From: Candidatus Acidulidesulfobacter diazotrophicus
GTDB taxonomy: Bacteria; SZUA-79; Acidulodesulfobacterales; Acidulodesulfobacteraceae
Assembly: GCA_004195025.1 (NCBI GenBank)
Contig: SGBB01000002.1
Coordinates: 62,001 to 126,000 of the forward strand
Reading direction: 5' to 3'
DNA: 64,000 bases
Within the stretch, counting starts at the first letter, position 1; each line of letters begins with the position of its first letter. Below are positions 1 to 64,000 of the stretch, one piece after another. The notes under the pieces are model-generated. The model was not told the DNA's origin and made no database searches. It saw only the letters and a program-made list of their open reading frames with translations. A program made the translations under genes and the position numbers.

Positions 1-43
1 TATAAAAATTCAAAATTATCTTTCAAAACGGAGGAAAATATAA

Positions 44-649
44 TTGGAAAAGTCGCCTAATGTTGATGCAGGGCTTGTAAAAAATTTACGTTCCATGACA
101 GGAGCAGGTTTTGTAGATTGCAAAAATGCTCTTGTAGAATCAAACGGAGATATTGATAAAGCCGTTGATGTGTTGAGGAAGAAAGGACTTGCAAGGGCTC
201 AGAAAAAGGCTTCTCGGGAAACTAAAGAAGGATTAGTTTTTTCGTATATACATGCAGGCGGACGTATAGGCGTGCTTATAGAAATAAACTGCGAAACAGA
301 TTTTGTAGCAAGAACAGATGAGTTTCACGAGCTTGCAAAAAATATTTCAATGCATATCGCAGCCGCGAATCCGTTATATTTAAAAAGAGACAATGTTTCC
401 CCTGAAGTTATTGCAAAAGAACGTGAGATTTATAAAGAACAATTAATTTCAATGGATAAACCGCAAGCCGTAAAAGAAAAAATAGTAGACGGAAAATTAG
501 ATAAATACTTACAGGAAGTATGCTTATATGAACAGCCGTTTATAAAAGATCCTTCTAAAAATATATCTTCTTTAATAGACGAAAATGTTGCAAAACTTGG
601 AGAAAATATTATAGTTAAAAGATATGCAAGATATCAATTAGGCGAATAA
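44..649 (+). CDS. tsf: Elongation factor Ts
   Basis: EF-Ts, the guanine-nucleotide exchange factor that recycles EF-Tu in the cytoplasm. The N-terminal UBA-like segment carries LRSMTGAGFVDCKNAL at residues 15-30, and the signature INCETDFVAR lies at 81-90. At 201 aa it is the short form of the family, with a single compact core domain. Translation starts at TTG 44; the Shine-Dalgarno GGAGG at about 30-34 has good spacing and no better ATG exists. It lies 4 nt before pyrH, so the two are almost certainly cotranscribed. rpsB would be expected just upstream, outside the window. Identification is secure. Confidence 0.96.
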   Translation: MEKSPNVDAGLVKNLRSMTGAGFVDCKNALVESNGDIDKAVDVLRKKGLARAQKKASRETKEGLVFSYIHAGGRIGVLIEINCETDFVARTDEFHELAKNISMHIAAANPLYLKRDNVSPEVIAKEREIYKEQLISMDKPQAVKEKIVDGKLDKYLQEVCLYEQPFIKDPSKNISSLIDENVAKLGENIIVKRYARYQLGE

Positions 650-653
650 ATAA

Positions 654-1391
654 ATGGATAATCGGCTTCCGTATAATCGTATTTTGCTTAAAGTCAGCGG
701 AGAAGCGCTTGCAGGAGACAATGGCTGCGGCATTGACCCAAAGGTAATTTTTTTTGTTTCGCAAGAAATAAAATCTATTGCCGAACTCGGTATAGAAATT
801 GCCGTAGTTATAGGCGGCGGTAATATATTCAGAGGATTTAGCTCATCCTCCAAAGGTCTGGGAATAGAAAGATCTTCCGCTGATTATATGGGTATGCTTG
901 CAACCGTTATTAATGCGCTTGCTTTACAAGCGGGATTAGAGGATATCGGCGTCATATCAAGAGTTCAGTCCGCCATAACAATGCAGCAGGTTGCAGAACC
1001 TTATATAAGACGAAGAGCCATAAGGCATCTTGAAAAAAAAAGAATTGTTATTTTTGGAGCAGGAACGGGAAATCCTTATTTTACGACAGATACGGCTGCA
1101 TCTTTAAGAGCAATGGAAATACATGCGGATGTTATAATAAAGGCTACAAGAATTGACGGAGTTTACGATATGGACCCGATGATTCACAAAACTGCGCGTA
1201 AGTTTTCTAAATTATCGTATATTGATGTTTTAAACAAAAATTTAAAAGTTATGGATTCAACTTCAATTTCTATGTGTATGGATAATAATTTGCCGATTAT
1301 TGTATTTAATTTATTAACGGCGGGCAATTTGCTAAAAGTTGCAAAAGGAGATGAATCTATCGGAACCATTATTAATAAGAATAATCAATAA
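654..1391 (+). CDS. pyrH: UMP kinase
   Basis: Bacterial-type UMP kinase (amino acid kinase fold), phosphorylating UMP to UDP for pyrimidine nucleotide supply; the family is a GTP-activated, UTP-inhibited hexamer. Visible motifs are [13 protein letters not shown] near the N terminus (phosphate binding), [11 protein letters not shown] at about 51-61, and [11 protein letters not shown] at about 167-177, which is the nucleotide-binding loop of this family. Its 245 aa match the usual length. It begins 4 nt after the tsf stop, in the widely conserved tsf-pyrH-frr order. Confidence 0.96.
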
Positions 1392-1477
1392 TAATTAATA
1401 ATAATTAAGAGTAGTAATAATATTGATAAAAATTTAAATAATTAAAATATATTATATATATTTAAAGGAATTACTCT

Positions 1478-2038
1478 ATGGACGAAAATAAATTAATTTC
1501 AGAATTGAAAAAAGATATGACTAATGCTGCCGAAGCTTATAAAAATGAACTTTCCAGAATTAGAACAGGCAGAGCTTCCGCGGCGTTAGTGGATAATATT
1601 ACAATTGAATATTTTGGAGCATTGTCCCCCTTAATAAGGCTTGCATCCGTTTCTATTCCCGACAGCAGAACTATAATGATTAGTCCATGGGATATAAACT
1701 CTCTCGGGAGCATAGAAAAAGCTATACAAAAACACGATTCATCTTTAAATCCTTCTAATAACGGCAAAAGTATTACAATACTTATTCCGCAGCTTACGGA
1801 AGAAAGAAGAAAAGATATCAATAAACAAATTAGCAAGATGTCGGAATCTATGAAACAGGAATTGCGCAATATTAGGCGTATATCTAACGATAAAATAAAA
1901 TCTGCCGAAAAAGAAAAAGCAATAGATGAAGATAAATCATTTAAACTGCAGAAAAAAGTTCAGGAATTAACGGATTCTTATATAGAAGAAATTGTTAAAA
2001 TTACAAAAGCTAAAGAAAAAGATATTATGGAAATTTGA
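1478..2038 (+). CDS. frr: Ribosome recycling factor
   Basis: RRF, which together with EF-G splits post-termination 70S ribosomes. The 186 aa length is standard. The signature RTGRASAALVDNITIEYFG lies near residues 29-47, and the C-terminal half is the long charged helical bundle typical of the family. The 86-nt gap after pyrH contains only A/T-rich sequence, ending in AAAGGA before the ATG, which serves as the ribosome binding site. It is third in the conserved tsf-pyrH-frr-uppS-cdsA-dxr series. Confidence 0.96.
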   Translation: MDENKLISELKKDMTNAAEAYKNELSRIRTGRASAALVDNITIEYFGALSPLIRLASVSIPDSRTIMISPWDINSLGSIEKAIQKHDSSLNPSNNGKSITILIPQLTEERRKDINKQISKMSESMKQELRNIRRISNDKIKSAEKEKAIDEDKSFKLQKKVQELTDSYIEEIVKITKAKEKDIMEI

Positions 2039-2098
2039 TATTTTAAGATAAAATCCATTATATACTGTTTAATTATAAATAAATTATAAATAAAATAG

Positions 2099-2827
2099 AT
2101 GAAAGAAAAAATTGTATTTGACAATTTGCCTCGTCATATAGCAATTATAATGGACGGCAACGGAAGATGGGCAGAAAAAAGAAATTTAGATAGAATTGAA
2201 GGGCATATAAAAGGAATTAAGGCATTAAGAAGTGTATTAAAATCTTCATTGGAATTTGGGATTAAGTATCTTACGGTTTTTGCATTTTCATCTGAAAATT
2301 GGCAAAGACCTAAAAAAGAAGTGGATTCTTTAATGCATCTTTTAGAACAATATATTTCGGCAGAACTTCCTATGCTTATTAAAAATAAAATAAATTTCAA
2401 CGTTATAGGAAATATTGAAAAAATTCCTTATTCGGCAAAAAGAAATATTCTAAACGCTATAGATAAAACATCGGGGTATAGCGATATTTTTTTAATATTA
2501 GCTCTTAGCTACGGTTCACGGGAAGAAATAATTAATTCCGCCGCTAAAACTGCGTTAGATTTTAAAGAAGGCAGGATAAAAAACTTAAATGCAATAAACG
2601 AGAGTGTTTTTTCTTCCCATCTTTACACTAATAATATGCCTGACCCTGATTTATTAATAAGGACGGGAGGAGAAGAAAGAATATCAAATTTTTTACTTTT
2701 TCAGATAGCATATACCGAATTGTATTTCACTAAAACTATGTGGCCTGATTTTGAAAGAAAAAATCTCATATCCGCTCTTAAAAATTATGAAAAAAGGATT
2801 AGAAGATTTGGGAAAATTAAAGTTTGA
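2099..2827 (+). CDS. uppS: Undecaprenyl diphosphate synthase
   Basis: cis-Prenyltransferase that extends farnesyl diphosphate to the C55 lipid carrier for peptidoglycan and O-antigen assembly. HIAIIMDGNGRWA at residues 13-25 contains the catalytic Asp (D19). FSSENWQRP follows in the first third, and DPDLLIRTGGEERISNFLL near the C terminus is the diphosphate-binding signature. The 242 aa length is normal. No Shine-Dalgarno is visible in front of the ATG, as for several ATG-start genes here. Its 3' end overlaps the start of cdsA. Confidence 0.95.
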   Translation: MKEKIVFDNLPRHIAIIMDGNGRWAEKRNLDRIEGHIKGIKALRSVLKSSLEFGIKYLTVFAFSSENWQRPKKEVDSLMHLLEQYISAELPMLIKNKINFNVIGNIEKIPYSAKRNILNAIDKTSGYSDIFLILALSYGSREEIINSAAKTALDFKEGRIKNLNAINESVFSSHLYTNNMPDPDLLIRTGGEERISNFLLFQIAYTELYFTKTMWPDFERKNLISALKNYEKRIRRFGKIKV

Positions 2828-3629
2828 TTTTAAAAGATTTATTGCAGGTATAGCATTCGGCGCTTTAATTATTTTATCTATTTTTTTGCTTAATACTTCA
2901 GGTTTTTTTTTTATTTGCGTAATATTAATCTCACTTTCCGTATATGAATTGTTTTTAATTCAAGATTTAAACAAACCCGATTTCTTTATTCCTCCTATTT
3001 TGTTGTCTGTTGCAGTAGCTTATTCCAATATTTTTCTATCCGCCGATTTATTTGTCTTAATTCTTTTTACGGCATCTTTTTTATTGCTGTTAAAAGATGT
3101 ATTATTTTTTAATTCCGAAAAAGACCGCAGTATTTATTTAGATTTGTTTTCTATTATTTATGCAGGATTTTTTTTATCGTTTATCGTAAAAATATTTAAT
3201 TTGCCTCAGGGTAAATTACTGCTGATGCTTTTGTTTATTATAATATGGGCTTCCGATATATTTGCGTATTACGGAGGGAGACATTTCGGCAAGCATTTCC
3301 TGCATCCGTCTTTAAGTCCGAAGAAAACTGTTGAAGGCGCTATATGCGGTTTTGCGGGCGCTATCGGCGCCGCGCTTATTTTTAAAATTTTAGTAGGTAA
3401 TAATTTTGAACAGGCTAATATTTTCTTATATATTTTAATTGCGGGCATAACAGTGATTGTTGGAATGATAGGAGACTTAACCGAATCTCTTATTAAAAGA
3501 ATTGCAGGCAAAAAAGATTCAGGCCGTATTATTCCCGGTCATGGGGGCATACTTGACAGAATTGACAGCTTAATTCTTGCGGCGCCTGTTTTTTATTATA
3601 TGTTTTTTTATCTAATTTTAAAAAAATAA
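2808..3629 (+). CDS. cdsA: Phosphatidate cytidylyltransferase (CDP-diglyceride synthase)
   Basis: Polytopic inner-membrane enzyme making CDP-diacylglycerol from phosphatidate and CTP. The C-terminal family signature is clear: SLIKRIAGKKDSG followed by PGHGGILDRIDS. Many hydrophobic helices precede it. The reading frame is open back to 2751, deep inside uppS. I place the start at TTG 2808 because AAGGA at 2794-2798 sits 9 nt upstream and the first membrane segment then follows a short basic N terminus. ATG 2787 is the alternative. The chosen start overlaps uppS by 20 nt, suggesting translational coupling. The resulting 273 aa is typical for the family. Confidence 0.92.
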   Translation: MGKLKFDFKRFIAGIAFGALIILSIFLLNTSGFFFICVILISLSVYELFLIQDLNKPDFFIPPILLSVAVAYSNIFLSADLFVLILFTASFLLLLKDVLFFNSEKDRSIYLDLFSIIYAGFFLSFIVKIFNLPQGKLLLMLLFIIIWASDIFAYYGGRHFGKHFLHPSLSPKKTVEGAICGFAGAIGAALIFKILVGNNFEQANIFLYILIAGITVIVGMIGDLTESLIKRIAGKKDSGRIIPGHGGILDRIDSLILAAPVFYYMFFYLILKK

Positions 3630-3660
3630 AGTATTATATTTTATACAATATTATAAATCA

Positions 3661-4812
3661 ATGAAAAAAATTTTTATAGCAGGTTCAACAGGCTCAATCG
3701 GCAAATCAACCGTAGAGGTAGCATCGGCTTATCCTGAAAATATTAAGGTAACGGCAATTTCTGCAGCGCATTATTCGGAAATTTTATTAGAACAGGCTAT
3801 AAAGCTAAAACCTAAATATTGTTTTATTCCTGACAAAAATGAAGCTTCAAATGCAGAAGCGCATTTTAAAAAAAATTGTATAAATACTTTGATTTTTTAT
3901 GAAGAAAAAAATCTAAAAGAAATAATTGATTCGGAAGATGTTGATATTGTTCTTAACTCTATAAGCGGTTCTTCGGGTCTTCTGGCTTCCTACTATACTA
4001 TTCTTGCAGGAAAGGATATAGCTCTTGCAAATAAAGAATCTTTAGTTACCGCAGGGGATATTCTTACAAAACTTTCCAAAAAAACAAATTCTAAAATAAT
4101 TCCTGTAGATTCGGAGCATTCTGCTATTTTTCAATGTTTGAGATGCGGCGTCAAAAAAGATTTAAAGAAACTTATTTTAACTGCTTCAGGCGGTCCTTTT
4201 CTTAACACGGAGCATAAAAATTTAAGCGGCGTTACAAAAGAAATGGCATTAAATCATCCCAAATGGAAAATGGGAGAAAAAATCACGATTGATTCATCAA
4301 CTTTAGCCAATAAAGGTTTAGAAATAATAGAAGCGCATTATTTATTTGATGTAGAGGAAGATAAAATAGATGTTGTTATACATCCTCAAGCCGTTATTCA
4401 TTCTATGGTTGAATTTCATGACGGAACAATATTGGCTCAGCTTGCCGATGCCGATATGAAAGGACCAATAGGATATGCATTGTCTTACCCCGAAAGATTA
4501 AACGGTTTAATGAAATCAATTAATCTTGCGAAAATAGGCAGTATAGAATTTTTAGAACCTGATTTGCAAAAATTTCCTTTTATATCTATTGCAAGAGAAG
4601 CGTTAAAAATAAAAAAAAGTATGCCGTGCGTTTTTAGCGAAGCAAATGAATTTTTTGTCAAAAAATTTCTTAAAGGAAATATTAAATTCACCGAAATTGC
4701 GGAAAAAGTAAAAAAGGTAATGGAAAAACATATTTCTTTTGAAATGGATAATATTGAAGATGTGCTGGAAGCTAAAAGGATAGCAAAAGAGCTTGCCTCT
4801 AAAGTCGGTTAA
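3661..4812 (+). CDS. dxr: 1-deoxy-D-xylulose 5-phosphate reductoisomerase
   Basis: Second enzyme of the MEP isoprenoid pathway, converting DXP to MEP with NADPH and a divalent metal. GSTGSIGKSTVEV at residues 8-20 is the NADPH-binding loop. VDSEHSAIFQCL carries metal ligands, and KITIDSSTLANKGLEIIEAH is the hallmark substrate-site stretch. Its 383 aa are normal. It closes the operon that also makes the C55 carrier (uppS); ispH of the same pathway lies at about 59.9 kb. In many proteobacteria rseP follows dxr, but here a gap and an oppositely oriented ORF follow instead. Confidence 0.95.
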   Translation: MKKIFIAGSTGSIGKSTVEVASAYPENIKVTAISAAHYSEILLEQAIKLKPKYCFIPDKNEASNAEAHFKKNCINTLIFYEEKNLKEIIDSEDVDIVLNSISGSSGLLASYYTILAGKDIALANKESLVTAGDILTKLSKKTNSKIIPVDSEHSAIFQCLRCGVKKDLKKLILTASGGPFLNTEHKNLSGVTKEMALNHPKWKMGEKITIDSSTLANKGLEIIEAHYLFDVEEDKIDVVIHPQAVIHSMVEFHDGTILAQLADADMKGPIGYALSYPERLNGLMKSINLAKIGSIEFLEPDLQKFPFISIAREALKIKKSMPCVFSEANEFFVKKFLKGNIKFTEIAEKVKKVMEKHISFEMDNIEDVLEAKRIAKELASKVG

Positions 4813-4881
4813 AACAATAATACAATATTGTTCAAAATTGCCGATATAAATTATTAAATATACCGCAATGCTTTAGGGATA

Positions 4882-4908
4882 TTGGATTACTTCCTGCGCA
4901 GGAATGAC
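4882..4908. repeat. Dispersed palindromic repeat, copy G
   Basis: A degenerate copy of the intergenic repeat whose core reads CTGGATTCCCGC-loop-GCGGGAATGAC. Here a perfect 14-bp palindrome TTCCTGCGCAGGAA (4891-4904) is followed by TGAC. The preceding AATGCTTTAGGGATATTGG resembles the left flank of the copies near 29.85 kb and 63.85 kb. It lies between dxr and the convergent hypothetical ORF, where the hairpin could help end transcription, although no T-tract follows. Confidence 0.6.
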
Positions 4909-5078
4909 TTTATGAGATTTTATCATTTCACATGATAGAAAATTTATTAACACAACTTCAGTATAATTATCGGCAACATGTTGATATTGCTGTGTGTATG
5001 GGGACTGCAAAATAAAAAATAAAATGTAATAATATCAACCGGCTATAATTTTAGAATAATATAAGCGGTGAAGTTGGG

Positions 5079-5450
5079 TTAAAATTCTTTAAATTCTAAA
5101 TCAATTAAATTATTTATAAGCAGAGTTGCTTCTTTATATTTTATTTCTAACGGAGCGTCAATAATAATCATGTCTATTATTTTTATAATAGTATCTTTTA
5201 AATAAGCGTTGACCTTTTGTTTAACTATAAAACTTGATATATGGCAGACTTTGCTGCTATTTTGTAATTGAGTAGGCTCCAATTTTTCGGTTTCTTCATA
5301 AAGTGAAATAATATCTAAAATTACCGATCTTAAAGTATATATTAAAAAAGGGTCAATTTCTAAATTGATAATAATTTCCGGCAATACTAATATTAAATTT
5401 TCTTCAGAAAGACCCGTGTTTAATATTTCTTTTATTTTATTAAGTTCCAT
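5079..5450 (-). CDS. Hypothetical protein, 123 aa
   Basis: I do not recognise this ORF. It is one of very few minus-strand genes in the window and converges on dxr. The product is Ile/Leu/Glu-rich, apparently all helical, with one Cys and no signal peptide or clear membrane segment. The pattern of leucine/isoleucine-rich helices with acidic turns looks like a small soluble helical bundle. No Shine-Dalgarno is visible upstream of the ATG on the minus strand. It is supported by the uninterrupted frame in very AT-rich, stop-dense DNA and by the absence of any gene opposite it. It may be a lineage-specific gene. Confidence 0.55.
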   Translation of the reverse strand: MELNKIKEILNTGLSEENLILVLPEIIINLEIDPFLIYTLRSVILDIISLYEETEKLEPTQLQNSSKVCHISSFIVKQKVNAYLKDTIIKIIDMIIIDAPLEIKYKEATLLINNLIDLEFKEF

Positions 5451-5609
5451 TTATATAGTTTTATAAATTTAATTTGTAAATACAAAAGTTATAATTATTA
5501 TATTAAAAATATAAATAAATATAAATAAAAAATAATTAAATAAAATAAAAAATAATTTTTTAAATTCATCTTAATTATTATATAATATAATAAAAATGGA
5601 GGACTATAA

Positions 5610-6125
5610 ATGATTATTGAAGGTTATTTAAACAAAATTCCAGGCATTCACGATTCAGTTTATCTTTGCGATAACATAACAATCATAGGCGATGTTGAAA
5701 TAAAAAAAGATTCAAGCGTATGGTTTGGCACTGTTATCAGAGGAGATGTCAATTATATAAGAATAGGCGAAAGAACAAATATTCAGGATAACAGTGTGCT
5801 GCATGTGCAGCATGATACGGGACCGCTAATCATAGGAAGCAATGTTACGGTCGGTCATAGCGTCAATTTGCATGGATGTTCTATAGGGGATAATTGTTTA
5901 ATAGGAATAGGGGCGATAGTTTTAACAGGAGCCGTAATTGGCAACAATTGCATAATAGCGGCGGGAACTGTTATAAAAGAGGATTTTATTGTTCCCGAAG
6001 GCAGTCTTGTAGCCGGAGTCCCGGGTGTTATAAAAAAAAGCCTTACAAAAGAAGATATAGAGTCTATAAGTTCATCCGCTCAAAATTACATAAATTATGT
6101 TAAAAATTATAGAAATGTAACATAA
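5610..6125 (+). CDS. Gamma-class carbonic anhydrase-like hexapeptide-repeat protein
   Basis: Left-handed beta-helix protein of the YrdA/PaaY/gamma carbonic anhydrase family. Hexapeptide repeats run from about residue 25 to 125. The three family zinc ligands are visible as His65 (SVLHV), His83 (VGHS) and His88 (NLHG), and RGDVNYIRIG and NIQDNS carry the conserved active-site neighbourhood. Its 171 aa are standard, followed by a short C-terminal helix. ATG 5610 has a GGAGG ribosome binding site about 7 nt upstream. It is monocistronic. CO2 hydration is plausible, but many family members show little activity, so the substrate remains uncertain. Confidence 0.88.
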   Translation: MIIEGYLNKIPGIHDSVYLCDNITIIGDVEIKKDSSVWFGTVIRGDVNYIRIGERTNIQDNSVLHVQHDTGPLIIGSNVTVGHSVNLHGCSIGDNCLIGIGAIVLTGAVIGNNCIIAAGTVIKEDFIVPEGSLVAGVPGVIKKSLTKEDIESISSSAQNYINYVKNYRNVT

Positions 6126-6149
6126 AAATTGATTTAATTAATCATAAAA

Positions 6150-6175
6150 CTGAATTCCCTCTTTCGCGGGAATGA
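6150..6175. repeat. Dispersed palindromic repeat, copy H
   Basis: Short copy of the intergenic repeat: CTGAATTCCCTCTTTCGCGGGAATGA. The stem ATTCCC/GGGAAT is intact and the loop (TCTTTCGC) resembles that of the copy at 63856. It sits 25 nt after the carbonic anhydrase-like gene and about 58 nt before the ppx start. Confidence 0.65.
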
Positions 6176-6232
6176 ACGATAATTTTAAATATTAATATTT
6201 TTATCCTTTTTTATCATGAGGATGTGTATATA

Positions 6233-7165
6233 ATGTTTGCCGCAATAGACATTGGAACCAATACTATAAGATGCATTATTGCAAAATCAAAAAAAGACGT
6301 GTTGTCGCCGTTGTTTGTAGATATGAAAATTGTCAGACTCGGGGAAAACTTTAAAAAGACGGGAATAATTAATAAATCTGCCATTGATAGAGCAATGAAA
6401 GTACTGGCGTATTACTCGGATATAATCGGACAATACAATATAAATCCGGAAAATGTTATTTCAACAGGCACAAGTGTTATGAGAGATGCTTTAAACGGAA
6501 AAACGGTAGCAGGTAAAATATATGACGAGTTTCATATTAAAGTCAATATAATAGACGGAGAAAAAGAAGCCGAAATTACACTCTCTGGAATTGAAAATTG
6601 TTTTGACGGGTTAAAGAATTTTTACGCTATTGATATAGGAGGTGGTTCTACAGAGTATATTTGCTGTAAAAACGGGCTGCCTATATGGAAAAAAAGCATT
6701 AACATCGGAGCTATCCATTTAACCGAAGAATTTTTGAGGTCGGATCCTCCCAAACCAGATGAAATATTAAACATGGAATCATATATAGATAATAGTATAA
6801 ATATTTTGAAAAACGGTCTATCAGCTTCAGGATACAATTTTAAAGAACCTTTAAGCCTTATAGGGACAGCAGGCACCATTACGACCCTTGCTATGGTAGA
6901 TATGCAAATTAAAGATTATTATAGAGATAAAATTCACGGCTATGATATAAAAAAAGAAAATATTGAAAATATATATAAAATTTTTTGCAGCGTTAATAAT
7001 GCCGAAAGATCTAACATAATCGGCATTGAGCATGGAAGGGAAGATTTAGTTATTTCCGGCGCCGCAATTTGTCTTAAAAGTATGGATTTTTTTAACGCAT
7101 CAAATATAATAGATTCCGAGTGCAGTCTGCTGGAAGGGCTTATAACTTACGAGAAAGAAATTTAA
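6233..7165 (+). CDS. ppx: Exopolyphosphatase / pppGpp phosphohydrolase family protein
   Basis: Ppx/GppA-family phosphatase of the actin/hsp70 ATPase fold, acting on polyphosphate or pppGpp. Visible motifs are AAIDIGTNTIRC (phosphate-1 loop), STGTSVMRDALNG, GEKEAEITLSGI (containing the catalytic Glu), AIDIGGGSTEYI (phosphate-2 loop) and GTAGTITTLAMVD. At about 310 aa it is the short form, with only the two core domains and no HD domain at the C terminus. I start at ATG 6233, which has GAGGA about 10 nt upstream, rather than GTG 6224, which is too close to it. Substrate preference cannot be read from sequence. It is 29 nt upstream of guaB. Confidence 0.88.
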   Translation: MFAAIDIGTNTIRCIIAKSKKDVLSPLFVDMKIVRLGENFKKTGIINKSAIDRAMKVLAYYSDIIGQYNINPENVISTGTSVMRDALNGKTVAGKIYDEFHIKVNIIDGEKEAEITLSGIENCFDGLKNFYAIDIGGGSTEYICCKNGLPIWKKSINIGAIHLTEEFLRSDPPKPDEILNMESYIDNSINILKNGLSASGYNFKEPLSLIGTAGTITTLAMVDMQIKDYYRDKIHGYDIKKENIENIYKIFCSVNNAERSNIIGIEHGREDLVISGAAICLKSMDFFNASNIIDSECSLLEGLITYEKEI

Positions 7166-7194
7166 TTAAAAAAATTAAAACGGGAGATATTTAA

Positions 7195-8652
<1,458 letters not shown>

Positions 8653-8740
8653 ACACTTGATTAAACAGTATATTAATAAGATTTAATTAAATTGTTATCA
8701 AATCTAAACAGTAATTTTAAATATAAATATAAATATAAAT

Positions 8741-10288
8741 ATGAAAATAAATTCGTCAAAAGTATTAATAATAGATTTCGGTTCTCAATATACTCAGCTT
8801 ATAGCCAGAAAAATTAGAGAAAGCGGGATTTATTGCGAAATATATCCTTTCCTAAGTTCTATTGAAAAAATAAAAGATTTTAATCCCGCCGCTATCATTC
8901 TTTCAGGAGGACCTTCATCGGTTTACGATAAGAATGCTCCTTCTATATCGGATGAATTATTTAAAATAGATGTTCCTTTTCTTGGTATATGCTATGGTAT
9001 GCAAATAACGGCATATTTATTTTCAGGTAATGTAAAGCCTGCAAAAAATAGAGAATACGGTTATTCAAAATTGGAAATTACCAAAAAAAGCGAATTATTT
9101 GACGGATGCGGTGATAATAATACGGTCTGGATGAGTCACGGCGATATAATCGTCTCTCCGCCGAAAGATTTTATAGTTACATCAAAAACAGAAAACGGCA
9201 ATATTGCTTCTATTGAAAATAAAGAAAAAAAAATATATGGTCTTCAGTTTCATCCTGAAGTTGCGCATACATTATGCGGACATAAAATATTAAATAATTT
9301 TTTATTTAATATTGCAGAAATTAAAAAAAATTGGGAATTGTCGGATTTTATAGAAGATAAAATAAAAGAAATTAAAACAGAAATATCATTTGACGATAAT
9401 GCTATCTGCGCGCTGTCGGGGGGCGTAGATTCAACCGTAGCTGCTGCTATAGTGAGCAAAGCTATCGGTAAGAAACTTATTTGTATCTTTGTAGATAACG
9501 GTCTTTTAAGAGAAAATGAAGCAAAAGACGTTGTTAAGTTTTACAAAGAAAATTTATCTTTAAATGTAAAATTCGTAAAAGCCGAAAAAATATTTTTAAG
9601 CGCCTTAAAGGGTGTGAGCGACCCTGAAAAAAAAAGAAAAATTATAGGAAAATTATTTATTAATATTTTTGAAAAAGAGGCGGAAAAAATAAAAAACGCA
9701 AAATTTCTGGTGCAGGGAACTCTTTATCCCGATGTGATAGAATCTGTTCCTGTATACGGAGCATCAAGCATAATTAAAAGTCACCATAATGTCGGCGGTC
9801 TTCCTAAAAAATTTAATTTTAAATTAATAGAACCGTTAAGAGAGTTATTTAAAGATGAAGTTCGCAGGATAGGGAAAAAATTAGATATTCCGGATGCAAT
9901 AATTGAGAGGCAGCCTTTTCCGGGGCCGGGGCTTGCAATAAGAATTATAGGTGAAGTGACTGCAGTAAATCTAAAAATGCTTAGAAAAGCCGATACGATA
10001 GTGAGCGAAGAAATTAAAAAAAATAATCTTTATAATAAATTATGGCAATCTTTTCCTGTTATTATTCCCGTTAAAACAGTCGGCGTTATGGGAGATAAAA
10101 GAAGTTATGAATCTTTAATAGCAATTAGAGCGGTAACTTCTTCGGACGGAATGACCGCCGATTTTGCAAAATTAGATTATGATGTGTTAAGGCAAATATC
10201 TTCAAGAATTATATCGGAAGTTAAAGGAGTCAACAGAGTGGTTTACGATATTTCATCTAAACCGCCTTCGACTATAGAATGGGAGTAA
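8741..10288 (+). CDS. guaA: GMP synthase (glutamine-hydrolysing)
   Basis: Amidates XMP to GMP using glutamine and ATP. The N-terminal class I glutaminase domain has its nucleophile in GICYGMQ (Cys84) and the catalytic His/Glu in FHPEVAHT. The ATP-pyrophosphatase domain has the PP-loop ALSGGVDST near 225. The C-terminal dimerisation domain has [11 protein letters not shown] and ends in the classical KPPSTIEWE. Its 515 aa are normal. There is no Shine-Dalgarno: the start codon is immediately preceded by a hexanucleotide-type repeat (about 8718-8741), reported as a finding. Confidence 0.96.
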
Positions 10289-10443
10289 ATATTTTATGTA
10301 ATTTAATTATTTATTTTATTATATGCTTATATTAATATTAAAATTATAATAAAATATAATTTATATAAATCTATATTATGTAATTATCTATATTTAAGGT
10401 TTGTTTAGATTATTATTAGATTATAAAATTGGAGTATAATTTT

Positions 10444-13400
10444 ATGGATCCAAAATTTGTTCATCTTCATTTGCATTCGCAATATAGTTTATTAGACGGC
10501 GCAAATAAAATAGACGATATAATAAATAAATCTATAGAATTTAATATGCCTTCCGTTGCAATAACCGATCACGGTAATTTGTTCGGAGCGGTAGAGTTTT
10601 ATGAAAAGGCCGTAAAAAAAGGAATTAAACCTATTATAGGATGCGAAGTCTATGTTGCTCCCGGCTCAAGGTTTACTAAAAATCAAAATGAAAAGCATTA
10701 TTATCACCTTATCCTTCTTGCCATAAATGACGAAGGCTATAAAAATTTATGCAAGCTTGTATCAAAATCTTACTTAGAAGGTTTTTATTATAAACCGCGC
10801 GTTGACAAAGAGATTTTACAGGAATACAATAAGGGGCTTTTTGCATTAAGCGCCTGTATTAAAGGCGAAATTCCGCAAAAAATTTTATCGGGAAATATTG
10901 AAGAAACCGTTAAAAGCATCCAATTCTTTTCTAAGGTTTTTGATAACGACAGGTTTTATCTTGAAGTTCAGGAAAATGGAATTAAAGAGCAAAATATTAT
11001 AAATAAAGCAATATTAGAATTAGGGCAAAAATATTCTATACCCGTAGTTGCGACAAATGATTGCCATTATCTAATGCAAGAAGATTATGAAGCTCACGAT
11101 ATTTTATTGTGCATACAGACAGGTAAAAAAGTAGATGATAACGATAGAATGAGATTTTCAACCAAAGATCTTTATTTTAAATCCATATCTAAAATGTATG
11201 AAGACTTTTCTGATTATCCTGATTCGGTTCTAACAAATTCTATAGATTTATCCGATAAAATTAATTTTAATTTTAAATTCGGAGAATTTCATTTTCCTGC
11301 TTATAAACCAAAGCATATTCCTGCAGGCAATATATCTTTATCCGAAATTGCAGCATCGGGAATATCCGACTCAGATAATAAAGGGGATAATAAAGATAAT
11401 AAAAATGATTATTCCGATGCACTTCAGGACGGAGCGAAAGGCAGCGATGCAGGCGACAGTGAAAACATGGAAGAATTGTTTGAACATGATGCAAGAGAAG
11501 GATTTGAAGAAAGAATAAACAGTAACCCCGTTTATCAGCCAAAAATTGAGGAATATAGGCAAAGACTTGAAAGAGAAATTGATGTAATAAAAAAATCTAA
11601 ATTTGCAGGTTATTTTTTAATAGTTTCCGATTTTATCAAATATTCAAAAGAGCATGATATTCCAGTGGGACCGGGAAGAGGTTCCGCCGCCGGAAGTTTA
11701 GTTGCCTATTGTTTAAAAATTACCGACATAGATCCTATAAAATATGACTTGCTGTTTGAAAGATTTTTAAATCCTGAAAGAATAAGTATGCCTGATATAG
11801 ACAGCGATTTTTGCATTAACGGAAGAGACGAGGTAATCAAGTATGTCGCTTCAAAATATGGAGAAAGCAATGTTTCGCAAATAATTACTTTTGGAACGAT
11901 GCTTGCCAAAGGCGTTATTAGAGATACTGGGCGCGCATTAAATATGCCGTATAGCGAAGTAGACAAAATTGCAAAATTAGTTCCGAATACGTTGAAGATC
12001 ACTCTTGATGAAGCTATAAAAGAGGAACCTAAACTAAGAGAACTAATGCAAAACGATGAAAAAGTCAAAAAATTAATAGAAATAGCTAGAAAGCTTGAAG
12101 GTCTTACAAGACATGCTTCAACTCATGCAGCCGGCGTTGTTATTGCGAATAAGCCCCTTGATGAGTATCTGCCTCTATATAAAGGTTCTAAAGACGGTGA
12201 TGTTGTTACAACGCAATATACAATGGAAGGCGTTGAAAAAATAGGTCTTATAAAATTTGATTTTTTAGGTCTTAAAACTTTGACCGTAATGAAAGAAGCA
12301 ATAAATCTTATCAATGAAGCCAACAAAAATAAAGGCATAAAAAAAGAATTTGATATTTACAATATAGATTTAGCCGATCCAAAAACAGCCAAACTTCTTT
12401 CAAGCGGGGATACAACGGGAGTTTTTCAGCTTGAAAGTTCTGGAATGAAAGAACTGCTTTTAAAATTAGCTCCAAAATCGCTTGAAGATATTATTCCTCT
12501 TGTTGCGCTATATAGACCAGGTCCTCTCGGCAGCGGTATGGTTGACGATTTTATTAAAGCTAAAAACGGCGTTAAAAAAATTAAATATTTACATCCGTTA
12601 TTACAGGACATTCTTAAAGAAACATACGGCGTAATATTATATCAGGAACAGATAATGAGAATTGCTATTAAGTTAGCTAATTTTTCTATGGGAGACGCCG
12701 ATGTCCTACGAAAAGGCGTCGGTAAGAAAAATGCCGAACTTATTGAAAAAATGAGAAATAAATTTATAGAAGGATGCAAAAATAACAATATTGATAATAA
12801 TATTTCCGAAAAAATATTTTCGCTTATAACAAAATTCGGAGAATACGGTTTTAATAAATCTCATTCTGCCGCTTATGCTCTTGTCGCTTATATGACTGCA
12901 TATCTTAAGGCTAATTACTCGGATTATTTTATTGCCGCCTTACTTTCAAGCGAAATGTCAAATACGGATAAACTTGCGAAGATAATTAATGAAGCTAATC
13001 AATCAATAATAATTGCCCCTTCCGTAAATTATTCAGCAAAACATTTTGCTGTTTTACCGTTGAAAGATCATCCTGATATTAAAGAAAATTTAATTAAAAA
13101 TGCGTCAAAATATGGCGAAGATGTAGATTTAGACAAAAAAAACGTTATACAGATAGGACTCGGAGCTATAAAAAATGTCGGAGATGCCGCTATTGAATCT
13201 ATTTTATCTGAAAGAGAAAACGGTAAATATAAGAACTTACTTGATTTTTGTTCAAGAGTAGATACCAGAAAAGTTAATAAAAGAACCATAGAAAATTTAA
13301 TTAAAAGCGGAGCTATAGATATAGATATAGATGAAACAAGAAGAGGTATGCTTGAAAAATTAGAGAAAGCAATGCAAGAAGCCGCTTCTATAAAACAAAA

Positions 13401-14358
13401 AAAATCATCGGACGAATTTGAATTGCCGCTGTTATTTAATACAGAATCTGATGATAGTAATTTTCCCGAATTTAATAATATTATTTCTTCTGATGATATT
13501 TCTAAAGTTCATTATAATGCGGATAATAAGAAAGAGATTTTAGCTTATGAAAAAGAGGCTATAGGTTTTTATATTTCAGGGCATCCTTTAGACGGCTATG
13601 AAGAAAAGATTCAGCTCATTACGGATTATTCTATTTCATCGCTTATAAAAGAATGCATTTTAAATACATATAAAAATAATATCGAAAATACCGGAAAAAA
13701 TCAGAAATATTCTCAAAATGATAAAAAGAAATATATTTTATGCGGGGTCGTTAACCAGCTAAAAATACATAATACTAGAAATAATGAGAAAATGGCATCA
13801 TTTATTTTAAGTGATACCGATGTATCGGTTGAAGCTGTTTTTTTTCCTAAAAATTATATAAAATATGAAAACATATTTAGTACTTCAGAGCCGGTAGTAA
13901 TTTCAGGCAGGGTTGACGAAACGGCATTAAAAGAAGATTTTTTATCTTCAAATAATAAGAACTCTTATGAAGATAGTGAAAATGAAGATAAAAATAGCAA
14001 AAGTTTTATAGAAAATTCAGATTTTGACGCACGCGATTATAATGTTAAAATTATCGGAGAAACAATCGATTTTTTAGAAAGCTATATTATTAAAAACAAT
14101 AAAAGTTTAAAAAATATCCCAAATAAGAATAATAATTTATGTGTTATTGAAATTACACAGCAAAATCTATATGATAAAGATAAAGAAGAATTAAAAAAAT
14201 TTATAAAGCGGCTAAAAACAGGTTTGATAGATTGCAGCGGAACATCTAAGGTTTTAATAAAAGCAAGAAATATAGAAATAAGACTTAATGAAGATATATT
14301 AGTGGATATAGAAACTTTAAAAAAAACAAATATTGCTCAAAATATAAAAATAATTTAA
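10444..14358 (+). CDS. dnaE: DNA polymerase III alpha subunit
   Basis: Replicative polymerase catalytic subunit, DnaE1 type. The PHP domain begins at once with HLHLHSQYSLLDGA (residues 7-20). The catalytic Asp pair is in PDIDSDF, with GPGRGSAAGSLVAYCL upstream. The helix-hairpin-helix and OB-fold regions fill the C-terminal third. I start at ATG 10444, 9 nt after GGAG; the frame is open to TTG 10429. At 1304 aa it is somewhat long because of two Asn/Asp/Lys/Ser-rich insertions: one at about residues 300-345 (11340-11500), between the PHP and palm domains, and one near the C terminus (about 13950-14030). accA follows, a common pairing. Confidence 0.96.
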   Translation: MDPKFVHLHLHSQYSLLDGANKIDDIINKSIEFNMPSVAITDHGNLFGAVEFYEKAVKKGIKPIIGCEVYVAPGSRFTKNQNEKHYYHLILLAINDEGYKNLCKLVSKSYLEGFYYKPRVDKEILQEYNKGLFALSACIKGEIPQKILSGNIEETVKSIQFFSKVFDNDRFYLEVQENGIKEQNIINKAILELGQKYSIPVVATNDCHYLMQEDYEAHDILLCIQTGKKVDDNDRMRFSTKDLYFKSISKMYEDFSDYPDSVLTNSIDLSDKINFNFKFGEFHFPAYKPKHIPAGNISLSEIAASGISDSDNKGDNKDNKNDYSDALQDGAKGSDAGDSENMEELFEHDAREGFEERINSNPVYQPKIEEYRQRLEREIDVIKKSKFAGYFLIVSDFIKYSKEHDIPVGPGRGSAAGSLVAYCLKITDIDPIKYDLLFERFLNPERISMPDIDSDFCINGRDEVIKYVASKYGESNVSQIITFGTMLAKGVIRDTGRALNMPYSEVDKIAKLVPNTLKITLDEAIKEEPKLRELMQNDEKVKKLIEIARKLEGLTRHASTHAAGVVIANKPLDEYLPLYKGSKDGDVVTTQYTMEGVEKIGLIKFDFLGLKTLTVMKEAINLINEANKNKGIKKEFDIYNIDLADPKTAKLLSSGDTTGVFQLESSGMKELLLKLAPKSLEDIIPLVALYRPGPLGSGMVDDFIKAKNGVKKIKYLHPLLQDILKETYGVILYQEQIMRIAIKLANFSMGDADVLRKGVGKKNAELIEKMRNKFIEGCKNNNIDNNISEKIFSLITKFGEYGFNKSHSAAYALVAYMTAYLKANYSDYFIAALLSSEMSNTDKLAKIINEANQSIIIAPSVNYSAKHFAVLPLKDHPDIKENLIKNASKYGEDVDLDKKNVIQIGLGAIKNVGDAAIESILSERENGKYKNLLDFCSRVDTRKVNKRTIENLIKSGAIDIDIDETRRGMLEKLEKAMQEAASIKQKKSSDEFELPLLFNTESDDSNFPEFNNIISSDDISKVHYNADNKKEILAYEKEAIGFYISGHPLDGYEEKIQLITDYSISSLIKECILNTYKNNIENTGKNQKYSQNDKKKYILCGVVNQLKIHNTRNNEKMASFILSDTDVSVEAVFFPKNYIKYENIFSTSEPVVISGRVDETALKEDFLSSNNKNSYEDSENEDKNSKSFIENSDFDARDYNVKIIGETIDFLESYIIKNNKSLKNIPNKNNNLCVIEITQQNLYDKDKEELKKFIKRLKTGLIDCSGTSKVLIKARNIEIRLNEDILVDIETLKKTNIAQNIKII

Positions 14359-14420
14359 ATTATATAAAAAATAATTATTTATAATATTTTAACAAATAAA
14401 ATAAATATAAAATAAAAATT

Positions 14421-15395
14421 ATGGCAGCATACTTGTTAGATTTCGAAAAACCTATAGGCGAACTTGAAAATAAGATAGAGGAACTAAAAACATTTAATCT
14501 TAGCGGCATAGCCAATGTAGATGAAGAAATAAAAAACCTTGAAACTAAAAGAGATAAGGTGATAAATGAAATATTTAAAAATTTAAACAGCTGGCAGATT
14601 GCTCAGCTTTCTCGGCATCCGTCCAGACCTTACACTTTAGATTATATAGACATTATTACCGATAATTTTATAGAAATGCATGGAGACAGGGCATTTATGG
14701 ATGACAGATCTGTTGTCGGAGGATTCGGGTTTATTAAAAAAGACAATGCTGCATTAAAACCGCAAAGAGTTCTTATAGTCGGGCATCAAAAAGGCAGAAC
14801 CACAAAAGATAAGATGCAGAGAAATTTTGGAATGTCTAATCCTGAAGGCTATAGGAAAGCTCAAAGACTTTTTAAGCTTGCGGAAAAATATTTAATCCCT
14901 ATTATAACGTTAATAGATACACCCGGCGCATATCCCGGTCTGGGAGCGGAAGAAAGAGGTCAATCGGAAGCTATTGCGCGTTCAATTTACACGCTGCTTA
15001 ACATAAAAGTTCCGGTTATATCGGTAATAATAGGTGAAGGAGGAAGCGGAGGAGCGATTGCTTTTGGCGCGGCAGATAAGGTTTTTATGCTTGAATATTC
15101 TATATATTCAGTAATATCGCCCGAAGGATGCGCTTCTATTTTATATAAAGATGTGGCTAGAACTGAAGAAGCCGCAAATGCTTTAAAGCTTACCGCTAAA
15201 GATTTGTTAAATCTGAAGATTATAGACGGCATAATACCCGAGCCGTTAGGCGGGTCGCATAGAAATAAATTTGATGCCGCTGCTAATTTAAAAAATACTA
15301 TAATTGAAGCTATCAATGATTTAAAAAATAAAAAACCGGATATAATTAGAGACGAAAGAATTAAAAAATGGATAAACATTGGCAGGACAAGTTAA
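14421..15395 (+). CDS. accA: Acetyl-CoA carboxylase carboxyltransferase subunit alpha
   Basis: Alpha subunit of the carboxyltransferase that transfers CO2 from biotin-BCCP to acetyl-CoA, giving malonyl-CoA for fatty acid synthesis. RHPSRPYTLDYI, IEMHGDRAF, VGHQKGR, and the oxyanion-hole stretches GGSGGAIAFGAADKVFMLE and VISPEGCASIL are all present. Its 324 aa are standard, with the N-terminal coiled-coil extension. accD is not in the window. It has an A/T-only leader with no Shine-Dalgarno and lies 62 nt after dnaE. Confidence 0.95.
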   Translation: MAAYLLDFEKPIGELENKIEELKTFNLSGIANVDEEIKNLETKRDKVINEIFKNLNSWQIAQLSRHPSRPYTLDYIDIITDNFIEMHGDRAFMDDRSVVGGFGFIKKDNAALKPQRVLIVGHQKGRTTKDKMQRNFGMSNPEGYRKAQRLFKLAEKYLIPIITLIDTPGAYPGLGAEERGQSEAIARSIYTLLNIKVPVISVIIGEGGSGGAIAFGAADKVFMLEYSIYSVISPEGCASILYKDVARTEEAANALKLTAKDLLNLKIIDGIIPEPLGGSHRNKFDAAANLKNTIIEAINDLKNKKPDIIRDERIKKWINIGRTS

Positions 15396-15602
15396 AATAC
15401 TTAAATTGAAATACAAAATATAAATTAATCAAAGATAAATATTTAAAAAAAATAAAAAAATATATAATAAAATTTAAATGATTATTTATTTAACAATTAG
15501 CAGGCAGGACATTTTAAATTGGTAAAAATTGGTAAAAATAGAATATTTCTAAATCTGCTCTTCGGTAAAAATTTAACTTCTTGCTCGCAGGATTAATTAT
15601 TT

Positions 15603-17702
15603 ATGATAGAATTCCCTGAAATTGCATATTTTATGTCCAAAGATTTATTGTCAAAAAATTCAAAAGAAGACGTTTATGAGAAAATTTCCGTAACAGCTTC
15701 AAAATTTATAAAAAGCGATTTAATCACAATATTTATTGTGGATGATGAACTTATCAAACCCGGAGGTCCTGAATTATCGGATAAAATAAATTGCGTAAGT
15801 TATTATAAAGAAAATCAATTTATAAAAAAAGATTTTACGCTTAATATGGGAGAAGCTATAATCGGTTCCGTTATTGAAAACGGCGAGCCTATTGTTATTA
15901 AAAATTTTAAAGAAAACTTAACCGATGTTTATTATGAAGTTGAGAAACAGTTTTCGGGAATGTGTTCTCTTTTAAGCATACCTATTTTTTCAGGACCGTT
16001 AGTACTGGGAGCGCTCAATATTTATTCCGAAGATATTCACGAATTTACGGAGCAGGAAGAAGAAATCGGAAATTTTATCGCTTTATTAGGCGGAATATTT
16101 ATTTATAATTCAACGCTATTTGAAAATGCCAATTTTTTATACCTTAACCAAAAACAGCAAAATGAAAAAATTAGCACACTTCTTTCTATGTCTAATCTTG
16201 TTTCATCTTCGCTTGATTTATCTAATATTTTAAGCTTAAGCGTAGATAAATTAATAGAATTTACTGGTACCGGCGGCGCTGCAGTATATTTTGCAGATAA
16301 AGAAGAAAATAAACTTTGCTATGAATTTTTTAATTGCGGCAAACCTGAATGCGAATTATACAACAGTATATTGCATTGTTATACCTATCCTAATTTTCAA
16401 TGTATTTATTTGAACGAAAAATTTTTTCAGAAATTATCTGATATAGAAGAAAATAATGTTAATAGCAGCGAAGGTTTAAATTATAATTTTTTAAGATGCG
16501 ATAAGTCTGACGTAATTTTATCAAAATGCACAGAATGCAACTATTTTAAAAACTTACAATTCAAATTATTAAAATTATATGTAAGAAGAAAAGGGAAAAC
16601 TTATGATGCCGAAATTGTAGAAAATAAAAATAACAGTCGCAATGGAGATGATGAAATTATATGCACTTTAGATAATGCCGAAGATAATAGAAACCAGTCG
16701 CTGCCTAATAGCTTGCCATCCTCATTTCTTGCAGGTACGGGATTATGTTTAGATTGTTTAAAAAATTTTAAGCCTATTATCAGAAACTTTAATGAGAATA
16801 TTTTTGAAGACATAATAAAAGATAAGATTGAAGATTCTAACAAAAATAATAATATATCTAAAGCAAAAGACGATTGCTTAAAGGATTTGTACGCATCAAC
16901 AGAGGTAGTAATTCCGCTTAAGACGGAAAAAAATTTTATCGGATTTATTTTTCTTTTAAATGACAACATTGATAAAAATTTACAAAAAAAAAATAATAAA
17001 AATGAACGTAAAATCAAACATATAAACATTCATTCAAGCAATTTGACTAATTTACCAGACTCATTAGATTTTTTATCCGCTGTTTCGGATATTATTGCGG
17101 TGGCATTATCAAATGCCGAGAGTCTTAACGCAGTAGAAGAAGCGCATTTTGAAACTATTAATTCAATGTCCGAAGCAATAGAAGCAAGAGATGAATATAC
17201 CAAAAATCACGGGGACAGGCTTGTTGAATATGCAACATCAATAGCTGCCAAGTTAGGTTTGAACGGAATTGCTATCAGAGATATAAAATATGGCGCCGTA
17301 TTACACGATGTCGGAAAAATCGGCATAAGAGATTCTGTTTTAAATAAACAGGGGAAACTCACGGATGAAGAGTATAGCGAAATAAAAAAACATCCTGAAA
17401 TAGGTTTTAATTTATTAAAAAAAATAAAATTTTTAGCTCCGGTTGCCAATATCATTTTGCATCATCAGGAAAGATACGACGGCAAGGGGTATCCTGAAGG
17501 ATTAAAAGGCGATTCTATACCTATAGGTTCAAGGATTATCGCCGTTATAGATACTTTTGACGCAATGACTACCGATCGTCCATATAGAAAAGCTTTGCCG
17601 AAAGAAAATGCTTTGCAGGAAATAAAAAATTGCTCAGGAACCCAATTTGACCCAAAAATAGTCAATGTTTTTCTTAAAGTTATATCTGAAGAAAAAAATT
17701 AA
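15603..17702 (+). CDS. GAF-GAF-HD-GYP cyclic-di-GMP phosphodiesterase with a Cys-rich insert
   Basis: Predicted cytoplasmic c-di-GMP phosphodiesterase. There are two GAF-like sensor regions at about 15-170 and 190-530. A C-terminal HD-GYP domain at about 535-690 has HDVGKIGI and HHQERYDGKGYPEG, so the metal-binding and GYP residues are intact. The second GAF is interrupted by about ten cysteines between residues 245 and 385: FNCGKPEC, LHC, FQC, LRCD, SKCTEC and LCLDC. Its start matches a Cys cluster I recall from other bacterial sensor proteins, probably binding metal or Fe-S. No membrane segments are visible. Its stop overlaps the cobQ ATG by one base (TAATG), so the two are probably cotranscribed. 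Confidence 0.85.
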   Translation: MIEFPEIAYFMSKDLLSKNSKEDVYEKISVTASKFIKSDLITIFIVDDELIKPGGPELSDKINCVSYYKENQFIKKDFTLNMGEAIIGSVIENGEPIVIKNFKENLTDVYYEVEKQFSGMCSLLSIPIFSGPLVLGALNIYSEDIHEFTEQEEEIGNFIALLGGIFIYNSTLFENANFLYLNQKQQNEKISTLLSMSNLVSSSLDLSNILSLSVDKLIEFTGTGGAAVYFADKEENKLCYEFFNCGKPECELYNSILHCYTYPNFQCIYLNEKFFQKLSDIEENNVNSSEGLNYNFLRCDKSDVILSKCTECNYFKNLQFKLLKLYVRRKGKTYDAEIVENKNNSRNGDDEIICTLDNAEDNRNQSLPNSLPSSFLAGTGLCLDCLKNFKPIIRNFNENIFEDIIKDKIEDSNKNNNISKAKDDCLKDLYASTEVVIPLKTEKNFIGFIFLLNDNIDKNLQKKNNKNERKIKHINIHSSNLTNLPDSLDFLSAVSDIIAVALSNAESLNAVEEAHFETINSMSEAIEARDEYTKNHGDRLVEYATSIAAKLGLNGIAIRDIKYGAVLHDVGKIGIRDSVLNKQGKLTDEEYSEIKKHPEIGFNLLKKIKFLAPVANIILHHQERYDGKGYPEGLKGDSIPIGSRIIAVIDTFDAMTTDRPYRKALPKENALQEIKNCSGTQFDPKIVNVFLKVISEEKN

Positions 17703-19492
17703 TGACAGATAAATATTTAATGATTCAAGGAACATCAAGTTCTGCCGGAAAAAGTTCGCTAACGGCAGGTTTTTTGCGTTATTTTTCAAATAATGGTTTT
17801 ATCTGTTCCCCTTTTAAGCCTCAAAATATGTCTTTAAACAGTTATGTAACGGATGACGGCTGCGAAATTGCGCGTTCACAGTCCATGCAGGCTGAAGCGG
17901 CAGGAATCAAACCTACAAAGTATATGAATCCTATTTTAATAAAACCTTCCGAAAATAATTTAATGCATCTTATTATAAATGGAAAATTTTTTGGCAATAT
18001 GACTTTTCAGGAATATAATTCTAAAAAAGATGAATTTATCAAAGTAATTAAAAAAAATTTTGAATATTTATTAAGCAAAAACGATGTTGTAATTATTGAA
18101 GGCGCAGGCAGTCCCGCAGAGATTAATCTTTATGATGCCGATGTAGCAAATATGGGTTTTGCCGAGCTTTACGATATTCCAGTAATACTTGTAGCAGACA
18201 TAGAACGAGGAGGAGCTTTTGCGTCAATTTACGGTACGATAATGCTTTTACCCGATAAATGGAGAAAATTAGTAAAAGGATTTATTATTAACAAATTCAG
18301 AGGGGATGAATCAATTCTTAAACCCGGGATTGAAATAATAGAAAAAAAAGTGGGAATACAGTGTCTGGGAGTTATACCATATATAGAAAACCTGTATATA
18401 GAGCCGGAAGACAGTTTAAGTTTGCAATATTACGACAAAATCAAAAAAATAATTTCTAAAAACTATAATTCGCCAAAAAATAATACTAAAATTAATACAA
18501 ACGGTTTTTTTAAACATAATATCCGTCAGGATAATTATTATAAAGAAGGCAGTCTAAGCCATCAAAAATTTGAAGGTAATGAATTTGAACTTTATGAGAA
18601 TGAAAACAGTAAAATTAAAGTTGGAATTATACATTTAGATAGTATTTCAAATTTTAATGAATTTGATCCGCTTTTTCTTGATGAAAGATTTAATATTTCT
18701 TTTATTAAAGAATCATCTGATAAAGAAACTTCCTTTGATGACACTTCTTTTGCTTTAAATAGTTTTGATATAATTATTATTCCGGGAACAAAATCTACTA
18801 TTTCAGATTTAAAAAAAATTAAAAAAATAGGATTATTTAATTGTATTAAAAATTATTATCGTAATTCTGAAGGTATTATAATGGGTATATGCGGCGGATT
18901 TCAAATGATGGGGAAAATCATCAATGATCCTATGCATATAGAATCTCAAGAATTAAATATTGACGGTTTCGGTTTTTTTGATATGGAAACCGTAATGCAA
19001 AAAGAAAAAATACTTTTTAATCAAAAGTATAAAATTAATAATAAATTAGATTTTTTTTCGGATAATTTAAATGAAATATTGCTTGACGGTTATGAAATAC
19101 ATAACGGAGTATCATTTTTTAATACTTTTAATACTAATACTATTGATACTAAAGAAATTAATAACCAAACGGAAGAATTATTCAGTAATTTTATAGGGAA
19201 AGGAATTATATCGAAAGATAAGATTTTAATAGGAACCTATGTCCATGGTTTATTTGAAAACGATATATTTAGAAACATTATAGCTTCCGTATTAACAAAA
19301 AAGAAAATAAATAATGAAAATTATGAAAATAAATACAATAAAAATTTAATCATTAATAAAAATAGCAGTAAAAATAAAAATAATGATTTTTCTTATCAGA
19401 AAATCAAAAATTATAATTTTGAATTATTGGCAGAAATCTTAGAAACAAGCGTAAATATGCCATTGATTAAAACAATATTAAGATTACCCTGA
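17702..19492 (+). CDS. cobQ: Cobyric acid synthase
   Basis: Amidates adenosylcobyrinic acid a,c-diamide at four side chains. The N-terminal dethiobiotin-synthetase-like ATPase domain has QGTSSSAGKSSL and PFKPQNMSLNSYV. The C-terminal class I glutaminase domain has its nucleophile in GICGGFQMMG and the catalytic His in GTYVHGLFEN. At 596 aa it is about 100 residues longer than usual because of Asn/Lys-rich insertions at about 245-300 and near the C terminus. No other cobalamin genes and no visible B12 riboswitch lie nearby. It is coupled to the upstream HD-GYP gene by the 1-nt overlap. Confidence 0.92.
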   Translation: MTDKYLMIQGTSSSAGKSSLTAGFLRYFSNNGFICSPFKPQNMSLNSYVTDDGCEIARSQSMQAEAAGIKPTKYMNPILIKPSENNLMHLIINGKFFGNMTFQEYNSKKDEFIKVIKKNFEYLLSKNDVVIIEGAGSPAEINLYDADVANMGFAELYDIPVILVADIERGGAFASIYGTIMLLPDKWRKLVKGFIINKFRGDESILKPGIEIIEKKVGIQCLGVIPYIENLYIEPEDSLSLQYYDKIKKIISKNYNSPKNNTKINTNGFFKHNIRQDNYYKEGSLSHQKFEGNEFELYENENSKIKVGIIHLDSISNFNEFDPLFLDERFNISFIKESSDKETSFDDTSFALNSFDIIIIPGTKSTISDLKKIKKIGLFNCIKNYYRNSEGIIMGICGGFQMMGKIINDPMHIESQELNIDGFGFFDMETVMQKEKILFNQKYKINNKLDFFSDNLNEILLDGYEIHNGVSFFNTFNTNTIDTKEINNQTEELFSNFIGKGIISKDKILIGTYVHGLFENDIFRNIIASVLTKKKINNENYENKYNKNLIINKNSSKNKNNDFSYQKIKNYNFELLAEILETSVNMPLIKTILRLP

Positions 19493-19592
19493 CTTTGTGA
19501 CACCTTTTAATTTTCCGTATAGCCGATATAATATTATTTCGGTTTAGTATATTAGACGGAAAAAAATCAGCCTCTTTTTTTTCTTAAATATA

Positions 19593-19626
19593 AATACCCG
19601 CAATTCTTTTAAAAAGAAAAGCGGGT
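19593..19626. terminator. GC-capped hairpin between convergent genes
   Basis: Inverted repeat ACCCGC-AATTCTTTT-AAA-AAGAAAA-GCGGGT between cobQ (+) and the lipoprotein gene (-). It is one of few GC-containing stems in the AT-rich intergenic DNA. It is placed to stop transcription from both sides, but the flanks are A/T mixtures rather than clean T-tracts, so it is a weak terminator call. Confidence 0.45.
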
Positions 19627-19673
19627 ATAAACTTTTAAAAATAAATTAATAAAAATAAGTTAGCTTATTTTTT

Positions 19674-19979
19674 TTAGCTGTTGTTGCTTTTTTTAGCTGC
19701 CGCTGCTTTAGCTGCCGCTGCTTTTTTAGCCGCTGCCACTTTAGCTGCCGCTGTCATTTTAGCTGCCGCTGTCATTTTAGATGCTGCTGTCATTTTAGAT
19801 GCTGCCACTTTAGCTGATGCCACTTTAGCTGCCGCTTTCACTTTAGCTGCCGCCTTTTTAGCTGAAGCAGACGGAGCTGCTGGAGCTGGCGAAGTCGGTT
19901 TTTTGGCGCATCCGGAAAATGCTAAAGTAGATAAAGCTAAAAACATTCCTACGATTAACACTGTAAGCTTCTTTTTCAA
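19674..19979 (-). CDS. Ala/Lys-rich repeat lipoprotein
   Basis: Predicted small lipoprotein of 101 aa. A basic N terminus and hydrophobic core end in a lipobox-like LAFSGC with the lipidated Cys at residue 24. A Pro/Ala/Ser linker follows (27-37), then about 60 residues made almost only of Ala, Lys, Val, Met, Ser and Thr, with repeats such as AAAKMT and AASKMT. It is likely a long helix. The gene starts at TTG 19979 with AGGAGGTG 8 nt away and a near-consensus promoter behind it, both unusually strong for this window. The coding DNA is locally GC-rich and internally repetitive. A role comparable to the Lpp murein lipoprotein is conceivable, but there is no C-terminal Lys, and function is unknown. 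Confidence 0.8.
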   Translation of the reverse strand: MKKKLTVLIVGMFLALSTLAFSGCAKKPTSPAPAAPSASAKKAAAKVKAAAKVASAKVAASKMTAASKMTAAAKMTAAAKVAAAKKAAAAKAAAAKKSNNS

Positions 19980-19984
19980 AATTA

Positions 19985-19997
19985 ATCACCTCCTTTA
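19985..19997 (-). promoter_or_regulatory. Extended Shine-Dalgarno of the Ala/Lys lipoprotein
   Basis: On the minus strand this reads TAAAGGAGGTGATT, matching the canonical 16S 3'-end complement over most of its length and placed 8 nt from the TTG start at 19979. It is the longest Shine-Dalgarno seen in the window and implies strong translation despite the TTG start. Confidence 0.8.
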
Positions 19998-20006
19998 ATA
20001 ATATTT

Positions 20007-20035
20007 ATTCTATTTTTCGCTATGACTTTTGTCAA
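20007..20035 (-). promoter_or_regulatory. Sigma-70-type promoter of the lipoprotein gene
   Basis: Read on the minus strand, a perfect -35 TTGACA (complement at 20030-20035) and -10 TAGAAT (20007-20012) are separated by exactly 17 nt. Transcription would start near 20000, giving a leader of only about 20 nt that contains the extended Shine-Dalgarno. Confidence 0.75.
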
Positions 20036-20362
20036 GATAAATCTATAATAATTAGTAATTAATAATAATTTATATTATATAAATGTATTGTTGTAATTTA
20101 AATAAGAATTAACCGTCAATTTTAAAAATTATTTATTATTTATTTACTATAATATTTAATTTATATAAATTATACTATTAAATTTATAAGCTTATATTAT
20201 ATAATAAAAAATATACTTAATTGCAACGTATTTATTTGTTAATATAAGTTATACTATTAGAGCTATTTTAGAGCTATTCTTGTTAATGTTTATAATTATA
20301 TACTTTAAATACAGTTATTAGTTTTAATTATACATTAAATAATTTAAAAAATAAAATTAATT
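20036..20362. other. AT-rich intergenic region upstream of thiE
   Basis: About 330 bases, almost entirely A and T, between the divergently transcribed lipoprotein and thiE genes. Two copies of TTATACTATTA (near 20171 and 20248) resemble the palindromic boxes in front of the amidase gene at 30.1 kb. I looked for a THI-box TPP riboswitch in front of thiE and saw none. No gene or stable RNA is recognisable. Confidence 0.5.
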
Positions 20363-21043
20363 ATGGAAATTTCAAATATTAATATTTTCAATAAAAAATT
20401 TGTATTAAATATTATAACTCCTGAATTTATGGACAATGATGATAATGATAAAGATATTGCCGACGATATTATTAAATTGGGTCAAACTGCAATAGATAGT
20501 AAAACTTCTTTGTTTCAGCTTAGAAATAAGAATATAAGCGGTAACGATTTTTATTATATTGCTATGAAATTAATAAAATTTTTTAATTTATATAGTAATA
20601 AAGAAAATAAACCTATTTTAATCGTTAATGATCGCGCAGATATAGCCGACATTGTCGGGGCTGACGGCGTTCACATCGGAGATGACGATTTGCCGCTGTC
20701 TTATATTAAAAAAATATATCCTCAATTAATTGCAGGCGTTAGTGTTAAAAATATTGACGAAGCTAAAAAAGCCGAAGCAGAAGGCGCCGATTATATAGGC
20801 GCAGGTTCAGTTTTTGAAACTTCGTCAAAATCGGATGCAGGTAAACCGATTGGTTTAGATATTTTAGCAAAAATATGCGATTCCGTAAAAATACCGGTAA
20901 TAGCAATAGGCGGAATAAATTTAGACAATGTAGAAAAAGTTATAGAAACAGGCATTAAAGGTATTGCTGTAATCGGCGCTGTTTCAGGAGCTAAAGATCC
21001 GTTAACGGCTGCTATAAAACTTAATAGCTATAACTATAAATAA
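20363..21043 (+). CDS. thiE: Thiamine phosphate synthase
   Basis: Couples HMP-diphosphate and thiazole phosphate to thiamine monophosphate. The TIM-barrel signatures are present: FQLRNKN, ILIVNDRADIADIVGADGVHIG, GVSVKNIDEAKKAEAEGADY, IGAGSVFETSSKSDAG and VIAIGGINLDN. The 226 aa include a short Asp/Asn-rich N-terminal stretch (DNDDNDKD). No other thiamine genes are adjacent and no Shine-Dalgarno is visible. TenI-like paralogues share the fold, but the DRADIA and diphosphate-binding motifs favour true ThiE. Confidence 0.9.
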   Translation: MEISNINIFNKKFVLNIITPEFMDNDDNDKDIADDIIKLGQTAIDSKTSLFQLRNKNISGNDFYYIAMKLIKFFNLYSNKENKPILIVNDRADIADIVGADGVHIGDDDLPLSYIKKIYPQLIAGVSVKNIDEAKKAEAEGADYIGAGSVFETSSKSDAGKPIGLDILAKICDSVKIPVIAIGGINLDNVEKVIETGIKGIAVIGAVSGAKDPLTAAIKLNSYNYK

Positions 21044-21089
21044 TAAATACTATGTATAAATTAAAAGCATATAAGTAATATCTGCAATT

Positions 21090-21425
21090 GACATACTCCC
21101 CATACCTAAAGGCAGGGGATTCTGGTATCAACGGCAGTTGCGGACGAAGTCCGTCTAACACTGCCTACTCCAAGAGAAGATGTCCCTTCTCTGTTGTATG
21201 ATTTATAAACTTTATATTGAAAACGATGAGCCATTACAGCTTCTTTCGCTTACATAAAATATTATGGATTAGTTTTACTCGGCAACCATTTGACTTGCCG
21301 AAACCGCATACTAATTGTCAAAGAACGATATTTATATTATATAATATTATGAGAAAAAAACAAATAAAAACTTATTGCCTTATATCCCCATTGTTAAAAC
21401 AAGGGGCTTTACGGCAACTGGCAGT
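21090..21425 (-). mobile_element. Internally deleted IS200/IS605-family (IS1341-like) element
   Basis: Both ends appear to survive. The right end (low coordinates) has the hairpin CCCC-ATACCTAAAGGCA-GGGG at 21098-21117. The left end has CCCC-ATTGTTAAAACAA-GGGG at 21386-21406. Subterminal hairpins without terminal inverted repeats are typical of IS200/IS605 elements. On the minus strand the remaining 42-codon frame looks like the first and last codons of tnpB. No tnpA is present, so movement would need a transposase supplied in trans. It ends about 25 nt upstream of ftsE. Exact ends cannot be fixed from one copy. Confidence 0.75.
21106..21234 (-). pseudogene. tnpB: tnpB remnant: N terminus fused in frame to C terminus
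   Basis: Minus-strand frame of 42 codons, ATG at 21234 and TAG inside the right-end hairpin at 21106-21108. It begins MAHRFQYKVYKS, the style of TnpB N termini in the IS1341 group, and ends GVGSVRRTSSATAVDTRIPCL, the style of their C termini, with the stop inside the right-end hairpin as is usual. The whole RuvC/zinc-finger body (roughly 350 codons) is missing, so no nuclease can be made. The retained 3' region would overlap any omega-RNA. Assignment is by recall of the family, not by search. Confidence 0.7.
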
Positions 21426-21448
21426 AAATTAGTGAGGGCTTAATTACT

Positions 21449-22087
21449 TTGATAGAATTTACGCATGTCTATAAGTCTTATGATAAAAATTATATATTAA
21501 GGGACTTATCTTTTAATATATATAAAGGTGAGTTTGTTTTTATTACGGGACCCTCGGGCGCAGGTAAAACAACCACTATGAAAATGGTAATAGCGATGGA
21601 AAAACCCACGCATGGACAAATTAATGTCTTTAATGAGGATATTTCCGCTATTCAGCCTAAACAGATCCCTTTTTTAAGAAGAAAAATCGGATTTGTTTTT
21701 CAAGATTTTAAACTTCTTATCAATAGAACTGTTTTTCAAAATGTAGCATTAGGGTTAGAAATTTCAGGTGTTTCAGGTTCTATTATTACTAAAAATGTTA
21801 CGGAAATTTTAAAAGCCGTAGAATTATATCAAACAAAAGACGAATATCCGTTGAGTCTTTCGGGGGGAGAACAGCAAAGAGTGGCCATAGCAAGAGCTCT
21901 TGTCCAAAATCCATCCGTGCTTATTGCAGATGAGCCGACGGGCAATCTTGATTTTGAAACGGCGTCAATTATAATAGACATATTAAAATCGTTTAACAAT
22001 AAAGGCACGACCATGATAATAGCAACGCATGACAAAACTTTAATTGAATTAGGAAGGGCCAGGGTAATTGATATCACAAAAAATTAA
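21449..22087 (+). CDS. ftsE: Cell division ATP-binding protein FtsE
   Basis: ABC ATPase partner of FtsX, controlling septal peptidoglycan hydrolysis. Walker A is [12 protein letters not shown], the signature [15 protein letters not shown] and Walker [13 protein letters not shown]; the D-loop and H-loop (IATHDK) follow. The 212 aa length and the FVFQDFKLL sequence typical of FtsE support the assignment over LolD-like paralogues, as does the adjacent ftsX. Starts at TTG 21449 with GAGGG about 11 nt upstream. It lies just downstream of the IS200/IS605 remnant, which may have displaced its original promoter. Confidence 0.93.
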
Positions 22088-23009
22088 TTATTTAAATAAT
22101 TATTTCAAAATAGCATTTTTAAATATTAAATCAAATATTGCAGGGAATATCTTTGCTTTAAGCATAATGTCATTTTCTTTTTTTATTATGCTTTTCTTTA
22201 TGCTCAGCTATATCAATATTTATAATTATATGCTTTCTTTTGAAAAAAATAATACCATGATAATTTTTTTGAAAAATACTAATAATAAAAATAGCGAAGA
22301 AGCGCACTTTAATAAAGTGCGCTTTAATAGAATAATAGCAAGTAATATTATTAATAAAATTAAAAAATTTAAAGGCGTAAAAAAAGTTAAATACTATTCT
22401 AATAAATTATCATATAAATTTATGATTAAACATACGCCTAAAATAAAATCAATTTTAGCTAAAATTAAACCTGCGTATTTTCCTAAAATAATTAAAATAT
22501 ATTTTAATTCAAACTATATAAGTAAAATATATCTGTCTAATATATATTTGCGATTAAAATCCATGAGACATATCAAGTTTGTTTATTACAGCAAACTTAT
22601 GGAAGATAGAATAAATCAATTTATTTTTTTCACTAAAATAATAGGATTTATTGTTTTAATGTTTTTATTTATATCATCGGTGTTTGTTTCTTACAGTGCC
22701 ATTAAACTTATTATTTTGAGAAAACAAAACGATATTGAAATATTAAAACTGATCGGAGCGACGAATAATTATATAAAAATTCCTATGTATATAGAAAGCG
22801 GCATAGGTTCGGTATTTGCATTTATTTTGTCGTTAATTTTGCTTTTTGCTATATTTAATATTTTTATATATTACAGATTTAATAATTTCCTTGCTTTTTT
22901 TAAAATTAATATTATATTTTTAAGCAGTTTTGATGTTTTTATTATTTTTTTTGTTGCATTATTATCCGGTATTTTAGGAACATATTTTTCATCAAGAAAA
23001 TTTTTCTAA
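22068..23009 (+). CDS. ftsX: Cell division protein FtsX
   Basis: Inner-membrane partner of FtsE, transmitting ATPase state to periplasmic hydrolase activators. The topology is right: TM1 at about 26-50, a periplasmic domain at about 52-185, then three TM segments at about 186-210, 243-268 and 285-305. The cytoplasmic stretch with [19 protein letters not shown] between TM2 and TM3 is the family signature. Start TTG 22068 follows AGGG at 22061-22064 and overlaps ftsE by 20 nt, so translation is probably coupled. The sequence is extremely Ile/Lys/Asn-rich. Confidence 0.9.
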
Positions 23010-23103
23010 ACTAATTACGTTATTAAAAATATACTATTAATAATTACATTATCAATAATCCACTTTATTAAAATCACGTTATTAATAATATATTATTAAA
23101 AAA

Positions 23104-23880
23104 ATGTTATTAAAAAAGTTAAAAATAATTTTTTTTATAGTCATATTTATTGTTTTATTTATAGGGACAATAAAATCTGCAGCAGCCGTATCTCCGTTTA
23201 TTAAAAACAGATCTGTATTTTATGAAAATTCATTGTCAATAATTAATAAATTAAAATTATATAAACTTTCATTAAATAAACTTTATAAAGATTTAAAAAA
23301 AAAGAAAAATGAATCAAATAAATTAAATCATAAAATTAAACATCTGAAGATAAGGTTAGAAAAGCTTAAAAAAAAAATTAAAAATTCAGGATATATTATT
23401 ACGCAGCTTCTGAGGGATATTTTTATAATCAACAAAGAAAAAAAAGCCGATATAATAAACTTATCCGATAAAAATAGTAATTATTTTATTACTAATTATA
23501 TTTTAAAAAATTTGCTTAATAATGAAGAATATAAATTAAAAAAATTAATAAACCGCAATAAAAAATTTGCTAATATTAAAAAAGAAATTGTAATTGAAAG
23601 AAAAAGGCTTAAAAAAGGAATAGACGGTCTTTCCCAATCAAAATTAAAATTAAAAAAAATGATTGCCGATTCGCAAAATTATATGAGTACTGTTAAAGAA
23701 ATAAAAACAAAAAAATCGGCTGTTAACAATAAAAAGAGTAGATTTTTAAGAAATAAAGTTATAAAATTAATCAATAAAATTAAAAATAAAATTAAAATTA
23801 AAATTAAAATTAAAAATAAAATTAAAAATAAAAATAAAAATAAAAATCACGGCGATGTAAAATTTATTGTAGTAAAATAA
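23104..23880 (+). CDS. EnvC-like coiled-coil protein lacking the M23/LytM domain
   Basis: Secreted or membrane-anchored protein of 258 aa with a hydrophobic N-terminal signal (about 5-28) and a Lys/Leu/Ile coiled coil at about 40-200. It sits exactly where EnvC is found in the common ftsE-ftsX-envC-ctpA order, and the coiled coil fits the FtsX-binding half of EnvC. The C-terminal LytM/M23 domain that activates amidases is absent. Instead the protein ends in a Lys/Ile/Asn tail (about 222-250) encoded by simple AAAT-type repeats at 23765-23850. A truncation by slippage, or a reduced partner protein, are both possible. Confidence 0.7.
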   Translation: MLLKKLKIIFFIVIFIVLFIGTIKSAAAVSPFIKNRSVFYENSLSIINKLKLYKLSLNKLYKDLKKKKNESNKLNHKIKHLKIRLEKLKKKIKNSGYIITQLLRDIFIINKEKKADIINLSDKNSNYFITNYILKNLLNNEEYKLKKLINRNKKFANIKKEIVIERKRLKKGIDGLSQSKLKLKKMIADSQNYMSTVKEIKTKKSAVNNKKSRFLRNKVIKLINKIKNKIKIKIKIKNKIKNKNKNKNHGDVKFIVVK

Positions 23881-23884
23881 ATTT

Positions 23885-24020
23885 CTAATCCTGTAGTAGA
23901 AATATTAAATAACCCCCTCCCCTTTGATGAGAAGGGGAAGCGGTGGCGGTGAATGATAACCGTGCATATTTACCCCCTCCGCTTAGTCTCCTTCCGTGAG
24001 GGAGTGGTAGTTCACTAATT
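23885..24020. repeat. Modular intergenic repeat, copy A (CCCCTCCCC type)
   Basis: Starts with AATCCTGTAGTAGAAA, related to the ends of the copies at 29.8, 55.4 and 63.8 kb. It then carries a different internal module: a GC-rich hairpin CCCCCTCCCC-loop-AAGGGGAAG (23912-23939) and a second one around CTCCTTCCGTGAGGGAG (23989-24005). It is strikingly GC-rich against the AT-rich surroundings. It fills the gap between the truncated envC-like gene and ctpA. Confidence 0.65.
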
Positions 24021-24039
24021 AAAATTTGGAGGAATTTAA

Positions 24040-25377
24040 TTGAAAAATATAAATATTTTATTAATTTTTTTATTTACTGTTTTATTATTTGTTTTTCCGG
24101 CAAAAGCAAACGCTGTACTTAAAATACCTGCAAGCGCCGGGCATAAAAAGCTGATTTCTCACCCCCAACGCAAAATATATATATCCGCCGACGCTTTAAA
24201 AAATATAGGGCTGTTTTCTAAAGTTTATACTTTAATTAAAAAAAATTATGTTAAAAACGAAAATTCCAAAAAATTAATTTACGGCGCTATTGAAGGTATG
24301 GTTGCAACGCTTGACCCGCATACTTATTTTTTAACTAAAAGCGAATTCAAAGAAATGAAAGAAGAAACTACGGGAGAATTTGTCGGCATAGGTATAAAAA
24401 TTTCATCTCGAAATAACCATATAGTAGTTATTTCGCCGATTGACGGAACTCCCGCTGCTATAGCAGGGATTAAAGCAGGTGATATAATAGAAAAAATTAA
24501 TAATATACCCGTTTTTAAAATGGGAATTATGAAAGCGGTTAAGCTTCTTCAAGGCAAACCTGGAACTAAAGTTAAGCTTTTAATTATGAGAAAAGGTTTT
24601 AAAAGACCAAAGACATTTACAATAGAAAGAAAAAGAATATTGTTAAAAAGCGTAAAATATATGGTAATGCCCGACCATATCGGTTATGTCAGGATTTCAA
24701 GTTTTCAGGCGGATACTAACTCTCAATTATTGAAAGACCTCAATATATTAAACAAAAAAGAAAATGGACTTAAAGGTTTGATTTTAGATTTAAGAAATAA
24801 TCCCGGAGGTTTGTTGAATCAGGCAGTAAAAGTATGCAGCGATTTCATAAGAAAAGGCGTAATCGTTTATACCAAAGGCAGATTAAGATTCCAGAACGTA
24901 AAATATTATGCGTTGGATCAGCATCTGCAACCTGATTATCCGATTGCTGTACTTGTAAATGCAGGGACTGCCAGCGCGGCGGAAATTACAGCAGGAAGTC
25001 TCCAAGTTCACAAAAGAGCCGTCATTATAGGAGTGAAAACTTTTGGAAAGGGTTCCGTGCAGACTATTTATCATCTGCCTGAGGGTGCGGGGATAGGTTT
25101 GACTACTGCTTTTTATTTTCTTCCGAACAATGTTTCTGTTCAGAATACAGGCGTTATTCCAAACTTTATTGTTCATTCTTCAAAAGACTATATATTTGTT
25201 AAACCCTTACCTAAATTAAGAGAAATAGATTTAAGACACCATTTTAAAAATCCAGAAAGTCTAAAAATAAAAAAAATGATAAAAAATAATGAGCTGTCAA
25301 CGTATTTTAAAAAAGACAATCAATTAAAGTTTGCTTATGAACTTTTAAAAAGCTGGAATATTTTAAAAAGTAATTAA
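24040..25377 (+). CDS. ctpA: Carboxy-terminal processing protease (S41)
   Basis: Periplasmic serine protease of the CtpA/Prc family. The signal peptide covers about residues 1-26 (MKNINILL...PAKANA). A PDZ domain lies at about 105-185 (GIGIKISSRNNHIVVISPIDGT). The S41 catalytic domain has the nucleophile Ser312 in GTASAAEI and the general base Lys337 in GKGSVQT, with the 25-residue spacing characteristic of the Ser-Lys dyad. The start is TTG 24040 with GGAGG 7 nt upstream. It follows ftsEX and the EnvC-like gene, a neighbourhood that suggests control of cell-wall hydrolases. Confidence 0.94.
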   Translation: MKNINILLIFLFTVLLFVFPAKANAVLKIPASAGHKKLISHPQRKIYISADALKNIGLFSKVYTLIKKNYVKNENSKKLIYGAIEGMVATLDPHTYFLTKSEFKEMKEETTGEFVGIGIKISSRNNHIVVISPIDGTPAAIAGIKAGDIIEKINNIPVFKMGIMKAVKLLQGKPGTKVKLLIMRKGFKRPKTFTIERKRILLKSVKYMVMPDHIGYVRISSFQADTNSQLLKDLNILNKKENGLKGLILDLRNNPGGLLNQAVKVCSDFIRKGVIVYTKGRLRFQNVKYYALDQHLQPDYPIAVLVNAGTASAAEITAGSLQVHKRAVIIGVKTFGKGSVQTIYHLPEGAGIGLTTAFYFLPNNVSVQNTGVIPNFIVHSSKDYIFVKPLPKLREIDLRHHFKNPESLKIKKMIKNNELSTYFKKDNQLKFAYELLKSWNILKSN

Positions 25378-25401
25378 AATAATTTTTTATATAACTTAGA
25401 T

Positions 25402-26340
25402 ATGATTAGCGATTATAAAAAAAAAGTAATAATTGCGTTAGATTTCAATAATATTGAAAGCGCTAAAGATTTAATAGGAAAGTTAAAAGGAGAAGTTTAT
25501 TTTTATAAAGTCGGGTTGGAACTTTTCTTAAATTGCGGCAAGGAAATTGTTGTATTTTTAAAAGAATCCGGCTATAAAATTTTTTTAGATTTAAAATTTT
25601 ACGATATTCCAAATACGGTATATAATGCAGTAAAGTCTGCAGGATTGTTTGGCGCAGATATAATAAACGTACATGCTTCCGGCGGCATTGAAATGATGAA
25701 AGCGGCAAAAAAAGGTTTATCAGAAGCAGAAGATATTACAGGAAAAAAAATAGAACTTTTTGCCGTTACCGTTTTAACGAGTTTTTCTTCGGACAGTTTA
25801 AAAGAAATTTTTTATTTTAATAAATCTATGATAAATATTAAAGAAAAAAGCATCAAATTTAATAATAACGGTAATTACTACAAAGAAAACGGCAGCATAA
25901 ATATTAATGATAGCAAACCGCATCATAATAATTTTGAAAATAGATATGCAGGCGGCAATTATAATTATATAAGCGGTCAACAAAATAAATTAATTAACGG
26001 CAAAACAGAAGAAAATATAGCTGAAAATATTGCTTTACATTTTGCAGGTCTTGCAAAAATTTCAGGAGTTGACGGCGTCGTTTGTTCCCCTCTTGAATCT
26101 ATGAGTATTAAAGCAATGTTCGGGGATGATTTTAAAACAATAACTCCGGGCATCAGATTAGAAGAAAACGGTGCAGTAAAACAAAATGATGATCAAAAAA
26201 GAATCATGACTCCGTCAAAAGCCTTTAAATCTAAAGCAGATTATATAGTGGTAGGCAGACCTGTAATTTGCGCAGCCGATCCGCTGTTATCGCTTAAAAA
26301 TATTCACAAAGATATTCAAAACGGCTATTTAAATCATTGA
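25402..26340 (+). CDS. pyrF: Orotidine 5'-phosphate decarboxylase with a large insertion
   Basis: Decarboxylates OMP to UMP. The catalytic stretch DLKFYDIPNTV (Lys/Asp tetrad) is at about 59-69. ADIINVHASGG, TPGIRL and YIVVGRPV also match the family. The protein is 312 aa, against about 230-240 for this class. The excess is one insertion of about 70 residues (roughly 140-210) rich in Asn, Lys, Ser and Tyr, between the TVLTSFSSDSLKEI strand and the helix with HFAGLAKISGVDG. The barrel motifs on both sides are intact, so the enzyme is probably functional with a surface loop. Confidence 0.93.
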   Translation: MISDYKKKVIIALDFNNIESAKDLIGKLKGEVYFYKVGLELFLNCGKEIVVFLKESGYKIFLDLKFYDIPNTVYNAVKSAGLFGADIINVHASGGIEMMKAAKKGLSEAEDITGKKIELFAVTVLTSFSSDSLKEIFYFNKSMINIKEKSIKFNNNGNYYKENGSININDSKPHHNNFENRYAGGNYNYISGQQNKLINGKTEENIAENIALHFAGLAKISGVDGVVCSPLESMSIKAMFGDDFKTITPGIRLEENGAVKQNDDQKRIMTPSKAFKSKADYIVVGRPVICAADPLLSLKNIHKDIQNGYLNH

Positions 26341-26432
26341 TAAAACAATAATACTTTAAATTTAATAATATATTATATGTATAACGATATACATAAGTCA
26401 TAAAATAATAATAATATACTTTTAAGGACAAT

Positions 26433-27176
26433 ATGGAACTTAGAATTTACGGAGTTAATACAATAAAAGAAGCAATTAATTCAGGCAGTGTAGTTTCAGA
26501 TATTTTTATAAGCGAAAAAAAACATAAAAACGGCCATATAGATAATGATTTGTTTAGACTAATAAAAGAACGTAATTTAAAACTTACTATTAAAAACGAA
26601 CAATTTTTTCAAAAAGAATTTGGGAAAGACGCGTTAGTAAAAGGAATTGCTGCTATAACAGACTATGAAGAAAAATTTTTTGAAGACGTAATTGCCAAAA
26701 ATACTGGCAAATCCAATGTATTCTATGTAATTTTAGACGATATGAACGATCCGCAAAACTTAGGCTCAATAATAAGAACAGCAAATTGCGCAGGAGCGGA
26801 TTGTATTATTTTGCCTAAATCCAATTCGGTTTTTATAACTTCTTCCGTGGCTAATGTTTCTCAAGGGGCTGTTTTTTATTCCGATGTCGTCAGGGTGCCA
26901 AATATTGCAAGAGCCATAGAGGATTTAAAAGACATGGGCATTTGGGTTGTAGGGCTTTCAAGCGATGCTGAAGACGATATATATTCTTTTAAATTTGATA
27001 TTCCCCTTGCTATTGTAGTAGGTTCGGAAGGTAAAGGGCTTAGGAGACTTACGCAGGAAAGATGCGAAAAAATATTAAGTATTCCTATGAAGGGTAATAT
27101 AAATTCACTTAATGCTTCGGTCAGCTTTGCTATTTCCGCTTACGAAATTTTTAGGCAGCGAGATTTTATAAAATAA
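26433..27176 (+). CDS. rlmB: TrmH/SpoU-family rRNA 2'-O-methyltransferase (RlmB-like)
   Basis: SPOUT methyltransferase, most like RlmB, which methylates the ribose of G2251 in 23S rRNA. An N-terminal L30e-like substrate-binding domain (about 1-75) begins with the typical LRIYGVNTIKEAI. The knotted catalytic domain has the three SpoU motifs: NLGSIIRTANCAGAD, IVVGSEGKGL and IPMKGNINSLNASVSFAI. Its 247 aa are normal. Other TrmH-family tRNA/rRNA enzymes share these motifs, so the exact target is inferred. Confidence 0.88.
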   Translation: MELRIYGVNTIKEAINSGSVVSDIFISEKKHKNGHIDNDLFRLIKERNLKLTIKNEQFFQKEFGKDALVKGIAAITDYEEKFFEDVIAKNTGKSNVFYVILDDMNDPQNLGSIIRTANCAGADCIILPKSNSVFITSSVANVSQGAVFYSDVVRVPNIARAIEDLKDMGIWVVGLSSDAEDDIYSFKFDIPLAIVVGSEGKGLRRLTQERCEKILSIPMKGNINSLNASVSFAISAYEIFRQRDFIK

Positions 27177-27198
27177 TTATAAAATTAATTAAAAAAAC

Positions 27199-27227
27199 TT
27201 GACAATATTAAATTACTGTTGTAAACT
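27199..27227 (+). promoter_or_regulatory. Sigma-70-type promoter of the cold-shock gene
   Basis: Consensus -35 TTGACA at 27199-27204, a 17-nt spacer and -10 TAAACT at 27222-27227. It predicts transcription from about 27234, giving a 5' leader of about 94 nt before the csp start. Confidence 0.75.
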
Positions 27228-27240
27228 TAAAGAATAATAA

Positions 27241-27262
27241 TTTATCTAAGTGTTTAGATAAA
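27241..27262 (+). promoter_or_regulatory. Hairpin in the 5' leader of the cold-shock gene
   Basis: Perfect 9-bp stem TTTATCTAA / TTAGATAAA with a GTGT loop, within the first 30 nt of the predicted transcript. Long structured leaders controlling stability and translation are known for cspA-type mRNAs. This AT-only stem would melt readily, so a temperature-responsive role is plausible but untested. Confidence 0.5.
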
Positions 27263-27327
27263 AATTTAATTTTAACGTATTACAGTTTGTATTGTAAAAT
27301 TGTAAAAGAAGTAAGGAGAAGTAGATT

Positions 27328-27531
27328 ATGAAGAGCCAAGGAAAAGTTAAGTGGTTTAATGACAGCAAAGGATTTGGATTTATTGAACAAGAAAATGGAC
27401 AAGATGTTTTTGTTCATTATTCCGCAATTACTCAGGACGGTTTTAAAACCTTAACTGAAGGACAGAGAGTGGAATTTGAAATCACTAATGGAGCCAAAGG
27501 ACCGCAAGCTGTTAATGTTTCTAAGGTCTAA
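27328..27531 (+). CDS. csp: Cold-shock domain protein
   Basis: 67-aa single-domain CspA-family nucleic acid chaperone. [20 protein letters not shown] contains RNP1 (KGFGFIE) and DVFVHY is RNP2. The complete OB fold is present and there is no extension. AAGGAG precedes the ATG by about 9 nt. It has its own promoter, a structured leader, a roughly 140-nt 3' untranslated stretch and a strong terminator, so it is a stand-alone unit and likely highly expressed. Confidence 0.96.
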
Positions 27532-27668
27532 ACTATTTGTTTGCTGCCTTGAGCGATATTATTTATTTCATTCAATCTAAATAAATAAACGATTTAAAAT
27601 TATATGTAATGAATGTAAATGTATAGTTTGATCTAAAGGCGAAATTTTAGTTATTAGTAGATCCATTT

Positions 27669-27706
27669 ACCCCAGTAAATTAAATTTATTGGGGTTTTTT
27701 ATTTTT
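27669..27706 (+). terminator. Rho-independent terminator after csp
   Basis: ACCCCAGTAAAT-TAA-ATTTATTGGGGT followed by TTTTTATTTTT. This is the clearest intrinsic terminator in the window. The 137 nt between the csp stop and this stem include no ORF and could be a stable 3' UTR-derived RNA. Confidence 0.85.
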
Positions 27707-27929
27707 GGCTATTTTTTGTTGCAATACATAATTTGAAATTGAAATTATAAGCAGGCAATAAAAACCGCAAATAAAGATTATAAATAAAAATAGCAGAAAG
27801 AAATTAGAAATTAAATTAATAATCAAATAATTGCAATAATAATAACTTTATGTATAATAACAAGCTATAATAATAAAATATTAAGACTAATTTATTATTC
27901 GGCAGTATTTAATTTGGAGGAAAATAATT
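27707..27929. other. AT-rich gap before typA
   Basis: Together with the csp 3' region this makes about 400 bases without a gene. After the terminator I see only low-complexity A/T sequence and, at 27916-27920, the GGAGG ribosome binding site of typA. No repeat core or RNA gene is recognisable. Confidence 0.5.
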
Positions 27930-29768
27930 TTGTTATATCAAGAAAAAATGAGAAATATCGCAGTAGTAGCCCACGTTGATCACGGTAAAACAACTTTAAT
28001 AGATAAAATGCTTAAAGAAAGTTCCACCAGCAGAGATTCGCAAATGATGCCGGAAAGAGCTATGGACAGCGATGATCTCGAAAAAGAACGCGGTATTACG
28101 ATTTTGTCTAAATGTACTGGATTAAATTATAAAAATTACAAAATAAATATAGTGGATACGCCGGGGCATGGTGATTTCGGAAGTGAAGTAGAGCGTGTTC
28201 TTGCAATGGTTGACGGGGTGCTTCTTCTTGTAGATGCATTTGACGGACCTATGCCTCAGACAAGATTTATTTTAAAAAAATGTTTTGAATATAATTTAAA
28301 AGCGGTGCTTGTTATAAACAAAATTGACAGGCCCGGCGCAAGACCCAAGGAAGTTCTTGAAATGGTTTACGAGCTTTTTATGGAATTAGGCGGAGAAGAC
28401 GTTAATTTAGATTTCCCCGTAATATATGCTTCCGCTAAAGAAGGTTATTCTACAACCGATCTTGAAGAAAACATTGAAGATGTCAAAAAAAATGGTCTTA
28501 CGGCTTTATTTGAAGCTATTATAAATTCTCTTCCGCATCCTGCTATATTAAATAAAAGTGATTTAGAATTTCTTGTTACAAGCATAGGGCATGATGATTT
28601 TTTGGGGGCTACGGCTATCGGAATAGTTAAATCAGGCAAATTAAAATCTAATGACCAGATTTATTTATATAATATAAATGACGAGCTTGTAAAAACTAGA
28701 CCCAATAAAATGTTTGTCTTTGAAGGTCTTACAAAAATTGAAACAGATGAAATTCAGGAAGGAGATATTGCTCTTGTTGCCGGTGTTACCGGTGTTAAGG
28801 CAGGCGATTATTTAGTTAAAGACAAACCTGTTAATCCGCTGCAAAGAATAAAAATAGACGAACCTGTAATACTCGTTAATTTTATTGTCAATAAAAGTCC
28901 TTTTGCAGGCAAAGAAGGCAAGATGGTGACTACAAGACAATTAAGAGAACGTCTCCATAAAGAAATTCTTAACAACGTAGGATTAAAAGTTTCAGATACA
29001 AACGATGAAACCGTTTTTGACGTATATGGAAGAGGGCTGCTGCATTTGTCTATTCTCATTGAAAAAATGAGAAGAGAAGGTTTTGAATTTGCTATTTCAA
29101 AACCAAGAGGAGTTGTAAAAGAAATAGACGGTAAAAAAATGGAACCTTACGAACTTTTGTATATAACTATAAAAGATGAGTTTACAGGTCCTATTTTGGA
29201 AAGACTGTCGGGAATGAAAGGATTATTGCTTGATATGACAAAAGACGATAAAGGTATGACTTATCTTGAGTTTAAAATACCTTCAAGAGGCATAATGGGT
29301 TTTCATAATGAATTTCTTACAATGACTAAAGGTACGGGTACGATGCATCATAATTTTTATAAATTTGAAGAATATGCCTTTGACATTTCGCCAAGAAAAA
29401 ACGGAGTTATGATTTCAATGGAAACAGCAGAAGCTAATTCTTACGGTCTTTACAATTTGCAGGATAGAGGCAGTCTGTTTGTGAATCCGCAGGATGAATT
29501 ATATGAAGGCATGATTGTGGGACAGCATTCTAAACCAGGCGATATTACCGTTAATCCGTGCAAGAAAAAGCAGCTTACTAATATGCGTTCTAAAGCTTCC
29601 GATGAAATGATAGCTTTGACTCCGCCTATTAAATTATCTATAGAGTATGCTCTTGAATTTATAGAAGACGATGAATTAATTGAATTTACTCCAAAATCTA
29701 TAAGACTGCGCAAAAGATTATTAACGGAAAGTGATAGAAAGAAAGGTTCCAGATCCGGCGGCAAGTAA
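27930..29768 (+). CDS. typA: Ribosome-associated GTPase TypA/BipA
   Basis: Translational GTPase of the EF-G/LepA superfamily, involved in ribosome assembly and stress or low-temperature growth. G1 is [10 protein letters not shown], the switch region [10 protein letters not shown]3 [12 protein letters not shown] and G4 [10 protein letters not shown]. The beta-barrel, EF-G-like domains III and V, and the TypA-specific C-terminal domain ([12 protein letters not shown]) follow. Its 612 aa are normal. Start TTG 27930 is chosen because GGAGG lies 9 nt upstream; ATG 27948 would cut into the conserved [13 protein letters not shown] start and lacks an adequate site. Confidence 0.95.
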
Positions 29769-29817
29769 AATGCAGTAAGTAAAATAAATAAAGATAGATA
29801 TATTTATATATTATATA

Positions 29818-29982
29818 TCCTTAATCCTGCATTAGAAACTATTTATAAGTTTTAATGCTAAATAACTCTGGATTCCTGCCTACGCAGGAATGACATCTAA
29901 AAGGTGAAATAATAAAACCCCGCAAAGTCATTCCCGCATAAGCGGGAATCCAGTATGTAAAATTATAATGCAGGATTAAGGA
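29818..29982. repeat. MITE-like palindromic element, copy B
   Basis: A 165-bp imperfect palindrome. The ends are perfect 17-bp inverted repeats, TCCTTAATCCTGCATTA at 29818-29834 and its complement at 29966-29982. Inside are two oppositely oriented cores: CTGGATTCCTGCCTACGCAGGAATGAC-type at 29868-29894 and its GTCATTCCCGC...CCAG mirror at 29927-29953, each itself a hairpin. No ORF is present. This nested arrangement is what a MITE or transposase-mobilised REP-like element looks like. Confidence 0.75.
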
Positions 29983-30007
29983 TTATATATAGTGAATTTA
30001 ATTTACA

Positions 30008-30052
30008 TTGAATATTTGCCTGTTGAATATTTGCCTGTTGAATATTTGCCTG
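30008..30052. repeat. Three tandem 15-bp repeats
   Basis: Three exact copies of TTGAATATTTGCCTG in direct tandem (30008-30022, 30023-30037, 30038-30052), about 130 nt upstream of the amidase gene. They are too short and contiguous to be CRISPR; an iteron-like protein binding site or replication slippage are the options. Confidence 0.8.
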
Positions 30053-30144
30053 TTATATTATTAATAGTATAATTATATAAAGGCTTTCTCTTTACTTGAT
30101 AACTATGTAAACATACTGTTATATTATTAATAGTATAATTATAA
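30050..30144. repeat. Duplicated 28-bp palindromic box upstream of the amidase gene
   Basis: CTGTTATATTATTAATAGTATAATTATA occurs near 30050-30077 and again near 30116-30143. Each copy contains the near-palindrome TTATATTATTAATAGTATAA. Two identical operator-like boxes about 66 nt apart lie directly before the amidase gene and suggest regulator binding, though simple AT-rich duplication is also possible. They also make up most of the gene-free stretch 29769-30181 with copy B and the 15-mers. Confidence 0.55.
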
Positions 30145-30181
30145 ATTATATATTGTTATTTATATAGATTAATTACATACT

Positions 30182-31003
30182 ATGAGAATAAAAGTTTGTG
30201 CAATACAGATGGTTTCTTCATCAGATAGTGATAAATCTATGGATAAAGCTTTGTCTCTTTTATCTATGGCTGCAAAAAACGGGGCTAATATCGTATGCTT
30301 CCCCGAGCTGTTTCTTAATAATTGGTTCGTTCAATCTAAGGAAAACGAAAAAATAGAAGAAAGTTATAAACTTGCAGAACCGCTAAACGGTAAAACAATA
30401 AATATTATACAGGAATATGCAGGCAAGTATAATATGGTTATAATAGCTCCATTTTTTGAAATACATAACGGTTTATATTTTAACAGCGCTGCCGTTATTA
30501 ACAGTACCGGAGAAATTTTAGGGGTTTATAGAAAAATACATTTGCCTGAAATACCGCATTATTACGAAAAATCATATTTTTCTAACGGCATTGAAATACC
30601 GGTTTTTAAAACCGAGTTTGCTACGATAGGTATACAAATGTGCTGGGATAACTTTTATCCTGAAATATCTAGAGAACTTGCGCTTAAAGGAGCGAATATA
30701 ATTTTTGCGCCGACAGCTTCCGCGTTTAATACAAACAGTAAATGGTTTTTAAGTATATCGGCTAATGCATTTATAAACGGCGCTTATATTATAAGAGTAA
30801 ATAGGGTAGGAAAAGACGGCGGACTTGATTTTTACGGAAAATCTTTTTGCTCGTCGCCGGACGGCTCTCTTGTAGATGATTTTGCCGGTTTAAATGAATG
30901 CGCTCTTATTTATAATATAGATACATATGAAATAGAAAGAGCAAGAAAAGCTTGGCCCTTTTTAGAAAATAGAATAAGCGGAATTTATAAAAACCTGTGC
31001 TGA
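30182..31003 (+). CDS. Carbon-nitrogen hydrolase (nitrilase superfamily amidase)
   Basis: Cytoplasmic amidase of the nitrilase superfamily. The Glu-Lys-Cys triad is visible as Glu42 (CFPELFL), Lys118 (YRKIHLPE) and Cys154 (IQMCWDNFYPE). The MCWDNFYPE context and the following ELALKGANIIFAPTAS resemble N-carbamoylputrescine amidases (AguB), but without agmatine deiminase nearby the substrate cannot be assigned. Its 273 aa are somewhat short yet cover the whole fold. The upstream DNA carries duplicated palindromic boxes. A rimI-like gene follows 22 nt later. Confidence 0.85.
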   Translation: MRIKVCAIQMVSSSDSDKSMDKALSLLSMAAKNGANIVCFPELFLNNWFVQSKENEKIEESYKLAEPLNGKTINIIQEYAGKYNMVIIAPFFEIHNGLYFNSAAVINSTGEILGVYRKIHLPEIPHYYEKSYFSNGIEIPVFKTEFATIGIQMCWDNFYPEISRELALKGANIIFAPTASAFNTNSKWFLSISANAFINGAYIIRVNRVGKDGGLDFYGKSFCSSPDGSLVDDFAGLNECALIYNIDTYEIERARKAWPFLENRISGIYKNLC

Positions 31004-31025
31004 AAAATAAAATTGCGTATTTTAT

Positions 31026-31574
31026 ATGAACGATATAAACTTAATTAATTTAAAAGATATATACTATAAAAAAAATAATATTGAGGATGCAGAAAATAAA
31101 GATTTATTGGATTATGCAATAAATGAAGTGTTTAGCATCCATCTTGAAGCGTCTAAAACAAACTGGAGCAGAAAATTATTTGAAGATGAATTAAAAAAAG
31201 AAAATTCAGTATTTTTATTATCTTATTCTAATAATAATAATTTAAAAGAATTTAATTTAAATTCTAAATTAACCGGTTTTATAATTTTTTATTTTGTGTT
31301 AGATGAAATACATATTTTAGATGTAACAATATCTAAAGCAATGCAATCCCGCGGCATAGGAAGTTACCTATTAAATTATACTATTTATAAATTTGCGGAT
31401 AAAAATATTAAATTAATATTTTTAGAGGTAAGAGTTTCAAATTTAAAAGCTATTAATTTATATAAAAAATTAGGATTTAAAACATTTATGGTTAGAAAAA
31501 ATTATTACGACGATAACGGAGAAAATGCTTTGTGCATGGTAAAAGAATTAACCGATTTTGAGTTATTTACTTAA
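31026..31574 (+). CDS. rimI: GNAT acetyltransferase, RimI-like
   Basis: Predicted protein N-alpha-acetyltransferase. The acetyl-CoA loop is MQSRGIGSYLLNY. The C-terminal hallmark of RimI proteins is clear: FLEVRVSNLKAINLYKKLGF and KNYYDDNGENALCMVKEL, with the conserved Tyr pair. The 182 aa include Asn/Lys-rich padding (about 65-75) and an N-terminal extension. TsaB, often a neighbour, is not here. Its 3' end runs up to the pyrK gene. Target specificity (ribosomal S18 or broader) is inferred from family only. Confidence 0.8.
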   Translation: MNDINLINLKDIYYKKNNIEDAENKDLLDYAINEVFSIHLEASKTNWSRKLFEDELKKENSVFLLSYSNNNNLKEFNLNSKLTGFIIFYFVLDEIHILDVTISKAMQSRGIGSYLLNYTIYKFADKNIKLIFLEVRVSNLKAINLYKKLGFKTFMVRKNYYDDNGENALCMVKELTDFELFT

Positions 31575-31581
31575 CAGAGAT

Positions 31582-32604
31582 ATGGAAACCAAAAAAATAA
31601 TAAGCGGAAATTTTGAAGTAACCGTTAACATAAAGGTTAAAGATACGGATAACACATATTTGCTAAGAATTAAAAATCCTTTTATAGCGCAAAATTTTAT
31701 TCCCGGGCAATTTGTAATGATTAAACCTAATTTTTGCTGTTCCGACCCTCTATCGGCGCGGCCGTTTTCAGTTTTCAGAAAATTTAATGAAAATGAATTT
31801 GAAATTTTATACAGGGTTTGCGGTAAGGGCACCGAATTATTAAGCAATGTTAAAAAAGGAGATTATGTGTCCGTAACAGGTCCGTCAGGTAACGGATTTA
31901 AAATTTTAAATAATAAAAAATCACAGAATATATATATATTAATTGCAGGAGGTATAGGTATAGCCCCTCTATTTTCTCTGCCCGATTTTATAAAAAATCA
32001 CATTATAAAAAATAGTATAAAAGAAAATGAAGAAAATGAAAATTATGATTTAGAGGAAAATAATAAAATTATTCTATACTATGGAAGCAAAACTGAAAAT
32101 GAATTGTATTTCAGGCACAGTATTCATTCAAGTTATGATGAAGTTTATTTTGCAACCGACGACGGTTCATTCGGATATAAAGGCAATATTGTCGACCTTT
32201 TATTTTATAATATGAAAGATTATTGTTTAAAAAATTTTGAATTAAAAAATAAAGATAAAAATAATGAAGAAGATAAAAAAATTGTATTTGTCAATCAAGA
32301 AGTGATAAAAAGTGAAGAAAATGTAAGTATTAAAGAGCAATTAAATATTCAATTTTATTCATGCGGTCCAAAACCTATGCTTTCCAATCTAATAAATAAA
32401 TTTAGAGATTATAGCTTAGATATATTTAAAAAACATAGTCTTCAAGTGTCATTAGAAGAACATTTTGCATGCGGAATCGGAGTTTGTCTCGGATGCGTTA
32501 TTAAAATAAATTCTAATAATAATAATAATTCAGATAATTTTATTTTTAAAAGAGTTTGCAAAGACGGACCTGTTTTTGAAGCATCGGAACTTTATAATTA
32601 TTGA
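31582..32604 (+). CDS. pyrK: Dihydroorotate dehydrogenase electron-transfer subunit
   Basis: FAD and [2Fe-2S] subunit that passes electrons from class 1B dihydroorotate dehydrogenase to NAD. The FAD domain has DPLSARPFSV, the NAD-binding region GGIGIAPLFSLPDF and the Fe-S cysteines are in EEHFACGIGVCLGCVIKI and RVCKDGPVF. Start ATG 31582 (METKKIISG) is preferred over TTG 31558, which lies inside the rimI-like gene. At 340 aa it is 60-80 residues longer than usual, owing to two Glu/Asn/Lys-rich insertions at about 145-165 and 220-255. It pairs with pyrD just downstream. Confidence 0.92.
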   Translation: METKKIISGNFEVTVNIKVKDTDNTYLLRIKNPFIAQNFIPGQFVMIKPNFCCSDPLSARPFSVFRKFNENEFEILYRVCGKGTELLSNVKKGDYVSVTGPSGNGFKILNNKKSQNIYILIAGGIGIAPLFSLPDFIKNHIIKNSIKENEENENYDLEENNKIILYYGSKTENELYFRHSIHSSYDEVYFATDDGSFGYKGNIVDLLFYNMKDYCLKNFELKNKDKNNEEDKKIVFVNQEVIKSEENVSIKEQLNIQFYSCGPKPMLSNLINKFRDYSLDIFKKHSLQVSLEEHFACGIGVCLGCVIKINSNNNNNSDNFIFKRVCKDGPVFEASELYNY

Positions 32605-32659
32605 TATCAAGATGAAAAAGCAAGAAGTTTCTTAATTTATTGAGGTGCAGTTTAAGACT

Positions 32660-33616
32660 ATGAATGCAGGAATTTTAAATAAAAACGATAAAGACAATAA
32701 AGAAGAAATTAATTTATCCGTCAGATTAGGAAATCTGTTTCTTAAGTATCCAGTAATGCCGGCATCGGGAACATTCGGATACGGAGAAGAGTTTTTTGAA
32801 ATAATTGATTATTCGCTTTTTGGAGCTTTAGTGACAAAAGGCATATCTTTAGAACCGTCAAAAGGCAATGAAATGCCTCGTATTTGCGAAACCCCGTGCG
32901 GATTAATAAATTCAATCGGTCTTGAAAACGTGGGTTTTGAAAGATTTAAAGAAGAAAAAATTAATTTTTTAAAAAAATTTAATATACCGATAATTGTCAA
33001 TTTTTTTGGTAAAAGTATTGAAGAATATTCAATTATGGCTGAAAAATTATCTGATATTAATGGAGTGTCCGCATTAGAAGCTAATATTTCTTGTCCAAAC
33101 GTAAAAGAAGGCGGGAGGTCTTTTGGAGCCGACCCTGAAATTGTTTATGAAATAGTATCGTCTATAAAAAATTGCTCCGCTCTTCCTTTGATAGTTAAAT
33201 TAACTCCATTGGTGACTGATATTGCTATGATTGCTGAAGTTGCGGAAAAAGCAGGAGCAGATATAATTTCATTGGTAAATACATTTCCTGCGGCAAGTAT
33301 TGATATTGATAAAAGAAAATTTAAACTGAGCAGAGGCTACGGAGGTTTGTCCGGACCTGCGATTAAACCGATAGCGATTAAATTGGTCAATGATGTTTAT
33401 AATGCCGTCAGAATTCCTATAATTGGTATGGGCGGTATAAGTTCATGGGAAGACGCCGTAGAATTTTTTATGGCGGGAGCAACGGCAGTTGCCGTTGGAA
33501 CAGGCGCTTTTAGTAATCCGCATCTTATTTCTCAAATAACGGCAGGAGTTAAAAAATTTCTTTATGAAAATAATTTTAGCAATATTTATGAAATAATAGG
33601 TATCGTAAATAATTAA
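32660..33616 (+). CDS. pyrD: Dihydroorotate dehydrogenase, class 1B catalytic subunit
   Basis: FMN-containing catalytic subunit for pyrimidine synthesis. The class 1 active-site Cys is in EANISCPNVKEGG. GLINSIGLENVG, LIVKLTPLV and the phosphate-binding GMGGISSWEDAVEFFMAGA match PyrD. The preceding pyrK supports the 1B (NAD-linked, anaerobe-compatible) type. I start at ATG 32660, with GAGG at 32642; GTG 32645 is alternative. pyrF is 6 kb upstream and pyrH at the window start. Confidence 0.93.
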   Translation: MNAGILNKNDKDNKEEINLSVRLGNLFLKYPVMPASGTFGYGEEFFEIIDYSLFGALVTKGISLEPSKGNEMPRICETPCGLINSIGLENVGFERFKEEKINFLKKFNIPIIVNFFGKSIEEYSIMAEKLSDINGVSALEANISCPNVKEGGRSFGADPEIVYEIVSSIKNCSALPLIVKLTPLVTDIAMIAEVAEKAGADIISLVNTFPAASIDIDKRKFKLSRGYGGLSGPAIKPIAIKLVNDVYNAVRIPIIGMGGISSWEDAVEFFMAGATAVAVGTGAFSNPHLISQITAGVKKFLYENNFSNIYEIIGIVNN

Positions 33617-33770
33617 TATAGCCTGAAACATCAAAAAAAAATATATATGCCTGTTTTGAAGACGGAAATGAAATATTTATTGCATTATTGAATTATAAAA
33701 AATATAATTTATTAAATTATTATCTAAATTTAATATTAACTTTTTTAAATAAAAAGTAGAGGTAGCCGAT

Positions 33771-34541
33771 ATGGATTACGGAATGGAAAATAGGCTTAGC
33801 CGTATTATCAGCCCTAAAGACAATAAAACCGTTATGCTTGCTATTGACCATGGTTATTTTATGGGACCTACAGGGGGACTAGAAGAACCTGATAAAACAA
33901 TTTCTCCTCTTATACCTTTTGCCGATTCGCTAATGCTTACAAGAGGCATTCTAAGAACAAAAATTAATCCTGATTTTAATATTCCGATTGTTTTGAGAGT
34001 CAGCGGCGGAACAAGTATTCTGAAAGAAGATTTGTCCGACGAAGATATTTCAGTATCTATGGAAGATGCCGTAAGACTTAATGTTAGCGCTGTCGCATTG
34101 TCTATTTTTATAGGGGCGGAACATGAAAAACAATCTATAATAAATCTTTCAAAATTAGTAGATAAGGGTTATAAATACGGTATCCCCGTTCTTGCAGTAA
34201 CGGCTGTAGGGAGAGATATGAAAAGAGACGCCCGCTATCTTTCATTGGCATGCAGAATTGCCGCCGAAACGGGCGCAAATATTGTCAAGACTTATTATTG
34301 CGATAATTTTGAAGAAGTTATCAAAACGTGTCCGGTCCCTGTCGTTGTTGCAGGCGGCAAAAAAACAACAGAGCAGGAAGCTTTGCAGCTTGCATATAAT
34401 GCGGTTAGCAAAGGAGCCGCCGGTGTTGATATGGGCAGAAATATATTCCAATCCGAAAAACCTTTATCTATGATAAAAGCAGTCAGGAGTGTTGTCCATG
34501 AAGTATTAGAACCTCAAGATGCATATAAAAAATGTTTTTAA
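33771..34541 (+). CDS. LsrF-like class I aldolase/thiolase
   Basis: DhnA-type class I aldolase, closely resembling LsrF, the 3-hydroxy-5-phosphonooxypentane-2,4-dione thiolase of autoinducer-2 breakdown. Matching stretches are [52 protein letters not shown] with the Schiff-base Lys, [14 protein letters not shown] and [13 protein letters not shown]. No other lsr gene is nearby, so AI-2 metabolism cannot be claimed. The related ADH synthase (AroA') is an alternative, but a normal DAHP synthase is present at 55.7 kb. Strong Shine-Dalgarno (AGAGGTAG) before the ATG. Confidence 0.8.
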
Positions 34542-34568
34542 ATTGAATTATAAAAAATAAAAACAAAT

Positions 34569-36611
34569 ATGAATAATTTAAAAAGCGAAAAAAGCGCTTA
34601 TTTGCAATCTGCAGTTAATCAACCCGTCAATTGGTATCCATGGTGCAAAGAAGCTTTTGAAACCGCAAAAACAAAAAATATTCCGGTGTTAATGGATATA
34701 GGTGCGGTATGGTGTCATTGGTGTCATGTAATAGACGAAGAATCATATGAAGACGAAGAAACCGCTTCAATTATAAATGACAACTTTATTGCAATAAAAG
34801 TTGATAAAGACGAACGTCCCGATATTGACGGCAGATATCAGAAAGCGGTTACTGCTTTTGCGGGTCAGGGCGGCTGGCCGTTAACTGCATTTTTAACATA
34901 CGAAGGCTATTTTTTTTATGGCGGCACATACTATCCCAAGGAATCAAAGTTTGGTCTGCCGGCATTTAAAACCGTTTTGCTGCAAATATCAAAATATTAC
35001 ACGGAAAATAAAGAATTAGTGCTAGAACAAAGCAAAGATTTTTATAATGAGCTTTTTGACGAAAAAAAGGGTCTCGCAGGAAAAGGCGCAAGTTTGTTTT
35101 ATCAGACAAATGATTTAAAACATATTTTTTCAAGCTCTTATGATTTAAGTTTAAAAGATACCGAAAAAAAAATAAAAAAACTTGCGGCAGAAAGCGCTAA
35201 AGAATTTTTGGTTCATTTTGACTATGAAAACGGAGGTCTTGACGAATCGCCTAAATTTTATTATTTTCCTGTTCTTGAGATGTTGTATTATGATTATTTG
35301 ATAAATTCAAATAAAGAATCTTTCGGGGCAGGTTTATTTGCTTTAGCTAAAATCGCGCTTGGAGGCGTTTTCGATCAGGTTGAGGGCGGATTTCACAGAT
35401 ATTCCACCGACAAAAAATGGATAATTCCCCATTTTGAAAAATTAGCTTCAGACAATGCTTCAGGTTTGAGAATTTATGTAAAATATTACAGCCGCATAAA
35501 AATATATTCCGGTTTAAATTTAAATTTAAATTTAGATATCGGCGAACTTCAATCACTTCTGCTCAATGCTATAAATAAAACTTTAGATTTTTTAACAGAA
35601 AGATTATATGACCGCATAAACGGAGGCTTTTATTCAAGTATGAGCGCAGATGTTTCAGGCGAGTCTATTACCGATGACGGAAGTTTTTATACGTGGACGG
35701 AAGATGAACTCAAAAATGCAATTTTTTCAAATGATAAAACCCTAAGCTATAATGAATTAAAATTCAGCGAAGCTGAATTTTTACTAAATTTTAACAAAGA
35801 AGACGGTACAATGCCTGACGGCAGGAAGGTAATCTATTTTAAAGAAAATGCTTTTAAAAAGGAAAATTATGAGAAAACTAATAGCTTAATTAATAAACTA
35901 AAGGAAGTAAGAAATAAAAGAAAGTTACCTTTTATAGACAAATTAAAATATGCTTCAGTGAACGGCAATATAATATATGCGCTAACGGAGGTCTATAAAA
36001 TATTTAAAGAAGATTATCAATCATCTGAAATAAATACAATTAAAATTAACAGTTCCGATAATAATGCTGATAATTTTAATAATAATAACGAAACATTAAT
36101 AAATAAAATCAAAGAAATAGCCGAAAAAAGCATTAAACCTTTTACCGAATGCTTTGATAAAAATGGAGATGTCGGAAGATTTATAGGCGAATATACGGAG
36201 TCTAATCTTGAAGACAACAGTTATATTTTATCAGCTTTAATCGGATTATATGAAATTACTTTAAAAGAAGAATATTTGGAATATGCCAAAAAAATTGGAA
36301 ATTATATTATAGTAAATTTTTATGACGGAGATAACGGGGGTTTTTACGATGTAAGAAAAAATTCAAAAACACCTTTAATAGGATTTCTAAATTTTAAAGA
36401 AAAATCAATATTGGATTATGGCGGCTATTCCTCTAATGCATTAGTATTATGCGGAATTACAAAATTATATTATTTAACTTCTGACGATGTTTTTGAAAGA
36501 GCGGCGGCTGTATCCGCCGAGTATTTTATTAATTATGCTTCAGTTTATAAACATAATATAGCAGGATTTATTTCCGGTATTATGGAGTATTCTATTTATA
36601 AGAAGAAATGA
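34569..36611 (+). CDS. YyaL/DUF255 thioredoxin-like domain protein
   Basis: Large cytoplasmic protein of the YyaL/spermatogenesis-associated 20 family. The N-terminal thioredoxin-like DUF255 domain (about 1-165) has PVNWYPWCKEAF, VWCHWCHVIDEESYEDEE and VDKDERPDID. It is followed by an (alpha/alpha)6 barrel similar to N-acylglucosamine epimerases (GGVFDQVEGGFHRYSTD, IPHFEKLASDNA, GGFYSSMSADV). At 680 aa it has the usual length with an Asn-rich insertion at about 485-510. The molecular function is not established for the family; the CxxC motif suggests redox chemistry. Confidence 0.85.
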   Translation: MNNLKSEKSAYLQSAVNQPVNWYPWCKEAFETAKTKNIPVLMDIGAVWCHWCHVIDEESYEDEETASIINDNFIAIKVDKDERPDIDGRYQKAVTAFAGQGGWPLTAFLTYEGYFFYGGTYYPKESKFGLPAFKTVLLQISKYYTENKELVLEQSKDFYNELFDEKKGLAGKGASLFYQTNDLKHIFSSSYDLSLKDTEKKIKKLAAESAKEFLVHFDYENGGLDESPKFYYFPVLEMLYYDYLINSNKESFGAGLFALAKIALGGVFDQVEGGFHRYSTDKKWIIPHFEKLASDNASGLRIYVKYYSRIKIYSGLNLNLNLDIGELQSLLLNAINKTLDFLTERLYDRINGGFYSSMSADVSGESITDDGSFYTWTEDELKNAIFSNDKTLSYNELKFSEAEFLLNFNKEDGTMPDGRKVIYFKENAFKKENYEKTNSLINKLKEVRNKRKLPFIDKLKYASVNGNIIYALTEVYKIFKEDYQSSEINTIKINSSDNNADNFNNNNETLINKIKEIAEKSIKPFTECFDKNGDVGRFIGEYTESNLEDNSYILSALIGLYEITLKEEYLEYAKKIGNYIIVNFYDGDNGGFYDVRKNSKTPLIGFLNFKEKSILDYGGYSSNALVLCGITKLYYLTSDDVFERAAAVSAEYFINYASVYKHNIAGFISGIMEYSIYKKK

Positions 36612-36773
36612 TAAATAATAAAATAGAATAAATATTAAATTTCTCATTAAAAAAAAATATACATATAATATAATATAGTATAATAGTACGTATATTAATA
36701 ATATAATTAAATTTGTTAATTAAAATTATTAAATAATTTACTGAGCAATTTATTATTAAGTAATTATTAAATC

Positions 36774-39212
36774 ATGTCGGATATAATATATTCTCCTGGT
36801 CCGCGTCCTAAAATGAGCATAAGAAAGAAATTTTTAATATCTTTTCTTTCGGCAGCTATAATACCGCTTATTATTCTTGCTATTGCCAATACTATTATAT
36901 TTAAAACTCAGGCAAAAAAGAATGCTTTATCAAAAGTCAGAATTACGCTTCAAGGCGCAGAAAGAATTTATTATACTCAGGCAAATGAGCTTAAAAATGC
37001 ATTCCTTATAAGTAATTATAATCTATATTTTACAAAATCTTTAATCGGCAAGAACAGACAATTTTTAGATAGTTTAGTTTACTCCTATAAATCTGCTTTT
37101 AATTATGCCGATTTAATTTGCGTTCTTAGCAGATATAAGACGGTATTAGCTTCAAGCAGCGGCAAAACCGATACAACATTGATATTAAACGGTTTAATCA
37201 ATAAATCTTTTAATAGAGATATTCCGATTGTAAAAACCGTATATATTAAAAACTATACACAGAGAAAACTTGGATTAAATTATAATAATACTGGCAGTTC
37301 TATAAATAATCTTTTTTTAGTGACGGTTGTTCCTGTTACATATAACGCTAAAGTAGTAGGAGGCATTGTAGGATTTATTAATTTGTACGAAGACAGTTAT
37401 ATTCCGAGGACAATTTATAATGATTATCATATGAATCCGGCTATATTCAGTTCTATTTTTCAGACTCAGACTGCTATTTCCACGATGAATATTCCAGGCA
37501 ACGTATTCGGCGTCGGTTCTAAACTCCCTTTTTCAATATATAAAAAAATATCTTCAGGTAAAGATTATATTAATAAGATGAATTATGACGGGAAAAATGT
37601 TTTTGTAGCATTCCATCCTATTAAAGATATAAATAATAAAGTTATCGGCTCATTAGGTGTTTTGATTTCAAATCATGAGTATGTTAATTTATTAAAAAAA
37701 ACTGCTATTTATTCAATTTTGATTATTATTTTTGGATTAATTATTTCTTTAATCATTACTTATTTTGCTTCTAAAGATACTTTAAATCCGATATATATGA
37801 CATTAGACGCTATTAAAAAATTTTCTTCCGGAGAACTTGACACAAGATTGATAATTAAAACAAATGATGAATTTGAAAAAATAGGCGAAGGTTTTACCGA
37901 AATGGCCGTTACCGTTCATGATAGAGAAGAAAGAATGCTTAAATACAATGAATTTTCAGATTTTTTAACAAAATCGCTAGATTTTGACTATATTTTATCT
38001 GGAACATTAGATAAGCTGGAAGAATTAACGAATTCAGTTTCAGGCATTATTTATGAAGCCGTGGAAATAACAAATAAGAAAGATATTCAAAACGATATTG
38101 ATATTAAAGAAACAGGATTAATTAATAAAAATATTGAAAATGATAGATTAAACGGTTATGGCGATTTATTTGAAAATAATTTAAATAAAGTTTACGACAA
38201 TGTAAATGATTATAATTATAATGATAATTATAATATATTCGTGAAAAATAAATATAAATTGGTTCCGAAAAAACACTATGGGATAAGAAAATTCGTTGCC
38301 AAAGAATTTAGTTTGGATGACGGAATTGTTGGTGAATGTATTACTAAAAAGAAAACTATATGGTTTCATGATATACCTGAAAATGCAATTTTGCTTAAGG
38401 ACCAGTTGTTAAGCGACAGGGCGAACGGAAAAACTATTGATTACGGTTTTTGTGAAGTTTTTCCGAAAGATATCGTATGGTTTCCTCTATATATAGAATC
38501 TTCGTCTAAAATTTCAATACCTTTAGGCGTTATTATGCTCTCTAGCTTAAAAGGATTTAAAAAAGAAGATATTGTTTTTCTGGAACATGCCGCAAAAGAA
38601 CTTTCAATTACTTTAGACAATGCCAGAATGCATCAGAAATTAAATAAGCTAAGTATAACCGATGAACTAACGGGATTATATAACAGAAGATATTTAAATG
38701 AATTTTTAGAAAGAGAACTTAATCTGGCTAAAAGACATAATACTCAACTATCATTATTAATGATGGATATTGATAATTTTAAACATGTAAATGATTTTTA
38801 CGGTCATCAGCTTGGAGACGAAGTTCTTAGGACGGTAGGGCAGATAATTAAAGACAGTATAAGATCTACCGATTTCGGCGCCCGTTACGGCGGCGAAGAA
38901 TTTACGATTGTTCTTCCTTATACAGATTTTGGAGGCAGCTTTGAAGTTGCAAAAAAAATCAAGGAAGAACTGTCCAAATACCAATTTAAAGGATTAGTTG
39001 AAAATGTTACTATTTCAATCGGTATCGTTAACTACCCGGATTGTGAAGAATTTAATAGCGGTGAGAACATTAATGACGGCAGCAATACCGGTAAAATAAA
39101 TACAATAGATAATTTACTTAAAATAGCCGATGATTTTCTTTATGAAGCTAAATCCAACGGAAAAAACATGATAGTCGGAAATAATAAAGGCGATAAAATT
39201 ATTTTTAAATAA
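36774..39212 (+). CDS. Membrane diguanylate cyclase (dCache-HAMP-GAF-GGDEF)
   Basis: Predicted c-di-GMP synthase. TM1 is at about 16-40, a periplasmic dCache-like sensor at about 41-308, TM2 at about 312-335, then HAMP at about 336-390. A GAF domain follows at about 398-625, and GGDEF at about 630-795. The active site is GGEEF in ARYGGEEFTIVLP, and an I-site RSTD sits five residues upstream, so product inhibition is expected. The GAF contains an Asn/Asp/Tyr-rich stretch (about 465-490). With the HD-GYP protein at 15.6 kb the window encodes both synthesis and breakdown of c-di-GMP. Confidence 0.88.
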   Translation: MSDIIYSPGPRPKMSIRKKFLISFLSAAIIPLIILAIANTIIFKTQAKKNALSKVRITLQGAERIYYTQANELKNAFLISNYNLYFTKSLIGKNRQFLDSLVYSYKSAFNYADLICVLSRYKTVLASSSGKTDTTLILNGLINKSFNRDIPIVKTVYIKNYTQRKLGLNYNNTGSSINNLFLVTVVPVTYNAKVVGGIVGFINLYEDSYIPRTIYNDYHMNPAIFSSIFQTQTAISTMNIPGNVFGVGSKLPFSIYKKISSGKDYINKMNYDGKNVFVAFHPIKDINNKVIGSLGVLISNHEYVNLLKKTAIYSILIIIFGLIISLIITYFASKDTLNPIYMTLDAIKKFSSGELDTRLIIKTNDEFEKIGEGFTEMAVTVHDREERMLKYNEFSDFLTKSLDFDYILSGTLDKLEELTNSVSGIIYEAVEITNKKDIQNDIDIKETGLINKNIENDRLNGYGDLFENNLNKVYDNVNDYNYNDNYNIFVKNKYKLVPKKHYGIRKFVAKEFSLDDGIVGECITKKKTIWFHDIPENAILLKDQLLSDRANGKTIDYGFCEVFPKDIVWFPLYIESSSKISIPLGVIMLSSLKGFKKEDIVFLEHAAKELSITLDNARMHQKLNKLSITDELTGLYNRRYLNEFLERELNLAKRHNTQLSLLMMDIDNFKHVNDFYGHQLGDEVLRTVGQIIKDSIRSTDFGARYGGEEFTIVLPYTDFGGSFEVAKKIKEELSKYQFKGLVENVTISIGIVNYPDCEEFNSGENINDGSNTGKINTIDNLLKIADDFLYEAKSNGKNMIVGNNKGDKIIFK

Positions 39213-39220
39213 TTTTTATT

Positions 39221-39262
39221 CTGGATTCCCTCTCAATAGTTTCTATAGAAGGATTAAGGTGA
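39221..39262. repeat. Modular intergenic repeat, copy E (partial)
   Basis: CTGGATTCCCTCTCAATAG followed by TTTCTATAGAAGGATTAAGG. The first part is the left half of the repeat core, the second matches the terminal repeat of copy B in inverted orientation. The middle of the element is missing, as if deleted between core and end. Located between the diguanylate cyclase gene and gcvT. Confidence 0.6.
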
Positions 39263-39310
39263 AAAATTATTACCTTTATTTTTTTATATATATTTAATAT
39301 AATAAATAGC

Positions 39311-40552
39311 ATGAATAATAAAAATGTGAATATTAATGAAAATGAAAACAAGAATAAGAAAACGCCTCTTTATGATAAACATTTAGCATTAGGCGCAAAG
39401 ATTGTGTCTTTTGCCGGTTTTTCCATGCCTTTATACTATAAAAGCATAATAGACGAGCATCTTAATGTAAGAAATCATTCCGGATTATTTGATATATCGC
39501 ATATGGGCGAGATTATCGTAAAAGGTAAAGATGCAGGTCTTTTTTTAGATTTTGTTCTTACGGCAGATGTATCTTCAATTTTTCCCAACACTATAGCGTA
39601 TTCCCTCATTCTTAATGAAAACGGCGGTGTTATTGATGATTTAACTGTTTATAAATTTTCTAACGAAAGTTATATGATTGTGGCTAATGCAGCCAATACT
39701 AAAAAAGATTTTGCATGGATTCACACTCAAATGATTAATTTGCAAAAGTCAAAATTACAGGATCAAAGCAAATTTCAAGATTTAACGGTTGAAAATTATA
39801 GCGATAAAATAGGTTTGCTTTCAGTTCAAGGACCAAAATCCCGCAATATAATATATCCTTTAGCGGAAGATATTTCCGATAACTATGACAAAAGCAAAAA
39901 TAATTTTTGTAATATTTTTAATTTTCAATATAATATTAAACCGTTTAAAGAACTGAGTCATTTTGAATTTAGCTGTATAAAATTTAAAGAAATAAATATT
40001 GAAGCCGTAATATCAAGAAGCGGCTACACCGGTGAATTCGGTTTTGAAATTTTTGTTTCGGCAGATGATATAAACAAATTATGGGATTATATTCTTGACA
40101 ATAAAGAGCTTTCAAATCTTACGCCTATAGGATTAGGGGCGAGAGATACTTTAAGATTCGAAGCCGCTCTTCCTTTATATGGACATGAGCTTGATGAAAC
40201 CATTAATCCTTACGATGCGGGATTAGAAAAATATTTATCAAAAAATAAAGATTTTATAGGTAAAGAAGCACTAGAAAAAATTAAAAATAAAGAAAAAAAA
40301 TTAATATTTTTTAAGCTGGCAGGGAAGCAGATACCGAGGCATATGCAGAAAATACTTGATGAAAATCTTAAACCTATCGGATGTGTTGCCAGCGGAACTT
40401 ATAGCCCGCTAAACAAAATGCCTATCGGCAGCGCATATATTTCAGATTCCAATGTAATTCCATCATCGCTGAAAAATTTTTATATTGACATAAGAGGCAA
40501 TTTTGAAAAAGCCGAAGTAGTAAATCCTCCGTTTCATAAAATGAAAAAATAA
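39311..40552 (+). CDS. gcvT: Glycine cleavage system T protein
   Basis: Aminomethyltransferase that moves the methylene group from lipoyl-GcvH to tetrahydrofolate and releases ammonia. Conserved stretches: KIVSFAGFSMPLYY, GLFDISHMGEI, SVQGPKSRNI, ISRSGYTGEFGFEIF and GLGARDTLRFEAALPLYGHE. At 413 aa it is longer than the usual 360-370 because of an N-terminal Asn/Lys-rich extension (about 1-20) and a Lys/Asn/Phe-rich insertion (about 190-220). It is first in the gcvT-H-PA-PB operon. I saw no glycine riboswitch in the 98-nt gap upstream. Confidence 0.93.
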   Translation: MNNKNVNINENENKNKKTPLYDKHLALGAKIVSFAGFSMPLYYKSIIDEHLNVRNHSGLFDISHMGEIIVKGKDAGLFLDFVLTADVSSIFPNTIAYSLILNENGGVIDDLTVYKFSNESYMIVANAANTKKDFAWIHTQMINLQKSKLQDQSKFQDLTVENYSDKIGLLSVQGPKSRNIIYPLAEDISDNYDKSKNNFCNIFNFQYNIKPFKELSHFEFSCIKFKEINIEAVISRSGYTGEFGFEIFVSADDINKLWDYILDNKELSNLTPIGLGARDTLRFEAALPLYGHELDETINPYDAGLEKYLSKNKDFIGKEALEKIKNKEKKLIFFKLAGKQIPRHMQKILDENLKPIGCVASGTYSPLNKMPIGSAYISDSNVIPSSLKNFYIDIRGNFEKAEVVNPPFHKMKK

Positions 40553-40590
40553 ATTTTAAAAATAATAAATTCCTGAAGGAGCTGCAAAAA

Positions 40591-40983
40591 ATGATGGATA
40601 AGAAAAATTTTTATTTTGCAAAATCGCATGAATGGCTCAGTAATTATTCTAATAATGATTATAGACTCGGTATTTCAGATTTTGCTCAGTCTGAATTAGG
40701 AGATATAGTTTATATCCAACTTCCCCAAGCTGGAAAGCAATATAAAAAAGATGAAAAAATAGGCGAAATAGAATCTGTCAAATCTGTTTCAGAAATTTAT
40801 GCCCCTGTAGATTTAACAATAAAAAATATAAATTCTAATCTTAATGAAACTCCGGAACTAATTAATAACGATCCTTATGGCGAAGGCTTTATCGCCAAAG
40901 TTGAACTACACAATCCCACCGATTTATCGCTGCTAATGGATAACAATTCTTACGAATCATTTGTAAAATCAAACCATGAATAA
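40591..40983 (+). CDS. gcvH: Glycine cleavage system H protein
   Basis: Lipoyl carrier of the glycine cleavage complex. The lipoylation site is Lys64 in GEIESVKSVSEIYAPV, and SHEWL and GISDFAQSELGDIVYIQLP precede it as expected. Its 130 aa are standard. The start is ATG 40591 (an ATGATG pair) with AAGGAG about 10 nt upstream, one of the clearer Shine-Dalgarno sites in this operon. It is followed by gcvPA after 3 nt. Confidence 0.95.
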   Translation: MMDKKNFYFAKSHEWLSNYSNNDYRLGISDFAQSELGDIVYIQLPQAGKQYKKDEKIGEIESVKSVSEIYAPVDLTIKNINSNLNETPELINNDPYGEGFIAKVELHNPTDLSLLMDNNSYESFVKSNHE

Positions 40984-40986
40984 ACC

Positions 40987-42420
40987 ATGAATAATTTTCG
41001 TTATATTCCTGCTTCAGACGAAGAAGTAAAAAAATTATATAAGTTCATCGGGATTAAAGATAAAAAAGAGTTATTTAATAAAATTATCGGCGATATTCCT
41101 TTGATTAACGAAAAAGATCTTGATTTTATGCCTGATCAAATGGACGAATTATCGTTGTATAAATATTTCTCAAATATAAATGATAGTTTGCGTGATAGCG
41201 GCAATATACCGGTATTTGCCGGCGGAGGGATATACGACCACTATGTTCCGTCCGCAGTTGACGCAATAATGTCAAGAGCCGAATTTTATACTCCTTATAC
41301 TCCGTATCAGCCTGAAGTCAGCCAGGGAACATTAATGGCGCTGTTTGAATTTCAATCAATGACAGCTTCAATTTTAGGTATGGATGTTGTTAATGCTTCT
41401 ATGTATGACGGCGCAGAAAGTTTGGCAGAAGCAGTGCTTATGTCTTCGCGGATATATCGTCAGAATAGACAGAATGATTCAAGTCAAAGCAATAATAAAA
41501 AAATTAGAATTATCGTTTCTAAAGCCGTCAATCCATATTATATAGAAGTTGTTAAAACTTTTATTGAAGATTTAGATATTTTTATAGAATTTGCAGATAT
41601 TGATTCAATAAAAGGCAATACCGATACAAACGATTTAACGGAAAAATTGGCTCAAAATAATAATATATGCGCTTTTATAGTTCAACAGCCCAATTATTTT
41701 GGAATCATAGAAGACTTAGAAACTATTGAAAAGATAGTCCATAGCAAAAATTGCGATACTTCTTTAAATCCCCATCTAATAGTGTGTTCTGCAGAGCCTT
41801 TCAGTTTTGGGACGATTGCCCCCCCTGGATTTTATAATGCCGATATTTTTGCAGGCGAAGGAAACGGTTTTGGAAATTATATGAATTTTGGCGGACCGCT
41901 TTTAGGTCTTTTTGCAGCAAAAAAAGAATTTATAAGACAAATGCCGGGAAGAATTACAGGCAAGTCCAAAGATAATAAAAATCAAGATGCGTACCTGTTT
42001 ATTCTTGCAACTCGGGAACAGCATATAAGAAGACAGGCGGCGACATCTAATATTTGCACCAATAATTCATTAAACGCGCTCAGAGCAGCCGTTTATTTAT
42101 CTTTATGCTCAAAACAGGGGTTTAAGGAAATTTCCCTTTTGAATCTTAAATTAGCTCATATTTTGCGTGAAAAATTATTGAATACAGGCTTGTTTTCTCT
42201 TAAATTTACCGCCGATTTTTATAATGAGTTTGTTTTAGAAATAAATAACAAAAGCGTTAATTCATCAAAATTTATAGATGAAATGATCAAAGAGGGCATA
42301 TTGGCAGGAATACCTGTAAAAAACGGCAGCAGCGATGAAATTTTAATAGCAGTTACGGAGAAAGTCGGTATTGAAGATATTGATAAATATGTTGAAAGCT
42401 CGGTTAAAATACTCGCTTAA
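40987..42420 (+). CDS. gcvPA: Glycine dehydrogenase (decarboxylating) subunit 1
   Basis: N-terminal half of split P protein. Signatures: YIPASDEEVKKL, FAGGGIYDHYVPSAVD, ATLMALFEFQ-like GTLMALFEFQSM, YDGAESLAEAVLMSSR, FIVQQPNYFG and TREQHIRRQAATSNICTN. Its 477 aa are slightly longer than the usual ~450 because of short Asn/Ser insertions (RQNRQNDSSQSNNK). The split PA/PB arrangement is common in anaerobes and Gram-positives. It acts together with GcvPB, which provides the PLP lysine. Confidence 0.94.
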   Translation: MNNFRYIPASDEEVKKLYKFIGIKDKKELFNKIIGDIPLINEKDLDFMPDQMDELSLYKYFSNINDSLRDSGNIPVFAGGGIYDHYVPSAVDAIMSRAEFYTPYTPYQPEVSQGTLMALFEFQSMTASILGMDVVNASMYDGAESLAEAVLMSSRIYRQNRQNDSSQSNNKKIRIIVSKAVNPYYIEVVKTFIEDLDIFIEFADIDSIKGNTDTNDLTEKLAQNNNICAFIVQQPNYFGIIEDLETIEKIVHSKNCDTSLNPHLIVCSAEPFSFGTIAPPGFYNADIFAGEGNGFGNYMNFGGPLLGLFAAKKEFIRQMPGRITGKSKDNKNQDAYLFILATREQHIRRQAATSNICTNNSLNALRAAVYLSLCSKQGFKEISLLNLKLAHILREKLLNTGLFSLKFTADFYNEFVLEINNKSVNSSKFIDEMIKEGILAGIPVKNGSSDEILIAVTEKVGIEDIDKYVESSVKILA

Positions 42421-42458
42421 CAGCTAAATTAATTTTTATTTTAATAATATTATATATT

Positions 42459-44195
42459 ATGAAAAAATTTCCAGGATCAAAAGGTTTAATATTTAATGAA
42501 GATTTGTTAATTAATCAAAGTTCAAAAGGATTATACGGTATAAGTATCCCTCAAAATAATTTTAGTTTAAGTCAATTTAAAAAAACAGCTAAAGATTATA
42601 TTGACCCAAAATTTTTAAGAAATGAAGAAAAATCCCCTTTATTACTTCCCGAAGTATCCGAACCTACCGCAGTCAGGCATTTTACACGTCTTTCAAGCTG
42701 GAATATTTGCGTAGATACCGCTTTTTATCCCTTAGGTTCATGCACAATGAAATATAATCCTAAAATTAATGAAGTCATAGCTTCGTTAAATAATATAAGA
42801 AATTTACATCCGTTAATGCCAGTGGGTTATATTCAGCCTATTTTGAAAATAATGTATGAATTTAACCGTTTATTGTGCGGATTAACAGGGCTCGACGAAT
42901 TTACTTTTACTCCTCAGGCCGGCGCCGCAGGTGAATTTACAGGCTTGAAAATTATCAAAAAGTATTTTGAAGTTAAAAATGAAAAAAGAAATATTATTTT
43001 AATTCCCGACAGTTCTCATGGAACTAATCCTGCAAGCAGTCATATAGCAGGTTTTATTCCGGTTGAAATTAAAACATTTTTACAGGATTATTCGGAAAAT
43101 CCTAATGATTTAAATCAACATGCGAATAGCGGCATTTTATCTTTAGATAAAGGCGGAAATAATCTCAATAATAAAACAAATAAAAATGGATATATTGATA
43201 TAAACGAACTTAAGAAGTATATAAATAAAGATGTTGCGGCAATAATGATAACCAATCCAAACACATTCGGGTTATTTGAAAAAAATATCATAGAAGTTGC
43301 CGATTTAATGCATAAAAACGGCTCCTTAGTTTACATGGACGGGGCTAATTTTAATGCTTTTATAGGCAATTGCAGAGTTTCGGATTTTGGGGTTGACATA
43401 TTGCATTTAAACCTGCATAAAACATTTTCTACTCCGCATGGCGGCGGCGGTCCCGGCAGCGGACCCGTCGGAGTTAAAGATTTTTTAAAAGAATTTTTGC
43501 CTGTTCCATATATCGCAGTTGGAAAGCGAAAAGTAGAAAATAAAGCTAAATTTCAAAATAAATATAATAAATATAATAATAATATTAACAGAAATGGTAA
43601 TAGTGAAAGCTTAATAAATAATAAAAATTACGGCGAAGAAAAATTTGATTATGAAAAAGAAAATTACTGCTATTACTATGATTTAGAGAATGAAAGAGAA
43701 CATTCTATAGGCAGAATTTCTTCGTTTTACGGAAACTTTGCGGTAATATTAAGAGCTTATGCTTATCTGTTGTCTCTTGGAAGGCAAAATATATCTAAAG
43801 TCAGTGAAATAGCAATTTTAAACGCAAATTACATAAAGAAGAAACTTAAAGATGTTTTTATTGAAAGCGATCCGTTCCCTGAAGATTTATGTATGCACGA
43901 ATGTGTATTAAACGACAGTGTTTTTCAATCGGAAGGAATTTCAACTTTAGATTTTGCAAAACTGATTATAGATTACGGTTTTCATCCGCCTACCGTATAT
44001 TTCCCTAAAAATATTCACGGAGCAATTATGATTGAACCCACGGAAACAGAATCAATACAAACTATGGATAGTTTTATTTCCGCTATGAAAGAAATAAAGA
44101 AAAAAGGTAAGAAATATGCCTCAAAATCACCTAAAAAAACAAAGACGGGAAGAATTAATGAAGTTTTGGCAAATAAAAATCCTGTATTTAAATAA
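42459..44195 (+). CDS. gcvPB: Glycine dehydrogenase (decarboxylating) subunit 2
   Basis: PLP-binding half of split P protein. SCTMKYNPKIN, FTFTPQAGAAGEFTGLKII, SHGTNPASSH, MITNPNTFGLFE and DILHLNLHKTFSTPHGGGG, with the Schiff-base Lys, are all intact. The protein is 578 aa against about 480 normally. Asn/Lys/Tyr-rich insertions at about 205-245 and 360-410 account for the excess, the second one lying between conserved segments GPVGV and EREHSIGRI. The C-terminal tail is also Lys-rich. It ends the gcv operon; the L protein (lipoamide dehydrogenase) is not in the window. Confidence 0.94.
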   Translation: MKKFPGSKGLIFNEDLLINQSSKGLYGISIPQNNFSLSQFKKTAKDYIDPKFLRNEEKSPLLLPEVSEPTAVRHFTRLSSWNICVDTAFYPLGSCTMKYNPKINEVIASLNNIRNLHPLMPVGYIQPILKIMYEFNRLLCGLTGLDEFTFTPQAGAAGEFTGLKIIKKYFEVKNEKRNIILIPDSSHGTNPASSHIAGFIPVEIKTFLQDYSENPNDLNQHANSGILSLDKGGNNLNNKTNKNGYIDINELKKYINKDVAAIMITNPNTFGLFEKNIIEVADLMHKNGSLVYMDGANFNAFIGNCRVSDFGVDILHLNLHKTFSTPHGGGGPGSGPVGVKDFLKEFLPVPYIAVGKRKVENKAKFQNKYNKYNNNINRNGNSESLINNKNYGEEKFDYEKENYCYYYDLENEREHSIGRISSFYGNFAVILRAYAYLLSLGRQNISKVSEIAILNANYIKKKLKDVFIESDPFPEDLCMHECVLNDSVFQSEGISTLDFAKLIIDYGFHPPTVYFPKNIHGAIMIEPTETESIQTMDSFISAMKEIKKKGKKYASKSPKKTKTGRINEVLANKNPVFK

Positions 44196-44253
44196 AAAAT
44201 TATTAATTAAATAACAATTTGATTAAATACAATCAATAATATTTCAATTTGTA

Positions 44254-44282
44254 TTGAAAAAAACTAAATTTTATAGTATTAT
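44254..44282 (+). promoter_or_regulatory. Putative promoter of the alpha/beta hydrolase gene
   Basis: TTGAAA (44254-44259), 17-nt spacer, TATTAT (44277-44282). The small inverted repeat TTTCAAT-TTGT-ATTGAAA (44242-44259) overlaps the -35 and could be an operator. In such AT-rich DNA chance matches are common, so this is moderate evidence. Confidence 0.45.
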
Positions 44283-44326
44283 TATAAATGTATTGATAAA
44301 TAACTTATCACAAAAGGAGCATAAAT

Positions 44327-44926
44327 ATGAATTTCAAGGAAGTTCAATTTGAAGCTGCCGACGGCGGAGTAATATACGGCTCATTATTCGGGTCATATCC
44401 AGATGCCGTTATACTTGCGCACGGTAAAGTTTTCAATAAAGAAAGCTATTATGACCTGTGTGAAATTCTTTCAAAAAATAAAATTACTTCATTAGCATTC
44501 GATTTTAGAGGTTATGGGTTATCAAAGTCCGGCAGCAGCGGGTTGGCAGGGTTAGGAGAAGATGTTATAGGCGCAATAAGCTTTATGAAAAAGCAAGATT
44601 TTGTGAAAAATATAACATTATTGGGGTCAAGTATGGGCGGCGCTGCAGTTTTAAATGCATCTAAATTATATAAACCTGAAGAAATAAAATCTGTTATAGC
44701 CCTTTCCTCTACTTTTACAGATGGAGTTAATGTGATAGATGTTCCTGTGCATTATATAGGATCTGAAGATGAAAAATTTGCTGAAGGAATTAAAAAAATG
44801 CATATAGATACAAGATCTAAAAAGTCTATTCATTTTTTTAAAGGCAATGTGCATGGTCAAAATATTTTTGCGGCAGAATCAAAAGATGAATTAATTTCAT
44901 TAATTATTTCTTATATCAAAGAATAA
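44327..44926 (+). CDS. Alpha/beta hydrolase, small
   Basis: 199-aa alpha/beta hydrolase. The nucleophile Ser lies in LLGSSMGGAA; AHGKVFNKESY provides the oxyanion-hole side, DFRGYGLSK is the strand-4 motif, and the catalytic His is in KGNVHGQNIF. No signal peptide, so probably cytoplasmic. Resembles short serine-hydrolase/dienelactone-hydrolase-like proteins; the substrate is unknown. AGGAG precedes the ATG. The MFS transporter gene follows 7 nt later and is likely cotranscribed. Confidence 0.82.
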   Translation: MNFKEVQFEAADGGVIYGSLFGSYPDAVILAHGKVFNKESYYDLCEILSKNKITSLAFDFRGYGLSKSGSSGLAGLGEDVIGAISFMKKQDFVKNITLLGSSMGGAAVLNASKLYKPEEIKSVIALSSTFTDGVNVIDVPVHYIGSEDEKFAEGIKKMHIDTRSKKSIHFFKGNVHGQNIFAAESKDELISLIISYIKE

Positions 44927-44933
44927 TAAATTA

Positions 44934-46325
44934 ATGCCTGCAATATTTTTTGTATTTATTGTAATACTTTTCCAAAGGGCTAATACAATGATGGCGCAAT
45001 CCATCAACCCGCTCTTTGTAAAATATGTATTACACACGAGTCTTATATATGTTGGAATAGCTACCGCCGTTTATGCTGCCAGCACCCTTTTAGTCCGCTA
45101 TATTGTAAGCATCAGAGTAAAGCCTGCCCACATAACAAAATTTATAATTGCAGGAATGATTTTATTCTCCATAGCAATGTTAGGATATTTTTTTTCTAAT
45201 TCCCTTATAGAATTTTTATTGTTTGTTGTTATTTCCGGGTTTGCGACTGCTATAATAATGCCTTTTTTGCTTTCATTAGTTAATTTCGTTTCTGATAAAA
45301 AAGATATTGAAAAAAATTTAACCATATATTCTTTAATGTTAAGCCTTGCGCTAGTCATAGGACCGCTTCTCGGTACTATTATGCTGTCTGTTTTTAGCAT
45401 AAGATATATTTATTTGCTTTTATTCGTATTTGCCGTTGCAGGATTATTTTTTGCTATGAAGATTAATAAAACTGCAAAAAACAAAATAAAAGAAAAACTC
45501 CGTCAGAGCGATAATACAGCTGATAGCATTTCTGATCCGCAGCATAGCGATAATGTATTTATTAATAAAAATTTAGCCGCATCTAAAAATTATACAAATA
45601 GAAATAGTCAGAGCGATGATAATACATTTATAAATAAAAACAGCGGCGGCATTAACGGTATAGAGCCTGAAAATAAAATAAGCGATAATTCAAATAATCA
45701 ATATAATAATTATAATAATATAAAAATAAAGCAAAAAAAAGATAGATTAATTTTTAGACTTTTTAAAAATAAAAAATTTCTTGAAGTTGTTTTTTATAAT
45801 ACGGTTTTTAGTATATGTTTTGCTTCTATTGTTGCTTTTGGAGGTGTTTATGCAAGAAATAATTTTCAAGCGCCTTATTTTTTAATAACCTTGCTGTTTG
45901 CTATATTTTTCATATCTTCGTTAATCACGCGGTTAGTTCTTTTATTTTTTACAAAAAAAGGCAAAATAAAACAAAAAATGAATATAATGAATATTTCAAT
46001 TCTTTTATCTTCGTTGTCTTTTGCAGCTATGGTGTTATCAAATAATATTATTTTTTATGCATTAGCCCTTGTTTTGCTCGGTATACCGCATGCCTTAATT
46101 TTTCCTGTCGGAACTATGCGAATTTCCGAAGTTGTTGAAGTAAAACAGATTGTAGCAGCTAACACTATATATCAGTCAAATTTTGATATAGGAGGAATAA
46201 TAGGTCCGCTTTTTCTTTCATATATAGGAGAAGCATATTCAATAAAATTCGTATTTTTTTTACTTGCGGTATTTTTGGGGTTAGCTTTTATATTGGGGCG
46301 TGTTTTTATGAAATTACTTAACTAA
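44934..46325 (+). CDS. MFS transporter
   Basis: Major facilitator superfamily permease of 463 aa with about 11-12 hydrophobic segments in two halves. The central cytoplasmic loop (about 180-270) is unusually long and made mainly of Asn, Asp, Ser and Lys, with the degenerate repeat NTFINKN/NVFINKN occurring twice. The first half ends with GPLLGTIMLSVFSIRYIYLL and the second contains GGIIGPLFLSYIGEAYS, both characteristic MFS sequences. The start lacks a Shine-Dalgarno. Substrate unknown; drug-efflux or sugar-type subfamilies are possible. Confidence 0.82.
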   Translation: MPAIFFVFIVILFQRANTMMAQSINPLFVKYVLHTSLIYVGIATAVYAASTLLVRYIVSIRVKPAHITKFIIAGMILFSIAMLGYFFSNSLIEFLLFVVISGFATAIIMPFLLSLVNFVSDKKDIEKNLTIYSLMLSLALVIGPLLGTIMLSVFSIRYIYLLLFVFAVAGLFFAMKINKTAKNKIKEKLRQSDNTADSISDPQHSDNVFINKNLAASKNYTNRNSQSDDNTFINKNSGGINGIEPENKISDNSNNQYNNYNNIKIKQKKDRLIFRLFKNKKFLEVVFYNTVFSICFASIVAFGGVYARNNFQAPYFLITLLFAIFFISSLITRLVLLFFTKKGKIKQKMNIMNISILLSSLSFAAMVLSNNIIFYALALVLLGIPHALIFPVGTMRISEVVEVKQIVAANTIYQSNFDIGGIIGPLFLSYIGEAYSIKFVFFLLAVFLGLAFILGRVFMKLLN

Positions 46326-46435
46326 AATAATATCAATAAAATTTTTGCTTTTTAATATAATTTAATGTAAAATATCATAACTTTAACTTATTTAATCTAA
46401 CTTATTTAGTTTATTAATCAAATAAAATTTTTATT

Positions 46436-47509
46436 ATGAAAGAACTTGAAGATTTAAGAAATAAAATAGATAAAATAGATAAAGAATTAGTTGATATTCT
46501 TAATAAACGAGGTAAAATAGCCGTAAAAATCGGAGAAATAAAGTCAATAAATAATAAAATATATTATAATCCTGCTCGAGAAAATAAAGTATATGCAAAT
46601 GTTAAATTGCTTAATAAAGGACCATTAAAAAACGACCATTTGGTAAATATTTTTAGAGAAATAATATCGGCATGTATTTCTATTGAGGCAAGCATTAAAA
46701 TAAGCTATTTAGGACCGGAAGGCACATTTACTCATCTTGCAGCTATTAAACGTTTCGGGCAGTCAAGAACCCTCATTCCAGTTAAAACAATCGGAAATGT
46801 TTTTGACAATGTCACTAAAGGGCTTTCGGAATATGGCGTAGTTCCGGTGGAAAATACTATAGAAGGTATGGTGAATGTTACTTTAGATATGTTTGTAAAT
46901 TCCGATGTTACAATAATAGGAGAAGAGCTGATACCCATTAGCCATTTTTTATATTCTAAAGAAACAGATAAAGAAAAAATTAAAAAAATATATTCCCATC
47001 CGCAAGCGTTAGCTCAATGCAGAAATTTTCTTGAAGAAAATTTTAAAAATGCAGAATTAATTGACGCATTTTCTACGGCTGATGCTTGTAAAACTGTTAT
47101 GCAAGAAGCAGGCTCCGCAGCGATAGCTTCGGAAGCAGCGGGAAGTATCTTCGGTCTTAATGCGTTGTTTGCCCATATTGAAGATTTTGCCGGTAATTAT
47201 ACAAGATTTTTAATTATATCTAAGGGGGAAAAAACAGTTAAAACAAACAATGATAAAACCTCAATAATGTTTTCAATAAAAAATTCAGTCGGAGCTTTAT
47301 ATAAGATATTAAAACCTTTTTATGAAAATCAAATTAATATTACAAAAATAATCTCAAGACCTTCAAAAAAAACAAATTGGGATTATTTATTTTTTATAGA
47401 TGTTGATTGCCACGAATCTGAAGAAAAAATAAAAAATGCCATTGAAAACATTAAAGAATTTACTATTTTCGTTAAACTACTCGGTTCTTACGAACATGCA
47501 AATGTGTAA
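46436..47509 (+). CDS. pheA: Chorismate mutase / prephenate dehydratase
   Basis: Bifunctional enzyme on the phenylalanine branch. An AroQ chorismate mutase domain (about 1-85: LEDLRNKIDKIDKELVDILNKR) is followed by prephenate dehydratase (about 90-270: YLGPEGTFTHLAA, VPVENTIEGMVN, GNYTRFLIIS). A C-terminal ACT domain (about 275-350) starts SIMFSIKNSVGALYKIL and has SRPSKKTNWDYLFFID, the phenylalanine-feedback site. Its 357 aa are normal. The other aromatic genes lie at 54-59.6 kb. Confidence 0.95.
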   Translation: MKELEDLRNKIDKIDKELVDILNKRGKIAVKIGEIKSINNKIYYNPARENKVYANVKLLNKGPLKNDHLVNIFREIISACISIEASIKISYLGPEGTFTHLAAIKRFGQSRTLIPVKTIGNVFDNVTKGLSEYGVVPVENTIEGMVNVTLDMFVNSDVTIIGEELIPISHFLYSKETDKEKIKKIYSHPQALAQCRNFLEENFKNAELIDAFSTADACKTVMQEAGSAAIASEAAGSIFGLNALFAHIEDFAGNYTRFLIISKGEKTVKTNNDKTSIMFSIKNSVGALYKILKPFYENQINITKIISRPSKKTNWDYLFFIDVDCHESEEKIKNAIENIKEFTIFVKLLGSYEHANV

Positions 47510-47646
47510 AATTTTCCATTTATTTAAATGTAAGTAACTATAAGTTTTAAGAGTATTATGTATAGCGAAGCGTTAATTTGCAGACAGGCAATTCACTTGA
47601 ACTTAATAAAAATTATATAATTGTTACAATTAGTTTAATAATTAAT

Positions 47647-48531
47647 ATGGATAAAAATTTATTTAAAGATAAATTAGAAAATAACGAATTTGTTTATACT
47701 TCCGAAGTTTCTCCGGAAAGAGGAACCGATTTGTCTAAAATTAAAATTATTTTAAAATCGTTAAAAGATAAAATAACGGCTTTTAATGTTACCGACAATC
47801 AAGGGGCTAATATGAAAATGTCATCGTTAGCCGCTTCGATATATATTAAAAGCATCGGAGGGGAACCAATTTTTCAGCAAACATGCAGAGATAGAAACAG
47901 AATGGCTCTTGAATCCGATCTTCTCGGCGCTTCGGCGCTTGGAATAAATAATGTTCTTACTCTGACGGGAGACTATATAACTTTTGGCGATCATAAACAT
48001 GCAAAACCTGTTTACGATATAGATTCGGTTAATTTAATAGAAATTATTAAAGGACTTAACAGCGGATACGATATGAACGGCAATCATTTAAACGGTAAAA
48101 CCGATTTTTACATAGGGGCGGCTGTAAATCCCGAATCAAACCCATTGGAGCCGCAGCTTATGAAATTTGAAAAGAAAATAAAAGCAGGATGTAATTTTTT
48201 TCAGACTCAAGCTGTTTTTTCCGTTGAGAATTTTGAAAAATTTTATAATTATTATAAAAATTATAACAATATAAAAATTATAGCGGGTATATTTATATTA
48301 AAATCTGCAAAAGTTGCAAGATTTATGAATAAAAATATACCCGGAATATATATACCTCAATCAATCGTTGATGAACTTGAGAATTCAAAAGACCCTTTAA
48401 AAACAGGAATTGAAATTTCTGCGCGAGTTGCAAAGGGTTTAAAAAATAAAGTAAACGGATTGCATATTATGGCGTTTGGAATAGAAGATTCCATACCTAA
48501 TTTTTTAAAAAATTTTGAAGAAGAAGAATAA
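47647..48531 (+). CDS. metF: 5,10-methylenetetrahydrofolate reductase
   Basis: FAD-dependent reductase forming methyl-THF. TSEVSPERGTDLSK, NVTDNQGANMKMSSLAAS, QQTCRDRNRMALESDLLGA and LTLTGDYITFGDHKHA are characteristic of the short anaerobe-type MetF. I start at ATG 47647 (MDKNLF); the frame is open back to 47578 but the extra 23 residues do not fit the family. It would partner with MetV, encoded at 53294, as in acetogens. Together with FolD this gives part of the methyl branch of the Wood-Ljungdahl pathway. Confidence 0.9.
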   Translation: MDKNLFKDKLENNEFVYTSEVSPERGTDLSKIKIILKSLKDKITAFNVTDNQGANMKMSSLAASIYIKSIGGEPIFQQTCRDRNRMALESDLLGASALGINNVLTLTGDYITFGDHKHAKPVYDIDSVNLIEIIKGLNSGYDMNGNHLNGKTDFYIGAAVNPESNPLEPQLMKFEKKIKAGCNFFQTQAVFSVENFEKFYNYYKNYNNIKIIAGIFILKSAKVARFMNKNIPGIYIPQSIVDELENSKDPLKTGIEISARVAKGLKNKVNGLHIMAFGIEDSIPNFLKNFEEEE

Positions 48532-48832
48532 AATGATAAATACACATATATTGCATTATACACAAGATTATACACAGGAAATTTAAAATTAATATTTAAT
48601 ATCAAGACTACATAAATACAGCGTTCAATCTATATAACTATTTCTTATAAATTAGTGAAAATATAATTGTCACAGATATTGGTGCATATTAATGCCTTAC
48701 AGTTTTTTATAAGTTATGTCGGCAATTTTGAGTTAAATAAATAATTTTTAAAATATACGACTCTGTTTTAAAAATCTAATTAAAAATAATTTACAAAAAA
48801 ATAATATATGATAAATAATTTATAAAATAGCA
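48532..48832. other. AT-rich intergenic stretch between metF and the por promoter
   Basis: About 300 bases of A/T-rich DNA. I see no gene, RNA or repeat core in it. Together with the por leader it makes a gene-free region of 525 bp, the largest in the window. Confidence 0.5.
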
Positions 48833-48861
48833 TTGACATTGGTTTTTAAATAAGTTATAAT
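48833..48861 (+). promoter_or_regulatory. Consensus sigma-70 promoter of the por operon
   Basis: Perfect TTGACA at 48833-48838 and perfect TATAAT at 48856-48861 with the ideal 17-nt spacer. It is the strongest promoter match I see in the window. It predicts a leader of about 190 nt before the first por gene. Confidence 0.85.
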
Positions 48862-49005
48862 TTTTATAACGATGATGTAAAAATATAATATAGATAAAAA
48901 AATATATACTTTAATTTTTTTATTTATATTATAATATGTATAATGTAATAAGCAAAATGTATGTAGTGTATTCATATATATTTAAGATGATTTATTAAAT
49001 TAAAA

Positions 49006-49043
49006 AATAAAATAAAATAAAATAAAATAAAATAAAATAAAAT
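49006..49043 (+). repeat. AAAAT pentanucleotide microsatellite before porC
   Basis: About seven successive copies of AAAAT, running directly into AAGGATATAAATT and the ATG at 49057. It sits in the untranslated leader of the por operon, where changes in repeat number would alter distance and structure near the ribosome binding site. Confidence 0.8.
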
Positions 49044-49056
49044 AAGGATATAAATT

Positions 49057-49623
49057 ATGAAAGAAGTTAGAATACACGGAAGAGGCGGTCAAGGTTCTGT
49101 AACTATGGCATCTATTCTTGCTATAAGTTTTTTTGATGACGGAAAATACTGTCAGGCTTTTCCGTCATTCGGCTCCGAAAGAACTGGCGCCCCTGTCCAA
49201 GCTTTTGCAAGAGTATCGGACATGCCTATCAGAACAAGACATCAGATTTATAACCCTGATTATATTATAGTACAGGATGTTACTTTGATAAATTCCGTGT
49301 CTGTCGCTAAGGGACTTAAAGACGGCGGAAAGTTAATAATAAATACCGAAGCTGATATAAAAGAAATTATTAAAAATTTTGATAATATTAATGAGTCTAA
49401 TATTATATTATTTCCTGCTTTAAAAATAGCAATGAAAATATTAGGTAAGCCGATAGTTAATACTACTCTCTTAGGCGCTTTTTCTGCTATTACCGGAGAA
49501 GTTGCCATTGGTTCGGTCAAAAAAGAAATAGAATCAAGGTTTAATTCAAAGTTAGGAAAAATTAACGCTGATGCTGCGCAGGCTGCTTACGATTATGTTA
49601 AAGGAGGAAAAATTGGATTTTAA
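49057..49623 (+). CDS. porC: 2-oxoacid (pyruvate):ferredoxin oxidoreductase subunit gamma
   Basis: Gamma subunit of a four-subunit oxidoreductase reversibly linking pyruvate, CoA and ferredoxin to acetyl-CoA and CO2. HGRGGQGSVTMASILA at residues 7-22 and the following FPSFGSERTGAPVQAFARVSD are the family signatures. Its 188 aa are normal. AAGGA lies before the ATG, next to the AAAAT microsatellite. It is first in the order gamma-delta-alpha-beta and overlaps delta by 11 nt. Pyruvate as substrate is inferred from similarity of the set and its context. Confidence 0.92.
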   Translation: MKEVRIHGRGGQGSVTMASILAISFFDDGKYCQAFPSFGSERTGAPVQAFARVSDMPIRTRHQIYNPDYIIVQDVTLINSVSVAKGLKDGGKLIINTEADIKEIIKNFDNINESNIILFPALKIAMKILGKPIVNTTLLGAFSAITGEVAIGSVKKEIESRFNSKLGKINADAAQAAYDYVKGGKIGF

Positions 49624-49876
49624 ATTAGGCATTATAGCCCGACCGGGAGCTGCTCTTGCAAATAAAACAGGGTCGTTTAGAAGCGAAATTCCCGTATTTA
49701 AATTAGATAAATGTACAGGTTGCGATCTTTGCATATATTATTGCCCTGAAGGTGTGGTCTTTGGTGATAAAAAGACTAAAAAGTATAGTTTTGACGAGGA
49801 TTATTGCAAAGGATGCGGTATTTGCGCAGAAGAATGTCCAGCTAAAGATATTGATATGATCCTTGTTGAAAAATAA
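49613..49876 (+). CDS. porD: 2-oxoacid (pyruvate):ferredoxin oxidoreductase subunit delta
   Basis: Ferredoxin-like subunit with two [4Fe-4S] motifs, CTGCDLCIYYCP and CKGCGICAEECP, that relay electrons to external ferredoxin. I place the start at TTG 49613, 5 nt after AGGAGG at 49602-49607, giving 87 aa beginning MDFKLGIIARPGAAL. The frame is open upstream to 49571, but that part is inside gamma. The 11-nt overlap with gamma indicates coupled translation. Confidence 0.92.
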   Translation: MDFKLGIIARPGAALANKTGSFRSEIPVFKLDKCTGCDLCIYYCPEGVVFGDKKTKKYSFDEDYCKGCGICAEECPAKDIDMILVEK

Positions 49877-49946
49877 TTATAAAGAATAAAACAACAAAAT
49901 ATATTTAAGCTATTTAAAATTTAAATTAAAAAATGGTGAAATAATT

Positions 49947-51131
49947 ATGAAAAAAGTCATGGAAGGTTCAATGGCAATTTCAGACAGTATCAGAATGGCC
50001 GAACCTAAAGTAATTTCTGCCTATCCCATTACTCCTCAAACTCATATAGTGGAACATCTTTCTCAAATGGTTGCAGACGGTGATTTAAAAGCAGAATATA
50101 TTATGGTTGAGAGCGAACATTCGGCTGCTTCGGTTGTTTTAGGCGCCAGTGCTTGCGGCGTAAGAACTTATACCGCTACTGCAGCGCAAGGCTTGTTATA
50201 TATGGAAGAAGTTATTTATAATATTGCAGGCATGCGTTTGCCTGTTGTTATGACAGTTGCCAACAGAGCCGTTTCAGCTCCTATAAGCATATGGAACGAT
50301 ATGCAGGATTCTATGGCATTAAGAGATTCGGGAGCAATTCAGTTAGTTGCAGAAAATAACCAAGAGGCTTACGATATGCATATTCAGGCGTATAAAATTG
50401 CAGAAAATCCTGATGTTATGCTTCCTGTTATAGTTTGCGTTGACGGTTTTGTGCTGACTCATACTTTTGAAGTTGTTGACACCATTGACCATATTGAAAA
50501 AGTTAGAGAATATTTACCTCCGTTAAATATGCAATATAAACTTGATGTAAATAATCCTTATTCTTTCGGTACGGTAGCAGAACCTTCTATATATCATGAA
50601 GCCAGATATAATCTTTCAAACGCGATAAATAATTCTAAAAGCATTATAGTTAACGCTGCAAACGAATATAAAGAAATGTTTGGAAAATATGAAGGAGCTC
50701 TTATTGACCCTTATAAAATGGATGATGCAGATACTGTTATTGTTGCAATGGGCTCCGTTCTCGGCACGATTAAAGATGTTGTAGATGAATTAAGAGAATC
50801 AGGTAAAAAAATAGGCGTTCTTAAAGTCAGATCATTTAGACCTTTTCCTTCAGACGAAATTGTTAATGCATTAAAAAATATTAAAAATGCTATTGTTATA
50901 GAAAAAGCGGTATCTCTTGGAAAAGGCGGAATATTATCCTGTGAAATAAGAGATGCTTTGTATCAGCGCAAAGTTAATTCAGTCAATGTAAACGGCTATA
51001 TATTAGGACTCGGCGGAAGAGATATAACCCCACAAAATATATATGACCTTATTATGAAAGCTGAAAAAGAGGAAAATATAGACGGAGAATTTTTTGGTTT
51101 AAATAATGAATTGTTAAATAAAGTATTTTAA
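49947..51131 (+). CDS. porA: 2-oxoacid (pyruvate):ferredoxin oxidoreductase subunit alpha
   Basis: Alpha subunit (394 aa) with the pyrimidine-binding part of the TPP site. Characteristic stretches are VISAYPITPQTHIVEHL, VESEHSAASVVLGASACGVRTYTATAAQGLLYM and DSMALRDSGAIQLVAENNQEAYD. The C-terminal transketolase-like domain has VIVAMGSVLGTIKDVVDELR and GVLKVRSFRPFPSDEI. The YPITPQT sequence, with the Thr near the substrate, supports a pyruvate-type enzyme, but 2-oxoglutarate or branched-chain forms share most features. Confidence 0.92.
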   Translation: MKKVMEGSMAISDSIRMAEPKVISAYPITPQTHIVEHLSQMVADGDLKAEYIMVESEHSAASVVLGASACGVRTYTATAAQGLLYMEEVIYNIAGMRLPVVMTVANRAVSAPISIWNDMQDSMALRDSGAIQLVAENNQEAYDMHIQAYKIAENPDVMLPVIVCVDGFVLTHTFEVVDTIDHIEKVREYLPPLNMQYKLDVNNPYSFGTVAEPSIYHEARYNLSNAINNSKSIIVNAANEYKEMFGKYEGALIDPYKMDDADTVIVAMGSVLGTIKDVVDELRESGKKIGVLKVRSFRPFPSDEIVNALKNIKNAIVIEKAVSLGKGGILSCEIRDALYQRKVNSVNVNGYILGLGGRDITPQNIYDLIMKAEKEENIDGEFFGLNNELLNKVF

Positions 51132-51267
51132 AAATAAAATATGAATTTTGAAAATTTAAAATATAATTGTTAATTTCATTCTACTTGTTAAAATAAAATA
51201 AAAATTTTTAATTAATAGAACAATAATAATAAAATATTCTAATTTTTTTGAATATAATTGAATACAA

Positions 51268-51292
51268 AATTTAATTTGAGGCAAATTAAATT
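51268..51292 (+). promoter_or_regulatory. Perfect 11-bp hairpin between porA and porB
   Basis: AATTTAATTTG-AGG-CAAATTAAATT, a perfect inverted repeat with a 3-nt loop, 30 nt before the porB start in the 190-nt gap that splits the operon. It could be an operator, an RNA processing or stability site, or attenuate read-through. No T-tract follows. Confidence 0.5.
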
Positions 51293-51321
51293 AATAATAT
51301 TAACGATGAGGTATATAAATT

Positions 51322-52230
51322 ATGTTAACAAATATGCTGACAAAAGAAGACACTCATAAACAGATGTTTACTATGGGTCATTCCGGGTGTTCAGGATGCT
51401 CTCAAACTATGGCGGTAAGACTGATTACGGAGGTTCTTGGAAAAAATACTATTGCAACATCCGCTACCGGCTGTTTGGAAGTTATTTCTGCAAAATTTCC
51501 CGAATCGTCATGGAATATTCCATGGATTCATTCTTTGTTTGAAAATTCTGCCGCTGTTGCTTCAGGAATTGAAGCTGCATTGCAGATTACAGGAAAAAAA
51601 GAAGGTATAACCGTATTGGCGCAAGCAGGCGACGGGGGAACAGCCGATATCGGTCTTCAAGCTTTGAGCGGAATGTTTGAAAGGAACCATGATGTACTTT
51701 ATGTTTGTTATGATAATGGTGCATATATGAATACAGGATATCAGAGAAGCGGTTTAACACCTTATGACGCTTTTACCAGCACAAGCCCCTCAGGCAAAAT
51801 ATCTTTTGGTAATAACAGACCTAAAAAATATATGCCTGAAATAGCTATGGCCCACAGAATACCATATACAGCTGTTGCTTCGGTAGGATATCCTATGGAT
51901 TTGCAAAAGAAAGTAAAAAAGACTATGTCTATAAAAGGTTCTAAGTATCTTCAAGTAGATGTTCCATGTACGCCGGGTTGGAAGTATGAACCGAGATATT
52001 CGGTAAAAATAGCGCAGCTTGGAGTCCAAAGCGGGCTTTACCCGTTATTCGAAGCTGAATATGATAAAATTATTTCTGTAAAGAAAATCGGCAAGAAAGT
52101 CCCTGTTGAAGAATACCTTAAGCTGCAGGGAAGATTTAAACATTTATTTAAAGATGAAGCAGGCAAAGCTGAAATTGAAAAAATTCAAAAAATTGCCGAT
52201 GAAAATATTGAACGGTATGGTTTACTTTGA
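51322..52230 (+). CDS. porB: 2-oxoacid (pyruvate):ferredoxin oxidoreductase subunit beta
   Basis: TPP- and [4Fe-4S]-binding subunit (302 aa). GHSGCSGCSQTMAVR and ATGCLEV supply three cluster cysteines and DVPCTPGWKYEP the fourth. AQAGDGGTADIGLQALSGM and DNGAYMNTGYQRSG form the TPP/Mg site. Start ATG 51322 has GAGG about 10 nt upstream. A 190-nt gap containing a perfect hairpin separates it from alpha. Its stop overlaps the folD ATG (TGATG), tying oxidoreductase expression to folate enzymes. Confidence 0.93.
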   Translation: MLTNMLTKEDTHKQMFTMGHSGCSGCSQTMAVRLITEVLGKNTIATSATGCLEVISAKFPESSWNIPWIHSLFENSAAVASGIEAALQITGKKEGITVLAQAGDGGTADIGLQALSGMFERNHDVLYVCYDNGAYMNTGYQRSGLTPYDAFTSTSPSGKISFGNNRPKKYMPEIAMAHRIPYTAVASVGYPMDLQKKVKKTMSIKGSKYLQVDVPCTPGWKYEPRYSVKIAQLGVQSGLYPLFEAEYDKIISVKKIGKKVPVEEYLKLQGRFKHLFKDEAGKAEIEKIQKIADENIERYGLL

Positions 52231-53078
52231 TGACCGATACTAAAATTATTGACGGTAAAAAAATTGCCGCCGATATTGAATTATCTTTAAAAGAAAAGAT
52301 TGATTATTTAAAAAATAACGGGATTGTCCCATGTATATACGTTATACTTATAGGGGATAATCCCGCTTCTGTTATATATGTAAGAAATAAAGAAAATGCG
52401 GCAAAAAGATGTGGAATATTATCGGAAAAAATTATCCTTCCCGTTGATGTTTCCGAAGATGAATTGTTAAACAAAATTAATGAATTAAATGACAATCCTT
52501 TAGTTCATGGAATACTTGTTCAACTGCCTGTTCCTCCGCACATAGACGAAAATAAAATAATGGAAACAATCTGCGTCAATAAAGATGTTGACGGATTTCA
52601 TCCTTTTAACGAAGGAAAGATTTTCACCGGAAATTCAAGTTTTTATCCATGTACTCCTTTCGGCATTATAAAAATGTTGGATTATTCTAATATTGAGTTA
52701 ACCGGTAAAAATGTTATAATAGTAGGTCAGAGTATTATAGTAGGTAAGCCATTGTCTATTATGCTTATGAATAGATATGCGACCGTCAGCGTTCTTAATA
52801 TTTATACAGGCGATATAAGACGCTGGACTAAAATGGCTGATATTTTGATTTCTGCTACAGGTAAAGCGCATTTGATTGACGATAGCTTTGTAAAAGACGG
52901 TGCCGTCATAATTGATGTCGGAATAACTAAGCTGAACGGAAAAATTTGCGGGGATGTCAATTTTGACAGCGTTATTGAAAAAGTATCAAAAATAACGCCT
53001 GTTCCAGGCGGCGTAGGTCCTGTAACCGTGTCGGTACTAATGGAAAATACCGTTAATGCCGCTTTTAAATTTTTATAA
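52230..53078 (+). CDS. folD: Methylenetetrahydrofolate dehydrogenase / cyclohydrolase
   Basis: Bifunctional FolD interconverting methylene-, methenyl- and 10-formyl-THF. The catalytic Lys is in YVRNKENAAKRCGI. NPLVHGILVQLPVPPHI, DVDGFHPFNEGKI and PCTPFGI follow, and the NADP loop is IVGQSIIVGKPLSIML, with Gln-Ser instead of the usual Arg-Ser. PVPGGVGPVTVSVLMENTV ends the protein. ATG 52230 overlaps the porB stop by one base; TTG 52227 is also open. It supplies the C1 interconversion step between formyl-THF and MetF. Confidence 0.94.
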   Translation: MTDTKIIDGKKIAADIELSLKEKIDYLKNNGIVPCIYVILIGDNPASVIYVRNKENAAKRCGILSEKIILPVDVSEDELLNKINELNDNPLVHGILVQLPVPPHIDENKIMETICVNKDVDGFHPFNEGKIFTGNSSFYPCTPFGIIKMLDYSNIELTGKNVIIVGQSIIVGKPLSIMLMNRYATVSVLNIYTGDIRRWTKMADILISATGKAHLIDDSFVKDGAVIIDVGITKLNGKICGDVNFDSVIEKVSKITPVPGGVGPVTVSVLMENTVNAAFKFL

Positions 53079-53200
53079 ATAAATTATAAAAATTATTTTT
53101 CGGATTTAAATTTAATAATTAATATTGTATTTAATATTAACATTTTAAAAAGTTTTATAATGCTAAACTAAGTTAAGTAATAAGCAATATAAACGATAGA

Positions 53201-53242
53201 TATATCTTTAAATTAATAAATATATATCTTTAAATTAATAAA
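53201..53242. repeat. Two direct copies of a 20-bp AT-rich unit
   Basis: TATATCTTTAAATTAATAAA occurs at 53201-53220 and again at 53223-53242, 22-nt period, within the 215-nt gap between folD and metV. Probably slippage; a regulatory role is possible but unsupported. Confidence 0.6.
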
Positions 53243-53293
53243 TTAATATTTAATTTCATCATGATAAATTAAATTAAATATACTATATATACT

Positions 53294-53956
53294 ATGATAG
53301 TAACAAAACAAAAAATATTAGACGATATTATAAAAAAAATTAAGGGTTCTGTTTTTATATTCGGATGCGGTATATGTTCCGACACATCAAGGACAGGCGG
53401 TCCTAAAGAAGTAGAGGCAATGCGGAAAACTCTTGAGTCAAATAATATAAAAGTGAACGGCGCATACGTTATTGACGCGATGTGCCATTTGCAAAAAGTA
53501 AAAAAAGCTATAAGAGATAATAAAGAAGGTATTGAATCATCCGAATCCGTTCTTGTTCTATCATGCGGCAGCGGTGTTCAGTCTGCCGTTAATTCTATTA
53601 ATTTAATAGATAAGCATAAAAAGATTGTTTCGGGTGTTGACACTATGTTTATTGGAAATATTGAATCGTTGTCATCGTTGAAAGAAATGTGTTCTTTATG
53701 CGGTCAATGTGTTTTAAACGAAACATCGGGCATTTGTCCTGTTACATTATGTCCAAAAGGACTTTTAAACGGTCCTTGCGGAGGGATGAAAAATTATAAA
53801 TGCGAAGTTGACGAAAATTTAGATTGCGTATGGGTTAAGATTTATGAAAGATCATCTATTCAGAATTCTTTAGAAGATATTAAAAAAATTGCTTCTCCAA
53901 AAGATTATTCCGTTAAACAGCCCGTCGGCTCCATAAAATTTAAAGGTTCGCATTAA
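53294..53956 (+). CDS. metV: Methylenetetrahydrofolate reductase C-terminal zinc-binding protein (MetV)
   Basis: Cys-rich 220-aa protein of the MTHFR_C family, the MetV partner that forms a complex with MetF in acetogens and related anaerobes. Conserved parts are FIFGCGICSDTSRTGG, VIDAMCHLQKV, SVLVLSCGSGVQSA and a cysteine-rich section CSLCGQC...CPVTLCPKGLLNGPCGG. MetF lies 5 kb upstream, beyond the por genes. MetV is thought to connect MetF to iron-sulfur or flavin electron donors; the actual donor here is unknown. Confidence 0.85.
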   Translation: MIVTKQKILDDIIKKIKGSVFIFGCGICSDTSRTGGPKEVEAMRKTLESNNIKVNGAYVIDAMCHLQKVKKAIRDNKEGIESSESVLVLSCGSGVQSAVNSINLIDKHKKIVSGVDTMFIGNIESLSSLKEMCSLCGQCVLNETSGICPVTLCPKGLLNGPCGGMKNYKCEVDENLDCVWVKIYERSSIQNSLEDIKKIASPKDYSVKQPVGSIKFKGSH

Positions 53957-53992
53957 TTTCATTTATTTATATTTGTTTATTAATAATTTCTA

Positions 53993-54012
53993 ATGGCGGG
54001 AATCCGGAATAA
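53993..54012. repeat. Dispersed repeat, copy I (degenerate half)
   Basis: TGGCGGGAATCCGGAATAAA, close to the GCGGGAATCCAG half of the repeat core, with no matching second arm. Located between metV and hisC. Weak, kept because it fits the family and is GC-rich in AT-rich DNA. Confidence 0.35.
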
Positions 54013-54126
54013 AATTTTATACCGGCAATTTTGGGATAATATGAATTACATTAGATTTATGATACAATTTAAATAAAAATATTTAGCAATAGCAAAAATA
54101 TTAGATATTCGGAGGAATAATATAAG

Positions 54127-55230
54127 ATGCCGTTTGAAATTAAATCGCCTGATTATATATACAAAATTGAGCCTTATATACCGGGAAAACCCGTAGAAGA
54201 GGTGGAACGGGAAAAAGGTCTTAAAAATATCGTCAAACTGGCATCTAATGAAAATCCGCTCGGACCGTCTCCTCTTGCCGTTAAAGCTATTAGAAATCAT
54301 TTAAAAAATTTGAATAGATATCCCGACGGTTCAGGTTTTTATTTAAAAAAAGACTTAAGCGAATATTTTAAGAATTATAAATTAAAAGCAGAAAATTTTA
54401 TATTGGGAAACGGTTCAAATGAACTCATAGATATTGCCGTCAGAACTTTTTGCAATAAAGATGAAAATATTATTGCCCCGTTCCCTTCTTTTGTTGCTTA
54501 CTATCTGGCAGCAGAGCAGCTTGGTTTAAAATTAAAAATTTCAAATTTATCAAAAGATTATAAGCTTGATTTAAATTCAATGCTAAAATTTATTGATAAT
54601 AAAACTAAAATAATTTTTGTTTCAAATCCTAATAATCCGACAGGCACATATTATAAATCTAAAGAAATATTACAATTTATAAAGAACGTTAGAAAAGATA
54701 TATTGGTTATAGTTGACGAAGCTTATATAGAATATATCAATGAATCAATTTTAGATTTAATTTCTTTTGAAGAATACGGCAATGTTCTTATACTGAGGAC
54801 ATTTTCAAAAGCATACGGTCTTGCAGGCTTGAGGATCGGTTACGGTATTGCCTGTAAAGAGCTGCTATCGCTTATGGATAGAGTAAGGGAACCGTTTAAT
54901 GTTAATTCTTTGTCTTTAGCGGCAGGACAGGCGGCATTAAAAGACGAAGATTTTATCAAAAAAGTTATTTCTGTCAATGATGCCGAAAAAAAATATTTAT
55001 ACGGTGAATTTCAATTATTAAATATAGATTATGTTGAAACAGGCGCTAATTTCATTCTTGTTGATTTAAAAGACAATAAAGCTGTTGATATAAACGAAAA
55101 ATTATTAAATAAAGGCGTAATCGTAAGACCTATGAACAGATTTGGCTATGAAAACATGATAAGAATAACCATAGGAAAGCACAATGAAAATTTAAAGTTG
55201 ATTAGAGCGTTAAAGTCTATTATAATGTAA
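54127..55230 (+). CDS. hisC: Histidinol-phosphate aminotransferase
   Basis: PLP-dependent class I/II aminotransferase. KLASNENPLGPSPLAV, LNRYPDGSG, NGSNELIDIAVRTF, VSNPNNPTGTYY, VDEAYIEYI and LRTFSKAYGLAGLRIGYG, with the PLP Lys, are all typical HisC. Its 367 aa are normal. No other histidine genes are near. In several deltaproteobacteria a HisC-type enzyme sits with aroF/tyrA/aroA and may transaminate aromatic 2-oxo acids, which is plausible here. GGAGG lies about 9 nt before the ATG. Confidence 0.93.
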   Translation: MPFEIKSPDYIYKIEPYIPGKPVEEVEREKGLKNIVKLASNENPLGPSPLAVKAIRNHLKNLNRYPDGSGFYLKKDLSEYFKNYKLKAENFILGNGSNELIDIAVRTFCNKDENIIAPFPSFVAYYLAAEQLGLKLKISNLSKDYKLDLNSMLKFIDNKTKIIFVSNPNNPTGTYYKSKEILQFIKNVRKDILVIVDEAYIEYINESILDLISFEEYGNVLILRTFSKAYGLAGLRIGYGIACKELLSLMDRVREPFNVNSLSLAAGQAALKDEDFIKKVISVNDAEKKYLYGEFQLLNIDYVETGANFILVDLKDNKAVDINEKLLNKGVIVRPMNRFGYENMIRITIGKHNENLKLIRALKSIIM

Positions 55231-55423
55231 AAAAATGGTTAAAATTAATTTAAAAAATAAAGACTAAATAATGCGGTGTTCATCTAAATTTTATTAAACA
55301 ATAATAATAAATTAAATTATTTAGCTATAAACAATAATGATTAAACAATAATAATAAAATAATAATAAATAAATAATAAATAAATAAATCTTAAATATTT
55401 TTAATAAACGTATATAATATATA

Positions 55424-55525
55424 TATCCTTTAATCCTGCAATAGGAAATAATTACTTCTATAACTCCGCTCCACTTGCGGGAGGGGAGTTAATTATGATT
55501 TCTATCGCAAAATTATATATAATGT
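55424..55525. repeat. Modular intergenic repeat, copy C
   Basis: Ends ATCCTTTAATCCTGCAATAGGAAATAATT and AATTATGATTTCTATCGCAAAA are imperfect inverted repeats related to the ends of copies B and D. The centre is a different hairpin, AACTCCGCTCC-ACTTGC-GGGAGGGGAGTT (55462-55490). It occupies the middle of the 427-bp gap before aroF; the rest of that gap is low-complexity A/T. Confidence 0.65.
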
Positions 55526-55657
55526 ATGATTGTATAATAAATTAAGTTTAAAAATTATTTGTTATAAACAAAATTATTTGTTAGTTATATTATATAGTAT
55601 TTAAAATTAAAATTTTGATTAAATTATTTAAATAGTCAAGACACTTAAGGAGATGAG

Positions 55658-56677
55658 ATGATTTTAGTGCTTAAAAAAAACACAACGGAGAATGAATTTA
55701 ATTATATATTAAAAAAAATTGATGCGGCAGGGCTAAAGCCGCATATTTCAAAAGGAGAAGAGGTAACTATAATAGGCTGCATAGGCGTTGAAGATGCTGT
55801 TAAAAAATTTTTTAATGAAGCAGAAGCATTACCCGGCGTTGATAAAGCTATAAGAATTACAAAACCTTATAAATTAGCTTCTAAAGAAATTGGCAAAGAA
55901 AAAACAGTTATTAAAGTAGGGAATGTTTCTTTCGGCGCTGAAAAAATAGTTATTATTGCAGGTCCTTGCGCTATTGAATCTCTCGAAGGTCTTATAGATA
56001 TAGCGGAACATGTTAAAGGAGCCGGCTCTACAGTTTTAAGAGGAGGCGCTTTTAAACCGAGGACAAGCCCTTACAGCTTCCAAGGATTAGGCGAAGAAGG
56101 ACTCAAACATATGCAGAAAGCTAAAGAAAAGACTGGTATGTTAATTGCAACCGAAGTTATGGACCCAAGAGATTTAGAACTAATATGTTCTTATGCTGAT
56201 ATATTGCAAATAGGAGCAAGAAATATGCAAAATTTTAGACTTTTGCAGGAAGTAGGAAAAGTTAAAAAACCCGTTATATTAAAAAGAGGATTATGCTCTA
56301 CTATTCAAGAATTTTTAATGTCTGCAGAATATATTATGTCTAACGGCAACGAAGAAGTTATACTTTGCGAAAGAGGCATAAGAACTTATGAAACTGCTAC
56401 AAGAAATACTTTAGATTTAAGCGCCATTCCCGTATTAAAACGGCTTTCACATTTGCCGGTTATAGTTGATCCGTCTCATGCCGCAGGCACATGGCAATAT
56501 GTGGGACCTCTTTCATTAGCCGCAATTGCCGTAGGCGCAGACGGTCTTATGATTGAAGTTCATCCTATTCCAGAAGAAGCTTTTTCTGACGGAACTCAAT
56601 CTTTAAAATATGACACTTTCAAGAATGTTATAAATCAAGGCAGAAAAGTGGCTGAAGCCGTCGGAAGAAGTATATAA
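55658..56677 (+). CDS. aroF: 3-deoxy-7-phosphoheptulonate synthase
   Basis: DAHP synthase, first step of the shikimate pathway, condensing PEP and erythrose 4-phosphate. An N-terminal ferredoxin-like regulatory domain (about 1-70) precedes the KDO8PS-like TIM barrel with IAGPCAIESLEGL, LRGGAFKPRTSPYSFQGLG, QIGARNMQNF, ILKRG and PVIVDPSHAAGTW. This is the Iβ subtype found in Thermotoga and many Bacillota/deltaproteobacteria. Its 339 aa are normal. AAGGAGATGAG forms the ribosome binding site. tyrA and aroA follow. Confidence 0.95.
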   Translation: MILVLKKNTTENEFNYILKKIDAAGLKPHISKGEEVTIIGCIGVEDAVKKFFNEAEALPGVDKAIRITKPYKLASKEIGKEKTVIKVGNVSFGAEKIVIIAGPCAIESLEGLIDIAEHVKGAGSTVLRGGAFKPRTSPYSFQGLGEEGLKHMQKAKEKTGMLIATEVMDPRDLELICSYADILQIGARNMQNFRLLQEVGKVKKPVILKRGLCSTIQEFLMSAEYIMSNGNEEVILCERGIRTYETATRNTLDLSAIPVLKRLSHLPVIVDPSHAAGTWQYVGPLSLAAIAVGADGLMIEVHPIPEEAFSDGTQSLKYDTFKNVINQGRKVAEAVGRSI

Positions 56678-56768
56678 TATAATAATTTATAATATAATAT
56701 AATATAATATAATATAATTTTTAAATCACCGTTAGAAATTATTAAAACTGATTTAACATATAATAAAT

Positions 56769-56870
56769 ACTGGATGAGCCGTCTAAATGCCGACGGCTTT
56801 AAACCGTACCAGCTTTAGCGGGAATGACACCAAATAGATTAAAATTTAAACCTTCTGCGCGGGAATAACT
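56769..56870. repeat. Modular intergenic repeat, copy F
   Basis: Contains CTGGATGAGCCGTC, a hairpin AGCCGTC-TAAATGCC-GACGGCT (56777-56798), then TTTAGCGGGAATGACACC, which matches the right half of the core and its flank at 63.88 kb. The centre is replaced, and a second degenerate GCGCGGGAATAAC follows. It lies between aroF and tyrA. Confidence 0.6.
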
Positions 56871-56891
56871 TTATTAAGAAATTAATAATTA

Positions 56892-58100
56892 ATGTTCAAA
56901 GAAATTACTATAATCGGTTTGGGATTTATGGGCGCTTCGTTAGCGGGAGCTTTAAAATCCAAAAAACCCGATATTATTATTAACGGGTTTGATATTAACC
57001 AAAAAAATATTGATTTTTGTTTAGATAATAAATTTATTAATAAAGGAATAAAAATTAATTGCGGCTATTACAGCAATAACTCGGAAAATAAATTAGCCGA
57101 TAATAGTAGCATCAGCTTTAATATAGGCATTAATATAAATGACGATATAAATATAAGTAGAAATAGATTAAACAAAAATATTAACAATTTTGATTTAAAT
57201 TATCTTCCCGCAGGCTATAATCCTTTAAAATCAGACATTGCAATTTTATGTATTCCCCCTAAAGTTATTTTAAAATTTTTATACGATAATAAAAATAAAA
57301 ATTTTCTTGCAAAATTCTCGTTAATCACCGATATAGGAAGTATAAAAAAAGAAATTATATCGGCATCAAAAAAGAACAATTTGAAAAATTTTATAGGTTC
57401 TCATCCTATGTGCGGTTCGGATAAAAGCGGAGCGGAGAATGCCGATATTAATATGTTTCAAGGCAAAACTTGCATTGTAATAAATAAAAAATGCAATGAT
57501 ACGACAATTAACAGGATTAATAGTAAAGACAATTTAAATAACTTAAATAAAACAGATTGTAATTGCGCTGATAATTCAGTTAATTACGAAAAAATTACCT
57601 CAAACAATTACAGTAATGATTTAACGGATTCTGAAAAAATAGCCCCGAACGATTATGATAATAATTCAGGCAATTATTATAGCGGTAATTCAGCTGATAT
57701 AGAAAAAATATCGTCCTTTTGGAAAATCTTAGGAATGGAAGTTATATATGCAGATGCCGATTTTCATGACTATATAGTAGGATATTCAAGCCATTTGCCT
57801 CATATCGTTTCTTTTTGTTTAAGTAAAACCGTTCTTAATATCGTAACCGCAAATGCAAACTTGCCTTTAAACTCTTTAAAATACATATCTTCCGGTTTTA
57901 AAGACACGACAAGAATTGCTTCATCTTCTGAAAATATCTGGGCGGATATATTTTTATTAAATAAAAGCAATTTAATTTCATCATTAGATAATTATATTGA
58001 TAATCTTAATAAATTTAAAGTATTACTTGAAAACAACGACGAAGACGCTCTCAAATTATTAATTGCCGAAATATCTAAACAAAGAAAGATGCTCGGTTGA
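56892..58100 (+). CDS. tyrA: Prephenate dehydrogenase with Asn-rich insertions
   Basis: NAD(P)-dependent oxidative decarboxylation of prephenate (or arogenate dehydrogenation) to tyrosine. The Rossmann loop is IIGLGFMGASLAGALK. IAILCIPPKVILKFL, LITDIGSIKKEI, SHPMCGSDKSGAENAD and YSSHLPHIVSFCLS are conserved. It is 402 aa against about 280-300 for the core enzyme. Two insertions rich in Asn, Asp, Ser, Tyr and Ile (about 57-110 and 200-270) make up the excess. No ACT or chorismate mutase domain is present. Starts 214 nt after aroF behind repeat copy F. Confidence 0.92.
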   Translation: MFKEITIIGLGFMGASLAGALKSKKPDIIINGFDINQKNIDFCLDNKFINKGIKINCGYYSNNSENKLADNSSISFNIGININDDINISRNRLNKNINNFDLNYLPAGYNPLKSDIAILCIPPKVILKFLYDNKNKNFLAKFSLITDIGSIKKEIISASKKNNLKNFIGSHPMCGSDKSGAENADINMFQGKTCIVINKKCNDTTINRINSKDNLNNLNKTDCNCADNSVNYEKITSNNYSNDLTDSEKIAPNDYDNNSGNYYSGNSADIEKISSFWKILGMEVIYADADFHDYIVGYSSHLPHIVSFCLSKTVLNIVTANANLPLNSLKYISSGFKDTTRIASSSENIWADIFLLNKSNLISSLDNYIDNLNKFKVLLENNDEDALKLLIAEISKQRKMLG

Positions 58101-58160
58101 TAATTTTCTAACAAATTTAAATTTATATATTTTTATAGATTGAAACTGACGGAGGTTAGC

Positions 58161-59570
58161 TTGATTAAATTACTGGCAGATAAGAACAGTGTATCGGTTA
58201 TAGGTTTAAATAAGCCGATAAAATCGGAAATAAACGTTCCGGGCGATAAATCAATTTCTCATAGAGCGGTAATGCTTGGTTCTATTGCAAACGGAAATTC
58301 AACAATTATTAACCTTTCGGTATCGCGGGACAACCTTGCTACCGTCACAGCGTTTAGAAAATTAGGCATTAGAATTGAGACGCTTGAAGAAAATAAAATT
58401 AAAATTCACGGCAATGGTCTATATGGACTTAAAGAACCGCAAAACATTATAAACACTTATAATTCCGGAACGCTGACAAGGCTTATCTCAGGTATTTTAG
58501 CAGGAAACGATTTTTTTTCGGTATTATCGGGGGATAAATATTTAAATTCGCGGCCTATGGCAAGAATAATAGATCCTTTAGCACTTATGGGGGCTAAAAT
58601 TTTCGGCAGAAAAAATAATTATCCGCCTTTATCTATAATAGGCTCTAAATTAAAGCCTATATACTATGATATGCCAATACCCAGCGCTCAAGTTAAATCA
58701 TGTTTAATTTTTGCGGGATTATATGCCGACGGCAACACTGTAATTTATGAGAAAAATAAGACAAGAGACCATACCGAAAGATTTTTATCGCTTCAAGATT
58801 ATCCGTTTACGGAAGAGGGTACGGCTGACGGCGGAAATATAATAAATGTTAAAGGCGGCGGAGAGTTAAAGCCTTTTAATATTGAAATTCCCGGTGATTT
58901 TAGCAGCGCCGCTTTTTTTATTGCGCTCGGACTTCTTTTAAAAGATTCTGAAATAACTATAAAAAATGTGCTTTTAAACGATAGAAGAGTCGGGCTTATT
59001 AATATCCTGAAGAGAATGAACGCAAATATAGCAATAATTGATTACAGAGAAGATTTTGAGAAAGTCGGAACGATTAAAGCATCATATTCTAGGCTATCGG
59101 CAATAAATATAACCGAAGAAGACGTTCCCGATATGATTGATGAATTTCCTATATTTGCGGTAATAGCGTCTTTTGCCGAAGGCATTACTACTGTTCACGG
59201 GGCTAAAGAATTGCGTGTAAAAGAAACAGACAGAATAAAAGCTATTGTGACTAATTTAAATAAATTCGGTATTAAATCTAAAGAATATGATGACGGATTT
59301 GAAATAGAAGGAAACCCTAATTATTCAGAGCAATTAGATAAATTAAATAAATCAGATAAGTTTGAAGAGTTTGACAAGTTAAACAAATCAGCCGAAAAAA
59401 AAGACAATGGCAGTTTTGATATTAAATCTTACGGCGACCACAGAATAGCCATGTCTATGATAATTTTAGCTCTCTTATTGAAAAATAAAGAAACGGCAGT
59501 TAACGATGTCAGATGTATAAATACATCATTCCCCGGTTTTTTTGATATATTAAAAAAAATAATATTATAA
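58161..59570 (+). CDS. aroA: 5-enolpyruvylshikimate-3-phosphate synthase
   Basis: Sixth shikimate-pathway enzyme. VPGDKSISHRAVMLGSIA, NSGTLTRLISG, SAQVKSCLIFAGLYA, LRVKETDRI and SYGDHRIAMSM are intact. I start at TTG 58161 because GGAGG at 58151-58155 is 5 nt upstream; the frame is open to TTG 58140. At 469 aa it exceeds the usual ~430, largely by a Lys/Asp/Asn/Glu insertion at about residues 388-415 with the degenerate repeat DKLNKSDK/DKLNKSAE. The sequence PGDKSISHR with Leu-Ile changes gives no firm view on glyphosate class. Confidence 0.94.
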   Translation: MIKLLADKNSVSVIGLNKPIKSEINVPGDKSISHRAVMLGSIANGNSTIINLSVSRDNLATVTAFRKLGIRIETLEENKIKIHGNGLYGLKEPQNIINTYNSGTLTRLISGILAGNDFFSVLSGDKYLNSRPMARIIDPLALMGAKIFGRKNNYPPLSIIGSKLKPIYYDMPIPSAQVKSCLIFAGLYADGNTVIYEKNKTRDHTERFLSLQDYPFTEEGTADGGNIINVKGGGELKPFNIEIPGDFSSAAFFIALGLLLKDSEITIKNVLLNDRRVGLINILKRMNANIAIIDYREDFEKVGTIKASYSRLSAINITEEDVPDMIDEFPIFAVIASFAEGITTVHGAKELRVKETDRIKAIVTNLNKFGIKSKEYDDGFEIEGNPNYSEQLDKLNKSDKFEEFDKLNKSAEKKDNGSFDIKSYGDHRIAMSMIILALLLKNKETAVNDVRCINTSFPGFFDILKKIIL

Positions 59571-59648
59571 ATTATAATATATATAATTAGAGGAACATTT
59601 GAAAATTGTTGAAAAATATTATATATTAATTTTAGGAGGCAGGTGTTA

Positions 59649-59862
59649 TTGCAGGATTATAGAGAAAAAATTATTTCAGATTATGGTATAATAATTGTGG
59701 AAACCTATAATTAAAAGGACATGTATAACAGTTGAACTTTTATCAAGGAAGCTATTGGAAGATATGACCATTAAAGAGTTGCTTAAAGCTTATTCGCATC
59801 TTTCAAAAAAAGACATCCTTGCTGTTATTTCTTATTCTGCTATAATTAACTTAAATAAATAA
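59649..59862 (+). pseudogene. DUF433 antitoxin-like gene, frameshifted
   Basis: A small reading frame in two pieces. TTG 59649, 9 nt after AGGAGG (59634-59639), opens a frame reading QDYREKIISDYGIIIV that stops at 59714. One base shift at about 59697-59701 moves into a frame reading KPIIKRTCITVELLSRKLLED, then MTIKELLKAYSHLSKKDILAVI, ending at 59862. Joined, this follows the DUF433 pattern (DYRE.I.SDP.I.GGKP.IKGTRI...L...MT..ELL..YPHL...DI). The expected GGKP site is where the shift lies. The stop overlaps the ispH ATG. A sequencing error in the A-run remains possible. Confidence 0.7.
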
Positions 59863-60710
59863 TGAAAATAACGGTAGCTCCGAGCGCAGGTTTTTGTTTT
59901 GGCGTAAAAAGAGCAATAAATCTTGCAATAGACAGCGCATCAAAATTTGATACTGAATTGAATACTTTAGGACCTATTATACATAATCCTCAAGTCGTCA
60001 GCCAGTTAAAAGAGAAAAAAATATTTCCGGTAGACACCATTGATGAAATCAAATCCGATAAAGTTATAATAAGATCTCACGGTATTAAAGCAGATATAGA
60101 AAATAAAATTTTACAAAAAAATATTGCCATTATAGACGCAACTTGCCCTTTTGTAAAAAGGTCGCAAGAATATATCAGGAAAGCTTTTTTAGAAGGTTAT
60201 TTTATAATAATGGTCGGAGACGACAAACACCCCGAAGTTCAAAGCGTCATCAGCTTCGCAGATTCTTCAAGATATAAAGTCGTAAATAAATTAGAAGAGC
60301 TTAATAAAATAAAATTTGATGAAAAAATAGCGTTAATTTCTCAAACTACTCAGGATACTAATTTTTATTTGTCTATAATTTGCGAAGTATTTAAAAAAAC
60401 AAGCAAGGAAATTATAGTTTTTAACACTATTTGCGATGCTACAAAACTTAAACAGGAAGAAGCTGCTTTTCTTTCCTCTAAATCCGATATAATGATAGTG
60501 GTAGGCGGATACAATAGCGCTAATACAAACAAACTTAAAAATATTTGCAGGAAAATTCAAAATAATACATATCATATTGAAACTGAGGAAGAACTTAAAC
60601 AAGAATGGTTTATAGGAGCCGAAAATATCGGAATTACGGCGGGCGCATCCACTCCTGATTGGATTATAGAAAAGGTTGTCGGAAAAATACAAAGTTTTGA
60701 TATATTATAA
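59862..60710 (+). CDS. ispH: 4-hydroxy-3-methylbut-2-enyl diphosphate reductase
   Basis: Last MEP-pathway enzyme, an Fe-S reductase making IPP and DMAPP. The three cluster cysteines are Cys12 (FCFGVKRA), Cys95 (DATCPFVKR) and Cys191 (NTICDATKLKQEE). HNPQVV, SHGIK, KHPEV (His123) and ITAGASTPDWII are conserved as well. At 282 aa it is the short form without an S1 extension. It overlaps the broken DUF433 gene by one base (TAATG). aroA upstream and rpsA downstream reproduce the common aroA-(cmk)-ispH-rpsA order, but cmk is missing. Confidence 0.95.
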   Translation: MKITVAPSAGFCFGVKRAINLAIDSASKFDTELNTLGPIIHNPQVVSQLKEKKIFPVDTIDEIKSDKVIIRSHGIKADIENKILQKNIAIIDATCPFVKRSQEYIRKAFLEGYFIIMVGDDKHPEVQSVISFADSSRYKVVNKLEELNKIKFDEKIALISQTTQDTNFYLSIICEVFKKTSKEIIVFNTICDATKLKQEEAAFLSSKSDIMIVVGGYNSANTNKLKNICRKIQNNTYHIETEEELKQEWFIGAENIGITAGASTPDWIIEKVVGKIQSFDIL

Positions 60711-61015
60711 TTTTTTAACAATATATAATTATCATAATTTTTAATATCAATTTTTATAACTTAATACTAAAAATGTATAAATGTATTAAATTGTAATAAA
60801 AAATGAATTATAATAAAAAAATTAAATAAAATTATTGATTATTAAATCTTAAAAATTAAAAGTATATTAAATAAGACTGCTAATTATTATTTTATAAAAT
60901 TTTAAATTAGAAAAATAAAATAGAAAAAATAGTTATAAAGGAAATAAAATATTTGCTAAATTATTAAAGGTATGATAGATTAGATTTATTAATTTTAGGA
61001 GGTTACAACTATTAT
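60711..61015. other. AT-rich leader of rpsA
   Basis: About 305 bases of A/T-rich DNA without an ORF, repeat core or RNA gene that I recognise. AGGAGG at 60997-61002 is the ribosome binding site of rpsA, 13 nt from the ATG, a rather long spacing. Confidence 0.5.
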
Positions 61016-62623
61016 ATGGCTCAAAAAAATTTTAAGGAAAGAATTAATGCAGGCGGTGAACTTTCAGAGTTTGAACTTTTATTAGCATCTTACGATAATT
61101 TATCTAATCCAGGATTAATCAGAAAAGGGCGGATTATTAATATTGACGATAAGTTTATTTATGTCAATGTCGGCGATAAATCCGACGGAATTATTTCCAT
61201 AGAAGAGTTTATTTCTGAAGACGGTCAATTAAATATTGAAGTTACAGTAGGCGAAACTATTGATGTATTTGTCGGTCAATATGATGACAGGATAGGCTAT
61301 TTAAGATTATCTAAAGAAAAGGCGCAAAGTTTATCTATTCTTGACGATATAGAGGCGGTATATAACGAAGGCGGAACTATTAAGGGAACTATCGTATCTA
61401 AAACTAAAGGCGGATTAATAGTTGACCTTAACGGAGTAACGGCTTTTTTGCCGGGTTCTCAAATTGATATTAAACTCACCAAAGATTTTGACAGTTATTT
61501 AGGAAAAACATTAGATTTTGTAATAATAAATTTTAATAAGAGAACATGTAATATTATTCTTTCACGACGCAAGATTATAGAAGACGACCTTAAAAAAATC
61601 AGAGAGAATGTTATCACAGAAGTTAATGAAGGCGATATAATAGAAGGTATAGTCAAAAATATTACTGATTACGGAGTTTTTGTTGATCTTGGCGGCATGG
61701 ACGGTTTAATTTATATAACCGATGTCTCATGGAAAAGAATTTCGCATCCTTCCGAAGTTCTAAACTTAGGAGAAAAAATAAAAGTTAAAGTAATTAAATA
61801 CGATAAGGAAAAAAATAGGGTATCATTGGGTTACAAACAGCTCTTTCCGGATCCTTGGGAAAACGTTACGGAAAGACATAAAGCAGGTGATATAGTTGAC
61901 GGTGTAATAATAAACATTACCGATTATGGCGCTTTTGTAGAATTAAACGATGATGTAGAAGGTTTAATACATATATCTGAAATGGCATGGGATAAGAAAC
62001 AGTCGGATCCTAAGCTGTTTGTTACTAAAGGAGAAAAAATTAAAGCCGCTATTATAAGTATTGAACCCGAGACCAGAAAAATGTCGTTAAGCATGAAGCA
62101 ATTGACGGAAAATCCATGGGATAGTATTAAAAACAAATATCCAGTCGGAACAATAGTAGATACAAAAGTTAAAAATATATTTGAATTCGGCGTATCAGTC
62201 GAATTAGAAGATAATTTTGACGGATTTATCAAACAAAGCGATATTTCATGGACTAAAAGACCTAAGCATCCTCAGGAAATATATAAAAAAAATGATGCCG
62301 TTAAAGCTGCTGTTATTAGTATTGACGACGAAAGACAAAGAATTTATCTCGGAATTAAGCAGCTGACGGAAAATCCATGGAAAACCGTTAATGAAAGATA
62401 TTCTATGGGATCAAAAGTGGAAGGTAAAATATCAAATATTACAGAATTCGGGGTTTTTGTTTGTCTTGAAGAAGGTATAGAAGGATTAATACATAATTCA
62501 AAAATTCCTGAAAATTTTATTGAAGAAAATAATATTAAAATTGGGTCTAATATAGTTTCCGAAGTAATTTCAATAGAGCCTGAAGACCAAAAGATAGGAC
62601 TATCGCTTGTTAACGTAAGCTAA
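61016..62623 (+). CDS. rpsA: 30S ribosomal protein S1
   Basis: RNA-binding ribosomal protein that helps mRNAs with weak Shine-Dalgarno sites enter the 30S subunit. Six S1 OB-fold repeats are visible, starting near residues 29, 117, 197, 283, 369 and 456. Repeats 3-6 carry the typical GxV..I..FGVFVxL...GLIH.S form (ITDYGVFVDLGGMDGLIYITD, ITDYGAFVELNDDVEGLIHI). Its 535 aa are close to the E. coli form. A full six-domain S1 fits the many genes here without a visible Shine-Dalgarno. Confidence 0.95.
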   Translation: MAQKNFKERINAGGELSEFELLLASYDNLSNPGLIRKGRIINIDDKFIYVNVGDKSDGIISIEEFISEDGQLNIEVTVGETIDVFVGQYDDRIGYLRLSKEKAQSLSILDDIEAVYNEGGTIKGTIVSKTKGGLIVDLNGVTAFLPGSQIDIKLTKDFDSYLGKTLDFVIINFNKRTCNIILSRRKIIEDDLKKIRENVITEVNEGDIIEGIVKNITDYGVFVDLGGMDGLIYITDVSWKRISHPSEVLNLGEKIKVKVIKYDKEKNRVSLGYKQLFPDPWENVTERHKAGDIVDGVIINITDYGAFVELNDDVEGLIHISEMAWDKKQSDPKLFVTKGEKIKAAIISIEPETRKMSLSMKQLTENPWDSIKNKYPVGTIVDTKVKNIFEFGVSVELEDNFDGFIKQSDISWTKRPKHPQEIYKKNDAVKAAVISIDDERQRIYLGIKQLTENPWKTVNERYSMGSKVEGKISNITEFGVFVCLEEGIEGLIHNSKIPENFIEENNIKIGSNIVSEVISIEPEDQKIGLSLVNVS

Positions 62624-62787
62624 AATTAAATTATTTTAAATTTTCTATTTTTGGATAGATTAGGAATTTTGACGCGGAAAAATTAAAATTATTATTTAAA
62701 ATATAAATATATATGATGGAATATATTATTGTAAAGCGCAGCTTATTATAAAATATATTCCATTTTTAATACACAGGTGTTTATAAT

Positions 62788-63708
62788 ATGAGTAATTCGA
62801 AACATCCGTTTATTACGGGATTTGTATTTCTGATTGTTTTTGTTGCCGTCTTCGGTTTAGGAATATATTTTATTTTATTCAATTTTCAATCCAAGCCGGG
62901 TTATAACGTAGTTCGCGGCACTTCGGCATATGCGATAGGCGTAATAAATTTAGACGGAGCTATAACATCTTCTTCTAATTTTATTGCATTATTAAATCAT
63001 TATAAACATGATTCTTATGTTAAAGCAATTGTTATAAAAGTAAATTCTCCGGGAGGGGCAGTCGCCCCCTCTCAGGCAATCTACGAACAGCTTACGAAGT
63101 TTAAAAAATATAAAAAAGTTGTTGTCTCTATGGGTTCGGTAGCTGCTTCTGGAGCATATTATATTTCATCTGCGGCAAATAAGATTGTGGCAGAACCAGG
63201 AACATTAACAGGTTCTATCGGCGTGATTATGGAAATGCCTAATGTTTATAAATTGTTTAAAAAAGTAGGCATATCTTATAATTATATAGTCAGCGGCCCC
63301 TATAAAGACATAGGCACTCCATTCAAAAAAATGACCCCTGCCCAAAGAAAGAAAATGCAAGGAGTTGTTATGAATGTATACGGTCAATTTGTTAAGGCTG
63401 TTGCTAAAGCAAGACATTTAAAAGTTTCTTATGTAAAAAAATATGCGAATGGAATGGTCTATTCAGGACAACAGGCTTTGAAACTGCATTTGATAGATAA
63501 ATTAGGAGATTTTCAGGATGCGGTTAAATTGGCGGCAAAATTATCCAATATTAAAGGCAAACCTACGATTATTTATCCTGTCAAAAAACAATCTCCTCTT
63601 TTTCAATCGTTTATCAAAAAAGCAATTGAAACATTTATTCGCAAAATTGGATCGGAAAGCAATTTGACGGGGTTAGATTCTATGACTTCATTAAGATTAA
63701 ATTTATAA
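62788..63708 (+). CDS. sppA: Signal peptide peptidase SppA (S49)
   Basis: Inner-membrane serine protease degrading leftover signal peptides. One N-terminal TM segment (about 9-31) anchors a 306-aa short-form protein. KVNSPGGAVAPSQAIYE is conserved. The nucleophile is Ser121 in SMGSVAASGAYY and the general base Lys173 in SGPYKDIGTP; their 52-residue spacing agrees with the Ser-Lys dyad of the short SppA family. It follows rpsA as in many deltaproteobacteria. The C-terminal tail is a little divergent. Confidence 0.93.
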   Translation: MSNSKHPFITGFVFLIVFVAVFGLGIYFILFNFQSKPGYNVVRGTSAYAIGVINLDGAITSSSNFIALLNHYKHDSYVKAIVIKVNSPGGAVAPSQAIYEQLTKFKKYKKVVVSMGSVAASGAYYISSAANKIVAEPGTLTGSIGVIMEMPNVYKLFKKVGISYNYIVSGPYKDIGTPFKKMTPAQRKKMQGVVMNVYGQFVKAVAKARHLKVSYVKKYANGMVYSGQQALKLHLIDKLGDFQDAVKLAAKLSNIKGKPTIIYPVKKQSPLFQSFIKKAIETFIRKIGSESNLTGLDSMTSLRLNL

Positions 63709-63809
63709 TAATTTTTTTAGGAATTTTTTCATATTTTTATAAAGCATATCGTAATATATGTAATATATAATATTATAAATTGTCGTCTGCTCTATTAGAA
63801 TTAAACTTG

Positions 63810-63927
63810 AATCCTGCGATAGGATCTGTTTTAGATACTTCAATGCTAAATAACGCTGGATTCCCGCTTTCGCGGGAATGACACCCGAAGGGTGAAAGTT
63901 TAAATCGCCGCTAAGTCATTCCTGCGT
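63810..63927. repeat. Modular intergenic repeat, copy D
   Basis: Begins AATCCTGCGATAGGATC and carries the best core in the window: a perfect 8-bp hairpin ATTCCCGC-TTTC-GCGGGAAT inside CTGGATTCCCGC...GCGGGAATGAC (63856-63882). The following 40 nt align base by base with the corresponding part of copy B (GGTGAAA...CGC.AAGTCATTC). The mirrored half expected from copy B is missing or lies beyond. Confidence 0.75.
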
Positions 63928-64000
63928 ATAATATAACTAAAGATGATTATGAGGCGATTAAAAAGTGAAAGTTTAAATCGCCGCTAAGTCATTCCTGCGT
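63892..64000. repeat. Direct repeat of at least 36 nt with a 37-nt spacer, cut by the window edge
   Basis: Two identical 36-nt stretches at 63892-63927 and 63965-64000, both starting GTGAAAGTTTAAATCGCC and ending TCATTCCTGCGT, separated by the unrelated 37-nt sequence 63928-63964. The second copy runs into the window end, so the true right boundary and any further copies are unknown. The geometry is like a CRISPR repeat-spacer-repeat, but the unit is also part of repeat copy D. Confidence 0.85.

Follow-up and report, generated by a model that had tools for sequence, protein, structure and literature searches.

Spacer integration by Cas1-Cas2 at noncanonical (off-target) sites was described by Nivala, Shipman and Church in 2018 (as cited in PMC11788318 and PMC9456107). 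According to the summary in PMC11788318, integrations into non-array genomic regions appeared upon Cas1-Cas2 overexpression (Nivala et al. 2018). In vitro, off-target sites resemble the leader-repeat junction and favor guanine (Kim et al. 2019, PMC6895254); the same paper reports that Cas1 proteins from diverse systems prefer guanine. Most of what is known about off-target spacer integration comes from overexpression and test-tube experiments.

Here we describe a locus at the right edge of the window, which is the whole 64,000-nt stretch of DNA analyzed (G000:C2:62001-126000; G000 is this genome, a draft of 47 contigs). The sequences are best explained if the cell's own Cas1-Cas2, most likely that of the type I-B system on contig C8, put a spacer-sized chromosomal fragment into a MITE and not into a CRISPR array. 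We give this reading a probability of about 0.86.

A repeat pair inside a MITE

Two identical 36-nt units (GTGAAAG...GCGT) lie at 63892-63927 and 63965-64000, with a period of 73 nt and a unique 37-nt gap (63928-63964), exactly where the first-pass annotation had placed them. Past the window edge the identity extends 1 base more (37 nt), so that the boundary between unit and gap can shift by 1 base on each side (37+36, 36+37, or 35+38). The features are as follows.

62788..63708, + strand: upstream gene, signal peptide peptidase SppA-like (peptidase family S49)
63806..64000, then 42 nt past the edge to ~64042, + strand: MITE-like element with insertion, 237 bp in total, 164 bp without the 73-nt insertion
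63892..63927, + strand: first copy of the duplicated MITE interior, 36 nt, or 37 if the following A is included
63928..63964, + strand: inserted 36- to 38-nt piece of what we take to be the host tsaC/sua5 gene, sense strand; 38/38 nt identical to G000:C6:115550-115587 (- strand)
63965..64000, + strand: second copy of the duplicated MITE interior; beyond the window it reads on as ACGCAGGAATCCAG...CTATCGCAGGATT
29819..29981, + strand: copy B, an uninterrupted MITE of the same family, the comparison copy within the window
30050..30143, + strand: possible weaker event (C2:92k), with a 28-nt duplication, a 38-nt gap, and guanine at neither end

The element at the window edge sits between the SppA-like gene and a HIT-domain gene. 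Like other MITEs, it has terminal inverted repeats (imperfect, 17 bp, CTTGAATCCTGCGATAG / CTATCGCAGGATTAAGG), dispersed copies, and an empty site, the sister genome (G006) having neither the MITE nor the insertion at this locus. A 5-bp TTAAA repeat, judged by eye, flanks it. The homology that the first-pass annotation saw between the repeat unit and copy B (29.8-29.98 kb) is real. Elsewhere in the genome the exact 36-nt unit occurs once more, on contig C18, inside an uninterrupted MITE. Because the window copy minus 73 nt is the C18 copy (164/164 nt identical), and because the G006 site is empty, the extra DNA is a 73-nt insertion inside the MITE, consisting of one 36- to 37-nt unit and a 36- to 37-nt foreign piece.

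That piece is self DNA. All 38 nt of the insert (ATAATATAACTAAAGATGATTATGAGGCGATTAAAAAG) are matched on contig C6, within an ORF (MKIYNFNNITKDDYEAIKKH...) that presumably encodes a TsaC/Sua5 (threonylcarbamoyl-AMP synthase) family protein. The early guess that the gap derives from a protein-coding protospacer was right: NITKDDYEAIK is in the correct frame of the host's own tsaC/sua5.

A genuine two-repeat CRISPR array, with a repeat that resembles the MITE by accident, would account for the CRISPR-like spacing and unit length, but we consider it extremely improbable. The units are pieces of a dispersed MITE, they differ between loci, and beyond the junction they are unlike the native repeats; each locus has a single "spacer," and the neighbors are the SppA-like and HIT-domain genes rather than cas genes. 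The array was rejected on the structure itself: there are only two units, the unit comes from within a 164-bp MITE that is uninterrupted on C18, and past the edge the second unit passes into ACGCAGGAATCCAG...CTATCGCAGGATTAAGG, which is the mirrored MITE half. There is no third copy of the unit within 3.5 kb past the window edge, and no cas genes were seen in the DNA there. The window also has no cas gene, as had been noted before, and the genome's four cas1 loci are all elsewhere. The absence of a third copy, the mirrored core, and the same element elsewhere dispose of the earlier proposal that a CRISPR repeat has relatives among intergenic repeats.

Recurrence in this genome and in a sister species

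We scanned 0.956 Mb of G000 (a 39% sample, low-complexity filtered, its stretches partly selected for MITE hits) for exact direct repeats of ≥28 nt with gaps of up to 380 nt. The scan gave nine exact pairs, with gaps of 35, 35, 35, 36, 36, 37, 38, 41, and 42 nt; no other gap up to 380 nt was found. One candidate (C6:99295, 30/42) was rejected when the sister genome revealed an ordinary tandem duplication. A pattern search for the duplicated core end added four loci of this kind, together with one tandem repeat that is unrelated. At C2:181269-181406 (L045/L046), next to one half of a MITE core, a 65-bp sequence is perfectly repeated in tandem; this is of a different kind and was set aside. Overall, there are ten pairs in G000, including one outside the sample (C1:235k) and one removed by the complexity filter (window position 30050), plus three in the sister species. 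They are listed as duplication/gap in nucleotides, with the source of the insert where one was found.

C2:125.9k (window edge): 36-37/36-37; tsaC/sua5, as above
C1:235k: 31/35; tryptophanyl-tRNA-synthetase-like (TrpRS-like) gene, 35/35 nt
C9:135: 31/36
C15:43.8k: 38/35
C18:36.2k: 37/35; IclR gene, 35/35 nt
C1:295k: 31/35
C6:83.9k: 31/36
C3:11k: 37/38; partial match
C4:27k: 40/41; intergenic stretch on C5, 41/41 nt
C2:92k (window position 30050): 28/38; G006 carries just a partial single copy
G006, two newer pairs with slightly diverged units: 38/35 and 30/35; sources found, 35/35 and 33/35 nt
G006, third, older pair: partial match

Across the 13 pairs, the gaps are 35 to 38 nt, with one of 41 nt, and the duplications are ~31 or 36 to 40 nt, apart from the weak window candidate (28 nt). 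At least 6 of the 13 gaps have near-perfect chromosomal copies elsewhere. For several events no source was found in G000 or its relatives, and four unexplained inserts had no exact source among viral contigs. The geometry is uniform across about ten loci, and so is the sequence at the cut sites.

Six of the ten G000 loci lie in palindromic MITE cores. Although ~1.1% of the sample lies near MITE core ends, five of the nine in-sample events fall there (P, ~2e-8). This enrichment is an upper estimate because MITE hits guided part of the choice of stretches. All five of these MITE-core events were recovered by the sample scan, and four also by the motif search. Separately, a ~270-bp repeat family has many copies, some of them clustered (L124 ~10430-12490 on G000:C3, also C39, C43, C45, and C5), and one copy is broken by a 37/38 event.

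Draft genomes (here 47 contigs) can suggest an assembly artefact, which is highly implausible here, since structures that are similar yet independent occur on several contigs and also in a second genome, and their flanks are unique and their boundaries exact. The cas1-negative control DNA (0.399 Mb) had no convincing case, and it is an unmatched control with few MITEs (8 core ends versus 100). Another genome, G002, has cas1, no MITE core end in its sample, and no event. G001 was left out as a cas1-negative control; it carries arrays though no cas1 was detected. Its two CRISPR arrays are on contig C1 (L189 13900-18000), and no cas1 was found in the 92% complete genome.

Cut sites, lengths, and the native CRISPR systems

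Each of the four cas1 loci of G000 adjoins a CRISPR array. Contig C8 has a complete type I-B operon (cas8b-cas7-cas5-cas3-cas6-cas1-cas2-cas4) and an array of 75 repeats of 37 nt, in which 58 of the 74 spacers are 35 or 36 nt long. On contig C14 (L037 3706-8062), a 1,097-amino-acid protein combines a group II intron-like reverse transcriptase with a CRISPR-associated primase-polymerase; its gene adjoins cas1 and an array of ~91 repeats with long spacers of 36 to 45 nt. Contig C1 (L040 11481-19510) has its own cas1, a six-repeat array, and a III-D-like type III effector operon, whose multidomain RAMP proteins are Csx10-like, TIGR03986, and Csx7-like.

The inserts match the I-B spacers in length, being 36 to 37 nt at the window edge and 35 to 38 nt at the other loci (one 41 nt), and the native I-B spacers are mostly 35 to 36 nt. 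The duplication is 36 to 37 nt at the window edge, and one class of duplication lengths equals the native repeat length (37 nt). Duplication length varies (~31 or 36 to 40 nt), whereas the native repeat is always 37 nt. The second cut in types I-B and I-E is set by a motif-based ruler (PMC6895254); therefore, duplications of varying length outside arrays are plausible, though unproven.

Guanine is at the cut in 19 of the 22 duplication ends of the eleven clear events (binomial P, ~2e-13 with a background of 0.15 in a 30% GC genome). We also compared the cut sites with the native I-B leader-repeat junction, TTAAG^GTTTGCGAGTAAAT. Over ten events the mean was 8.8 matches of 19, where 6.5 would be expected when the better of two orientations is taken (P, ~1e-5), and the likeness persisted when the null was limited to sites with G...C ends (P, 2.5e-4). 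The junction end alone resembles the native sequence; the full 37-nt unit has only a weak likeness to the native repeat. The cut sites were not matched by the native junctions of C14 or of C1a and C1b.

These data bear on two other origins. In one, a replication fork stalled at the palindromic MITE would have switched template, copied ~36 nt elsewhere, and returned upstream, leaving a duplication and filler DNA. The prevalence of palindromic cores (six of the ten loci), the chromosomal origin of inserts, and the single shared base at each joint of the window event are what such a switch would give. However, template switching predicts variable insert and duplication lengths, not gaps held to 35 to 38 nt (one 41), and it leaves the guanine ends and the I-B junction likeness without a reason; we think it improbable. 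The other origin keeps the mechanism and changes the enzyme to another of the three remaining Cas1 proteins, for example the RT-PrimPol-associated Cas1 of C14, possibly with RNA-derived spacers. The C14 array (36-nt repeats and 36- to 45-nt spacers, with a mode of 39 to 40) would suit the 41-nt event, and the lack of a PAM would suit type III. We regard this as unlikely, since the gaps cluster at 35 to 36 nt, the I-B mode, and the C14, C1a, and C1b junctions are unlike the cut sites.

The PAM evidence is mixed. Of the 16 native I-B protospacers, which were located in elements of relatives, 14 have 5'-TTA, one has TTT, and one has ATA; no consistent PAM was found across the traceable events. 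When the ambiguous A is taken as part of the insert, the window event has the flank TTTA, which fits 5'-TTA; the other traceable events have CCT (twice), CTA or CGA, and ATA or CTT, none of which fits TTA. Searches with the I-B array gave no match among phages and two matches among plasmids, both irrelevant. A stretch of a congener (L108, G004:C66:32000-44000) has about ten I-B protospacers in ~10 kb, almost all of which share one strand and have a TTA PAM, and is likely a provirus or plasmid of the genus.

Off-target integration by Cas1-Cas2 is favored because the extra DNA is an insertion, the insert is of self origin, the structure recurs, the insert lengths are those of I-B, the ends are mostly guanines, the junctions are I-B-like, and an I-B operon is present. 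A spacer-sized chromosomal fragment would have been taken up by Cas1-Cas2, most likely the I-B pair of C8, and its 3' ends would have attacked both strands of the MITE ~37 nt apart, as in normal spacer acquisition. Gap filling would then have duplicated the target to give repeat-spacer-repeat, with MITE cores as favored sites of such off-target integration. We infer that Cas1-Cas2 was the agent, that the I-B integrase was the one responsible, and that the products are inert scars rather than functional mini-arrays. The first-pass annotation had offered, as its other choice, a repeat element partly duplicated by chance; the repeat element stands, and chance does not, given about ten loci with uniform gaps, guanine ends, and I-B-like junctions.

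We can imagine, as a rather doubtful extension, that MITE cores mimic the leader-repeat border closely enough to be permanent landing sites for Cas1-Cas2, and that the lineage thereby continually seeds self-derived repeat-spacer-repeat units, some of which could be expressed or become new arrays.

Comparison with known systems

About ten mapped events in a wild genome, many with readable sources, provide natural evidence of the frequency with which Cas1-Cas2 misses, of the features it recognizes, and of the way the duplication is measured. They also advise caution with two-repeat "CRISPRs" called by array finders, which can be integration scars. With them, it becomes directly testable whether new CRISPR loci are seeded by dispersed palindromic repeats.

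The element shares with MITEs its short length, dispersal, terminal inverted repeats, lack of coding capacity, and empty site in the sister species; here, however, the MITE is the target of insertion and not its agent. Transposases duplicate ~2 to 14 bp of their targets, and the 31- to 40-nt duplications here are far longer.

Ectopic spacer acquisition within arrays (PMC7999890, PMC8047081) has in common with these events that integration occurs away from the leader-proximal repeat. There, however, integration is at other repeats of a true array, whereas the targets here are not CRISPR repeats. The closest precedents, Nivala et al. and Kim et al., worked with purified proteins or with E. coli overexpressing Cas1-Cas2. 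In contrast, the present genome is wild, and its events, about ten in number, are natural and fixed; many have self-derived inserts, and they are concentrated in MITE cores. The reaction was already known in vitro and under overexpression; what is new is the dense natural record, with MITEs as its hot spots.
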